Below, in pieces: positions 1 to 36,122 of a stretch of DNA of 36,122 nt. A model generated the notes under the pieces. That model did no database searches. It was given only the letters and a program-made list of their open reading frames with translations, and was not told where the DNA came from. The DNA lies in assembly GCA_902783895.1 (NCBI GenBank), contig CACZST010000004.1, forward strand, positions 1 through 36,122, in the 5' to 3' direction. The DNA comes from an uncultured Erysipelotrichaceae bacterium. Its GTDB lineage: Bacteria > Bacillota_I > Bacilli_A > RF39 > UBA660. The stretch's first letter is position 1. Every line of letters starts with the position of its first letter. Both the position numbers and the translations under genes were made by a program.

Positions 1-3
1 TTA

Positions 4-26
4 AAAACGACCATATTATGGACGTT
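4..26 (-). terminator. Possible terminator hairpin at the window edge
   Basis: Read on the minus strand, AACG and CCAT pair with ATGG and CGTT around a single T-T mismatch and a 3-nt loop, followed by five T. No gene is visible between it and the stronger terminator at 97-123, so which transcript it would end is unclear. Confidence 0.4.
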
Positions 27-96
27 TCTTCTACATTTAAATTTCGCTTTATGAAACTGGAATTTACTTTTTCATTTCACGATTTTTTTTCATTTC

Positions 97-123
97 AAAA
101 AAGATAAGCCATATTTGCTCATC
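97..123 (-). terminator. Rho-independent terminator after the 139-468 gene
   Basis: On the minus strand GATGAGC pairs with GCTTATC (7 bp, one G-U) around a 7-nt loop, followed by six T. It lies just downstream of the stop of the 109-residue gene. Confidence 0.6.
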
Positions 124-138
124 TATTATCTTAATATA

Positions 139-468
139 TTATTTCTGTGACTTATTTACTTCTCGTGTCTTTTTCATTACACAAGTCCCATCAGTTTTAT
201 AAAGGGCAGCTGCTGATATATCTTTTAAACTATTTAAATACCTACCAAGTAAATCATCAACTGAAATAAATTCAGGAATATCTGACTCATCATCAATTGG
301 ATATGACTCACAGAAATCAAACATAAATCCATCTATATCTCTAGCAAACCCACCAACATAATAACTTCCATCATCATAAAAATATACAATTCTATAACCT
401 TCGCCATATTTTTCATACCACTCATAAGTTCCATTAAATTTTCTTAATTCGTTAACCGGTATTTTCAT
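139..468 (-). CDS. Hypothetical protein, 109 residues
   Basis: I do not recognise this family. The product is small, acidic and soluble-looking, with no signal peptide and no membrane segment. It is rich in Tyr, Asp and Gly in the first half (FNGTYEWYEKYGEGYRIVYF), which could form a beta-sheet, and has a basic C-terminal tail (KKTREVNKSQK). The ATG start has a good GAGGTGA site 6 bases upstream. It follows the broken tag gene on the same strand with a gap of about 17 bases, so the two may have been cotranscribed, and a hairpin terminator lies after it. Coding status rests on the ribosome binding site, codon use like its neighbours, and the terminator. Confidence 0.7.
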   Translation of the reverse strand: MKIPVNELRKFNGTYEWYEKYGEGYRIVYFYDDGSYYVGGFARDIDGFMFDFCESYPIDDESDIPEFISVDDLLGRYLNSLKDISAAALYKTDGTCVMKKTREVNKSQK

Positions 469-485
469 TCTATCACCTCACAATT

Positions 486-1025
486 TTAAAAGTCTTTATA
501 TAAAAAACATTCTTTTTCATGACTATATATAATTCCAACTGCTTGAAGGTATGAATAAATAATTAAACTACCAACAAATTTCATGCCTCTTTTTCTCAAA
601 TCATCACTTATTTTCTTAGACAGTTTTGAGTCAGTTTTACCCACTTCAAAATATATTTTGCCTAAGGTAAATTTTTTTAAATAATTATAAAATGAACCAT
701 ATTCTTTTTAAATACTTTTAAATATCTTCGCATTACTTATACTAGCTTTTATTTTTAATTTATTTCTTATAATTTTTTCATTCATACATAGTTTTTTTAT
801 TTTATCATCATCATAATTAATAACCTTGTCGATATTAAAATCATCATAAGCTATTTTAAAATCTTTTCTTTTATTAAGTACACATTCCCATGAAAGTCCT
901 GCTTGAAATGATTCCAGTACTAACATTTCAAATAAATACTTATCATCAGTATTTAAACTGCCCCACTCTTCATCATGATATAAAACATATAAATCGTTAT
1001 TTAAATTACACCATTTACATCTCAT
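486..1025 (-). pseudogene. tag: DNA-3-methyladenine glycosylase I with one in-frame stop
   Basis: Tag removes 3-methyladenine from alkylated DNA in the first step of base-excision repair. The first 105 residues read MRCKWC...YHDEEWG...LESFQAGLSW and then stop at a TAA (708-710). Translation continues in the same frame for 73 more codons to a TAA at 486, and that stretch is the normal Tag C-terminus (KEYGSF, KKRG-like DLRKRGMKFVGS, YLQAVG). Together the two parts give 179 codons, against about 187 in E. coli Tag. All four zinc ligands known from E. coli Tag are present (C3, H17, and H169 and C173 in the HEKEC motif), and so is the catalytic Glu at 38. The stop sits where homologues usually have Gln, so one C-to-T change (CAA to TAA) explains it. 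It is a recent pseudogene, a population variant or a sequencing error. Confidence 0.85.
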
Positions 1026-1044
1026 AATTAACCCTTCTATTAAT

Positions 1045-1074
1045 AAAAAAGAAAATTATATATTACTAATTTTC
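1045..1074 (-). terminator. Terminator of the rpsU-yqeY operon
   Basis: On the minus strand GAAAATTA pairs with TAATTTTC around an 8-nt loop, followed by TTTTTTATTA. The stem overlaps the last codons and stop of yqeY. Confidence 0.7.
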
Positions 1075-1499
1075 TCCTTTACAATCTTACTAACTAATCC
1101 CATATCAGCTTTACCTCTAACAAGTGGATTAATTTCTTTCATAATCTTACCCATATCTTTTTGTGAAGTTGGTTTAACTATATCAAATACTTTATCAATA
1201 GTCTCTTCAATTTCTTCATTTGTCATTTGTTTAGGTAAATACTCCATTAAAATATCAATTTCTTCTTGAGTTTTATTAATTAAATCGTCCCTTGAACCTT
1301 TTTCAAATTCTTTAATTGAATCTTTTCTTGATTTAATTTCTTTTGAAATAACATCAATAACTTCATCATCTGTAAGTTCACGTTTTTTATCAAGCTCAGT
1401 CATTTGAATAGATCCTTTAACAAGTCTAATAACCGCAAGTCTTTCCTTATCTTTATTTTTCATTGCATCTTTCAAATCATTTAATATTCTATCCTTCAA
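1056..1499 (-). CDS. yqeY: YqeY/GatB-tail family protein
   Basis: This 147-residue protein belongs to the YqeY family, which resembles the C-terminal tRNA-handling domain of the GatB amidotransferase subunit; its exact role is unsettled. Family landmarks are the N-terminal DLKDAMKNKDKERLAVIR helix, the charged SRKDSIKEFEKGSRDDL segment, EYLPKQM, and the closing GKIMKEINPLVRGKADMGLVS. Length and layout match the family end to end. The start is TTG (1497-1499) behind an AAAGGAGAGGA site, and no ATG is available near the conserved N-terminus. It lies downstream of rpsU after a 37-base gap containing a weak hairpin; the rpsU-yqeY pair is common in Bacillota. Confidence 0.92.
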   Translation of the reverse strand: MKDRILNDLKDAMKNKDKERLAVIRLVKGSIQMTELDKKRELTDDEVIDVISKEIKSRKDSIKEFEKGSRDDLINKTQEEIDILMEYLPKQMTNEEIEETIDKVFDIVKPTSQKDMGKIMKEINPLVRGKADMGLVSKIVKEKISNI

Positions 1500-1516
1500 A
1501 AAAATCCTCTCCTTTC

Positions 1517-1538
1517 AAAAAAGCCCTTTAAAAGGCTT
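1517..1538 (-). terminator. Attenuator-like hairpin between rpsU and yqeY
   Basis: On the minus strand AAGCCTT pairs with AAGGGCTT (one wobble), followed by TTTTTTG, overlapping the rpsU stop codon. Because yqeY follows at once with no promoter of its own in sight, partial termination is likely. That would keep yqeY expression below that of the ribosomal gene. Confidence 0.55.
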
Positions 1539-1734
1539 AATTGTATCTGTTTGATAAACGATTTCTTTTTCTGGTATTTTTTATACCTTCTTCTTTGGCT
1601 TTTCTTCTTTTAACTCCAGGTTTTAAATAGCCTTGAGTTCTTTCCTTCAGTTTTGCTCGGGAGCCATCTTTATCAACCTTTAAATTTCTTAAAGCGCCTT
1701 CTACGTTACCGTTTCTTACCATAACTTTTGTCAT
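1537..1734 (-). CDS. rpsU: 30S ribosomal protein bS21
   Basis: bS21 is a small basic protein of the 30S platform near the anti-Shine-Dalgarno end of 16S rRNA. The 65-residue product has the family opening (KVMVRNGNVEGALRNLK) and the strongly basic tail (VKRRKAKEEGIKNTRKRNR). Compared with typical bS21 ([21 protein letters not shown]...) the central part is slightly diverged, but length and charge pattern fit. The ATG lies behind an AAGGGAGGG site. It is the first gene of the rpsU-yqeY operon, with a strong promoter 30 bases upstream. Confidence 0.93.
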   Translation of the reverse strand: MTKVMVRNGNVEGALRNLKVDKDGSRAKLKERTQGYLKPGVKRRKAKEEGIKNTRKRNRLSNRYN

Positions 1735-1763
1735 AAAAATCCCTCCCTTCTTTAGCTAGAATC

Positions 1764-1792
1764 ATTATAACATGTAAGAAAGGTGATTTCAA
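1764..1792 (-). promoter_or_regulatory. Promoter of rpsU-yqeY
   Basis: On the minus strand: TTGAAA (1787-1792), 17-base spacer, TATAAT (1764-1769), with a TG one base upstream of the -10 (extended -10). It is well placed for the rpsU start at 1734. Confidence 0.8.
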
Positions 1793-1810
1793 GAAAAAAA
1801 GCCCAAAATA

Positions 1811-1833
1811 AAAGAAAAAGTGACAAAATCACT
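1811..1833 (-). terminator. Terminator of the bacteriocin operon
   Basis: On the minus strand AGTGA pairs with TCACT around a 5-base loop, followed by TTTTTCTTTTATTTT. It lies 12 bases past the second peptide gene. The stem is short, so strength is uncertain. Confidence 0.55.
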
Positions 1834-1844
1834 CCTTCTAACAC

Positions 1845-2003
1845 TTAAATTTTGCAAATTTTACCTTCAGATGTTCTTCTTATTGCCGATCCTAAAGACC
1901 TTCCTAAATCAATAATTATATCAAACACTTTAACTACTGCATTAACCATAGTCGAAGATAGACCGCCACCTTTAATCTTCATAAGTTCTTCTTTTTCCAT
2001 CAT
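1845..2003 (-). CDS. Double-glycine leader peptide, putative bacteriocin subunit B
   Basis: A 52-residue peptide. The leader MMEKEELMKIKGG ends in the Gly-Gly that C39-peptidase exporters cut, matching the family pattern ELxxIxGG. The predicted 39-residue core begins GLSSTMVNAVVKVFDIII and is a cationic amphipathic helix with a GxxxG motif (GRSLG). It ends in GKICKI, with one Cys three residues from the C-terminus. The ATG (2003) overlaps the stop of subunit A in an ATGA junction behind a GAGGTG site, which implies coupled translation. An alternative ATG follows immediately at 2000. Paired short GG peptides next to one exporter are typical of class IIb two-peptide bacteriocins. No sequence match to a named bacteriocin is claimed, and a peptide signal is an alternative. 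Confidence 0.82.
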   Translation of the reverse strand: MMEKEELMKIKGGGLSSTMVNAVVKVFDIIIDLGRSLGSAIRRTSEGKICKI

Positions 2004-2134
2004 AAATTACACCTCACAGGCCTAATTATTCCATCAACAACACTTATGATAAAGCCAATTGCCGCCGCTATAGCCGCATAAATACCATAACCGCCACCTT
2101 TGACTTCTTTTAAATAATCTTCATTTAATGCCAT
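2000..2134 (-). CDS. Double-glycine leader peptide, putative bacteriocin subunit A
   Basis: A 44-residue peptide. The leader MALNEDYLKEVKGG fits the double-glycine consensus (LNxxxLxxVxGG). The predicted 30-residue core begins GYGIYAAIAAAIGFIISVVD, a hydrophobic helix with AxxxA and AxxxG small-residue motifs. It ends in RPVRCNL, again with a single Cys three from the C-terminus. The ATG has an AAAGGAGA site that overlaps the TGA stop of the exporter gene, only 11 bases separate the two genes, and the next peptide overlaps it by 4 bases. Its GCG-rich core codons are noticeably more G+C-rich than the surrounding DNA. No separate immunity gene is visible; subunit activity and target are unknown. 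Confidence 0.83.
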   Translation of the reverse strand: MALNEDYLKEVKGGGYGIYAAIAAAIGFIISVVDGIIRPVRCNL

Positions 2135-2145
2135 AAAATCTCCTT

Positions 2146-4128
2146 TCACATCCTTACTTCATCTAAAACTACTTTCCCTTGTTTTAATTTTATAAGCCTT
2201 TCAAATAAATCTAAATTATCAAGTCTATGAGATATAAAAATAATAGTCTTATCAGAATACTCTTTAAATAAATCTTTTAAAATTCTCCTTTCCATATCTA
2301 TATCAACCTGATTTAAACCTTCATCTATAATAAGTATATCAAAATCATTAAGCGCTCTAGCTAAGATTATCCTCTGTCTTTGACCACCAGATAAATTAAA
2401 ACCATCTTCTAAAATTAAGTCATTATTCCCAATTGGTAAGTCTAATTTTCTAACTTTACCCCCTGCTAAACATAAGTTATCTTCTAAAGTGCCAGTAAAA
2501 AGAATTTCATTTTGTGATATGTAGCTAATTTTCGGCATATATTTTAAAATGTTTTTTCCACTTATTAATATATCACCTTTATAATTAGGATATAATCCCT
2601 TTAAAATTTTAAATAAAGTACTTTTACCACTTCCACTAGTGCCAATTACCATAACCTTTTCTTTTTCTTTTATTTTTAAGTTAATATTATTAACCACATA
2701 TACATTACCAAATTTATAAGAAATATTTTTAAACTCTATATCTCCAGTTAACCTTTTTCTTTTCTTCTTTAAAAAATTATAATCTAAAAGTCCATTTATA
2801 TGTTTAATGCAAGACTTAACTTTTTTAAAATCCATACCAAAATTTAAAATAACTAAAAAATTATCTAAAATAAATGATGAAAGAATAAAAATAGTTATAA
2901 ACTTTCCTATACTCATACCAGATTTAATACACATAAATCCATAAATAAATAAAATAAACATACCAAAATAATTAATAAAATTATTTTCCAAATTAAACTT
3001 ATTATGATATCTATTAAGCTTAGTAACCTTTTTTAAATAATTATCATACTTTCCTTTAAATTTTAAAATAAACTTTTTCTCTAAATCTAAATTTTTAACC
3101 GTTTCAAAACCCATTATAGATTCAGTCATATATGAAGTTTGATTAGATTTTCCCTCTAAAACTAAATCATTTAATACCTCACCTTTCTTTTTATAACTAA
3201 AATATATAATAAAGTAAATAAAACAAATAAAAATATTAAGAAAACAAACATTAAAATCTAAATATAAAAGAATAAAAAATGAAAATAAGATAGTAGGAAT
3301 AACTGTTAAAAATGATAATGAAAGTTTTCCAATAAAATCTCTTATCCAAATTAAATCATTAAAATAGCTTAAAATCTCACCAGTAGTTTTTCTTCTAAAA
3401 AAAGGATAAGGAAGATAAGTAATAGATTTAAAAGTATCCAAAGAAATGAATCTATCAATATTATTATTAAGTTTTATTAAATAATTACTACATATATATT
3501 CAAGTAAAGATTTAAACAAGAAGATAAAAAAGAATATCCCACTGATTTTAAAAATTATATCTTTATTAATATTATTAAAAATTATCTGAAAAAAGAAAGA
3601 AGATAAAACCGATAAAATACTAATAATAAGTGACATTAAAGAAATGATAATTATATTTTTTTTATTTAATTTTATTAATTTAAATAAAAAATCTTTCACC
3701 TTAATTTCCTTTTCTAAAGGAAGTGTTTTAACAGGCTTCATTGTAATTATAATTCCTGTCCACATCTTTTTAAAATCTAATATTTTTACCCTTTTTATTC
3801 CTTTTATAGGATCAGAAACAACTAAATATTTATGTTTAAAATTAACTTCATATATTACCACATAATGCATGTAGGAGTTATCTATCTTTAAATGAGCAAT
3901 TGCTGGTAAATCAAAATTAAAGTTATCTTTTTTAAGTCCACAAGCTTTAAACCCTAAATTTTCTAAAGTCAAAATAATATTATAAGCTGTTGTTCCTGTT
4001 ATATCGGTCTCAAGCATCTCACATAATTTATTAATACTTACATAACCTCCATAATATTTTAAAATCATAAGCACACAAGCAGCAGCACAATCTTTAATAC
4101 CTTCCTGATAAATAATAGGATACTTCAA
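2146..4128 (-). CDS. Peptidase C39-containing ABC bacteriocin exporter
   Basis: A 660-residue fused processing and export protein of the LanT/ComA/BlpA type: it removes double-glycine leaders on the cytosolic side and exports the core peptide. Residues 1-120 are the C39 Cys-protease (Q8, C14 in the motif QEGIKDCAAAC, H88, D106). Residues about 150-430 hold the transmembrane domain with about six helices. Residues 460-660 are the ATPase, with Walker A GTSGSGKST (496-504), signature LSGGQRQ (579-585), Walker B ILIIDEG (598-604) and H-loop His634. All catalytic residues are present. The start is TTG (4126-4128) behind AGGTGAG, and no ATG is better placed. Two GG-leader peptides follow at once, so they are the likely substrates. 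No HlyD-type accessory protein or regulator is nearby. Confidence 0.93.
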   Translation of the reverse strand: MKYPIIYQEGIKDCAAACVLMILKYYGGYVSINKLCEMLETDITGTTAYNIILTLENLGFKACGLKKDNFNFDLPAIAHLKIDNSYMHYVVIYEVNFKHKYLVVSDPIKGIKRVKILDFKKMWTGIIITMKPVKTLPLEKEIKVKDFLFKLIKLNKKNIIIISLMSLIISILSVLSSFFFQIIFNNINKDIIFKISGIFFFIFLFKSLLEYICSNYLIKLNNNIDRFISLDTFKSITYLPYPFFRRKTTGEILSYFNDLIWIRDFIGKLSLSFLTVIPTILFSFFILLYLDFNVCFLNIFICFIYFIIYFSYKKKGEVLNDLVLEGKSNQTSYMTESIMGFETVKNLDLEKKFILKFKGKYDNYLKKVTKLNRYHNKFNLENNFINYFGMFILFIYGFMCIKSGMSIGKFITIFILSSFILDNFLVILNFGMDFKKVKSCIKHINGLLDYNFLKKKRKRLTGDIEFKNISYKFGNVYVVNNINLKIKEKEKVMVIGTSGSGKSTLFKILKGLYPNYKGDILISGKNILKYMPKISYISQNEILFTGTLEDNLCLAGGKVRKLDLPIGNNDLILEDGFNLSGGQRQRIILARALNDFDILIIDEGLNQVDIDMERRILKDLFKEYSDKTIIFISHRLDNLDLFERLIKLKQGKVVLDEVRM

Positions 4129-4149
4129 AAAAACTCACCTTCCTCTATA

Positions 4150-4177
4150 AATATATATACGCGGTGAGTATACCCAA
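4150..4177 (-). promoter_or_regulatory. Candidate promoter of the bacteriocin operon
   Basis: On the minus strand: TTGGGT (4172-4177), 16-base spacer, TATATT (4150-4155). The spacer holds a small inverted repeat, TATAC and GTATA around TCACCGC. The -35 match is weak, so an activator or read-through from rsmD is possible. Confidence 0.35.
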
Positions 4178-4196
4178 ATCCTTCAAAATAAAAAAA

Positions 4197-4718
4197 TTAC
4201 TTCTTAAAAATTTTAACCTTTTTTAATCCGTAACTTTTCTCTTTCCATAAAGGTAAATTACATTCAAAATCATTTACCTCATATTCACAAACTATAATTC
4301 CACCCTCATTAAGTAAATCTCTTTCCTCAATGATTCTAATTGCCTTACCCATCAAACCTTTTCTATATGGTGGATCTAAAAATATAATATCAAATTTATC
4401 TTCAGTTTCTTTTAAAAATTTCTTATAATCCATATTCAAAACTTCAATATCATCTTCCATATTTTTAATATTTTCTTTTATTGTTTTAACTGAAATACTA
4501 TTATTATCAACCAAAACCCCCTTCGAAGCTCCATTACTAATTGCTTCAATACCTAAAGCCCCACTACCTGAAAATAAATCCAAAACCTTTGAACCAGGTA
4601 AAACACCTTGAATCATAGCAAATACTGACTCTTTTACCCTATCCATTGTTGGTCTTGTACCATCAATATCAAAACCTTTTAATTTTTTTCCCTTATATTT
4701 TCCACTAATAATATGCAT
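4197..4718 (-). CDS. rsmD: 16S rRNA (guanine(966)-N2)-methyltransferase
   Basis: RsmD methylates G966 of 16S rRNA in the assembling 30S subunit using S-adenosylmethionine. The protein starts MHIISGKYKGKKL, the normal RsmD opening. It then shows RPTMDRVKESVFAM, the SAM-binding LDLFSGSGALGIEA, and the catalytic DPPY motif (FLDPPYRKG). I chose the ATG at 4716-4718 (173 residues) because a GGGTGA site lies 3 bases upstream; a TTG four codons earlier would overlap that site. It follows ylbE with a 29-base gap, matching the ylbD-ylbE-...-rsmD order of Bacillus. The usual downstream coaD is missing, and the bacteriocin operon sits there instead. Confidence 0.94.
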   Translation of the reverse strand: MHIISGKYKGKKLKGFDIDGTRPTMDRVKESVFAMIQGVLPGSKVLDLFSGSGALGIEAISNGASKGVLVDNNSISVKTIKENIKNMEDDIEVLNMDYKKFLKETEDKFDIIFLDPPYRKGLMGKAIRIIEERDLLNEGGIIVCEYEVNDFECNLPLWKEKSYGLKKVKIFKK

Positions 4719-4747
4719 AAAATCACCCAAAAGTATTTTATCACAAA

Positions 4748-4969
4748 TTACCTAAAAGACGAAAGAATTTTCTCAAGCATCTCAAGTGTTTGAAAAGTTT
4801 TACTAATGCGGTCTGCCTTTGTAAGTTTATATTCCTTTTTAACCTCATTTTCAAAATATCTAAAATTAGCCGGATTTCTATTTAAAAGCTTATACCAATA
4901 AGAATGACTCCTTAAATATCTCAAATAATTAGGATTTTCTTTAATCTTAAACTGTAAATGTAAAACCAT
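4748..4969 (-). CDS. ylbE: YlbE-like protein
   Basis: A 73-residue protein of the YlbE family of unknown function. It shows the family's ...NPNYLRYLRSHSYWYKLLNRNP... pattern, in which Bacillus YlbE has a similar KPELIQFIREQPHWYRKLTRDP stretch, followed by a charged helical tail. It is soluble with no signal peptide. The ATG overlaps the ylbD stop as TAATG, so translation is coupled. Position between ylbD and rsmD supports the call as much as the sequence does. Confidence 0.78.
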   Translation of the reverse strand: MVLHLQFKIKENPNYLRYLRSHSYWYKLLNRNPANFRYFENEVKKEYKLTKADRISKTFQTLEMLEKILSSFR

Positions 4970-5307
4970 TAATCCTCAAAATGTTTATACAAAGGTCGTG
5001 CTTTATATTCCGTCTTAACCGTCTTCTTACCAGTCATATCTTGCAAAAGACCCAAAACCCTCTGCATACTACTAACACCATTTTGAATACTGTCTAAATC
5101 TATGCCTTTAACCAAACTAGCTAAGTCAAAAGAACTAGTAGTAGCAACCTTCTTTTCAGTTAAATAGTCATTCCAAACCTCATTATCCTCACCATACATA
5201 TCATACATTTCATAAAATTTTTGCCATGACATTTTTCCATCTTTAACATAACTAGCAAGCTTTGGATGTCCCTTAACAAAATTTTTAAATTTATCTTTTG
5301 TGTTCAT
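4969..5307 (-). CDS. ylbD: YlbD-like (putative coat protein family)
   Basis: A 112-residue YlbD-family protein. The conserved opening is KDKFKNFVKGHPKLASYVKD, followed by WQKFYEMYDMYGEDNEVWNDY and a region with SLVKGIDLDSIQNGVSSMQRVLGLLQD, which resembles the central part of Bacillus YlbD. In Bacillus the family is annotated as spore coat, but nothing else here argues for sporulation, so that role should not be transferred. The ATG at 5305-5307 is used because AGGTGA ends 5 bases upstream; a GTG three codons earlier falls inside that site. It is the first gene of ylbD-ylbE-rsmD, with a TATAAT about 15 bases above the ribosome binding site. Confidence 0.8.
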   Translation of the reverse strand: MNTKDKFKNFVKGHPKLASYVKDGKMSWQKFYEMYDMYGEDNEVWNDYLTEKKVATTSSFDLASLVKGIDLDSIQNGVSSMQRVLGLLQDMTGKKTVKTEYKARPLYKHFED

Positions 5308-5340
5308 ATAAATCACCTATTTGATTATATGAATTAACTA

Positions 5341-5363
5341 AAAAAAAAGACTTATAATCTTTT
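5341..5363 (-). terminator. Terminator after the 5352-5846 gene
   Basis: On the minus strand AAAAGA pairs with TCTTTT around a 7-base loop, running into a T stretch of eight or more. The stem covers the stop codon. Confidence 0.55.
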
Positions 5364-5846
5364 CTTTTTAATCTTAAATTCATCATGACCATCTTTTTTA
5401 ATATCATTTAAAATAGTTAAATACCTCTCATATAACTTATCATAATCGTTATTAAAAACAAAAGACCCATCTTCATTTCTTACATTAAGTATTGAAACAA
5501 AATATTCAAAATCATCATCTTCATTATATTGTTCTTTATATTTATCTAGTATAAGTTTATTTAAAGAATTTATAAATAATAAACATCTATCATTTAAATC
5601 ATTAAACTCTAAAAGTAAACCTTCTAAAGCCATTAACTGACTATTATAAACACTAATTGGAAGATAAGAATTATTTTCTCTTACAAAATTAATCTGATTT
5701 ATAACATTATTAATATTATGATTTAACTGACCACCTTTATATACAGTATCCTCAATATTATCAGTTATATTATATTCTCTTAAGATATTTTTAAGTAATG
5801 CCTCATGGATATATAAACTCGCACATCTCTTATTATAATCAAGCAT
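5352..5846 (-). CDS. Unknown protein, paralogue of the 6423-6923 gene
   Basis: A 164-residue protein of no family I recognise. It is predicted to be mostly alpha-helical and cytosolic, with no signal peptide and a basic tail (KIKKKRL). It is clearly related to the gene at 6423-6923: both have an N-terminal RC (NKRC, HDRC), then ITDNIEDT or IDDKIEDT followed by YK-G-L, a central run ending in LNDRCLLF or LNNQCLHF, and a closing Y-I-L-DIKK or CIKK helix. The ATG at 5844-5846 is preferred because it matches the paralogue's start and lies behind GGAAAGGTGG; an ATG 13 codons earlier lies inside the TasA-like gene. It follows that gene with a 19-base gap and is probably cotranscribed with it. Confidence 0.75.
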   Translation of the reverse strand: MLDYNKRCASLYIHEALLKNILREYNITDNIEDTVYKGGQLNHNINNVINQINFVRENNSYLPISVYNSQLMALEGLLLEFNDLNDRCLLFINSLNKLILDKYKEQYNEDDDFEYFVSILNVRNEDGSFVFNNDYDKLYERYLTILNDIKKDGHDEFKIKKKRL

Positions 5847-5865
5847 TTTTATAAGACCACCTTTC

Positions 5866-6351
5866 CTAAACCTGCTGATAATCATTTTTTACAGTAAGTG
5901 AAGCATCTAATTTTTCTGGCATACTATCAGCATTATTATTATATTTCACAATAACAGTATAAATTACAAAATCATTAGCCTTTAATATATCACCTTCATT
6001 AATACCTTGCACTTCAAATATAATATCATCATTAAAAGAAGAAGAAACTTCAATATCAGAAACCTTTGCATCAATACTACCATTATTTTTTACCATAACA
6101 TTATAAGTTATCATATCACCTGGAGCAGTTAATAAAGCTTTAAACGTCACTGATGTTCCTGTATAAACCAAAGAAGAATTACTTGCCCCGCCAACAATTT
6201 TAGCTGCAGTTACATTTTCAATTTCAACATCAAATTTACTACTAATATTAGCAGCCCCAACAATATTTAAATGACTTTGAAAACTAGCATACGCGATTGT
6301 CATAATACAAAGCAAAAGTAAAAGACCATTTAAAATATTTTTCCTACTCAT
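5866..6351 (-). CDS. TasA/CalY-like secreted protein
   Basis: A 161-residue exported protein of the TasA/camelysin type, a family whose members form extracellular fibres or act as surface proteases' targets. Residues 1-24 form a signal peptide with the typical SipW-substrate ending (MTIAYASFQSHLNIVGAANI). The mature part has the beta-sandwich signature LTAPGDMITYNVMVKNNGSI followed by AKVSDIE and a C-terminal TVIVKYNN strand. It aligns along its length with the TasA-like protein at 16579-17085. A SipW-type peptidase that could process both is encoded at 15363-16502. The ATG follows AGGTGAGG and has its own promoter. There is no C-terminal anchor. Confidence 0.82.
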   Translation of the reverse strand: MSRKNILNGLLLLLCIMTIAYASFQSHLNIVGAANISSKFDVEIENVTAAKIVGGASNSSLVYTGTSVTFKALLTAPGDMITYNVMVKNNGSIDAKVSDIEVSSSFNDDIIFEVQGINEGDILKANDFVIYTVIVKYNNNADSMPEKLDASLTVKNDYQQV

Positions 6352-6368
6352 CTACCTCACCTATCATA

Positions 6369-6397
6369 ATTATACAATAAAATAAAAAGGATAACAA
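6369..6397 (-). promoter_or_regulatory. Promoter of the TasA-like gene at 5866-6351
   Basis: On the minus strand: TTGTTA (6392-6397), 17-base spacer, perfect TATAAT (6369-6374). The predicted start point is only about 10 bases before the ATG, so the leader is very short. The -35 lies inside the terminator stem of the upstream gene. Confidence 0.75.
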
Positions 6398-6409
6398 TTA
6401 CCTTTATCC
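6377..6409 (-). terminator. Terminator of the 6423-6923 gene
   Basis: On the minus strand GGATAA pairs with TTATCC around a 9-base loop, followed by TTTTTATTTTATT. It shares its sequence with the next gene's promoter. Confidence 0.7.
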
Positions 6410-6422
6410 AACCCAAATAAAA

Positions 6423-6923
6423 TCATTTCTTTAACCTTTTTGTTTTTTCTGATACTTCTGCTTCTTTTTTTATACAATCTAAAATATCTAGATAAATCTT
6501 ATAAAATTCATTTTCATACATTTTTTTGTCAATAATATCTTCCTTATCAAGCTTCATTAAATAATTAATAAATTCATTTGATTCATCATTATATAAATCT
6601 TTATATATATCATTTACCAAAACTTTTTTTACCACCGAAAAATGTAAACACTGATTATTTAATATTTCAAGTAATTTAAGCTCACCTTGAATTCTAATTA
6701 TTTTATATCTATAACTTGTATCCCTAAAATATTCACTATATTCTTCTAAATCTAAAATTAGCGTTTTTAACTTAAATATTTTTTGACTAAGTTTACCATC
6801 TTTATAAAAATTAGTTGTATCTTCTATTTTATCATCAATATCATTATCAGCTAAAAGTTTATAAATTTTCTCCTCTTCCATGCATATAAATACACATCTA
6901 TCATGAAATTTACTTATATCCAT
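6423..6923 (-). CDS. Unknown protein, paralogue of the 5352-5846 gene
   Basis: A 166-residue helical, cytosolic-looking protein with a basic C-terminus (EKTKRLKK). It shares with the 5352-5846 gene product the N-terminal RC motif, I-D-IEDT followed by FYKDGKL, the central LNNQCLHF, and the final helix YLDILDCIKK, so the two are diverged duplicates flanking a TasA-like gene. The ATG at 6921-6923 lies behind GAGGGTGG. It has its own terminator, and a TATACT box about 20 bases before the start suggests its own promoter. I know no function; the pairing around a secreted fibre-type protein hints at a link that is not proven. Confidence 0.72.
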   Translation of the reverse strand: MDISKFHDRCVFICMEEEKIYKLLADNDIDDKIEDTTNFYKDGKLSQKIFKLKTLILDLEEYSEYFRDTSYRYKIIRIQGELKLLEILNNQCLHFSVVKKVLVNDIYKDLYNDESNEFINYLMKLDKEDIIDKKMYENEFYKIYLDILDCIKKEAEVSEKTKRLKK

Positions 6924-6948
6924 AAAACCACCCTCAAGATTAGTATAT

Positions 6949-6975
6949 CAAAAAAGACTAATAATAACTAGTCTT
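6949..6975 (-). terminator. Terminator of the LtaS-like operon
   Basis: On the minus strand AAGACTA pairs with TAGTCTT around an 8-base loop, followed by TTTTTTG. It overlaps the stop of the 6974-7636 gene. Confidence 0.75.
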
Positions 6976-7636
6976 AATTTTCGCTATCTGATGATTCATC
7001 AGTCATCTGAGCAACCTCTAATTTTTTACCATTATGAATAAGTACAAGTTCACCACTAGTTTGATAACCTAAATCTTCCTTATAATAAACCTTAAAACTT
7101 AAGTGATAAGCATCATCATCAGTTTTATCACCATATTTAAATGGTTCATTTTTTAAAAGTTTAACTTCTACTTTAGAAACAACTGGAAGTTCCTGCTTGC
7201 GGTCACCATACACATTACTTTCAACTGTTTTATACATACCATGGGAAGCATATTTTTCAAAATCACTTTGATAATCAGAATAAACAAATTGAACTCCACC
7301 AATATCCGTTTTACTAACTTTATTATCTAAATTAAAGAATGCAGCTACAAACATTTGACCCACAAGCTCTGCATATTTATTTTGATCAACATCTTTTGCT
7401 TCAAGTGTTTCTTTAAGCTCTTTAAAAAGTGATTTATAATAATCAGTCGCATTAGCTCTTAATGTATAATCATAACCTTTAATTGTATCAACTTCCTTAA
7501 TTTCTTCTGAAGGATTATGATTTGAAACAAATTTAGTGTAAGCAAAATAGCCAAGTGCACATACTAAGATAATAAGCAAAAGGAAAATAACAATTTTCCT
7601 AATACTTAATTTTCTCTTTTTCCCCTTATTACTCAT
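6974..7636 (-). CDS. Membrane-anchored extracellular protein of unknown function
   Basis: A 220-residue protein with a basic N-terminus (SNKGKKRKLSIRK), one membrane helix at about residues 14-33 (IVIFLLLIILVCALGYFAY), and an extracellular domain of about 180 residues with no family I recognise. The acidic tail ends SDSEN. The ATG overlaps the end of the LtaS-like gene in an ATGA junction, with a GGAGGAAG site inside the upstream coding end. The two are therefore translationally coupled. This suggests a partner in polyanion or envelope assembly, which is inference only. Confidence 0.8.
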   Translation of the reverse strand: MSNKGKKRKLSIRKIVIFLLLIILVCALGYFAYTKFVSNHNPSEEIKEVDTIKGYDYTLRANATDYYKSLFKELKETLEAKDVDQNKYAELVGQMFVAAFFNLDNKVSKTDIGGVQFVYSDYQSDFEKYASHGMYKTVESNVYGDRKQELPVVSKVEVKLLKNEPFKYGDKTDDDAYHLSFKVYYKEDLGYQTSGELVLIHNGKKLEVAQMTDESSDSEN

Positions 7637-9666
7637 TTACTTCCTCCCTTTACAATCTCATCACTCTCTTGAGTTTTCTTAATTAAATCATGAACTATTA
7701 TATCATTTGAAACTGCAATTTCTTCCTCAGCTCTCTTACTATATTTTTCAATATAATCTTTACCAATAGAAGCATTTTCCTCAAGCATAATTGCTTGATC
7801 ATTTTGAGCATCATAATACATTTTATCAGTAATCCAACTAGCATTTGGGAATACAACAAAATGATCATCCGTACTAAATACATCATGTCCCAAAGCATAT
7901 TTAGGCACAAATCCAAACATATTACCAAGTGTTGGTAAAACATCATACATACCAGTAACTGTAGTTACCTCTTTATTTATTTTCTTTCTTAAATCTTCAT
8001 CTTTTGTCCAAATTATAAATGGTACTTTTCTATTAAGTTCATAATCATATTTTGTAAATTCTTTATATCTTTCGTCATCAGTATCATACTTAGAATCAGT
8101 TTCTGGATTATAGTTGTAATAATAATCATATTCACTACGCTTTATCTTAGAATCATGATCACCATAAATTACTAAAACAGTATTTTCAAGTAAACCTTCT
8201 TTATCTAAATCATCAACTAATTGTCCAATTGCTTGATCAGCATAATGTGCAGTTGTAAAATATTTACCCAAAGTAGTATCTTTTAAATAATCATTTACAA
8301 CCTCACTACCATCTTCCTTAGTATATTTATAAGTTAAATCAAGATCACTACTATCAGTTAAACCCTCAAATGGAGTATGATTTGTAAGCATAATCATAAG
8401 TCCATAATATTTATCATGTTTTTCTTTTATCTTTTTAAGTAAATTAGTAGATTGTTTAAAGAATGATTTATCAGAAAGGCCCATACCAATTGTCTCATTT
8501 AAATCATAATCTTTATCATAATAATAGAAATTATCATATCCAAGTTGTTTATGCATAACTTCCCTATTCCAAAAGTTTCCTTTGTTAGCATGCATACTAA
8601 ATGTATAATAACCATCATTTTGCATATATTTTTGAATTGATGGATAATATCTATCCCAATAACTTACAAAAACCGTACCACTACTGGCAGGAAGTAAAGA
8701 TGTACTAAAAGTAAACTCAGTATCACTACTAGTACCAACACTTTCTTGTGCATAAAAATTAGAAAAATACATTCCTTCACTTGCAAGTCTTTTAGTATTA
8801 GGCGCTATGTCAACACCATTAATTTGCGTATCAAGCAAATAATTTTGAAAACTCTCATCATGAATAACTAACACATTTTTATCCTTAAATATATCGGTAT
8901 ATTCATTTTTTTCACCAGTTTGTGGATATTCTTTATAATATTCCCTAAATTCCTTAGCTGCTTTATCATAACCAAATAAAGGACTAATTTGTGGTTTCAA
9001 ACTTGCGATTAAATCATTTGTCTGATATACATAAATACCAAACTTCATAACCACATATTCTCTATTCCATTGTTTATAAAGACGACTAATATCTGTTCCC
9101 GTCAAAGTTGACATAAAAAACCCAGCAATAATTGCCGCCGCAACTAAAGTTTTTAAAACACTAACTCTAGCCTTTTCTTTAACCTTAACCTTCTTATAAT
9201 AACCATTCTTTAAGAGTTTCCTATGAGCAAATATAAGCATTATAGGTGCCCAAATATAACAAAAATCCTTAAATTCCATAATAGTCTTTAAAGCATCAGA
9301 TACTCCCGCAATTTGTAAACTCGTCGCTAAAAGCGAGAAAGAAGTAAATGAAACATAATTTGTATAATAAACAGAATTAATTAAGCATGTAAGCGTAAGT
9401 ATAATTGCCCACACCATATAATATTTAAATCTATTTTTTGGTTTGAAGAAAAAGCCAAAAGAACCAACAAATAAAGTAAAAGCTAAATCCGCCATAATAG
9501 GACTTAAAGCAGTATAATTCTTTACAGTTAAACATCTTAAAATTATCGCATTTAAAACCATTGAAATAATAAATAAAACAAACATTATATTATTTTTAAC
9601 AAAATAAATAGATTTATCTTTAACATCAATAATAAGTTTTTTAAGCTTATTCCAAAAACTTTTCAT
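7633..9666 (-). CDS. LtaS-like polyglycerolphosphate synthase (sulfatase superfamily)
   Basis: LtaS-type enzymes build the glycerolphosphate chain of lipoteichoic acid on the outer membrane face from phosphatidylglycerol. The 677-residue protein has about five membrane helices in residues 25-195 and an extracellular sulfatase-fold domain from about 262. Mn-site residues are visible: E271 (IHDESFQ), H430 (TNHTPF) and D503-H504 (YGDHD). Other LtaS landmarks are HANKGNFWNRE and MGLSDKSFF. The nucleophile region reads GTSSDTEF (311-318). Aligned with GKTSDSEF of S. aureus LtaS (Thr300), the nucleophile position is Ser313, although Thr312 sits next to it. The ATG follows GAGGTGA, and the gene has a strong promoter. 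LTA primase or other glycerolphosphate transfer is an alternative. Confidence 0.9.
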   Translation of the reverse strand: MKSFWNKLKKLIIDVKDKSIYFVKNNIMFVLFIISMVLNAIILRCLTVKNYTALSPIMADLAFTLFVGSFGFFFKPKNRFKYYMVWAIILTLTCLINSVYYTNYVSFTSFSLLATSLQIAGVSDALKTIMEFKDFCYIWAPIMLIFAHRKLLKNGYYKKVKVKEKARVSVLKTLVAAAIIAGFFMSTLTGTDISRLYKQWNREYVVMKFGIYVYQTNDLIASLKPQISPLFGYDKAAKEFREYYKEYPQTGEKNEYTDIFKDKNVLVIHDESFQNYLLDTQINGVDIAPNTKRLASEGMYFSNFYAQESVGTSSDTEFTFSTSLLPASSGTVFVSYWDRYYPSIQKYMQNDGYYTFSMHANKGNFWNREVMHKQLGYDNFYYYDKDYDLNETIGMGLSDKSFFKQSTNLLKKIKEKHDKYYGLMIMLTNHTPFEGLTDSSDLDLTYKYTKEDGSEVVNDYLKDTTLGKYFTTAHYADQAIGQLVDDLDKEGLLENTVLVIYGDHDSKIKRSEYDYYYNYNPETDSKYDTDDERYKEFTKYDYELNRKVPFIIWTKDEDLRKKINKEVTTVTGMYDVLPTLGNMFGFVPKYALGHDVFSTDDHFVVFPNASWITDKMYYDAQNDQAIMLEENASIGKDYIEKYSKRAEEEIAVSNDIIVHDLIKKTQESDEIVKGGSK

Positions 9667-9685
9667 ATTTCACCTCAGTATATTT

Positions 9686-9699
9686 ATGACATTAGTCAT
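9686..9699. promoter_or_regulatory. Palindrome in the LtaS-like gene leader
   Basis: ATGAC and GTCAT flank ATTA, a perfect 5+4+5 inverted repeat between the -10 box and the ribosome binding site of the LtaS-like gene. It could be an operator or a small RNA hairpin; no regulator is identified. Confidence 0.35.
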
Positions 9700-9711
9700 T
9701 ACACTTAAATA

Positions 9712-9740
9712 ATTATAGCACATTTCACATACACTAACAA
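9712..9740 (-). promoter_or_regulatory. Promoter of the LtaS-like operon
   Basis: On the minus strand: TTGTTA (9735-9740), 17-base spacer, perfect TATAAT (9712-9717), directly downstream of the terminator at 9741-9770. Confidence 0.8.
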
Positions 9741-9770
9741 GAAAAAAAGATGGTCTATAAAACCATCTTT
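9741..9770 (-). terminator. Strong terminator after the YihY-type gene
   Basis: On the minus strand AAAGATGGT pairs perfectly with ACCATCTTT (9 bp, 7-base loop), followed by TTTTTTTC. Confidence 0.85.
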
Positions 9771-9877
9771 GCTAAAAATAGCCAGATTACCTTTTAATAC
9801 TATTTAGATTTCATATAAAAATCATCAAGTACTAGTAGTCTGAGTTTAAGCATATATCAAGGTAATATATATGCCCA
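9771..9877 (-). other. Structured untranslated region (possible 3' UTR RNA)
   Basis: This 107-base gap between the YihY-type stop and its terminator contains no gene. It has an 8-bp hairpin (GCATATAT with ATATATGC), and ATTACCTT in that hairpin's loop is also complementary to AAGGTAAT about 75 bases later. It may be a folded 3' UTR or a small RNA ending at the 9741-9770 terminator. I do not recognise a known RNA family. Confidence 0.3.
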
Positions 9878-10708
9878 TTAACTATTATTATCTTTTTTTT
9901 CTATTTTATTCCCATAAGTTAAATAAATACTAGAATTTATCGCAATTCCTAAAGTTAAAACATAAGAAATTAAATAAACCCAAATCATCATCATGATAAT
10001 TCCTGAAATTCCTCCATAAAACAAAGAGTAATTAGCAAAATTATTAACATAAAATGAATAAGCAAATGTAATTAATACAATTCCAAATGTACCAAATAAA
10101 GCACCTCTATTAACAAATTTACTTGGTATTCTCGCATCAGGAGCTACTGAATACAAATACTTTAAAAACAAAAATATAAAGAAAAATGAAATTGGCCATC
10201 TCAATATTACAAATAAATAGTAAAGCTGGTCATGGAAAGCTTGAAGATCCTTAATGCTTAAAATTGTACTAACAATAATATTTCCATAAGCTAAAACAAC
10301 AATAATAAACACAAACATAAACAAGAATAAAATTGTCATTAAAAAGGCTTTTATTCTTCTTTTAATATAATTTTCATAAGGAAGTTCATATAACTCATCT
10401 GATGTTATTATAAGTGAATGGGCACCATTAGAAGCTACAATAAATCCAAGTATCATTATAAATATTATATTACCATCCATTTTCCTTTCAGTAACAAAAG
10501 GCAAAATAACTTCAACAAAATTACTAGGCATAACATTTTTCATTGCTGATATAAATGATGCGGAAAAAAGTTCATACTTTGAACCAATTAATCCAAGCAA
10601 GGTAAGTAAAGGAAATAATGACAAGATTAAAAAGAATGCAAGCTGTCCAGGTAAAACGTTCATTGACGGCTTAAAAATTAACTCTTTAAGTTTATTAAAA
10701 TAATTCAT
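9878..10708 (-). CDS. YihY/UPF0761 (BrkB-type) membrane protein
   Basis: A 276-residue polytopic inner-membrane protein of the YihY/YfkH family (annotated as virulence factor BrkB or ribonuclease BN in old entries; the RNase label is wrong). Landmarks are the N-terminal LPGQLAFFLILSLFPLLTLLG, then ASNGAHSLIITSDELYELP, the conserved RWPISFFFIFLFLKYLYSVAPD, and the C-terminal FYGGISGIIMMMIWVYLISYVLTLGIAINS. About six helices are visible. Its transport function is unknown. The ATG lies behind AGAGGATGG, 28 bases after the degenerate GGDEF gene, and it closes that operon. Confidence 0.9.
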   Translation of the reverse strand: MNYFNKLKELIFKPSMNVLPGQLAFFLILSLFPLLTLLGLIGSKYELFSASFISAMKNVMPSNFVEVILPFVTERKMDGNIIFIMILGFIVASNGAHSLIITSDELYELPYENYIKRRIKAFLMTILFLFMFVFIIVVLAYGNIIVSTILSIKDLQAFHDQLYYLFVILRWPISFFFIFLFLKYLYSVAPDARIPSKFVNRGALFGTFGIVLITFAYSFYVNNFANYSLFYGGISGIIMMMIWVYLISYVLTLGIAINSSIYLTYGNKIEKKDNNS

Positions 10709-10736
10709 ATTCCATCCTCTTTCAAAAAAGGAGAAA

Positions 10737-12746
10737 TTATTTAATTTCTTCTTTATTATTTTTCATATCATTTGTTGCCTCATTAATGGCATCATCAATT
10801 GTCTTAATTTCATCAGTAATCATACTATAACCAATTGCTGCACCAAAACCATGAGAAAGTTCTTTAAACTCTTTATTTAATTTTCTAATATAAGCAACAA
10901 TTGACTTTTCATCATGTAAAGTTAAGAAAACTAAAAATTCATTTCCGTTAGTTCTAATAAGTTCACTATTTGAAAGCTGAGTTTTAATTAAAATTCCTGC
11001 ACCTTCAACAATAACCTTATCACCCTCAGCATAACCAAAATTATCATTTATATATGCAATATTATTTAAATCAACCATAACAATAGCTTGTGGATATACT
11101 TCACTACCATCCCATTTAGGAATATTTTCATTTAAATAATTACGATTTTTAAGTGATGTAAGTGCATCTACAAAGCGAAGCTTATCTGCCTTAGAAAGCT
11201 TACCATTATATTTTTTCTTTCTACCAAATATTTTAAATGTCATAAATCCTATTAAAGCAACTAAAACAATTGCAAGTGTACTTAATATAAGTTTAAATGA
11301 ATTATTAACATTATTATAGTTAAGTAAATCTTTATAACTTTTATTAATAATATCATCTGTATTTATAAAAGATACATAGAAATTAAACATATCATTAAAT
11401 AATTCATTATCTTTATTGTCACGTAAAATGAAATTATAATTACTATTTAAATCAAGAGTTTTCAATTTCTTAAATGTTTTAAGTCCAGATCTTACATAAT
11501 AATCATAACTATACTCATCAATTGCTGCAAGTGAATTACTATCAAGATGCTTAATTAAGGCATTAATATTATCATATTCTTTTACCTTAACATTATTTCT
11601 CTTTAAATAATTACTAATTTTACTATCTTTTACAGAACTTACAGTTTTACCATCTAAAGATTTAACTGTACTTACAATAACATCTGTTTCATCATCAGCA
11701 ATTATAACAAAATCACCATCGTAAATATCAGCCGAAGAAATAGTTTTACCGCTAACCTTATTATCATTATTAATAATTAAATCTATATTACCTGAATCAA
11801 ATGCCTTTGTTACTTTTTCAATTGAAGAATATTTTTTAAAATCAATCTCAACAGTTGCCATCTTTTCAAAACTATTTAAAAGACTATAATTAATACCTTT
11901 AAGTCCCATCTTAGTTGAAACTGAATATGGGGCATTTAAAACAAAACCATATATATACCTTTTACTCCTAAATTTAGTTTGTGTTTTTTCATCAATATTA
12001 TTATATTTAAAATAACTATCAGCTAAATATTTATCAAATGAATTTTGATATTTATTATCTTTAAAATAATCAAAATACTTAGTAAAAATCTGATTTAACT
12101 CTTTATTTTTCCCTAATGTAATAACATAATCATAATAATAATCTTCAATATTATATACAATATTTAATTCTTTTTTAATTATATCTTCCAAATAAGTTGT
12201 TTTAGGTAAAGCTATATTTTCTACACTACCATTTTCTAAAGCCTCAAATAAAGCATCCTTAGAATCAAATTCTGTAATATTTGCTCCCTTTAAAATATCT
12301 GTAAGATTTTTATCATCCTTCAAAATACCTATAGAAAGTCCTTTAATCTCTTCAGCATTAAAATAATATTTATCCTCCTTAGATATTAAAGAATAATTAT
12401 CCTTATATAAAACAAGATCATTTGAAGATGCCTTATGTACTTTCTTTAAAGCATATTCACTTAAATCCTCATTATCAGTATAAGGTATTTTATTAAACTC
12501 AAGACCAGTTTTTTTCTCTAAATCATTTAAAAAATCAAAGAATATTCCACTACCATTATCATTAATTAATGGAACATCAGTTAAAACTGATAAATCAATT
12601 AATTTATTTTTATTATCTTCACTCCATTTTTTTTCAGAAAAACTAAGTGAAAAATCATTGTTATTTTTTTGCGTAAAATAATATCCTCCCGCAAAACCAC
12701 CAATAATTAATATAACAACTAATACTATCCAAAATTTTTTATTCAC
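10737..12746 (-). CDS. Membrane sensor with two solute-binding-like domains and a degenerate GGDEF domain
   Basis: A 669-residue protein with an N-terminal membrane helix (about 7-24) and two extracellular regions resembling bacterial solute-binding domains (about 50-250 and 265-480). A second helix lies at about 485-506, and a cytosolic GGDEF-type domain runs from about 520 to 662. The GGDEF domain keeps LTSLKNRNYLNE, VDLNNIAYINDNFG and GDKVI, but the active-site motif reads NGNEF (about 600-604). Its third, metal-binding position is Asn instead of Asp or Glu, so cyclic-di-GMP synthesis is unlikely; it may bind nucleotide or act as a receptor. The start is GTG at 12744-12746 with GGGTGA upstream, overlapping the preceding gene by 8 bases. 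A TTG seven codons earlier has no site. Confidence 0.85.
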   Translation of the reverse strand: MNKKFWIVLVVILIIGGFAGGYYFTQKNNNDFSLSFSEKKWSEDNKNKLIDLSVLTDVPLINDNGSGIFFDFLNDLEKKTGLEFNKIPYTDNEDLSEYALKKVHKASSNDLVLYKDNYSLISKEDKYYFNAEEIKGLSIGILKDDKNLTDILKGANITEFDSKDALFEALENGSVENIALPKTTYLEDIIKKELNIVYNIEDYYYDYVITLGKNKELNQIFTKYFDYFKDNKYQNSFDKYLADSYFKYNNIDEKTQTKFRSKRYIYGFVLNAPYSVSTKMGLKGINYSLLNSFEKMATVEIDFKKYSSIEKVTKAFDSGNIDLIINNDNKVSGKTISSADIYDGDFVIIADDETDVIVSTVKSLDGKTVSSVKDSKISNYLKRNNVKVKEYDNINALIKHLDSNSLAAIDEYSYDYYVRSGLKTFKKLKTLDLNSNYNFILRDNKDNELFNDMFNFYVSFINTDDIINKSYKDLLNYNNVNNSFKLILSTLAIVLVALIGFMTFKIFGRKKKYNGKLSKADKLRFVDALTSLKNRNYLNENIPKWDGSEVYPQAIVMVDLNNIAYINDNFGYAEGDKVIVEGAGILIKTQLSNSELIRTNGNEFLVFLTLHDEKSIVAYIRKLNKEFKELSHGFGAAIGYSMITDEIKTIDDAINEATNDMKNNKEEIK

Positions 12747-13203
12747 TTTGCTCACCCAAATTTCCAAAACTCATGTCATCACTATTTTTACTTTTATATC
12801 CAATAGTTGGATAGACATTACTTTCTCCATTTGCCTTAATAAACATTTGAATATCATAATAAGACTTATCATCTTTATCTATTTTATCTAAAATAAATGA
12901 TGAATATTCTTTTGCTTTATTAATATCCAAGTTAGGATCAACAGTAACTATAAAATTCAAAATTCTTCCTTCACTGTTATAGCTTACTTTCTCTACCCCA
13001 TCTTGCTCCTTTAAATCATTTTCTATCTCTTTAATAGTTGAACTTGCAATCTTATGTTTATCTATATCATCCAAACGATCACCATAGTTATTATTATTAA
13101 ACATTGGAATTACAAATAAAAATAAAAATAAGACTAATAAAATAACTAAAATAACACTAGTAATTATAATTGTTTTCTTTTTGTTTTTTTTAATAAACTT
13201 CAT
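12739..13203 (-). CDS. Single-pass membrane protein of unknown function
   Basis: A 154-residue protein with a very basic N-terminus (KFIKKNKKKT), one strong membrane helix at about residues 11-33, and an extracellular domain of about 120 residues. The domain has an alternating pattern (DGVEKVSYNSEGRILNFIVTVDP, then KAKEYSSFILDKI) suggesting an alpha-beta fold. I recognise no family. The ATG lies behind GAGGTGATAG. Its end overlaps the start of the degenerate GGDEF sensor, so the two are made together. It may be a partner of the sensor, which is inference. Confidence 0.78.
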   Translation of the reverse strand: MKFIKKNKKKTIIITSVILVILLVLFLFLFVIPMFNNNNYGDRLDDIDKHKIASSTIKEIENDLKEQDGVEKVSYNSEGRILNFIVTVDPNLDINKAKEYSSFILDKIDKDDKSYYDIQMFIKANGESNVYPTIGYKSKNSDDMSFGNLGEQSE

Positions 13204-13219
13204 TCTATCACCTCAAATA

Positions 13220-13248
13220 ATTATACAATATATTTACTCAAATCACAA
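13220..13248 (-). promoter_or_regulatory. Promoter of the sensor operon
   Basis: On the minus strand: TTGTGA (13243-13248), 17-base spacer, TATAAT (13220-13225). The -35 lies inside the last codons of the prepilin-like gene. Confidence 0.65.
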
Positions 13249-14191
13249 CATATGGACTTTTTTTACTACCAGTACCTTTAATATCACTATCACCACTTAT
13301 CGTAATAACCGGTCTTATTACTAGATTTTCATCACTTTTTAAATCAAGCTTACCATCTTTAAGCATATGATTATCTAAAGAAATATATTCATCCCCATAT
13401 TGTTTTGAATAATCTGTTAAAAAATTACCAACATAACATTCATTTATATTCTCACTCGTGCAGTTTAAATTGTTAGAAGCATTTTCAATATCCGCTAAAT
13501 TTAAAATACCTATTTTATTTTCATCACACATACCATCTAAACAATAATTATCTAAAACAATTTTATCCTCATCTAAAGAAGGATAAACTGTATTTTCTAA
13601 ATAATCCATTAACTCATCATCATTTTTTACATTTAAGCTAATATTATAATCATCACTAACAATTTTAAAACTACCATCATCATTAACCCTTAAAACACGC
13701 CATAAAATATCGCTAAACAGTAAATAATTATTTGGATTACTACCTTTAAAATATCCATCTTGTGAGTTAAGTAAAACTAAAGTATTATGATTAAGTTTAG
13801 AAGATGAATTATAAGCAAGTTTTGATGTACTATTGCATACACTTTCACTTTCTTCAAAACTATATTTATATTGGTTAGATGTATATTCAACCATTACACA
13901 TCCTTTTAACTGCTTACCATCTCTAGGATCCTTAAGCTCATCGTTAGCAATATAACCACCATTAATAAGTGCCGATAAAGTCAAACTTTTTTTACCACTA
14001 TTAGGAAGCAAATTAACATTATCAATTCCCCACTCTTGAGCTGCCTTTAACACAACCTTTTTTTGACTTTCAAAACTATCATCCTTAGATGATTTAATAA
14101 TAGAATTAATTGATGGATAAACAATAGCTGCGATAAGTCCTAATATAGCTACCACCGCTATTAACTCAACCAAAGTAAAGCCTTTTTTCAT
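13238..14191 (-). CDS. Prepilin-like protein with a large surface domain
   Basis: A 317-residue protein that begins MKKGFTLVELIAVVAILGLI, a textbook type IV prepilin leader: G then FTLVE, with cleavage after the Gly and Glu at +5. A prepilin peptidase elsewhere would be needed. After a pseudopilin-like helix and a short domain, residues from about 150 match a module also seen in the proteins at 17934-19070 and 34603-36066: GSNPNNYLLFSDILWRVLRV, DGSFKIV, KIGILNLADIENASN, and the end VIRPVITISG followed by GTGSKKSPYVV. The ATG at 14189-14191 is chosen because of the motif and the AGGTGA site; an upstream ATG would add 20 unlikely residues. It has its own promoter. Two Cys-rich stretches suggest disulfides. 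Confidence 0.82.
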   Translation of the reverse strand: MKKGFTLVELIAVVAILGLIAAIVYPSINSIIKSSKDDSFESQKKVVLKAAQEWGIDNVNLLPNSGKKSLTLSALINGGYIANDELKDPRDGKQLKGCVMVEYTSNQYKYSFEESESVCNSTSKLAYNSSSKLNHNTLVLLNSQDGYFKGSNPNNYLLFSDILWRVLRVNDDGSFKIVSDDYNISLNVKNDDELMDYLENTVYPSLDEDKIVLDNYCLDGMCDENKIGILNLADIENASNNLNCTSENINECYVGNFLTDYSKQYGDEYISLDNHMLKDGKLDLKSDENLVIRPVITISGDSDIKGTGSKKSPYVVI

Positions 14192-14215
14192 TAAATCACC
14201 TATCCTCTTAAAATA

Positions 14216-14244
14216 ATTATAAATTAAATAACATACAAAGTCAA
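14216..14244 (-). promoter_or_regulatory. Promoter of the prepilin-like gene
   Basis: On the minus strand: TTGACT (14239-14244), 17-base spacer, TATAAT (14216-14221). This is one of the best consensus matches in the window. Confidence 0.8.
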
Positions 14245-14249
14245 TCAAC

Positions 14250-14271
14250 AAAAAAGAGAGTTTTACTCTCT
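14250..14271 (-). terminator. Terminator of the sipW-DUF5305 operon
   Basis: On the minus strand AGAGAGT pairs with ACTCTCT around TAA-type loop of 3 bases, followed by six T-rich bases (TTTTTTG). It overlaps the stop of the DUF5305-like gene. Confidence 0.8.
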
Positions 14272-15345
14272 AATTAAATCTTTAAAATCCTTCTCATTAA
14301 GCTCATATTTATAAGCAACACCTGAGTTTAAAATAATAAACATACATTTTGAATTAGGCTTAACTTCATAACAAATTATTGGACTATGAAGTTCTTCTTC
14401 TATATCTACAAGTTCATTAAAACTTTTAACCTTAATCACATCATAATTTTTTAAAACAGGTGCACTTTTTGTCTCTGCAATTATATCTCCATACTCTTTC
14501 ATAATTTTATTAAATGTAATTAAATATTCTGATTTCTTAGTAAGAACTAATAATTTCCTACCAGTCATTACAAATATTATTACAGCAAGTATCATAATAA
14601 TTATACCTAATGAAAGTTGTGTAATATCAACATAATTATCATCATAAGTTTCATAAATAACCTGTTTCCCCTCATCAGTATAATCAGGACTAATAGAAAT
14701 AGTTTGTTTTAAAAGAGGAATTTTTAAGCTAATTTTATCTGTTTCATTAAGATTTTTTTCTTCATCGCCAGCAAGACCTGCATTAATATTAACATTCATA
14801 GTTAAATCAATCCTCGCATCAACTGAAAGTCCAAATTCTTCTTTAAAATTTTTCATTAAATCATTATATGTATTATAATCTAATGACACTGGCTTACTAA
14901 TACTAAAAGTACTTCCCGTTCCTTTAATTCGTTCAGAAGTAAAAATAGGATAAGATTTAGACCAAATTTGAGTACTTTCACCATTGTCATCATAAGTACC
15001 TAACACAGTCGCAACAATTGAGTAATTATAAGTATAATCTAATCTTTTCGTACTGTTAAACTTATAATTACCAGTCACATCAATATGATCAATAATTGAT
15101 GAAATATACTGCTTATTCATTCCTAAATATTCACTTGTAAAAAAGCTATTATCCTTTAAATAAACCTTATAATCCATACTTGCATCAGAATTATATGAAT
15201 AAAGTTCCTTTTTATCAACCATATCTGGATTCATTCCCTCGTAAGCTAAAACAAATCCACCAATAAATAAAAATAATACACCAACAATAAGCAAAACATT
15301 TGCCCATTGTCTCATAATCGTTTTATTTTCTTCTTTCTTTTTCAT
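14263..15345 (-). CDS. DUF5305-like membrane protein
   Basis: A 360-residue protein with an N-terminal membrane helix (about 14-34), an extracellular domain of about 200 residues, a second helix at about 240-262 (LSLGIIIMILAVIIFVMTG) and a cytosolic tail of about 95 residues. The middle domain matches what I remember of DUF5305: YNYSIVATVLGTYD, then IWSKSYPIF, LDYNTYNDLMKNF and the VTMNVNINAGLAG-like strand. This family is often encoded next to ER-type signal peptidases, as it is here, 17 bases after sipW in one operon. It may assist secretion or fibre assembly, which is inference. The ATG lies behind AAAGGGGTA. Family name from memory. Confidence 0.7.
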   Translation of the reverse strand: MKKKEENKTIMRQWANVLLIVGVLFLFIGGFVLAYEGMNPDMVDKKELYSYNSDASMDYKVYLKDNSFFTSEYLGMNKQYISSIIDHIDVTGNYKFNSTKRLDYTYNYSIVATVLGTYDDNGESTQIWSKSYPIFTSERIKGTGSTFSISKPVSLDYNTYNDLMKNFKEEFGLSVDARIDLTMNVNINAGLAGDEEKNLNETDKISLKIPLLKQTISISPDYTDEGKQVIYETYDDNYVDITQLSLGIIIMILAVIIFVMTGRKLLVLTKKSEYLITFNKIMKEYGDIIAETKSAPVLKNYDVIKVKSFNELVDIEEELHSPIICYEVKPNSKCMFIILNSGVAYKYELNEKDFKDLIRE

Positions 15346-15362
15346 TTTAAAATACCCCTTTC

Positions 15363-16502
15363 TTATGAAACACTATCAGAAAGCCATACAGATGGAAAAC
15401 CAATATATGGCACATAAAATGACACCGTTCCTTTAATATCTTCCAAACTAACTTTATCAAAATCAGGCGCATTATTATGATCACCTTTTGTTTCAAATTC
15501 TATATTTCCATTATTATTTATAACTTTATTAATCCTATGAACCACAAACTTAGATCCCGAAACAAAACAAATAATATCTCCTTTTTTTAAATTCTTTTTT
15601 TCTTCGGTTGAAAGTTTTTTTAAAATAACCGCATCACCTCTACTAAAAGTTGGAACCATACTTCCAGACATAATAGCTATCGGTTGATATTTAAATCCTC
15701 CCATCACAAATGCTACTAAAACTGAAGCAATTAAAAATATAGGAATATATGATTTTAATCCATATGACTTCATCTCACGTCTAGAAAGTCTTTCAGTTTT
15801 TAAAGTATCCACATAATTTATATATACATAAGTAATAAGTGGTAACATAATTCCAATAAAAGAACTTAAAAACCAATTTAAATGTGGCACAATCGGAACC
15901 ACAAAAGGTAAAGCAGTCATAAATAATCTATATATAATTGAACCTTTAAGCCCAACTTTATAGGCCAAATATGTCAAAATTAAGCTTTCTAAAATTCCAG
16001 GAATTATAACTGAAAACACATATGTAAATCCCTTTTCAATTCCAGTAAAATTACTTAAAAAACTATTAAAATTTAAATTAATTACAAAAAACAAAATAGT
16101 TATTAAAATAAAATTTAATTTTTTCTTATAATTAGTTTTTAAAAGTTCATATCTAACAACTTCTTGCATCACTGCCACTAAGACAAATGACCATAAATTT
16201 TTAAGAATACTTAAGAAATCTTTAGCGTAAGGTGTAACCTCAAAACCAAATATAAGTCCAGAAAGAAAGTAAATTATTACATATAAAATCAAAACAATAA
16301 GTAAACTTTGAAGTTTACTCCTCTCTCCCCGTACTCGCAAACTAGAATTTCTAAAAAGTAAAATAGAAAACCCAGCCATTGATATCCATAAAAAAGGATT
16401 AATAATTTCGTTAAAATAATTAAACTGACCAACATTTAATAAAAAAGTAGTCATAACAAAATAAAAAATTAATAAACCATAAACTATTAAATTACTTTTC
16501 AT
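15363..16502 (-). CDS. sipW: SipW-type (ER-type) signal peptidase I with an N-terminal membrane domain
   Basis: Signal peptidase I cuts signal peptides on the outer membrane face; the SipW subtype matures TasA in Bacillus. The C-terminal 130 residues are the S26 peptidase: Ser281 in IMSGSMVPTF, RGDAVI, His322 in FVVHRI (His instead of the usual bacterial Lys marks the ER type), and TKGDHNNAPD. At 379 residues it is about twice the usual SipW length. The extra N-terminal part (about 1-230) has around seven membrane helices; its QEVVRYELL stretch faintly recalls the first motif of CPBP-type membrane proteases but lacks a clear EExxxR. The ATG lies behind GGAGAG, with its own promoter. It precedes the DUF5305-like gene and follows a TasA-like gene, its likely substrate. 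Confidence 0.88.
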   Translation of the reverse strand: MKSNLIVYGLLIFYFVMTTFLLNVGQFNYFNEIINPFLWISMAGFSILLFRNSSLRVRGERSKLQSLLIVLILYVIIYFLSGLIFGFEVTPYAKDFLSILKNLWSFVLVAVMQEVVRYELLKTNYKKKLNFILITILFFVINLNFNSFLSNFTGIEKGFTYVFSVIIPGILESLILTYLAYKVGLKGSIIYRLFMTALPFVVPIVPHLNWFLSSFIGIMLPLITYVYINYVDTLKTERLSRREMKSYGLKSYIPIFLIASVLVAFVMGGFKYQPIAIMSGSMVPTFSRGDAVILKKLSTEEKKNLKKGDIICFVSGSKFVVHRINKVINNNGNIEFETKGDHNNAPDFDKVSLEDIKGTVSFYVPYIGFPSVWLSDSVS

Positions 16503-16524
16503 GAAACTCTCCTACTATAAAATA

Positions 16525-16553
16525 AGTATAACATATCTAAAAATTAATAACAA
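16525..16553 (-). promoter_or_regulatory. Promoter of sipW and the DUF5305-like gene
   Basis: On the minus strand: TTGTTA (16548-16553), 17-base spacer ending TGT, TATACT (16525-16530), an extended -10 promoter. Confidence 0.75.
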
Positions 16554-16577
16554 GAAAAAAACTGAGTAAAACTCAGT
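16554..16577 (-). terminator. Terminator of the TasA-like gene at 16579-17085
   Basis: On the minus strand ACTGAGT pairs perfectly with ACTCAGT around a 3-base loop, followed by TTTTTTC, one base after the stop codon. Confidence 0.85.
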
Positions 16578-16578
16578 A

Positions 16579-17085
16579 TTATGATTGAACATAATCTAAA
16601 GTAATTGTTCCTGTTTTAGAAAGTCCACCTGGTTGTGTAGTTACAGCATTATTATAAGATACAGTAACAGTAAATGTTGTCTCATCACCTGCAGGAAGTA
16701 TAGAATCTTTATCTAAACCATTAACAGTATAAACAATCGCATCAGTCGCATTATTTTCACCAAAATTAGTTGTATAATTTTCTAATTTAGCATTTAAATC
16801 ACCACTATTTTCAACAGTAACTGTATATGTGATTGAATCACCAGGAGCAGTTAAATTAGTAGTAAATGAAGCTGTTGAACTACCATCGGCATTAGCACTG
16901 ACATTTTGAGCACCACCTGTTGGTGTTCCGGCAACTATTGACTTAATGTGAACATCCCAATTTGAATTAATATTAGCAGTTCCATTAATTGTAAGTTGTT
17001 GAGCAAACGCAGCATAACCAACAGCCATAACAAATACTACCGCAAGTAAAGCACCAATTAACGCATTTTTATGTCTTGAATCCAT
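16579..17085 (-). CDS. TasA/CalY-like secreted fibre-type protein
   Basis: A 168-residue secreted protein. The signal peptide (about 1-26) has the SipW-substrate pattern with VGYAAFAQQLTINGTANI. The mature part is a Thr, Asn and Ser-rich beta domain with LTAPGDSITYTVTVENSGDL and AKLENY, the same landmarks as the TasA-like protein at 5866-6351, and a final TITLDYVQS strand. It is acidic and has almost no Lys in the mature part, as expected for an abundant exported protein. I chose the ATG at 17083-17085 because of the GAGGAGG site 8 bases upstream; the longer frame adds 30 residues with no site. It has its own promoter and terminator. In Bacillus, TasA forms biofilm fibres; fibre formation here is inference. 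Confidence 0.87.
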   Translation of the reverse strand: MDSRHKNALIGALLAVVFVMAVGYAAFAQQLTINGTANINSNWDVHIKSIVAGTPTGGAQNVSANADGSSTASFTTNLTAPGDSITYTVTVENSGDLNAKLENYTTNFGENNATDAIVYTVNGLDKDSILPAGDETTFTVTVSYNNAVTTQPGGLSKTGTITLDYVQS

Positions 17086-17125
17086 ATCTAAATCCTCCTC
17101 TATAGTAAATATCTTACCTAAAAAT

Positions 17126-17154
17126 AATATATCACATTTTAAAAGCACCCGCAA
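17126..17154 (-). promoter_or_regulatory. Promoter of the TasA-like gene at 16579-17085
   Basis: On the minus strand: TTGCGG (17149-17154), 17-base spacer, TATATT (17126-17131). The transcript would have a leader of about 35 bases with a strong GAGGAGG. Confidence 0.55.
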
Positions 17155-17178
17155 GTAGTATAAATATTTTTTCATAAA

Positions 17179-17206
17179 TAAAAAACATTAAAATGAATAA
17201 TGTTTT
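17179..17206 (-). terminator. Terminator of yqeG
   Basis: On the minus strand AAAACATTA pairs with TAATGTTTT (7-base loop), followed by TTATTT. The stem spans the yqeG stop codon. Confidence 0.65.
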
Positions 17207-17730
17207 TTTCTATACTGAAATCCTTCTTTTTTAAGCATAATACTAGCTGGAACTTGAATCATAGAAACAACAGTTCCCTTAAAATTAAAACTTTCATCTG
17301 GGATATGATCAACTAAAACTTTTTTCATTCCATTTCTTCCAGCAAATAACATATCACATAAAATTGAATCACCAATAAACATTGTTTGTGATGTTTCAAA
17401 ATTCTCACCAAATATATCTTTAATCATTTTAAATTTCTTATTACTTGGCTTAAATGCAGATGGCACATATTCAACTTCAAGAACTTCTGCAACTGGTCTA
17501 ACCCTTGAATCCTTTCCATTTGAATAAAGTGCAACCCTCATACCTAAATTTTTAATTCCATTAAAAAGAGTAACATGATTTTCATTCACATCAATATTAT
17601 CAAAAGGTAAAAAAGTACTATCAACATCAAATAAAGCATATCTTATACCTTCATCATAAAATCTTTCATAATCAATATCAAAAACTGTCTCCTCATAACA
17701 ATCAGGCATCATTTGTTTAACTATATTCAT
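17188..17730 (-). CDS. yqeG: YqeG-family HAD phosphatase
   Basis: A 180-residue HAD subfamily IIIA phosphatase related to the yeast phosphatidylglycerophosphatase Gep4; a role in phospholipid synthesis is likely but unproven for bacterial YqeG. The HAD motifs are visible: DVDST (motif I nucleophile Asp, about residue 35), SNG (motif II), KPSNKKF (motif III Lys) and GDSILCDMLFAGRNG (motif IV). The N-terminal MMPDCYEETVFDIDYERFYDEGIRYALFD matches the family. The ATG lies behind a GGGGGA site, and the gene has its own promoter and terminator. In many Bacilli yqeG leads a yqeG-yqeH cluster, which is absent here. Confidence 0.92.
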   Translation of the reverse strand: MNIVKQMMPDCYEETVFDIDYERFYDEGIRYALFDVDSTFLPFDNIDVNENHVTLFNGIKNLGMRVALYSNGKDSRVRPVAEVLEVEYVPSAFKPSNKKFKMIKDIFGENFETSQTMFIGDSILCDMLFAGRNGMKKVLVDHIPDESFNFKGTVVSMIQVPASIMLKKEGFQYRKKHYSF

Positions 17731-17757
17731 ATAAAATCCCCCTTTTTTGGTTATTTT

Positions 17758-17785
17758 ATTATATATTTTTTTTCATATTTGTCAA
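17758..17785 (-). promoter_or_regulatory. Promoter of yqeG
   Basis: On the minus strand: perfect TTGACA (17780-17785), 16-base spacer, perfect TATAAT (17758-17763). Confidence 0.8.
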
Positions 17786-17842
17786 ATTCTAACAATAAGA
17801 AGATAGTGTAAAATATAATTAATTTATAATAATATTTTGAGT

Positions 17843-17882
17843 ATAAAATAAAAACTATCACTTCTTTCAAAGGAATAGTTTC
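17843..17882 (-). terminator. Terminator of the surface protein gene at 17934-19070
   Basis: On the minus strand AAACTAT pairs with ATAGTTT over an imperfect inner stem (CTTT with AAAG), followed by TTATTTTAT. A second hairpin without a T tail (ATAGATAA, about 17893-17914) lies just upstream. Together they account for most of the 203-base gap. Confidence 0.55.
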
Positions 17883-17933
17883 TCTATATAGATAAACATT
17901 ATTATCTATTAATATTTACATAAATAAATTTTA

Positions 17934-19070
17934 TTATTTTCTTGTTGTTCTTCTCATTATCAGAGCTGACCCAGTTACACAAGCTATTCCAAGCCCAGCT
18001 ATTATTATCGAACCAAAAGCAGATGTTGATGGTACTTCTACTATTTGTCCATTATCTACTTTTACTTCATCTTTATTATTATTTTCTTCATCCTTTGGTT
18101 CTTCTACATATTTTAAAACTTTATATGGATTTGTTTCTGTACCTTCCCCATTTAATGTAGTTTCAAAAGATAAATAGAATGTGGGACGAACACCAAGGCC
18201 TCCATTCACGCTATAGTCAGTGTACAATTTACCGACTTCGTCTACAGAATACACGAAGATTGCATTAAAAACAGTGCTCAAAGGCGAAATTGTCCATAAC
18301 GCATTATTTGAATACAAATAATTATGTGCACTACTATTATTATAGCATGACTCTTTTCCTCCTAAATATTTCTCTTCATAATCACTTACACTCATGCATT
18401 CACTATTTGTGGATGCTTTAACATAATCTGTCGCATTCATCAAAGCTATTTTGCCCTTCCACTTATATACTGACTCTTCTTTTATACTTTCTGATAAATT
18501 TGTTTGATTCCAAGCGGTTGGTCCAACATTCCATGTTTTTTCTGCTATTAAACTTTTTACATCATCACTTAAACTATTATAAAAATCATTATTTAAATAT
18601 GTATTAAGTGTCGCTTCTTTTTCTGGTAATTTTTTTAAAGTTCCATTTAATTCCCTTGGCATTTTATCAACATTATTTCCATTTTTATCAAGTGTCGTTG
18701 TATTGCTTCCCCATGATGTACACCCATATGAACCATATGAGCATGTACAGAAATCTTCGCTATTTGTTGAATATCTTCCCTCTGCTTCATCCCAAGCCAT
18801 ATCTCCAATACTATCTTGTTTAATAACCTTTATAGTTCCATCTTTTTCTAATGATATTATTCTATATAAATCATCACCTAATTTAATATAGTTATTTGGA
18901 TTGCCACCCCTATAAATATATCTTCCATCTATAGTTGAATCCACATAAAGTCCATCTCCTGTTGTTACTACATTTTTCTTTAGTATATCTGCAGTTTTCT
19001 CCATTGCTTTTACTGGATAAAAAGATATACTTAAAAGAATTACTGTTAGTATTAAAAATAACTTTTTCAT
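17934..19070 (-). CDS. Secreted surface protein with a VPSTS C-terminal anchor
   Basis: A 378-residue protein with a signal peptide (MKKLFLILTVILLSISFYPVKA), a long extracellular domain, a short acidic linker and a C-terminal anchor. The anchor reads QIVEVPSTSAFGSI, then a hydrophobic helix, then RRTTRK, the layout of a sortase sorting signal with VPSTS in place of LPXTG. The domain starts DGRYIYRGGNPNNYIKLGDDL, DGTIKVI, continues through YLNNDFYNSLSDDVKSLI and KGKIALMNATDYVKAS, and ends GVRPTFYLS then ETNPYKVL. It resembles DUF6273-type domains from memory. The protein at 34603-36066 and part of the prepilin-like protein share this layout. The ATG lies behind GAGAGGA, downstream of a 21-base poly(T) element that may control it. 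Confidence 0.82.
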   Translation of the reverse strand: MKKLFLILTVILLSISFYPVKAMEKTADILKKNVVTTGDGLYVDSTIDGRYIYRGGNPNNYIKLGDDLYRIISLEKDGTIKVIKQDSIGDMAWDEAEGRYSTNSEDFCTCSYGSYGCTSWGSNTTTLDKNGNNVDKMPRELNGTLKKLPEKEATLNTYLNNDFYNSLSDDVKSLIAEKTWNVGPTAWNQTNLSESIKEESVYKWKGKIALMNATDYVKASTNSECMSVSDYEEKYLGGKESCYNNSSAHNYLYSNNALWTISPLSTVFNAIFVYSVDEVGKLYTDYSVNGGLGVRPTFYLSFETTLNGEGTETNPYKVLKYVEEPKDEENNNKDEVKVDNGQIVEVPSTSAFGSIIIAGLGIACVTGSALIMRRTTRK

Positions 19071-19086
19071 ATATTTAATCCTCTCC

Positions 19087-19129
19087 TATCTTACAATACC
19101 AGTTTATCAAAAAAAAAAAAAAAAAAAAA
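19087..19129 (-). repeat. Homopolymer-linked promoter repeat, copy 1
   Basis: On the minus strand a run of 21 T (19109-19129) is followed by a 22-base block (19087-19108) that begins GATAAACTGG and contains TATTGT with an upstream TGG, a possible extended -10. The same 22 bases joined to at least 18 T lie before the surface gene at 34603-36066 (copy at 36083-36122). With a 17-base spacer the -35 would fall inside the T run. Slippage of such a run could change expression; this is inference. Confidence 0.75.
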
Positions 19130-19190
19130 CAAGTAATATTTTTGTTGAATAACTTTAGAAAAAAACATATAAAAAATGAAATATAAAACC

Positions 19191-20072
19191 TTATCGTTTA
19201 TTAATTTCATCTTCTATATATTTTAAAACTTCATCTTCAGTTTTTGAAAAATCATCATAATTAGTTTTAAACCATTTTAAATTCATTTTATTTCTAAACC
19301 AAGTAAATTGCCTCTTCGCATACCTTCTTGTATGACTCTTAATAAGTTCTAAAGCATCATCCAAAGAAATATTACCATCAAAATATTCAAAAAGTTCCCT
19401 ATATCCAATCGGTGTCATTACTGCCTTACTTCTAATACCTAATTCATATAATCTTTTAGCTTCATCCAAAAGACCTAAATCAACCATTTTATCTACCCTT
19501 TTATTAATTTTATAATGTAAAACATCTCTATCTGCTTCTAAACCAATAAAAATTGTATCATATAATAATTTACTTGTTTTTTCCTTTTCACTATAAGGTT
19601 TATTATTCTCCTTATAATAATTTAAAGCACTTATAACTCTAACTCTGTTATTTAAATGAATACTAGTTTTAGGATCAACTTCTAAAAGCATTTTATAAAG
19701 TTCATCATTACTTACACCTTCATAAGTATCATCAGATCTTTCATCAAATTTATAATCATACAAACAAGCATTAATATAAAGTCCGGTTCCTCCAACTAAA
19801 ATAGGAATCTTACCTCTTGATGTAATATCATCGATTAATTTTCTCGCATCATTTTGAAAATCAAAAACTGTATAATCTTCTCTAATATCTTTAGTATCAA
19901 ATAAATGATGAACAACACCTTCAGTATCTTCTATTTTATTAGTTGCAATCTCCAAGCCTTTATAAACTTGGGTACTGTCAGCATTTATAATTTCACCATT
20001 TAATTTCTTAGCTAAAAATATTCCTAAATCAGATTTACCTGTTGCCGTAGGACCAGCTATAACAATAACCAT
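19191..20072 (-). CDS. miaA: tRNA dimethylallyltransferase
   Basis: MiaA transfers dimethylallyl from its pyrophosphate to N6 of A37 in tRNAs reading UNN codons. The 293-residue protein has the P-loop GPTATGKS (7-14), the substrate motif INADSTQVYKGLEIATNK, VGGTGLYINA, and the late RRYAKRQFTWFRN, all in the usual order and length. It lies 8 bases after queA at the end of the ruvA-tdk-ruvB-queA-miaA operon, with a ribosome binding site (GGTAGGTGG) formed at the queA stop. No terminator hairpin is clear between it and the poly(T) element of the next gene. Confidence 0.96.
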   Translation of the reverse strand: MVIVIAGPTATGKSDLGIFLAKKLNGEIINADSTQVYKGLEIATNKIEDTEGVVHHLFDTKDIREDYTVFDFQNDARKLIDDITSRGKIPILVGGTGLYINACLYDYKFDERSDDTYEGVSNDELYKMLLEVDPKTSIHLNNRVRVISALNYYKENNKPYSEKEKTSKLLYDTIFIGLEADRDVLHYKINKRVDKMVDLGLLDEAKRLYELGIRSKAVMTPIGYRELFEYFDGNISLDDALELIKSHTRRYAKRQFTWFRNKMNLKWFKTNYDDFSKTEDEVLKYIEDEINKR

Positions 20073-20080
20073 TCTACCAC

Positions 20081-21103
20081 CTACCTTATAAACATCGCAT
20101 CACCAAATGAGAAAAATCTATATCCATTTGCGATTGCTTCCTTATAAGCATTTAAAATATTTTCTCTTGTTGCAAGTGCACTTACAAGCATAACAAGTGT
20201 CGACTTTGGTAAATGAAAATTAGTAATCAAAGCAGAAACCGCTTTAAATTCATAACCTGGATAAATGAATATATCAGTAAAACCAGAGCAAGCTTTAAAT
20301 TCACCATACAAATTAGCTACTGTCTCTAAAGTTCTTGTTGAAGTTGTTCCTACACTAATAATTTTATGACCAGATTTTTTAGTATCATTTAATATCTTAG
20401 CAGTTTCCTCATCCATAACATAAAATTCACTATGCATCTTATGTTTAGTAACATCAGTCACAGAAACTGGTCTAAACGTTCCAAGCCCCACATGAAGTGT
20501 AATATAAACAACATTAATTCCTTTTTGTGAAGCTTTCTCTAATAATTCTTTTGTAAAATGTAAACCAGCAGTTGGTGCGGCCGCACTTCCAATATTTTTC
20601 GCATATACTGTTTGATATCTATCTTTTTCTTCTAACTTTTCATGAATGTAAGGAGGCAAAGGCATTTCTCCAAGTTCATCAAGAATTTCATATAAAATAC
20701 CCTTATATATTAATTTAAATTCCCTAATACCATCTTCACCAGTAGAAACGCACTCAGCTTTTAATTTATCACCAAATTTAACTATAGTTCCAACTTTAAT
20801 TCTCTTAGCTGGTTTAGCTAAACATTGCCATACATCCCCACCTTTTTCCTTCAAAAGTAAAACCTCTATAACTGCCCCAGTATCCTCTTTAACACCATAA
20901 AGTCTAGCAGGAATAACTTTTGTATCATTTAAAACTAAAGTATCTCCTTTTTCCATATAATCTAAAACATCATAAAAATGTTTATGCGAAATTTCCCCAG
21001 TTTCTTTATCAAGAACGAGCAACTTTGAAGCATCCCTTTTCTCAAGTGGTGTTTGCGCAATCAGTTCCTCTGGTAAATCAAAATCAAAATCTTCAATATT
21101 CAT
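20081..21103 (-). CDS. queA: S-adenosylmethionine:tRNA ribosyltransferase-isomerase
   Basis: QueA moves the ribosyl part of SAM onto 7-aminomethyl-7-deazaguanine in tRNA to give epoxyqueuosine. The 340-residue protein shows [85 protein letters not shown] and [16 protein letters not shown], all hallmarks of the family at full length. The ATG lies behind AGAGGTGA, 11 bases after ruvB. The rest of the queuosine pathway is not in the window. Confidence 0.97.
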
Positions 21104-21114
21104 CTTATCACCTC

Positions 21115-22122
21115 TTAAAATAATGTATCATTATGTTTTTTATGTAAATGTTCATATGCTTTTTCCGTAACCATTCTACCCCTAGTTGTTCTTTTTAAAA
21201 AACCATTTTGTAATAAATAAGGTTCATAAACATCTTCAATAGTTGAAGACTCTTCACCAATTGATGAAGCCAAAGCATCAATTCCAACAGGACCACCATT
21301 AAATTTTTCAATAATAGCATTAAGTAAATTGTAATCTGTTGCATCAAGCCCAAAATCATCAACCTTAAGTTTATCTAAAGCAAGTTTAGTAACATCTAAA
21401 TCAATATGACCCTTACCCATAACTAAAGCATAATCACGAACCCTTTTAAAAATCCTATTAGCAATTCTCGGTGTTCCCCTACTTCTTCTCGCAAGTTCTA
21501 AGGCTGCATCATCATCAATCGGACTTTCTAAAACCCTACTTGTTCTTAAAACAATATCCTTAAGTTCATCTTCAGTATAAAAATTAAGTCTTGAGACAAT
21601 ACCAAATCTGTCTCTTAAAGGACCAGTTAAATCACCAGCTCTTGTTGTTGCCCCAACTAAAGTAAAATGAGGTAAGTCAATTGTTATACTTCTACTAGAA
21701 GCATCACTACCAACAATAATATCTAATTTAAAATCCTCCATTGCTGAATAAAGTATTTCCTCAATAAATCTAGGTATTCTGTGAATCTCATCAATAAATA
21801 AAACATCACCCGGTTCCAAAGTAGAAAGAACCGCCGCTAAATCACCACTTTTTTCAATAGCCGGACCACTTGTTGTTTTTATATTACTTCCCATCTCGTT
21901 AGCAATAATAAAAGCCATAGTTGTTTTACCAAGACCAGGAGGCCCATAAAGTAAAACATGATCCAAAGATTCCATACGCATTCTAGCAGCCTTCATAAAA
22001 ATACCTAAATTTTCCTTAAGTTCACCTTGACCAACATAATCATCCAAAGTTATCGGTCTTAAAGTCACTTCATCTTTTCTATCCTCATTAAGTTCTTCAT
22101 TACTAACAACTCTCTCATCCAT
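21115..22122 (-). CDS. ruvB: Holliday junction branch migration ATPase RuvB
   Basis: RuvB is the hexameric motor that, with RuvA, drives branch migration of Holliday junctions. The 335-residue protein has [12 protein letters not shown], Walker [10 protein letters not shown], Walker B FIDEIHR, sensor and arginine-finger segments ([19 protein letters not shown]) and the C-terminal winged helix ending [20 protein letters not shown] use the ATG at 22120-22122, since GAGGTGA lies 6 bases upstream; the frame's earlier GTG falls within that site. The site overlaps the tdk stop. Unusually, ruvA and ruvB are separated by tdk. Confidence 0.97.
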
Positions 22123-22127
22123 GCTTA

Positions 22128-22736
22128 TCACCTCAACTTTTCCTTAAAATCTTTAAAATTTATTTTTTTAACCTTCTCTAAATAACAATTACCACATAAA
22201 GGTACATATAAAACATCATCCGCACCATCAATAACAATCTCTTCACCAAAGTTTACAAATTCATTATTAACTTTTCTTACACTAATTCTAGCAATCCTAC
22301 CACAACTACATAATGTTTCTAATTCTAAAAGTTCATCCGCAAGCTCTAAAAGTCTCATACTTCCCTCAAAAGATTCATTTAAAAAATTCACCCTAAGTCC
22401 ATAACAAATAACTGGAATATCATATATTTTACAAATCATATACAAATCATCTATTTGTTTTCTACTTAAAAATTGAGCTTCATCAATTAAAACAGCATAT
22501 AAACCTTCTAGCTTACCTCTTAAAATATAAGGGATATTATCCTCTTTATCAATTAAAATGTCAACTTTACGTTTAAGACCAATCCTTGATGAAATATAAT
22601 CATCATCCTTAGTATCAATTTTCGGTTTCATTACTAATACCTTAAACCCATTTTCCTCACAGTTATAAGCTGTTCGCATTAAATCAATACTTTTACCCGC
22701 ATTCATTGCTGCATACTTAAAATGTAATTTTGCCAT
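22128..22736 (-). CDS. tdk: Thymidine kinase
   Basis: Thymidine kinase phosphorylates thymidine (and deoxyuridine) with ATP in nucleotide salvage. The 202-residue protein is a bacterial type II enzyme: P-loop AAMNAGKS (9-16), the DEAQF motif (FLSRKQIDD follows), the lasso region ending near YGLRVNF, and structural zinc Cys pairs (CSCG and CGNC). It is inserted between ruvA and ruvB, 9 bases after ruvA. Ribosome binding site AAGGTGG with ATG start. Confidence 0.95.
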
Positions 22737-22745
22737 AATACCACC

Positions 22746-23297
22746 TTATTTTAATAATAATTTTAATGCTTCTTTTATTTGAGTTTCAATATCTAAAGAA
22801 CTGTCAATATGTTTTACAACTTTATTAATATCACCATTTTTATATCCCAAACTCTTAAGTGCGTCCACAAGTTCATTAGATACAGGTGCAACTTCAGTAT
22901 CCTTAGATGCTAATTTACCTTTTAAATCAAGAATGATTTGTCTTGCTACCTTATCACCAATTTTAGGAAACTTTTTTAAATATAAAATATTTTCTCTATC
23001 AATCGCATCTACTATACCATCAATACTACCAGACGCAAGCATTGGAAGGGCCATCTTACATCCAAGACCTTTAACTGATGTAAGCTTTAAAAATAATTGT
23101 TTTTCATCATAAGATTTAAAACCATATAAAGTATTTTCATCTTCTCTAATATTTTGGAAAATATAAACCTTATATTCTCCATTTAAATCATAATAATATG
23201 GATTTGCAGTATATATCATATATCCAATACCATTATTTTCAAGTACAATATAACTACTTTGAATATCCATAACTTTTCCATTTATATATTCATACAT
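22746..23297 (-). CDS. ruvA: Holliday junction DNA-binding protein RuvA
   Basis: RuvA binds the four-way junction and recruits RuvB. The 183-residue protein has the N-terminal OB-fold start (YEYINGKVMDIQSSYIVLENNGIGYMI), the tandem helix-hairpin-helix part (LFLKLTSVKGLGCKMALPML and FPKIGDKVARQIILDLKGKL), and a short domain III that contacts RuvB (ELVDALKSLGYKNGDINKVV). It is a little shorter than the usual 195-205 residues because the linker to domain III is short. The ATG lies behind AGGAGTTG. It heads the operon, and its promoter overlaps a LexA-like box. Confidence 0.95.
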   Translation of the reverse strand: MYEYINGKVMDIQSSYIVLENNGIGYMIYTANPYYYDLNGEYKVYIFQNIREDENTLYGFKSYDEKQLFLKLTSVKGLGCKMALPMLASGSIDGIVDAIDRENILYLKKFPKIGDKVARQIILDLKGKLASKDTEVAPVSNELVDALKSLGYKNGDINKVVKHIDSSLDIETQIKEALKLLLK

Positions 23298-23315
23298 ACA
23301 ATCAACTCCTATATA

Positions 23316-23346
23316 AGTATAACACGAACAAGTGTTTTTTTGTCAA
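23316..23346 (-). promoter_or_regulatory. Promoter of the ruvA operon
   Basis: On the minus strand: perfect TTGACA (23341-23346), TATACT (23316-23321). The 19-base spacer is longer than usual and contains the LexA-like box. Confidence 0.6.
23325..23338. promoter_or_regulatory. LexA (DinR)-like box in the ruvA promoter
   Basis: The plus strand reads CGAACAAGTGTTTT, which fits 13 of 14 positions of the Bacillus LexA consensus CGAACRNRYGTTYG (last base T instead of G). It lies wholly between the -35 and -10 of ruvA, so a bound repressor would block the promoter. In B. subtilis ruvAB is in the LexA regulon. Confidence 0.7.
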
Positions 23347-23401
23347 AAAAGAAAATAATAATAAAAAAATTGAAAATTTATTATTTATTATAAGGAAGCC
23401 C

Positions 23402-23430
23402 TTGCTTAAAATCCAATGGAATGATAAAAT
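23402..23430 (+). promoter_or_regulatory. Promoter of the sortase gene pair
   Basis: TTGCTT (23402-23407), 17-base spacer, TAAAAT (23425-23430), about 26 bases before the sortase ATG. Confidence 0.65.
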
Positions 23431-23455
23431 TATATAGAAGAATAGGATGGATAAT

Positions 23456-24340
23456 ATGAAAGATAATTCAAATAATGAAATAAATAATTCAAATAATGAG
23501 AATGATATAAATAATATCAGTAGTGAATTAAATAATTCAAATAATGAAAATGATATAAACAATGAATTAAATAATTCAAAAATTGATGAAAGTTTAAATA
23601 ACAATATAAATTTAGAAACTGACTCAAATAAAACAGACACTGACGAAAATCAAACTATTAATGAAAAAATACCAAATGAAGTAGAAAATAATATCAAAGC
23701 AAAAATGAAAAGAAATAGAATATTAATAGTCATAATGTTTGTAATTGGAATAGCTGGTATTATTATGATTTCTTATAACTTCATAATTTCTAAAGTACAC
23801 CTAACATTTGAAAGTGTAAATTTAGAATTATTTGGAAATAGCGAGCCAAAAGTTGTAAATAGACAGCAACCAACTCCTGAAGAAACACCAGAAGCTGAAG
23901 TACCTAAACCAGACCCTGTTAAAACAACTGGTGAATATATCGCATACCTTGAAATTCCTAAAATAAATCTTAAACAAGGTTTCCATGAAATAGGTAATCC
24001 AAATAATCATGTTGATAAAGGAATCCAAACAATTAATCCATCAGACTTTCCTGATGTTAATAAAGGAAACTTAATATTAGCCGCTCACTCAGGAACAGCT
24101 TCAATAAGTTACTTCAAACATCTTTATCAATTATCAAAAAATGATGAAATTTATGTATATTATAATGGTTATAAATATATATATAAAATAGTAAATATTT
24201 ACAATGTTGAAAAAAACGGTAAAGTCGCTATATATCGTGACAATAATAAAACAACAATCACACTTATAACTTGTACAAAAGATAGTGATACCTTACAAAC
24301 CATATACATTGGTGAATTAATAAGCAAAGAAGGGATATAA
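23456..24340 (+). CDS. Sortase with an Asn-rich cytosolic N-terminus
   Basis: Sortases cut sorting signals and link the protein to the cell wall or another acceptor. The 294-residue protein has a hydrophilic Asn-rich repeat region (about 1-80), a membrane helix (about 88-113), a Pro-rich stalk (PTPEETPEAEVPKPDPVK) and the sortase domain. Catalytic His is in LAAHSG (H211) and Cys in TLITCTK (C273). The usual Arg a few residues later appears to be Gln (TLQTIYIGEL), which is unusual. Domain order resembles class D/E-type sortases, but the class is not certain. I use the ATG at 23456 because AGGATGG lies 5 bases upstream; an ATG at 23447 is inside that site. It is one of only two plus-strand genes, coupled to the next. 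VPxTS-tailed proteins are candidate substrates. Confidence 0.85.
   Translation: MKDNSNNEINNSNNENDINNISSELNNSNNENDINNELNNSKIDESLNNNINLETDSNKTDTDENQTINEKIPNEVENNIKAKMKRNRILIVIMFVIGIAGIIMISYNFIISKVHLTFESVNLELFGNSEPKVVNRQQPTPEETPEAEVPKPDPVKTTGEYIAYLEIPKINLKQGFHEIGNPNNHVDKGIQTINPSDFPDVNKGNLILAAHSGTASISYFKHLYQLSKNDEIYVYYNGYKYIYKIVNIYNVEKNGKVAIYRDNNKTTITLITCTKDSDTLQTIYIGELISKEGI
23462..23580 (+). repeat. In-frame imperfect tandem repeat coding Asn-rich N-terminus
   Basis: A unit of about 34 bases beginning AAATAATTCAAATAATGA is present at 23482 and 23530 (48 bases, 16 codons apart), with partial copies before and after. It encodes repeated NNSNNENDINN. Because the period is a multiple of three, changes in copy number would keep the frame. 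Confidence 0.7.
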
Positions 24341-25038
24341 TGATTGAACTAACGTCGAATAGTTTTGTAAAAACTTTATATGAAATAATAACCGATTCTC
24401 CAAGTTCAGTACTATTTGTTGTTCTTGGAACCGTATTTGCTATCGCCATGATAGTAAATATGCGAAAAAACGAAAAAATGGGTAAATCCCTATTCGTCTT
24501 CGGTTGGATATTCATAATCTTATTTATCTTAGTAAAATATACATCTTTTTTAGGTAAAATATTTGATAATTTAATCAATACAATATTCATGCAGATATTT
24601 TTCCCTAACTTAGCTACATATATTATAATCATTATTCTAACAAATCTGATTTTCTTATATACAATAAATAATAAAAAAATAAAATACTTTGTTAAAATAA
24701 TTAATACAGCTTTCTTTATCGCTATTATGGTTTTAATGGTTTACACATTAGAAGAAATAAATGCTTATGAAATAAATATTTATGCTGAAAATGCTGTATA
24801 TAAAAACCAAAATGTATTAGTTTTAATTGAAAGTACAACTATTTTATTCATTATCTGGACAGTAATCATTCTAAGTAAATTAGCTATTAATCATTTAATT
24901 AAGAAAAGTGATAATAAGTTAAAACAAGAATATGAAGAGTATGAATCAAATAACAAAAATAAAAACGATAATAATAAAGATGAAAATAATAATAAAAATG
25001 ATGATAATAAAAAAGACGTTGAAGTCCTAAAATTATAA
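24340..25038 (+). CDS. Polytopic membrane protein coupled to the sortase
   Basis: A 232-residue protein with about five membrane helices (roughly residues 21-40, 48-70, 80-106, 116-135 and 165-185) and a cytosolic tail that is almost entirely Asn, Lys, Asp and Glu (NNKNKNDNNKDE). No family is recognised. Its ATG overlaps the sortase stop as TAATG, with GAAGGG just upstream, so it is made in step with the sortase. The Asn-rich tail echoes the sortase N-terminus; both face the cytosol and might interact, which is inference. Confidence 0.78.
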   Translation: MIELTSNSFVKTLYEIITDSPSSVLFVVLGTVFAIAMIVNMRKNEKMGKSLFVFGWIFIILFILVKYTSFLGKIFDNLINTIFMQIFFPNLATYIIIIILTNLIFLYTINNKKIKYFVKIINTAFFIAIMVLMVYTLEEINAYEINIYAENAVYKNQNVLVLIESTTILFIIWTVIILSKLAINHLIKKSDNKLKQEYEEYESNNKNKNDNNKDENNNKNDDNKKDVEVLKL

Positions 25039-25039
25039 A

Positions 25040-25066
25040 GCATATGTTAAAATCATATGTTTTTTT
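25040..25066 (+). terminator. Terminator of the sortase operon
   Basis: CATATG (25041-25046) pairs with CATATG (25054-25059) around a 7-base loop, followed by a run of T (25060-25066), just after the stop codon. Confidence 0.75.
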
Positions 25067-25069
25067 ATT

Positions 25070-25093
25070 AAAAAAACGTATAAAATACGTTTT
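25070..25093 (-). terminator. Terminator of the priA-fmt operon
   Basis: On the minus strand AAAACGTAT pairs perfectly with ATACGTTTT (9 bp, 3-base loop), followed by seven T. It faces the plus-strand terminator, separating convergent operons. Confidence 0.85.
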
Positions 25094-25400
25094 AAAAATG
25101 TCTTTCAAAGAAATTTCTAATTAATAAACCTTCAAAAACAATATATACAAGAACATATATAAATAGTACTACACTTGTAAGACCACCTAAATTAAGACTT
25201 TGTAATATTGAAGGTACATCAGCTGGAATATAACTTAAAAAATCAAATGCATCAGCCCTAATAATTTCTGTTTTTAAATAAGTTATAATTCTAAGTAATA
25301 TATCAACCATTACTATAAAATAAACTGCCGAATAGAAATTTCTAAAAAATACAATAACTAATATTAATCCTAAAATAAGAATTATAAATGGTATGTTCAT
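25092..25400 (-). CDS. Small membrane protein of unknown function
   Basis: A 102-residue very hydrophobic protein with three or four membrane helices (about 3-18, 22-42, 77-95) and a short amphipathic part in between (FDFLSYIPADVPSILQSL). It could be distantly like small YggT-type proteins, but I see no decisive motif. The ATG overlaps the end of the upstream gene in an ATGA junction. It is the last gene of the priA-fmt transcript. Confidence 0.68.
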   Translation of the reverse strand: MNIPFIILILGLILVIVFFRNFYSAVYFIVMVDILLRIITYLKTEIIRADAFDFLSYIPADVPSILQSLNLGGLTSVVLFIYVLVYIVFEGLLIRNFFERHF

Positions 25401-26101
25401 ACACTTCCTCCTAACATATCCTCATAATCTAAAGTAAAATTACTTAATTTACCTATATTGTAATAATTAATAGTAATTACCCCTCTATCTGGATAACCTT
25501 TAAATAAATAATAATTACCTAAATCAATCTTAATCATATACACCCCATTATTTTTACTAAATGTCAAAACCTTAATATTATAACTTCCAGCCGAAGTTAA
25601 ATCGACATCAGTATCTACTTCAAATAAATTAATAAATCTTGAAAGTGGAACCAAATAAAGTTTACCACCATCACTTTCAGTTGGTGTTATATTACTAATT
25701 AAATCATTAATAAAATCTGGTGTTATTTTAAGCTGATCAATAGAAAAATCTTGTTTAATAAGTTTATCTTCAGAAACTAAATAAAGATTTCCATTATAAT
25801 AATACTTATTATTGTTAAAATAAACAATATCCTTACCATCAAAACTTTCACCATATATAGAAGTATTTTTATCCTTAAAACTGAACTCATAATTCTCCAT
25901 ATTATCAAAATTTCGTTTCTGTACCTCTTTTGGAACTTCATTACTTGGGATTGAAATTCTAATAAAAACAATAGCAAGTATCATAAATAGTATCCACATA
26001 CCAAGTGAAATCAAACCTTTTGTTTTTGGATTAGCCCTAAGCTCCTTATATTTTTTAATATAAAGATTATTATCAATTTTTTCTTTTATTTTTTTAAACA
26101 T
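25397..26101 (-). CDS. Membrane-anchored extracellular protein of unknown function
   Basis: A 234-residue protein with a basic cytosolic N-terminus (about 1-30), one membrane helix (about 31-49, SLGMWILFMILAIVFIRIS) and an extracellular domain of about 180 residues made of short beta-strand-like stretches (IVYFNNNKYYYNGNLYLVSEDKLI). No family is recognised. It starts 2 bases after the fmt stop and overlaps the next gene by 4 bases, so the fmt-25397-25092 genes are likely coupled. The link to fmt is positional only. Confidence 0.75.
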   Translation of the reverse strand: MFKKIKEKIDNNLYIKKYKELRANPKTKGLISLGMWILFMILAIVFIRISIPSNEVPKEVQKRNFDNMENYEFSFKDKNTSIYGESFDGKDIVYFNNNKYYYNGNLYLVSEDKLIKQDFSIDQLKITPDFINDLISNITPTESDGGKLYLVPLSRFINLFEVDTDVDLTSAGSYNIKVLTFSKNNGVYMIKIDLGNYYLFKGYPDRGVITINYYNIGKLSNFTLDYEDMLGGSV

Positions 26102-26103
26102 AC

Positions 26104-27063
26104 TTATCTCAATATCTTTCCAATTAAATTTTCATGATAACCATTTATAAAATCAGCTGCAGAAACTCTCTTTTTACCTTCCATTTGAATTTCAGTAAAC
26201 ACAACTTCTCCATTACTTACTTTCACACCAAAGCCATCATCATAAATTGAAGTAATAGTTCCAGGCTCAACATTATCAACAATTTTATCAGTAGGATAAC
26301 TTCTCCAAACTTTCATAATTTTTCCATTAAAGATTGTATAAGCACCAGGCCATGAATTTAATCCACGAATTTGATTTACAATTTCTCTTTTAGTTTTACT
26401 AAAATCAATATGTTCATCTTCTCTTGATATATTAAATCCATACGTAACTAAAGATTCATCTTGTTTAACCCTATTATTTGTTTTATTTAAAATACTAGGT
26501 AAAGTTTCTAAAAGTAAATTCTTGCCCAAAGTAGATAGCTTATCATGCAAAGAAGAAGCTGTATCATCTGAAGAAATAGCCACCTCTTTTTGACTAATAA
26601 TATCACCACTATCCATACCTTCAGCCATATACATAATAGTCACACCAGTCTTATCATAACCATCAATAATTGCATGATGAATAGGTGCACCTCCCCTAAG
26701 TTTTGGAAGTAAAGATGCATGAACATTAATACATCCAAGTTTTGGAAGTTGAAGCATCTCAAGTGGAAGAATCTGACCATAAGCACAGGTTATAATTAAA
26801 TCAGGTTTAAGCATATTTATATCTTGTAAAATATCTCTAACTTTATTAGGCTGTAAACACAAAATATCATTATCAAAAGCCACTTGTTTAATAGGGGAAA
26901 ATTTTATCTTACCACCTCTTCCAACAACCCTATCTGGCTGCGTAACAATTGCTCTAACTTTATATTTTTCCATAATACCTTTTAATATTGGAACACTAAA
27001 ATCTGGTGTCCCCATAAATATTATAGTTGGATCATTTTCTATTTTAATATCTTCAAAATTCAT
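26104..27063 (-). CDS. fmt: Methionyl-tRNA formyltransferase
   Basis: Fmt formylates the initiator Met-tRNA with 10-formyltetrahydrofolate. The 319-residue protein has IIFMGTPDFSVPIL, the N-terminal domain motif with catalytic Asn, His and Asp (CINVHASLLPKLRGGAPIHHAI and the GMDSGDII loop, where the family's active-site residues lie), and the C-terminal tRNA-binding domain (RGLNSWPGAYTIFNGK). The ATG lies behind AGGGTGATG, 45 bases after priA, as in many Bacillota (priA-def-fmt order; no def here). Confidence 0.96.
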   Translation of the reverse strand: MNFEDIKIENDPTIIFMGTPDFSVPILKGIMEKYKVRAIVTQPDRVVGRGGKIKFSPIKQVAFDNDILCLQPNKVRDILQDINMLKPDLIITCAYGQILPLEMLQLPKLGCINVHASLLPKLRGGAPIHHAIIDGYDKTGVTIMYMAEGMDSGDIISQKEVAISSDDTASSLHDKLSTLGKNLLLETLPSILNKTNNRVKQDESLVTYGFNISREDEHIDFSKTKREIVNQIRGLNSWPGAYTIFNGKIMKVWRSYPTDKIVDNVEPGTITSIYDDGFGVKVSNGEVVFTEIQMEGKKRVSAADFINGYHENLIGKILR

Positions 27064-27107
27064 ATCATCACCCTATCATAAATTTTACCACAAATTTAAG
27101 TAAATAA

Positions 27108-29255
27108 CTATAATTTAATTGGATTTATATCAATATCGACATTTACTTTATTATTTAAATATTTATCTCTAATAAATAAAAGTTCATTTATAATTTCTTC
27201 CGTTTTTTTATACTTCAAAATAATATTCATATAATAAATATTATTTATCTTTGGAATATTACACATCGAAGGCCCCAAAATAATATTATTTTCTAAATTA
27301 CTTTTTAAATATGTCGCAATCTTAGAAGCTTCCTTTAAAAGCAAATCATAATCCCTACTACTTATTTTAACCAAAGCCAAATTAAAATAAGGAGGATATT
27401 TTAAAGTTTTTCTTATTCGCATTTCCTCTAAATAAAATTTATCATAATCATTATTTGCCGCACAAACAATACTGTAATGATTCATATTAAATCCTTGAAA
27501 AATAACTTCCCCTGGAAGTTTATCCCTTCCAGCCCGTCCAGCAACTTGATTTAAAAGAGCAAAAGTCCTTTCACCACTTCTAAAATCTGGAATATTTAAA
27601 GAAGCATCACTATTAATAACCGCAACTAAAGTAACCTTAGGAAAATCAAGACCTTTTGCAATCATCTGTGTTCCAACTAAAACATTATATTTCTCACTTT
27701 TAAAATCATCAATTATTTTTTTATGAGACCCCTTATTTCTTGTTGTATCAACATCCATTCTAATCGTTTTAGCAAGCGAAAAAGTTTTATTAATTTCCTC
27801 TTCTAACCTTTCAGTACCCATACCAGTAAAACTTAAAGACTTACTTCGGCACGAAGGACAAACATTTAATTTAAATACCGTATAATCACAATAATGACAT
27901 TTCATTTGATTTTGACTTTTATGGTAAGTAAGTGGAATATCGCAGTTTGGACATTTATGAGTAAATCCACATTCCTTACATGTCATAACCGTTGAAAAAC
28001 CTCTTCTATTAAGTAAAACAATAACTTGCTGACCATTTTCTAATCTTTCATTAACCTTTTGAATAAACATCGATGAAAAAGTTCTATTACCCTTTTTAAA
28101 TTCATCTTTCATATCAATCAAATGAACAGTAGGTAAATTTTTATTAATCCTCTCTTTCATTTCAATAAGCTGATAAATACCAAGTTTAGATCTTGTATAA
28201 CTTTCAATACTAGGAGTCGCACTACCAAAAATAACTGGAATATTATAAGTTTTACCCCTTTTTAAAACAATATCACTAACCAAATATCTTGGATTACTTT
28301 CCTGTTTATAAGAAGTCGAATGTTCCTCATCAACTATAATAATTCCTAAATTTTCAAATGGGGCGAATACCGCACTTCTCGCTCCTATCGCAATTGAAAC
28401 CTCTCCCCTTTGTATTTTTCGCCACTCATCATACTTCTCACCCTCAGAAAGACCACTATGCAAAATAGCTACCTCATCACCAAATTGCCTTTTAAAAATC
28501 CTTGCCACCTGCGGTGTTAAACTAATCTCTGGAACAAGTAAAATAGCTTCCTTACCCTCACTTAAAACTTTTTCAATTAATTTAATATAAACAAGTGTTT
28601 TACCACTACCAGTTACACCATGTATTAAATATGGTTTAAATATATTCATATTAATTTTATCTAAAGCATTTCTTTGTGTATCAGTAAGTTCATAATCAAT
28701 TTTTTGCATATCTTCTTTTTCTAAAAGACGATAAACCTCTTCTTTAACTTCCTTTAAATAACCGTTTTTTATTAAAGTTAAAGTCGCACTAGAAATCTTC
28801 ATCGCCTCACTTTTTAAAACTTTCCCATTTTTTAAAACATAATCATAAACAATCTTTTGCTTCAAAGAGATCAAATCATTCTCCTTATTTATTACTAAAT
28901 ACGTTAAATATTTTTTCTTTATAGATGTTTTAACCTTTGCCTTTAAAGCTCTAGGAAGCATTGTCTGATAAGCTAAAATTAAAGGTGATAAAGTTTTTTT
29001 ACTAATATATTTTCCAAGTTCCATCATCTCATCATTAATAACCCTGTCATCATCAACTAAAGATTCTATTTCCTTAACCTCATAATCAAAAGACCCCTCA
29101 TCATAAATTTTCATAATAAAGCCTTCAATTTTACGAGACCCAAAAGGAACTAAAGCTCTCATCCCAACTTTAGCCTTCATACCTTCTTTTACTTTATAAG
29201 TAAAGACCTTTTCTAAATCATTTGTTTTAACTTCAACTAACACATCTGCATACAT
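27108..29255 (-). CDS. priA: Primosomal replication restart helicase PriA
   Basis: PriA reloads the replisome at collapsed forks. The 715-residue protein has the N-terminal DNA-binding region (YADVLVEVKTNDLEKVFTY), helicase Walker A (GVTGSGKT), the DEEH box (IIVDEEHSTSYKQE), helicase motifs through VGTQMIAKGLDFP and QVAGRAGR, and zinc-binding Cys clusters (CKECG, CPNC, CHYC, CPSC). The start at 29253-29255 fits the family N-terminus but has no ribosome binding site, and a TATAAT lies 6 bases upstream, so the mRNA may be leaderless. fmt follows. Confidence 0.96.
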   Translation of the reverse strand: MYADVLVEVKTNDLEKVFTYKVKEGMKAKVGMRALVPFGSRKIEGFIMKIYDEGSFDYEVKEIESLVDDDRVINDEMMELGKYISKKTLSPLILAYQTMLPRALKAKVKTSIKKKYLTYLVINKENDLISLKQKIVYDYVLKNGKVLKSEAMKISSATLTLIKNGYLKEVKEEVYRLLEKEDMQKIDYELTDTQRNALDKINMNIFKPYLIHGVTGSGKTLVYIKLIEKVLSEGKEAILLVPEISLTPQVARIFKRQFGDEVAILHSGLSEGEKYDEWRKIQRGEVSIAIGARSAVFAPFENLGIIIVDEEHSTSYKQESNPRYLVSDIVLKRGKTYNIPVIFGSATPSIESYTRSKLGIYQLIEMKERINKNLPTVHLIDMKDEFKKGNRTFSSMFIQKVNERLENGQQVIVLLNRRGFSTVMTCKECGFTHKCPNCDIPLTYHKSQNQMKCHYCDYTVFKLNVCPSCRSKSLSFTGMGTERLEEEINKTFSLAKTIRMDVDTTRNKGSHKKIIDDFKSEKYNVLVGTQMIAKGLDFPKVTLVAVINSDASLNIPDFRSGERTFALLNQVAGRAGRDKLPGEVIFQGFNMNHYSIVCAANNDYDKFYLEEMRIRKTLKYPPYFNLALVKISSRDYDLLLKEASKIATYLKSNLENNIILGPSMCNIPKINNIYYMNIILKYKKTEEIINELLFIRDKYLNNKVNVDIDINPIKL

Positions 29256-29261
29256 ATATTA

Positions 29262-29267
29262 ATTATA
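29262..29267 (-). promoter_or_regulatory. -10 box 6 bases before the priA start codon
   Basis: On the minus strand TATAAT preceded by TGT (extended -10). A start point about 7 bases downstream would be the A of the priA ATG. A clear -35 is absent; the T run of the upstream terminator lies there. Confidence 0.5.
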
Positions 29268-29276
29268 ACATATATC

Positions 29277-29299
29277 AAAAAAAAACGGACTTACCCGTT
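29277..29299 (-). terminator. Terminator after the 29291-29971 gene
   Basis: On the minus strand AACGG pairs with CCGTT around a 6-base loop, followed by nine T. The stop codon lies in the loop. Confidence 0.75.
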
Positions 29300-29971
29300 C
29301 AATTTTTTATTTTTTTGTTTAGATATTATATCAAAATCAGAAACCAAATCCAAAAGGTTAGGACAAAACCTTTCAAATAAGTCATGAGTTCTGGTAAAAG
29401 GTCCTAAAATAACAGAATTATACATGTATTTATTAAATAATTTTCTTCCTTCCGTAATATTATAAACTTCGGTATTTTTTTTCACTTTATTAACGTGGGT
29501 ATTACTTTGTTTTTCAAATGATACCTCATAATTTCTTTTACTCTTATTATGCTTTATTAATAAACCCTTAACAAGTCTACCTTTTTCAAATTCATTAAAT
29601 AAAATTAATTCATTACCTTTTTTACCATTATACTGCAAATGATAAAATCTATAATTAACTAAATCATCATGCACCTCATAACAACAATCAATCAAACCAT
29701 CTTTAGTTACTCTTAAACTACTAACAATTTTCCTATTATTATAAACTTCTAAATTAACCATTAAATCACAAAGTACTTTATCATTAAAAACCATAGTTAT
29801 TTTTTGAATTGTATTACTATTATTTATATAAATTGATAAATATTCTTTATTTTCACTTTTTTTAATCTTAGAAAAAAAATCCCCATCATCAGTTAATATA
29901 TGTTTATTAAAATCTATTTTATCAATCCCATATAAATATTCTAATCTTTTTATCACATATTCATAACTCAT
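29291..29971 (-). CDS. Hypothetical protein, 226 residues
   Basis: No family is recognised. The product looks cytosolic (no signal peptide or membrane helix) and basic, with many short beta-prone stretches (NKEYLSIYINNSNTIQKITMVFNDK; VNYRFYHLQYNGKKGNELILFNEF) and a C-terminal part with YMYNSVILGPFTRTHDLFERFCP. The ATG follows directly after the polymer-forming-like gene with a 1-base gap, so both are in one operon driven by the promoter at 30562-30589. Its site (AGAGAAGATAAT) is weak. Confidence 0.7.
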   Translation of the reverse strand: MSYEYVIKRLEYLYGIDKIDFNKHILTDDGDFFSKIKKSENKEYLSIYINNSNTIQKITMVFNDKVLCDLMVNLEVYNNRKIVSSLRVTKDGLIDCCYEVHDDLVNYRFYHLQYNGKKGNELILFNEFEKGRLVKGLLIKHNKSKRNYEVSFEKQSNTHVNKVKKNTEVYNITEGRKLFNKYMYNSVILGPFTRTHDLFERFCPNLLDLVSDFDIISKQKNKKLNG

Positions 29972-29972
29972 A

Positions 29973-30524
29973 TTATCTTCTCTTAACTTTAATCTTTGTC
30001 TTTATTAAATTTTCAATATCAACAAAATCTGAACAGTTAACATCACTATTACAAATAACTTCAGGTGAAGAAACTTCTCTAGCATCTATATCACCAAGTG
30101 AAAGTATTTTTGTTAAAGCAGCAATATTCATATCACTTGAAATAAAGCCAAAACTTCTAATCTCATTTCCTAATATATCACCAAAAGACTTAATACCAGC
30201 AAATGAAATAATCCTATTACCAGAAATGTTTCCAACATAATTCATAGCATCATCATAACCATTAACAGTTTGTTTTCCTAAAACAACATCCTTAAAATAA
30301 CCATTAGTAGTTACTATAACATTAGAAGCGATAATATCTCCTTTACATTCAATATTTCCACCAGCTGCTAATGCACCATCAACAAATAAAGTTGATCTAC
30401 TAAATATTCTTCCGCCAGCAATTAAATCACCCTCGACATAAACTGGCTCATTAAAGTCTAAAATAATATCACCATCTACTTTTTTACCTTTTATTATTGT
30501 TTTAAAATCATCTTTATATAACAT
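29973..30524 (-). CDS. Bactofilin-like beta-helical protein
   Basis: A 183-residue protein with short repeated beta-rungs, each ending near Gly-Asp or Gly-Asn (VDGDIILDFNEPVYVEGDLIAGGRIFSRSTLFVDGALAAGGNIECKGDI is the region; later IISFAGIKSFGDILGNEIRSFG), as in right-handed beta-helices such as bactofilins (polymer-forming cytoskeletal proteins). There is no signal peptide, so it is probably a cytosolic scaffold. A hexapeptide-type acyltransferase without the catalytic region is an alternative. The ATG lies behind AAAGGAG, and a promoter with a palindromic -10 lies 40 bases upstream. Confidence 0.6.
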   Translation of the reverse strand: MLYKDDFKTIIKGKKVDGDIILDFNEPVYVEGDLIAGGRIFSRSTLFVDGALAAGGNIECKGDIIASNVIVTTNGYFKDVVLGKQTVNGYDDAMNYVGNISGNRIISFAGIKSFGDILGNEIRSFGFISSDMNIAALTKILSLGDIDAREVSSPEVICNSDVNCSDFVDIENLIKTKIKVKRR

Positions 30525-30557
30525 TAAAAAAACTCCTTTCCAAAATTTAAATGCAAT

Positions 30558-30570
30558 GTGTATTATACAC
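30558..30570. promoter_or_regulatory. Perfect palindrome over the -10 of the bactofilin-like gene
   Basis: GTGTAT and ATACAC flank a single T (13 bases), an exact inverted repeat that covers the TATAAT of the promoter below. A DNA-binding regulator sitting there would block transcription; none is identified. Confidence 0.45.
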
Positions 30571-30589
30571 CAAAAATAATAAATTACAA
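30562..30589 (-). promoter_or_regulatory. Promoter of the bactofilin-like gene
   Basis: On the minus strand: TTGTAA (30584-30589), 16-base spacer, TATAAT (30562-30567). Confidence 0.7.
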
Positions 30590-30601
30590 AATTAATCCCG
30601 T

Positions 30602-30629
30602 AAAAAAAGGTAATTATTCATTACCTTTT
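30602..30629 (-). terminator. Terminator of tig
   Basis: On the minus strand AAAAGGTAAT pairs with ATTACCTTTT (5-base loop), followed by TTTTTTTAC. The tig stop codon lies in the hairpin. Confidence 0.85.
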
Positions 30630-31873
30630 AAAACATCAATAGCTTTTCTCATTTTTAAATCATATTTAACTATGTCTAAACCACCAAATGTTTTTAAGAA
30701 TTCATCTTTAGTCATTTGATATTCCTTTGAAAGTTTTTCAGCTTCTGCTGAAGCTTCCTCATCAGGAATTTCAATTTTTTCTTCTTTAGCAACTTCTTCA
30801 AGAATTAATCTATGTTTAACTCTCTTTTCAGCTTCAGGTTTCATTTGATCTTTTAAAGCGCTTTCATCAGAATTAGTAAATTGATAGAACTGCTCTAAAG
30901 TAATACCTTGCATTTTTAAGTTTTGTTCATATTGACTAATCATTCTATCAAGTTCATCATTAATCATAACTTCAGGAATATCAACTTCAGTATCTTTAGC
31001 TAAAGCTTCTAATAAATCATCTAAATATTTGTTTTCAAATTCAGCTTCTTTACCAGTAAGTAAATTTTCAGATATTTGAGCTTCTAAAGTTTCCTTACTA
31101 TCAATTCCTTCCATTCCTAAATCTTCAAAGAATTCTTTATCAAGTTCAGGAACCTTAACTTCTTTAACTTCATGAATTTTAACTTTAAATGTAGCTTCCT
31201 TACCCTTTAAATCTTCAGCATGATAATCTTCTGGGAAAGTAACAACAACATCCTTTTCATCTCCAGATTTTAAACCAATTAATTGTTCTTCAAATCCAGG
31301 AATAAATGTTCCACTACCAATTTTTAAAGAATAGTTTTCGCCCTTTCCACCATCAAATGGTTTTCCATCAATAAATCCTTCAAAATCAATAATAGCTATA
31401 TCACCATCTTTGATTTCTCCATCTTTTAAAACATCTTCAGCATATCTTTGTCTCATGTTTTCAATTACTTCAGCAACTTCTTCTTTAGTTACTTTAGCTT
31501 TTTCTTTTTTAACATCTAATTTTTTGTAATCACCAAGCTTAACTTCTGGTCTTAAAGTTAAAATAAATTTAAAACTAATTCCATCTTTATCAATATTAGT
31601 AATACTAACATCTGGTCTTGCAACTAATTTTTCTAAATCCTCTTTATTTTCTTTAAGCATATTTTCGTAAGCTTTATCAATTACCATATCAGCTGCATCC
31701 ATAAATAGTGATTCTTCACCATATTTTTTTATAAATACATCTTTAGGGGCTTTACCTTGTCTAAATCCATCGATTTTTATTTTTTTACTATTTTTTTCAA
31801 AAGATTTATCTAACGCTGAAGCCCAATCTTTTCCTTCTACTTTTATTTCTATTTCTTTGACATTTTTTGCCAT
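30614..31873 (-). CDS. tig: Trigger factor
   Basis: Trigger factor is the ribosome-bound chaperone that meets nascent chains. The 419-residue protein has the ribosome-binding signature GFRQGKAPKDVFIKKYG (about 37-53), the FKBP-type prolyl isomerase domain (GDIAIIDFEGFIDGKPFDGG and IPGFEEQLIGLKSGDEKDVVVTFPEDY) and the C-terminal arm and cradle domain (MINDELDRMISQYEQNL). The ATG lies behind GGAGGCG, with its own promoter and terminator. Often followed by clpX elsewhere, which is not present here. Confidence 0.96.
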   Translation of the reverse strand: MAKNVKEIEIKVEGKDWASALDKSFEKNSKKIKIDGFRQGKAPKDVFIKKYGEESLFMDAADMVIDKAYENMLKENKEDLEKLVARPDVSITNIDKDGISFKFILTLRPEVKLGDYKKLDVKKEKAKVTKEEVAEVIENMRQRYAEDVLKDGEIKDGDIAIIDFEGFIDGKPFDGGKGENYSLKIGSGTFIPGFEEQLIGLKSGDEKDVVVTFPEDYHAEDLKGKEATFKVKIHEVKEVKVPELDKEFFEDLGMEGIDSKETLEAQISENLLTGKEAEFENKYLDDLLEALAKDTEVDIPEVMINDELDRMISQYEQNLKMQGITLEQFYQFTNSDESALKDQMKPEAEKRVKHRLILEEVAKEEKIEIPDEEASAEAEKLSKEYQMTKDEFLKTFGGLDIVKYDLKMRKAIDVLKGNE

Positions 31874-31892
31874 TTTATCGCCTCCATTTAAT

Positions 31893-31921
31893 AATATAAA
31901 CTATTTTTATTAATTTGTAAA
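31893..31921 (-). promoter_or_regulatory. Promoter of tig
   Basis: On the minus strand: TTTACA (31916-31921), 17-base spacer, TATATT (31893-31898), just after the mraY stop. Confidence 0.7.
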
Positions 31922-31923
31922 CC

Positions 31924-32910
31924 TTATATCCAAACACCAAAAGCAATTGCGGCCATACTTAATATTAAACCAGCAGACCAAAATAACCTAACAACATCAA
32001 CTTCACTCCAACCAAGTTTTTCAAAATGATGATGAAGTGGTGCCATTAAAAATACTTTTGTATGGAATTTCTTAATTGCAATCCACTGAATAATAACTGA
32101 TAATGTTTCAATAACAAACACACCAGCCACAATAATTAATGTAACTTCATGGTTCGAAATAATAGCTACTGAAGCAAGCGCCGCACCCAAAGCAAGCGAT
32201 CCAGTATCACCCATAAATATCTTAGCCGGATGACAATTATAAACTAAAAATCCAACAATTGATCCTACTAAAACAAAACAGAATATCGCAACTTCTTCAT
32301 GCCCTAAAGCCCAACTAGCACCCCAAGTAATCAAACCAAAAGCGAAAAACGCAATTGCTGAAAGACCACCAGCAAGACCATCCAAACCATCAGTAATATT
32401 TACTGCATTACTACTTGCAACTAAAACAAGAAGTAAAAACATTCCATAAAGCCATCCTAAATTAATCTTAATTCCAAGTGTATGAATATCTACAATAGGT
32501 TCATTACCACTACTCATAAATATATAGAAAAATACAAGCGCAATTATTATCTGAAAAAATAACTTTGTAAATATTGAAAGACCATCATTATTTTTTCTTT
32601 TCTTCATATCATCTACATATCCAAGTATTGCATAAGCAAGAAAGACAAACATAACAATAAATAAATTAGTTGAAAACTCAATTTTATGAGTTAACACCAA
32701 CATTATCATTATAAGACAAGTTGGAATGATAAATATAACTCCACCTGATGTTGGAGTACCATTTTTCACCAAATGTCTTTTTCCAAGTGTTGCACTTACT
32801 TGCTGTTGAATATTTTCTTTTGTAAATAATTTGACTACAAAATAACCAAACACCACTGAAAATGAAAAACCTAACATTACTGCCATCACAGCTTTAGCTA
32901 GTATTAACAT
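31924..32910 (-). CDS. mraY: Phospho-N-acetylmuramoyl-pentapeptide transferase
   Basis: MraY makes lipid I from UDP-MurNAc-pentapeptide and undecaprenyl phosphate in the membrane. The 328-residue protein has about ten membrane helices and the family motifs: RHLVKNGTPTSGGVIF, YVDDMKK (catalytic Asp pair), NAVNITDGLDGLAGG, GDTGSLALG and APLHHHFEKLGWSE. It stands alone rather than in a dcw cluster, with its own promoter. The ATG lies behind TTGGAGTTG. Confidence 0.96.
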   Translation of the reverse strand: MLILAKAVMAVMLGFSFSVVFGYFVVKLFTKENIQQQVSATLGKRHLVKNGTPTSGGVIFIIPTCLIMIMLVLTHKIEFSTNLFIVMFVFLAYAILGYVDDMKKRKNNDGLSIFTKLFFQIIIALVFFYIFMSSGNEPIVDIHTLGIKINLGWLYGMFLLLVLVASSNAVNITDGLDGLAGGLSAIAFFAFGLITWGASWALGHEEVAIFCFVLVGSIVGFLVYNCHPAKIFMGDTGSLALGAALASVAIISNHEVTLIIVAGVFVIETLSVIIQWIAIKKFHTKVFLMAPLHHHFEKLGWSEVDVVRLFWSAGLILSMAAIAFGVWI

Positions 32911-32933
32911 ATCATCAACTCCAAGTCCTTATA

Positions 32934-32962
32934 ATTATAACATTTTTATATATTTTTTTAAA
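32934..32962 (-). promoter_or_regulatory. Promoter of mraY
   Basis: On the minus strand: TTTAAA (32957-32962), 17-base spacer ending TGT, TATAAT (32934-32939). The weak -35 is offset by an extended -10. Confidence 0.55.
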
Positions 32963-32970
32963 GTAATATA

Positions 32971-32995
32971 AAATAAAATCTCAAATTAATGAGAT
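32971..32995 (-). terminator. Terminator of the DUF6056-like gene
   Basis: On the minus strand ATCTCA pairs with TGAGAT around a 6-base loop, followed by TTTATTTT, five bases past the stop. Confidence 0.65.
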
Positions 32996-32999
32996 CCTA

Positions 33000-34526
33000 T
33001 TAATTTTTAAGTTTATCAGATGTTTTAAGCTTATCTAAATCAATACCAATATTTTCCTTTTTAACCATAATTAAATGGGCATCATTTTTAATACCATATG
33101 ATTTCTTAAAACTATCCGCAAAAGGTCCAACCGAAGCCCACACATTAAGACCAAATACAGAATAACTTGGTAAATATAGTATTTCAACTCTGTCATAATC
33201 ACCTTTTTCAATCTGATAATTTATATATTTATTTCTAAGAGTATTTTCCTTATAAACATAACCACTATATAAAGTAAAACCTAACATAAATAATATAATT
33301 AATGTATTAGCCACATATTTAAATATTTTTTTATCAAATATATTAGGATTCATTTTTAATATTATCATTAAAAAACCAATACAAAGCATAAAATAAGTCA
33401 AACAAGTAGTTCTACCAGACCATATAGGAGAAAGCATCATTGATAAATTACTTATTAAACCAACTGCAATAAAATAAAGTGGTTTATAATACTTATATTT
33501 TTTAAAGAATACAACTAAAGTAATAGTAAATACTATAATATAAATTACCCAGAACAATATAATTTCTGGCTTATTATAATTACCAAGATAAATTAAAAAA
33601 TCACTTTTAATTATATTTACAATATAATCCGCAATAATACTTAAAATAGGAATAATCCCTAAATATATAAACAAAAATACCTTAATAAATTTTTCTTTAA
33701 CATTTTTATTTATAATCATAAACATAATAATTAATGAAAATATAATTATAAACGGCATATACATAAACGTATAATTAATAAATTTAGGAAAATTAACCAT
33801 AACCTTACCAAATATATTTAGTTCTCCAAAATCACCTGTTGTTTCAAGTCTCATAAAATTTCCAGGAGAAAATGCCATAAGTAAAAGACCAATAATTGAT
33901 GTAATTAAACATCCCAGCATTACCTTATCTATCTTTTTATTTTTTACATAATTAATAATAACATTAAATAAACAAACTAATACAATTGCCACTGATACAT
34001 TTTCAATAAACATACTAAATATAAACGTTAAGGGAATAAGTAAATATTCAAATTTATTTACCTTAATTTCTTTTCCATTTAACAAATCTCTTCTAATATA
34101 TATCAAATACATCATATACACCATTGGAATAAGATAAGTTACGTTACCTGTTTTCCAAACGTATACTTGCCCAAATATACCATTTTGAACAAATAAAATA
34201 ACCATTAAAACTAAAGGATATAAAACCTTTTGATACCTCTTTCCAATTATTTTAATAATCATTATATAAAAAACTGTCATTAAACTAGCGTTTAAAATAG
34301 CCCAAATAAATTGATTTGGAACAAGCAAACTTAAAGCAATTCTACTAAAAAATCTACCTTCCCATCCTTGATAAAACGTTACTGCATTATCAATTATTTG
34401 ACTAAAACTCAAATTCTTACTTAAATAATTTATCCAATCATCCCCACCAAGTGGAATTAATATACTAACTAGAAATATAAAAATAAAAAGTGAAATTGGA
34501 TAAATATTTTCCTTTATAAATTTCAT
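33000..34526 (-). CDS. DUF6056-like polytopic membrane protein (GT-C-like)
   Basis: A 508-residue protein with about eleven membrane helices. The motif pattern PLGGDDWINY after the first helix, FYQGWEGRFFSRIALSLL in the next loop, and GNVTYLIPMVYM further on match DUF6056-type proteins (from memory), which resemble GT-C glycosyltransferases; the DD pair after helix 1 fits that fold. An extracytosolic C-terminal domain (about 430-500) follows the last helix. Likely it transfers sugars from a lipid carrier to surface glycans; substrate unknown. The ATG lies behind AGGAGAG, 76 bases after the next surface gene's terminator, as its own unit. Confidence 0.7.
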   Translation of the reverse strand: MKFIKENIYPISLFIFIFLVSILIPLGGDDWINYLSKNLSFSQIIDNAVTFYQGWEGRFFSRIALSLLVPNQFIWAILNASLMTVFYIMIIKIIGKRYQKVLYPLVLMVILFVQNGIFGQVYVWKTGNVTYLIPMVYMMYLIYIRRDLLNGKEIKVNKFEYLLIPLTFIFSMFIENVSVAIVLVCLFNVIINYVKNKKIDKVMLGCLITSIIGLLLMAFSPGNFMRLETTGDFGELNIFGKVMVNFPKFINYTFMYMPFIIIFSLIIMFMIINKNVKEKFIKVFLFIYLGIIPILSIIADYIVNIIKSDFLIYLGNYNKPEIILFWVIYIIVFTITLVVFFKKYKYYKPLYFIAVGLISNLSMMLSPIWSGRTTCLTYFMLCIGFLMIILKMNPNIFDKKIFKYVANTLIILFMLGFTLYSGYVYKENTLRNKYINYQIEKGDYDRVEILYLPSYSVFGLNVWASVGPFADSFKKSYGIKNDAHLIMVKKENIGIDLDKLKTSDKLKN

Positions 34527-34592
34527 ATAACTCTCCTACCTTTTCTATAATAATTTTACCAAAAAATATATTAAAAATAAATTGATTTTAGT

Positions 34593-34616
34593 AAAAAAGA
34601 TATCAATTGATACCTT
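34593..34616 (-). terminator. Terminator of the surface gene at 34603-36066
   Basis: On the minus strand AAGGTATC pairs with GATATCTT (one wobble, 4-base loop), followed by TTTTAC. The stem covers the stop codon. Confidence 0.7.
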
Positions 34617-36066
34617 TCTTTTTAAATACCTTTAAATATAAATATCCACTTATAATAAGCAAAGCTACAGCACCAACTATTATAAATATTGATGTAAACA
34701 TTGATGTTGCAGGTACATCTACTATTTGAGCAATACTTGAACTTATACTATTTGAACTAGATGTTCCTCCCATACTTGATAATGTATATGGACTATTTTC
34801 ACTTCCATCTCCACCAGTTATACTAATAGAGGAATTTAAATGAGTTACGGGTCTTACACTGTAAGTATTAAAATATCTAGATGAATAAGAATCATACACA
34901 TATTCTGGACTAACCCCTTGATATGAAGAAGCATAAACCGTTTCATTGCTTCCATAAACAGGTGTTATAAGAAAATAATTAAAATCTGTAAATTTATACT
35001 TCTTAGATGGAATCAAATAATTTGACTCTGAACATTTATTAAAAGAATTATTTACATGAGAAGTGTACGTAGTCTTACCCTCACCAGATTCAGTTTTATA
35101 TTTTACATCAACAACATAATCTTTAATACTGTCATCATCATAATAATTACTATTAATTAAATTCCAAGAACCACACTTTTCTGAATTATTACTAGCTCCA
35201 ACAATATCACTAACACTTGCCATCGCAACTTTACCGTTCCAAGAATATTTGTCTTCAGCATTTTTGATATCCTTATTACTTTTTTCAATTTCATCATTAA
35301 ATCTTTCACTTAAATTATCAAATGTTTCCTTATATGTATCCATTTTCTCCTTATATGCATTCATTAAATATTCATTTGTTCTCCAGCCATACCTATCATC
35401 ATAAGAATTTCCCGTAGGATCTTGATCATACTTATCCTTATAAATTGAATATTTATTAGATGCATTTAAATAATTAGATTGTGTACTAAAATAGTCACTA
35501 AAATATTTATTATAATAATCAACACCACCAATTCCATACTTATAAGAAACTATTTGATTTCCCGCACCATTACTTAAATTAGATAAATAAATACCATTTA
35601 AATATTTATTAATAGTTGAATCTTCAGAAATTTTCCCTTCAAAAGAAAAATCAGAACTAGAAACATTACTAGGATAATAACCATTATTAAAATAATCGCT
35701 TTTACCCCATGCATTACATCCAAAACCAGACATATAACAATAATCACCTTTTGAAAAATCATTTTTAACTGTATCCAAATCAAAAACCATACCATTATCT
35801 AAAGCATTTGCTCTAATTATTTTTAAACTACCATCAGTTTCTACTGCCATTATTCTCCAAAGTTCATTATTAAATTTAATGAAATTATTTGGATTTGAAC
35901 CTTTATATACATATCTTCCATCAGTTACTTCATCTTTATAAATTCCATCACCTTCAGTTACAACTTTTGCCCTTAAAGTTGCAGATGCATTACTTGCAGC
36001 CATTACAGGACTTACCATACCAAAAGATAAGCTAATTAAACTTAAAAATAATAAAAACTTTTTCAT
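34603..36066 (-). CDS. Secreted surface protein with a VPATS C-terminal anchor
   Basis: A 487-residue paralogue of the protein at 17934-19070. It has a signal peptide (MKKFLLFLSLISLSFGMVSPVMA), then EGDGIYKDEVTDGRYVYKG and NPNNFIKFNNELWRIMAVETDG, KIIRAN, a Tyr, Asn and Ser-rich insertion of about 120 residues, a charged helical stretch (about 235-270, coiled-coil-like), WNGKVAMASVSDIVGASN, and the closing SVRPVTHLN then SENSPYTLS. The C-terminal anchor is QIVDVPATSMFTSI plus a hydrophobic helix plus KVFKKKGIN, again a sortase-type layout with VPATS. The ATG lies behind AGAGGAG. The upstream element at 36083-36122 is the same as that of its paralogue and runs off the window. Confidence 0.82.
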   Translation of the reverse strand: MKKFLLFLSLISLSFGMVSPVMAASNASATLRAKVVTEGDGIYKDEVTDGRYVYKGSNPNNFIKFNNELWRIMAVETDGSLKIIRANALDNGMVFDLDTVKNDFSKGDYCYMSGFGCNAWGKSDYFNNGYYPSNVSSSDFSFEGKISEDSTINKYLNGIYLSNLSNGAGNQIVSYKYGIGGVDYYNKYFSDYFSTQSNYLNASNKYSIYKDKYDQDPTGNSYDDRYGWRTNEYLMNAYKEKMDTYKETFDNLSERFNDEIEKSNKDIKNAEDKYSWNGKVAMASVSDIVGASNNSEKCGSWNLINSNYYDDDSIKDYVVDVKYKTESGEGKTTYTSHVNNSFNKCSESNYLIPSKKYKFTDFNYFLITPVYGSNETVYASSYQGVSPEYVYDSYSSRYFNTYSVRPVTHLNSSISITGGDGSENSPYTLSSMGGTSSSNSISSSIAQIVDVPATSMFTSIFIIVGAVALLIISGYLYLKVFKKKGIN

Positions 36067-36082
36067 TTTTTTACTCCTCTCT

Positions 36083-36122
36083 TATCTTACAATACCAGTT
36101 TATCAAAAAAAAAAAAAAAAAA
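36083..36122 (-). repeat. Homopolymer-linked promoter repeat, copy 2 (cut by the window edge)
   Basis: The 22-base block at 36083-36104 is identical to 19087-19108 and is joined to at least 18 A on the plus strand (36105-36122), where the sequence ends. On the minus strand this is a T run then GATAAACTGG and TATTGT upstream of the 34603-36066 surface gene. The contig probably ends here because the assembler could not pass a repeat of 40 or more identical bases. Confidence 0.8.

Follow-up and report, generated by a model that had tools for sequence, protein, structure and literature searches.

A candidate competence-coupled two-peptide bacteriocin operon conserved across a large family of uncultured gut Bacilli

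The window analysed in this work is a stretch of 36,122 nucleotides from an uncultured Erysipelotrichaceae bacterium of the RF39 lineage. Its start coincides with the end of contig G000:C4, and the focal genome is a draft of 1.04 Mb that is 78% complete. The minus strand carries, in this order, rsmD, an ABC exporter, two small peptide genes (A and B), a terminator-like hairpin, rpsU and yqeY (Table 1). A sequence-only reading of the window had proposed an undescribed two-peptide bacteriocin operon between positions 1,811 and 4,177. We confirm the exporter, both small open reading frames, their double-glycine (GG) leaders and the ATGA overlap at 2000-2003, which is at once the stop of A and the start of B. 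The hairpin closes the unit right after B, so an exporter-A-B unit fits the limits that had been drawn. Beyond yqeY, the tag gene for a 3-methyladenine glycosylase (486-1025, minus strand) looks split: 708-1025 covers positions 1-99 of a 177-position profile, and the open reading frame at 486-644 resembles the C-terminal part, which suggests a frameshift.

Table 1. Features of the operon and its neighbours, with window coordinates
Feature	Position	Strand	Description
rsmD	4197..4730	-	Cons_hypoth95, 176 bits; upstream syntenic neighbour, context outside the system; precedes most exporters of the genus
SigH/ComX-like promoter site	4150..4185	-	Predicted, TGAAGGATTT-N14-CGTATATATATT; exporters throughout the family are preceded by this motif
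C39-peptidase ABC exporter	2146..4128	-	660 aa; Pfam C39 109 bits, ABC_membrane 101, ABC_tran 77
Peptide A	2000..2134	-	14-aa GG leader, 30-aa hydrophobic core with RPVRCNL end; orthologue behind the exporter at 111 loci
Peptide B	1845..2003	-	13-aa GG leader; the cationic, amphipathic core has 39 aa, contains GRSLG and IRR and ends in CKI; orthologue at 113 loci
Terminator-like hairpin	1813..1839	-	12-bp stem and T run; immediately 3' of B
rpsU	1537..1734	-	Ribosomal_S21; downstream syntenic neighbour, context; follows B at most loci that are long enough to tell
yqeY	1056..1499	-	YqeY, 169 bits; downstream syntenic neighbour, context; yardstick of vertical descent

The C39, ABC_membrane and ABC_tran domains of the exporter all score above their Pfam cut-offs. 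The protein aligns end to end with PCAT1 (PDB 4ry2) and keeps Gln8, Cys14, His88 and Asp106. With a C39 domain, a TMD, an NBD and the catalytic Cys, His and Asp, 2146-4128 is a C39 peptidase-containing ABC exporter, and the sequence-only reading was right that no catalytic residue is missing. Its peptidase domain would be expected to cleave the GG leaders off both peptides.

Peptide A consists of the leader MALNEDYLKEVKGG and the core GYGIYAAIAAAIGFIISVVDGIIRPVRCNL, and peptide B of the leader MMEKEELMKIKGG and the core GLSSTMVNAVVKVFDIIIDLGRSLGSAIRRTSEGKICKI. In A the leader GG is 97-98% conserved (98% for its second Gly), and a Pro three residues ahead of the C-terminal Cys is 100% conserved (n=111). 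The invariant positions of B are the second leader Gly, Gly34 and Gly38 of the GRSLG motif, and Cys50 (n=113). A has a hydrophobic segment; B carries the G34xxxG38 motif and a mean core charge of +3.1, and is modelled by AlphaFold2 as a single helix spanning residues 17-46. Two traits of class IIb bacteriocins are thus present, namely two adjacent short GG-leader peptide genes in one operon and hydrophobic or amphipathic helices that bear GxxxG-type motifs and include a cationic one. The curated cut-offs of PF10439 and TIGR03949 are missed (15.6 bits for A and 12.8 for B against 27.1; 21.1 against 21.5 for the A consensus), so the pair is not filed under either family. Searches of the PDB with the A and B profiles gave no useful match. 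Judged by these sequence features, the two genes appear to encode an undescribed, C39-exported, class IIb-like pair whose cores each have one conserved Cys, much as first proposed. Several genes of the family seem to begin with ATT codons behind good ribosome-binding sites, among them peptide A of loci L043 and L056 and the gene at L213 7724 (minus strand).

The pair is far from confined to the focal genome. The B profile matches 267 of the 291 genomes and 144 of the 150 genera of the host's family, which is probably UBA660 of the order RF39, including 195 of 206 good-quality genomes and several genomes of just 0.4-0.6 Mb. The exporter has orthologues throughout nearly all of the genus (42 of 44 genomes, with the focal one counted) and, beyond it, in a majority of the family's genera that were sampled. 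At every locus with a long enough contig, A and B trail the orthologous exporter. Both open reading frames recur in this way at more than 100 independent loci, far beyond what chance would produce; two outcomes that would have overturned the sequence-only reading, exporter homologues lacking the small genes and orthologues lacking the Cys, were looked for and did not emerge. Where B is missing, the exporter match is mostly missing as well: this holds for 16 of the 20 genomes without B, judged by convincing C39-exporter matches. G205, G147 and G129 have partial exporter matches only, near a contig end in G205 and G147, and G258 retains a full-length, divergent copy. It follows that the peptides and the exporter are retained or lost together. 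A different kind of event is seen in G058 (locus L058), where, directly behind the exporter, a serine-recombinase element interrupts peptide A after '...VIDG'. This element may use A as an integration site; the gene C match of this genome (see below) lies on a different contig (C5).

Samples of 346 genomes of the class and 392 of the phylum, in which the family is itself represented, gave no convincing relatives of the peptides outside it. Two genomes of the f4 family (L149 and L150) yielded borderline hits, which proved to be unrelated GG-leader peptides by rplU/rpmA that match chiefly in the leader. These are proteins of 95-116 aa (L149 2816-3166 and L150 3411-3698, both minus strand) in genomes that read TGA as Trp, and it is possible that they are substrates of C39 exporters there. 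PADLOC matched nothing except a generic ABC ATPase, Rfam gave no match, and we found no paper linking RF39 with double-glycine leaders.

Could this be an ordinary accessory bacteriocin locus, present here by happenstance? Peptide A is weakly similar to PF10439 and TIGR03949, as such a locus would be. However, B is near-universal in the family, the phage records searched contain no match, and the plasmid records yield only two weak hits, both to class IIb peptides of Streptococcus suis. The dN/dS of A and B is about 0.1, with the closest pairs mostly at about 0.03-0.25. The median pairwise identities of the cores (45% and 48%) exceed that of the exporter (39%), and all lie below that of yqeY (60%). 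Pairwise distances follow those of yqeY, with Mantel r values of 0.66 for the exporter, 0.51 for A and 0.61 for B, where the largest permuted value is 0.28. Taken together, these results show that A and B evolve by vertical descent under purifying selection, unlike the participants in an arms race. An accessory or mobile locus is thus rejected on distribution and synteny, and we regard it as scarcely credible. Bacteriocin pairs are usually patchy, mobile and fast-changing; this pair is core and vertically inherited in a large uncultured gut family.

The cysteines deserve a closer look. The C-terminal Cys is invariant in both peptides (111/111 in A and 113/113 in B), and most cores contain exactly one Cys (103/111 and 109/113), which makes an intramolecular bond impossible in those. 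The sequence-only reading had placed this Cys third from the C-terminus in both peptides and had seen in the C-x-[LI] end a possible modification signal. The Cys itself has stood up well, and its exact position has not: between one and five residues follow it in A and between none and three in B, so that the end as such is variable and no conserved C-x-[LI] signal exists. The same reading had also suggested that A and B form a disulfide-linked heterodimer, an arrangement that is compatible with every function discussed here. The single invariant Cys of each core fits this suggestion, as does the frequent C-terminal Cys of a third protein in related genera. On the other hand, searches of the genus for DsbB (0/36), Thioredoxin_4/BdbD (0/40) and VKOR (0/40) were negative, in draft genomes and with other oxidants conceivable. 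The anaerobic gut habitat that is expected for the host group disfavours spontaneous oxidation, and the operon has no oxidoreductase gene; gallocin A has one nearby (PMC10100652). The disulfide is weakened by these results, and we consider it a tentative proposal that is somewhat more likely to be wrong than right.

Upstream of the exporter lies a motif that may connect the operon to competence. The site AAAAGGAAAT-N13/14-CGTATATTAATA is found about 57 bp ahead of the exporter start in the focal genus, and other genera have GAAT variants of it. Of 102 upstream regions, 37 contain the pattern in a strict form, compared with 0.4% of background windows. The consensus of Bacillus subtilis SigH is RWAGGAXXT-N14-HGAAT, and the exporter motif resembles this SigH/ComX type. 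No sporulation (SigE/F/G/K) promoters were seen by eye. We scanned 420 kb of the focal genome (840,000 positions) with a matrix trained on the exporters of the genus, tested genomes being left out. The site before dnaG ranked first, the exporter fourth (18.1 bits) and comEA-comEC fifth, and with 200 column-shuffled matrices neither comEA nor dnaG ever came among the ten best. The exporter, comEA-comEC and dnaG of the focal genome are thus predicted to have a site in common, comEA in this one genome only. In two further genomes of the genus, predicted sites precede dnaG and a gene of the PD-(D/E)XK family (G014) and an M23 peptidase gene (G015). A full-length SigH-like sigma factor is encoded in 32 of 36 genomes of the genus, with scores below the curated cut-off.

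Some observations speak against a link to competence. The comEA site comes from a single genome, the stretches covered in other genomes containing no comEA; dnaG of G051, which belongs to a different genus, has no site; and the upstream regions of spo0A lack the motif. The spo0A regions show 0A-box-like and housekeeping-type sites instead, and Spo0A control was rejected. We also observed that Spo0A is found in 52 of the 60 family genomes examined, notwithstanding genome sizes of about 1 Mb. SigH/ComX-like sites (L213 7754, L215 19649, L216 16727 and L187 86, all on the minus strand) precede PD-(D/E)XK nuclease/transposase-like genes of G014, one of three of which has a Pfam hit, and a G000 gene cut off by the contig end. 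The genes behind these sites are possible members of a competence regulon.

A promoter of this type would also suit a cell-cell signal. One or both peptides might be pheromones that leave through a ComA-like transporter and coordinate entry into competence or sporulation; the exporter does align with pneumococcal ComA (E 7e-74), and Spo0A is widespread in the family. Yet the best match of the exporter is a bacteriocin-type transporter. Obligatorily paired hydrophobic and amphipathic helices of 30-40 aa would be long for signals. The locus contains no receptor kinase gene, and neither a 0A-box nor a kinase neighbourhood was noticed there. We think it quite unlikely that the peptides are signals.

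In pneumococci, ComX induces cibABC, which encodes a two-peptide bacteriocin and its immunity protein, together with comEA-comEC and lytic enzymes, and rpoD is up during competence (PMC6560143, PMC5295010). Against this background, our preferred reading is that the operon encodes a two-peptide bacteriocin that is coupled to competence, resembles CibAB in design and is a core trait of the family. On balance we lean towards this reading with modest confidence. A and B would leave the cell as a class IIb-like bacteriocin, produced under the SigH/ComX-type competence programme. The hydrophobic helix of A may pair with the cationic helix of B in the target membrane through small-residue (GxxxG-type) faces, and the single C-terminal cysteines would be needed to assemble the pair, whether they form an inter-peptide disulfide or make some other contact. 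The pair would then lyse or permeabilise neighbouring cells and free DNA for uptake by ComEA/ComEC, the job that CibAB does in pneumococci. The points in favour of this reading are the constant linkage of A and B to the exporter, the invariance of the cysteines, the co-loss, the promoter ranks, the SigH-like factor and the parallel with ComX, to which a homology found in related genera can be added.

This homology concerns one of two additional proteins. Outside the focal genus, a candidate HlyD-like protein of 117-166 aa (H) is encoded between the exporter and A at 51 of 69 loci. Its AlphaFold2 model (pLDDT 86.5) has an N-terminal transmembrane helix followed by a beta domain. Among known structures, it is membrane fusion proteins that match it best (BesA, Z 8.8; Spr0693, 8.7; MacA, 8.2), with Foldseek E values above 0.05, and Pfam gave no hit. 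The second protein (C), found at 47 of 70 loci outside the genus, is a leaderless membrane protein of about 50 aa whose gene overlaps the end of B. In a profile-profile alignment its C-terminal half matches the core of B (hhalign probability 93%, E 2.7e-7), and in 36 of 47 C proteins the shared GxxxGxxR motif is followed by a Cys. The immunity peptide of gallocin A has been modelled as resembling its toxins (PMC10100652). By analogy, gene C is a candidate immunity mimic of B: in most other genera it may present a B-like helix behind a transmembrane anchor and shield the producer by competing with B. In G127 (L152 3878-4451, minus strand), a third GG-leader peptide of 46 aa, B-like and without a C-terminal Cys, occupies the usual place of C.

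The focal genus has neither protein in these places (0 of 40 loci for exporter-adjacent H and 0 of 38 for downstream C). Searches for gene C elsewhere in the genus with the C profile returned only B itself or stray hits. The sequence-only reading had seen no immunity gene. This holds for the focal genus, and most other genera carry the candidate C. The lack of gene C or another recognised immunity gene is the main weakness of the bacteriocin reading, and is awkward if the peptides are toxic to their producer. The strong conservation of the cores relative to the exporter and their low dN/dS also count against it, and near-universal carriage is unusual for a bacteriocin.

An alternative is that the peptides are no weapon and return to the envelope of the producer where, with the anchored C of related genera, they would form a membrane assembly that aids DNA uptake or envelope remodelling. 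The core distribution, which extends to the smallest genomes, and the purifying selection agree with such a self-directed role, as do the Cys that C often shares with A and B at its end and the retention of A and B without C in the focal genus. A dedicated GG-leader exporter and a helix pair, however, fit the known designs of secreted bacteriocins, and such an assembly has no known or solved structure; our PDB searches with A and B gave nothing useful. We judge a self-directed role unlikely. Its most specific form, in which A, B and the B-like C are a Cys-linked envelope assembly that serves family-wide as a fixed part of competence and acts on the producer for DNA uptake, is in our view very unlikely.

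The sequence-only reading is partly supported by this work and needs enlarging. What it described as a single operon is a family-wide trait, accompanied by H and C in related genera and preceded by a promoter that is predicted to resemble those of comEA-comEC and dnaG. Genomes of this family are reduced to about 1 Mb and the pair is apparently tied to DNA uptake, and the question of why gut Bacilli with tiny genomes keep competence becomes directly testable. The operon also provides a new peptide family, whose members are short, can be synthesised and carry a single cysteine that does not vary.

In architecture and C39 active-site residues, the exporter agrees with C39 peptidase-containing ABC transporters such as PCAT1 of Clostridium thermocellum. 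It differs from them in its length of about 660 aa and in its TIGR01193 score of 306, against a cut-off of 524. The class IIb families of lactobin A/cerein 7B and lactococcin G (PF10439, TIGR03949 and PF11632) have GG leaders, adjacent helix-forming peptides, GxxxG-type motifs and a C39 exporter in common with A and B; scores against these profiles remain under the curated cut-offs. Most known class IIb peptides, e.g. lactococcin G and plantaricins EF and JK, contain no Cys (PMC10100652). Gallocin A, a class IIb bacteriocin of Streptococcus gallolyticus, is similar in that it consists of two peptides whose cysteines matter and has an immunity peptide modelled as a toxin mimic; here it is protein C that is homologous in sequence to the core of B. 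Each gallocin A peptide has two Cys joined by an intramolecular bond (PMC10100652), whereas A and B have one core Cys and do not belong to this subgroup.

The pair seems class IIb-like in design and, by its predicted regulation, similar to CibAB of Streptococcus pneumoniae. In both systems, two small GG-leader peptides are encoded by adjacent genes that belong, like comEA-comEC, to a competence sigma-factor regulon; for A and B this membership is predicted. We also count as shared that cibAB is, as far as is known, conserved throughout the species S. pneumoniae and not strain-specific. CibAB and A/B are not known to be related in sequence. The cib operon has a separate immunity gene and no dedicated exporter, unlike the unit described here, and A and B are set apart by their invariant C-terminal Cys and by their conservation across a whole family.
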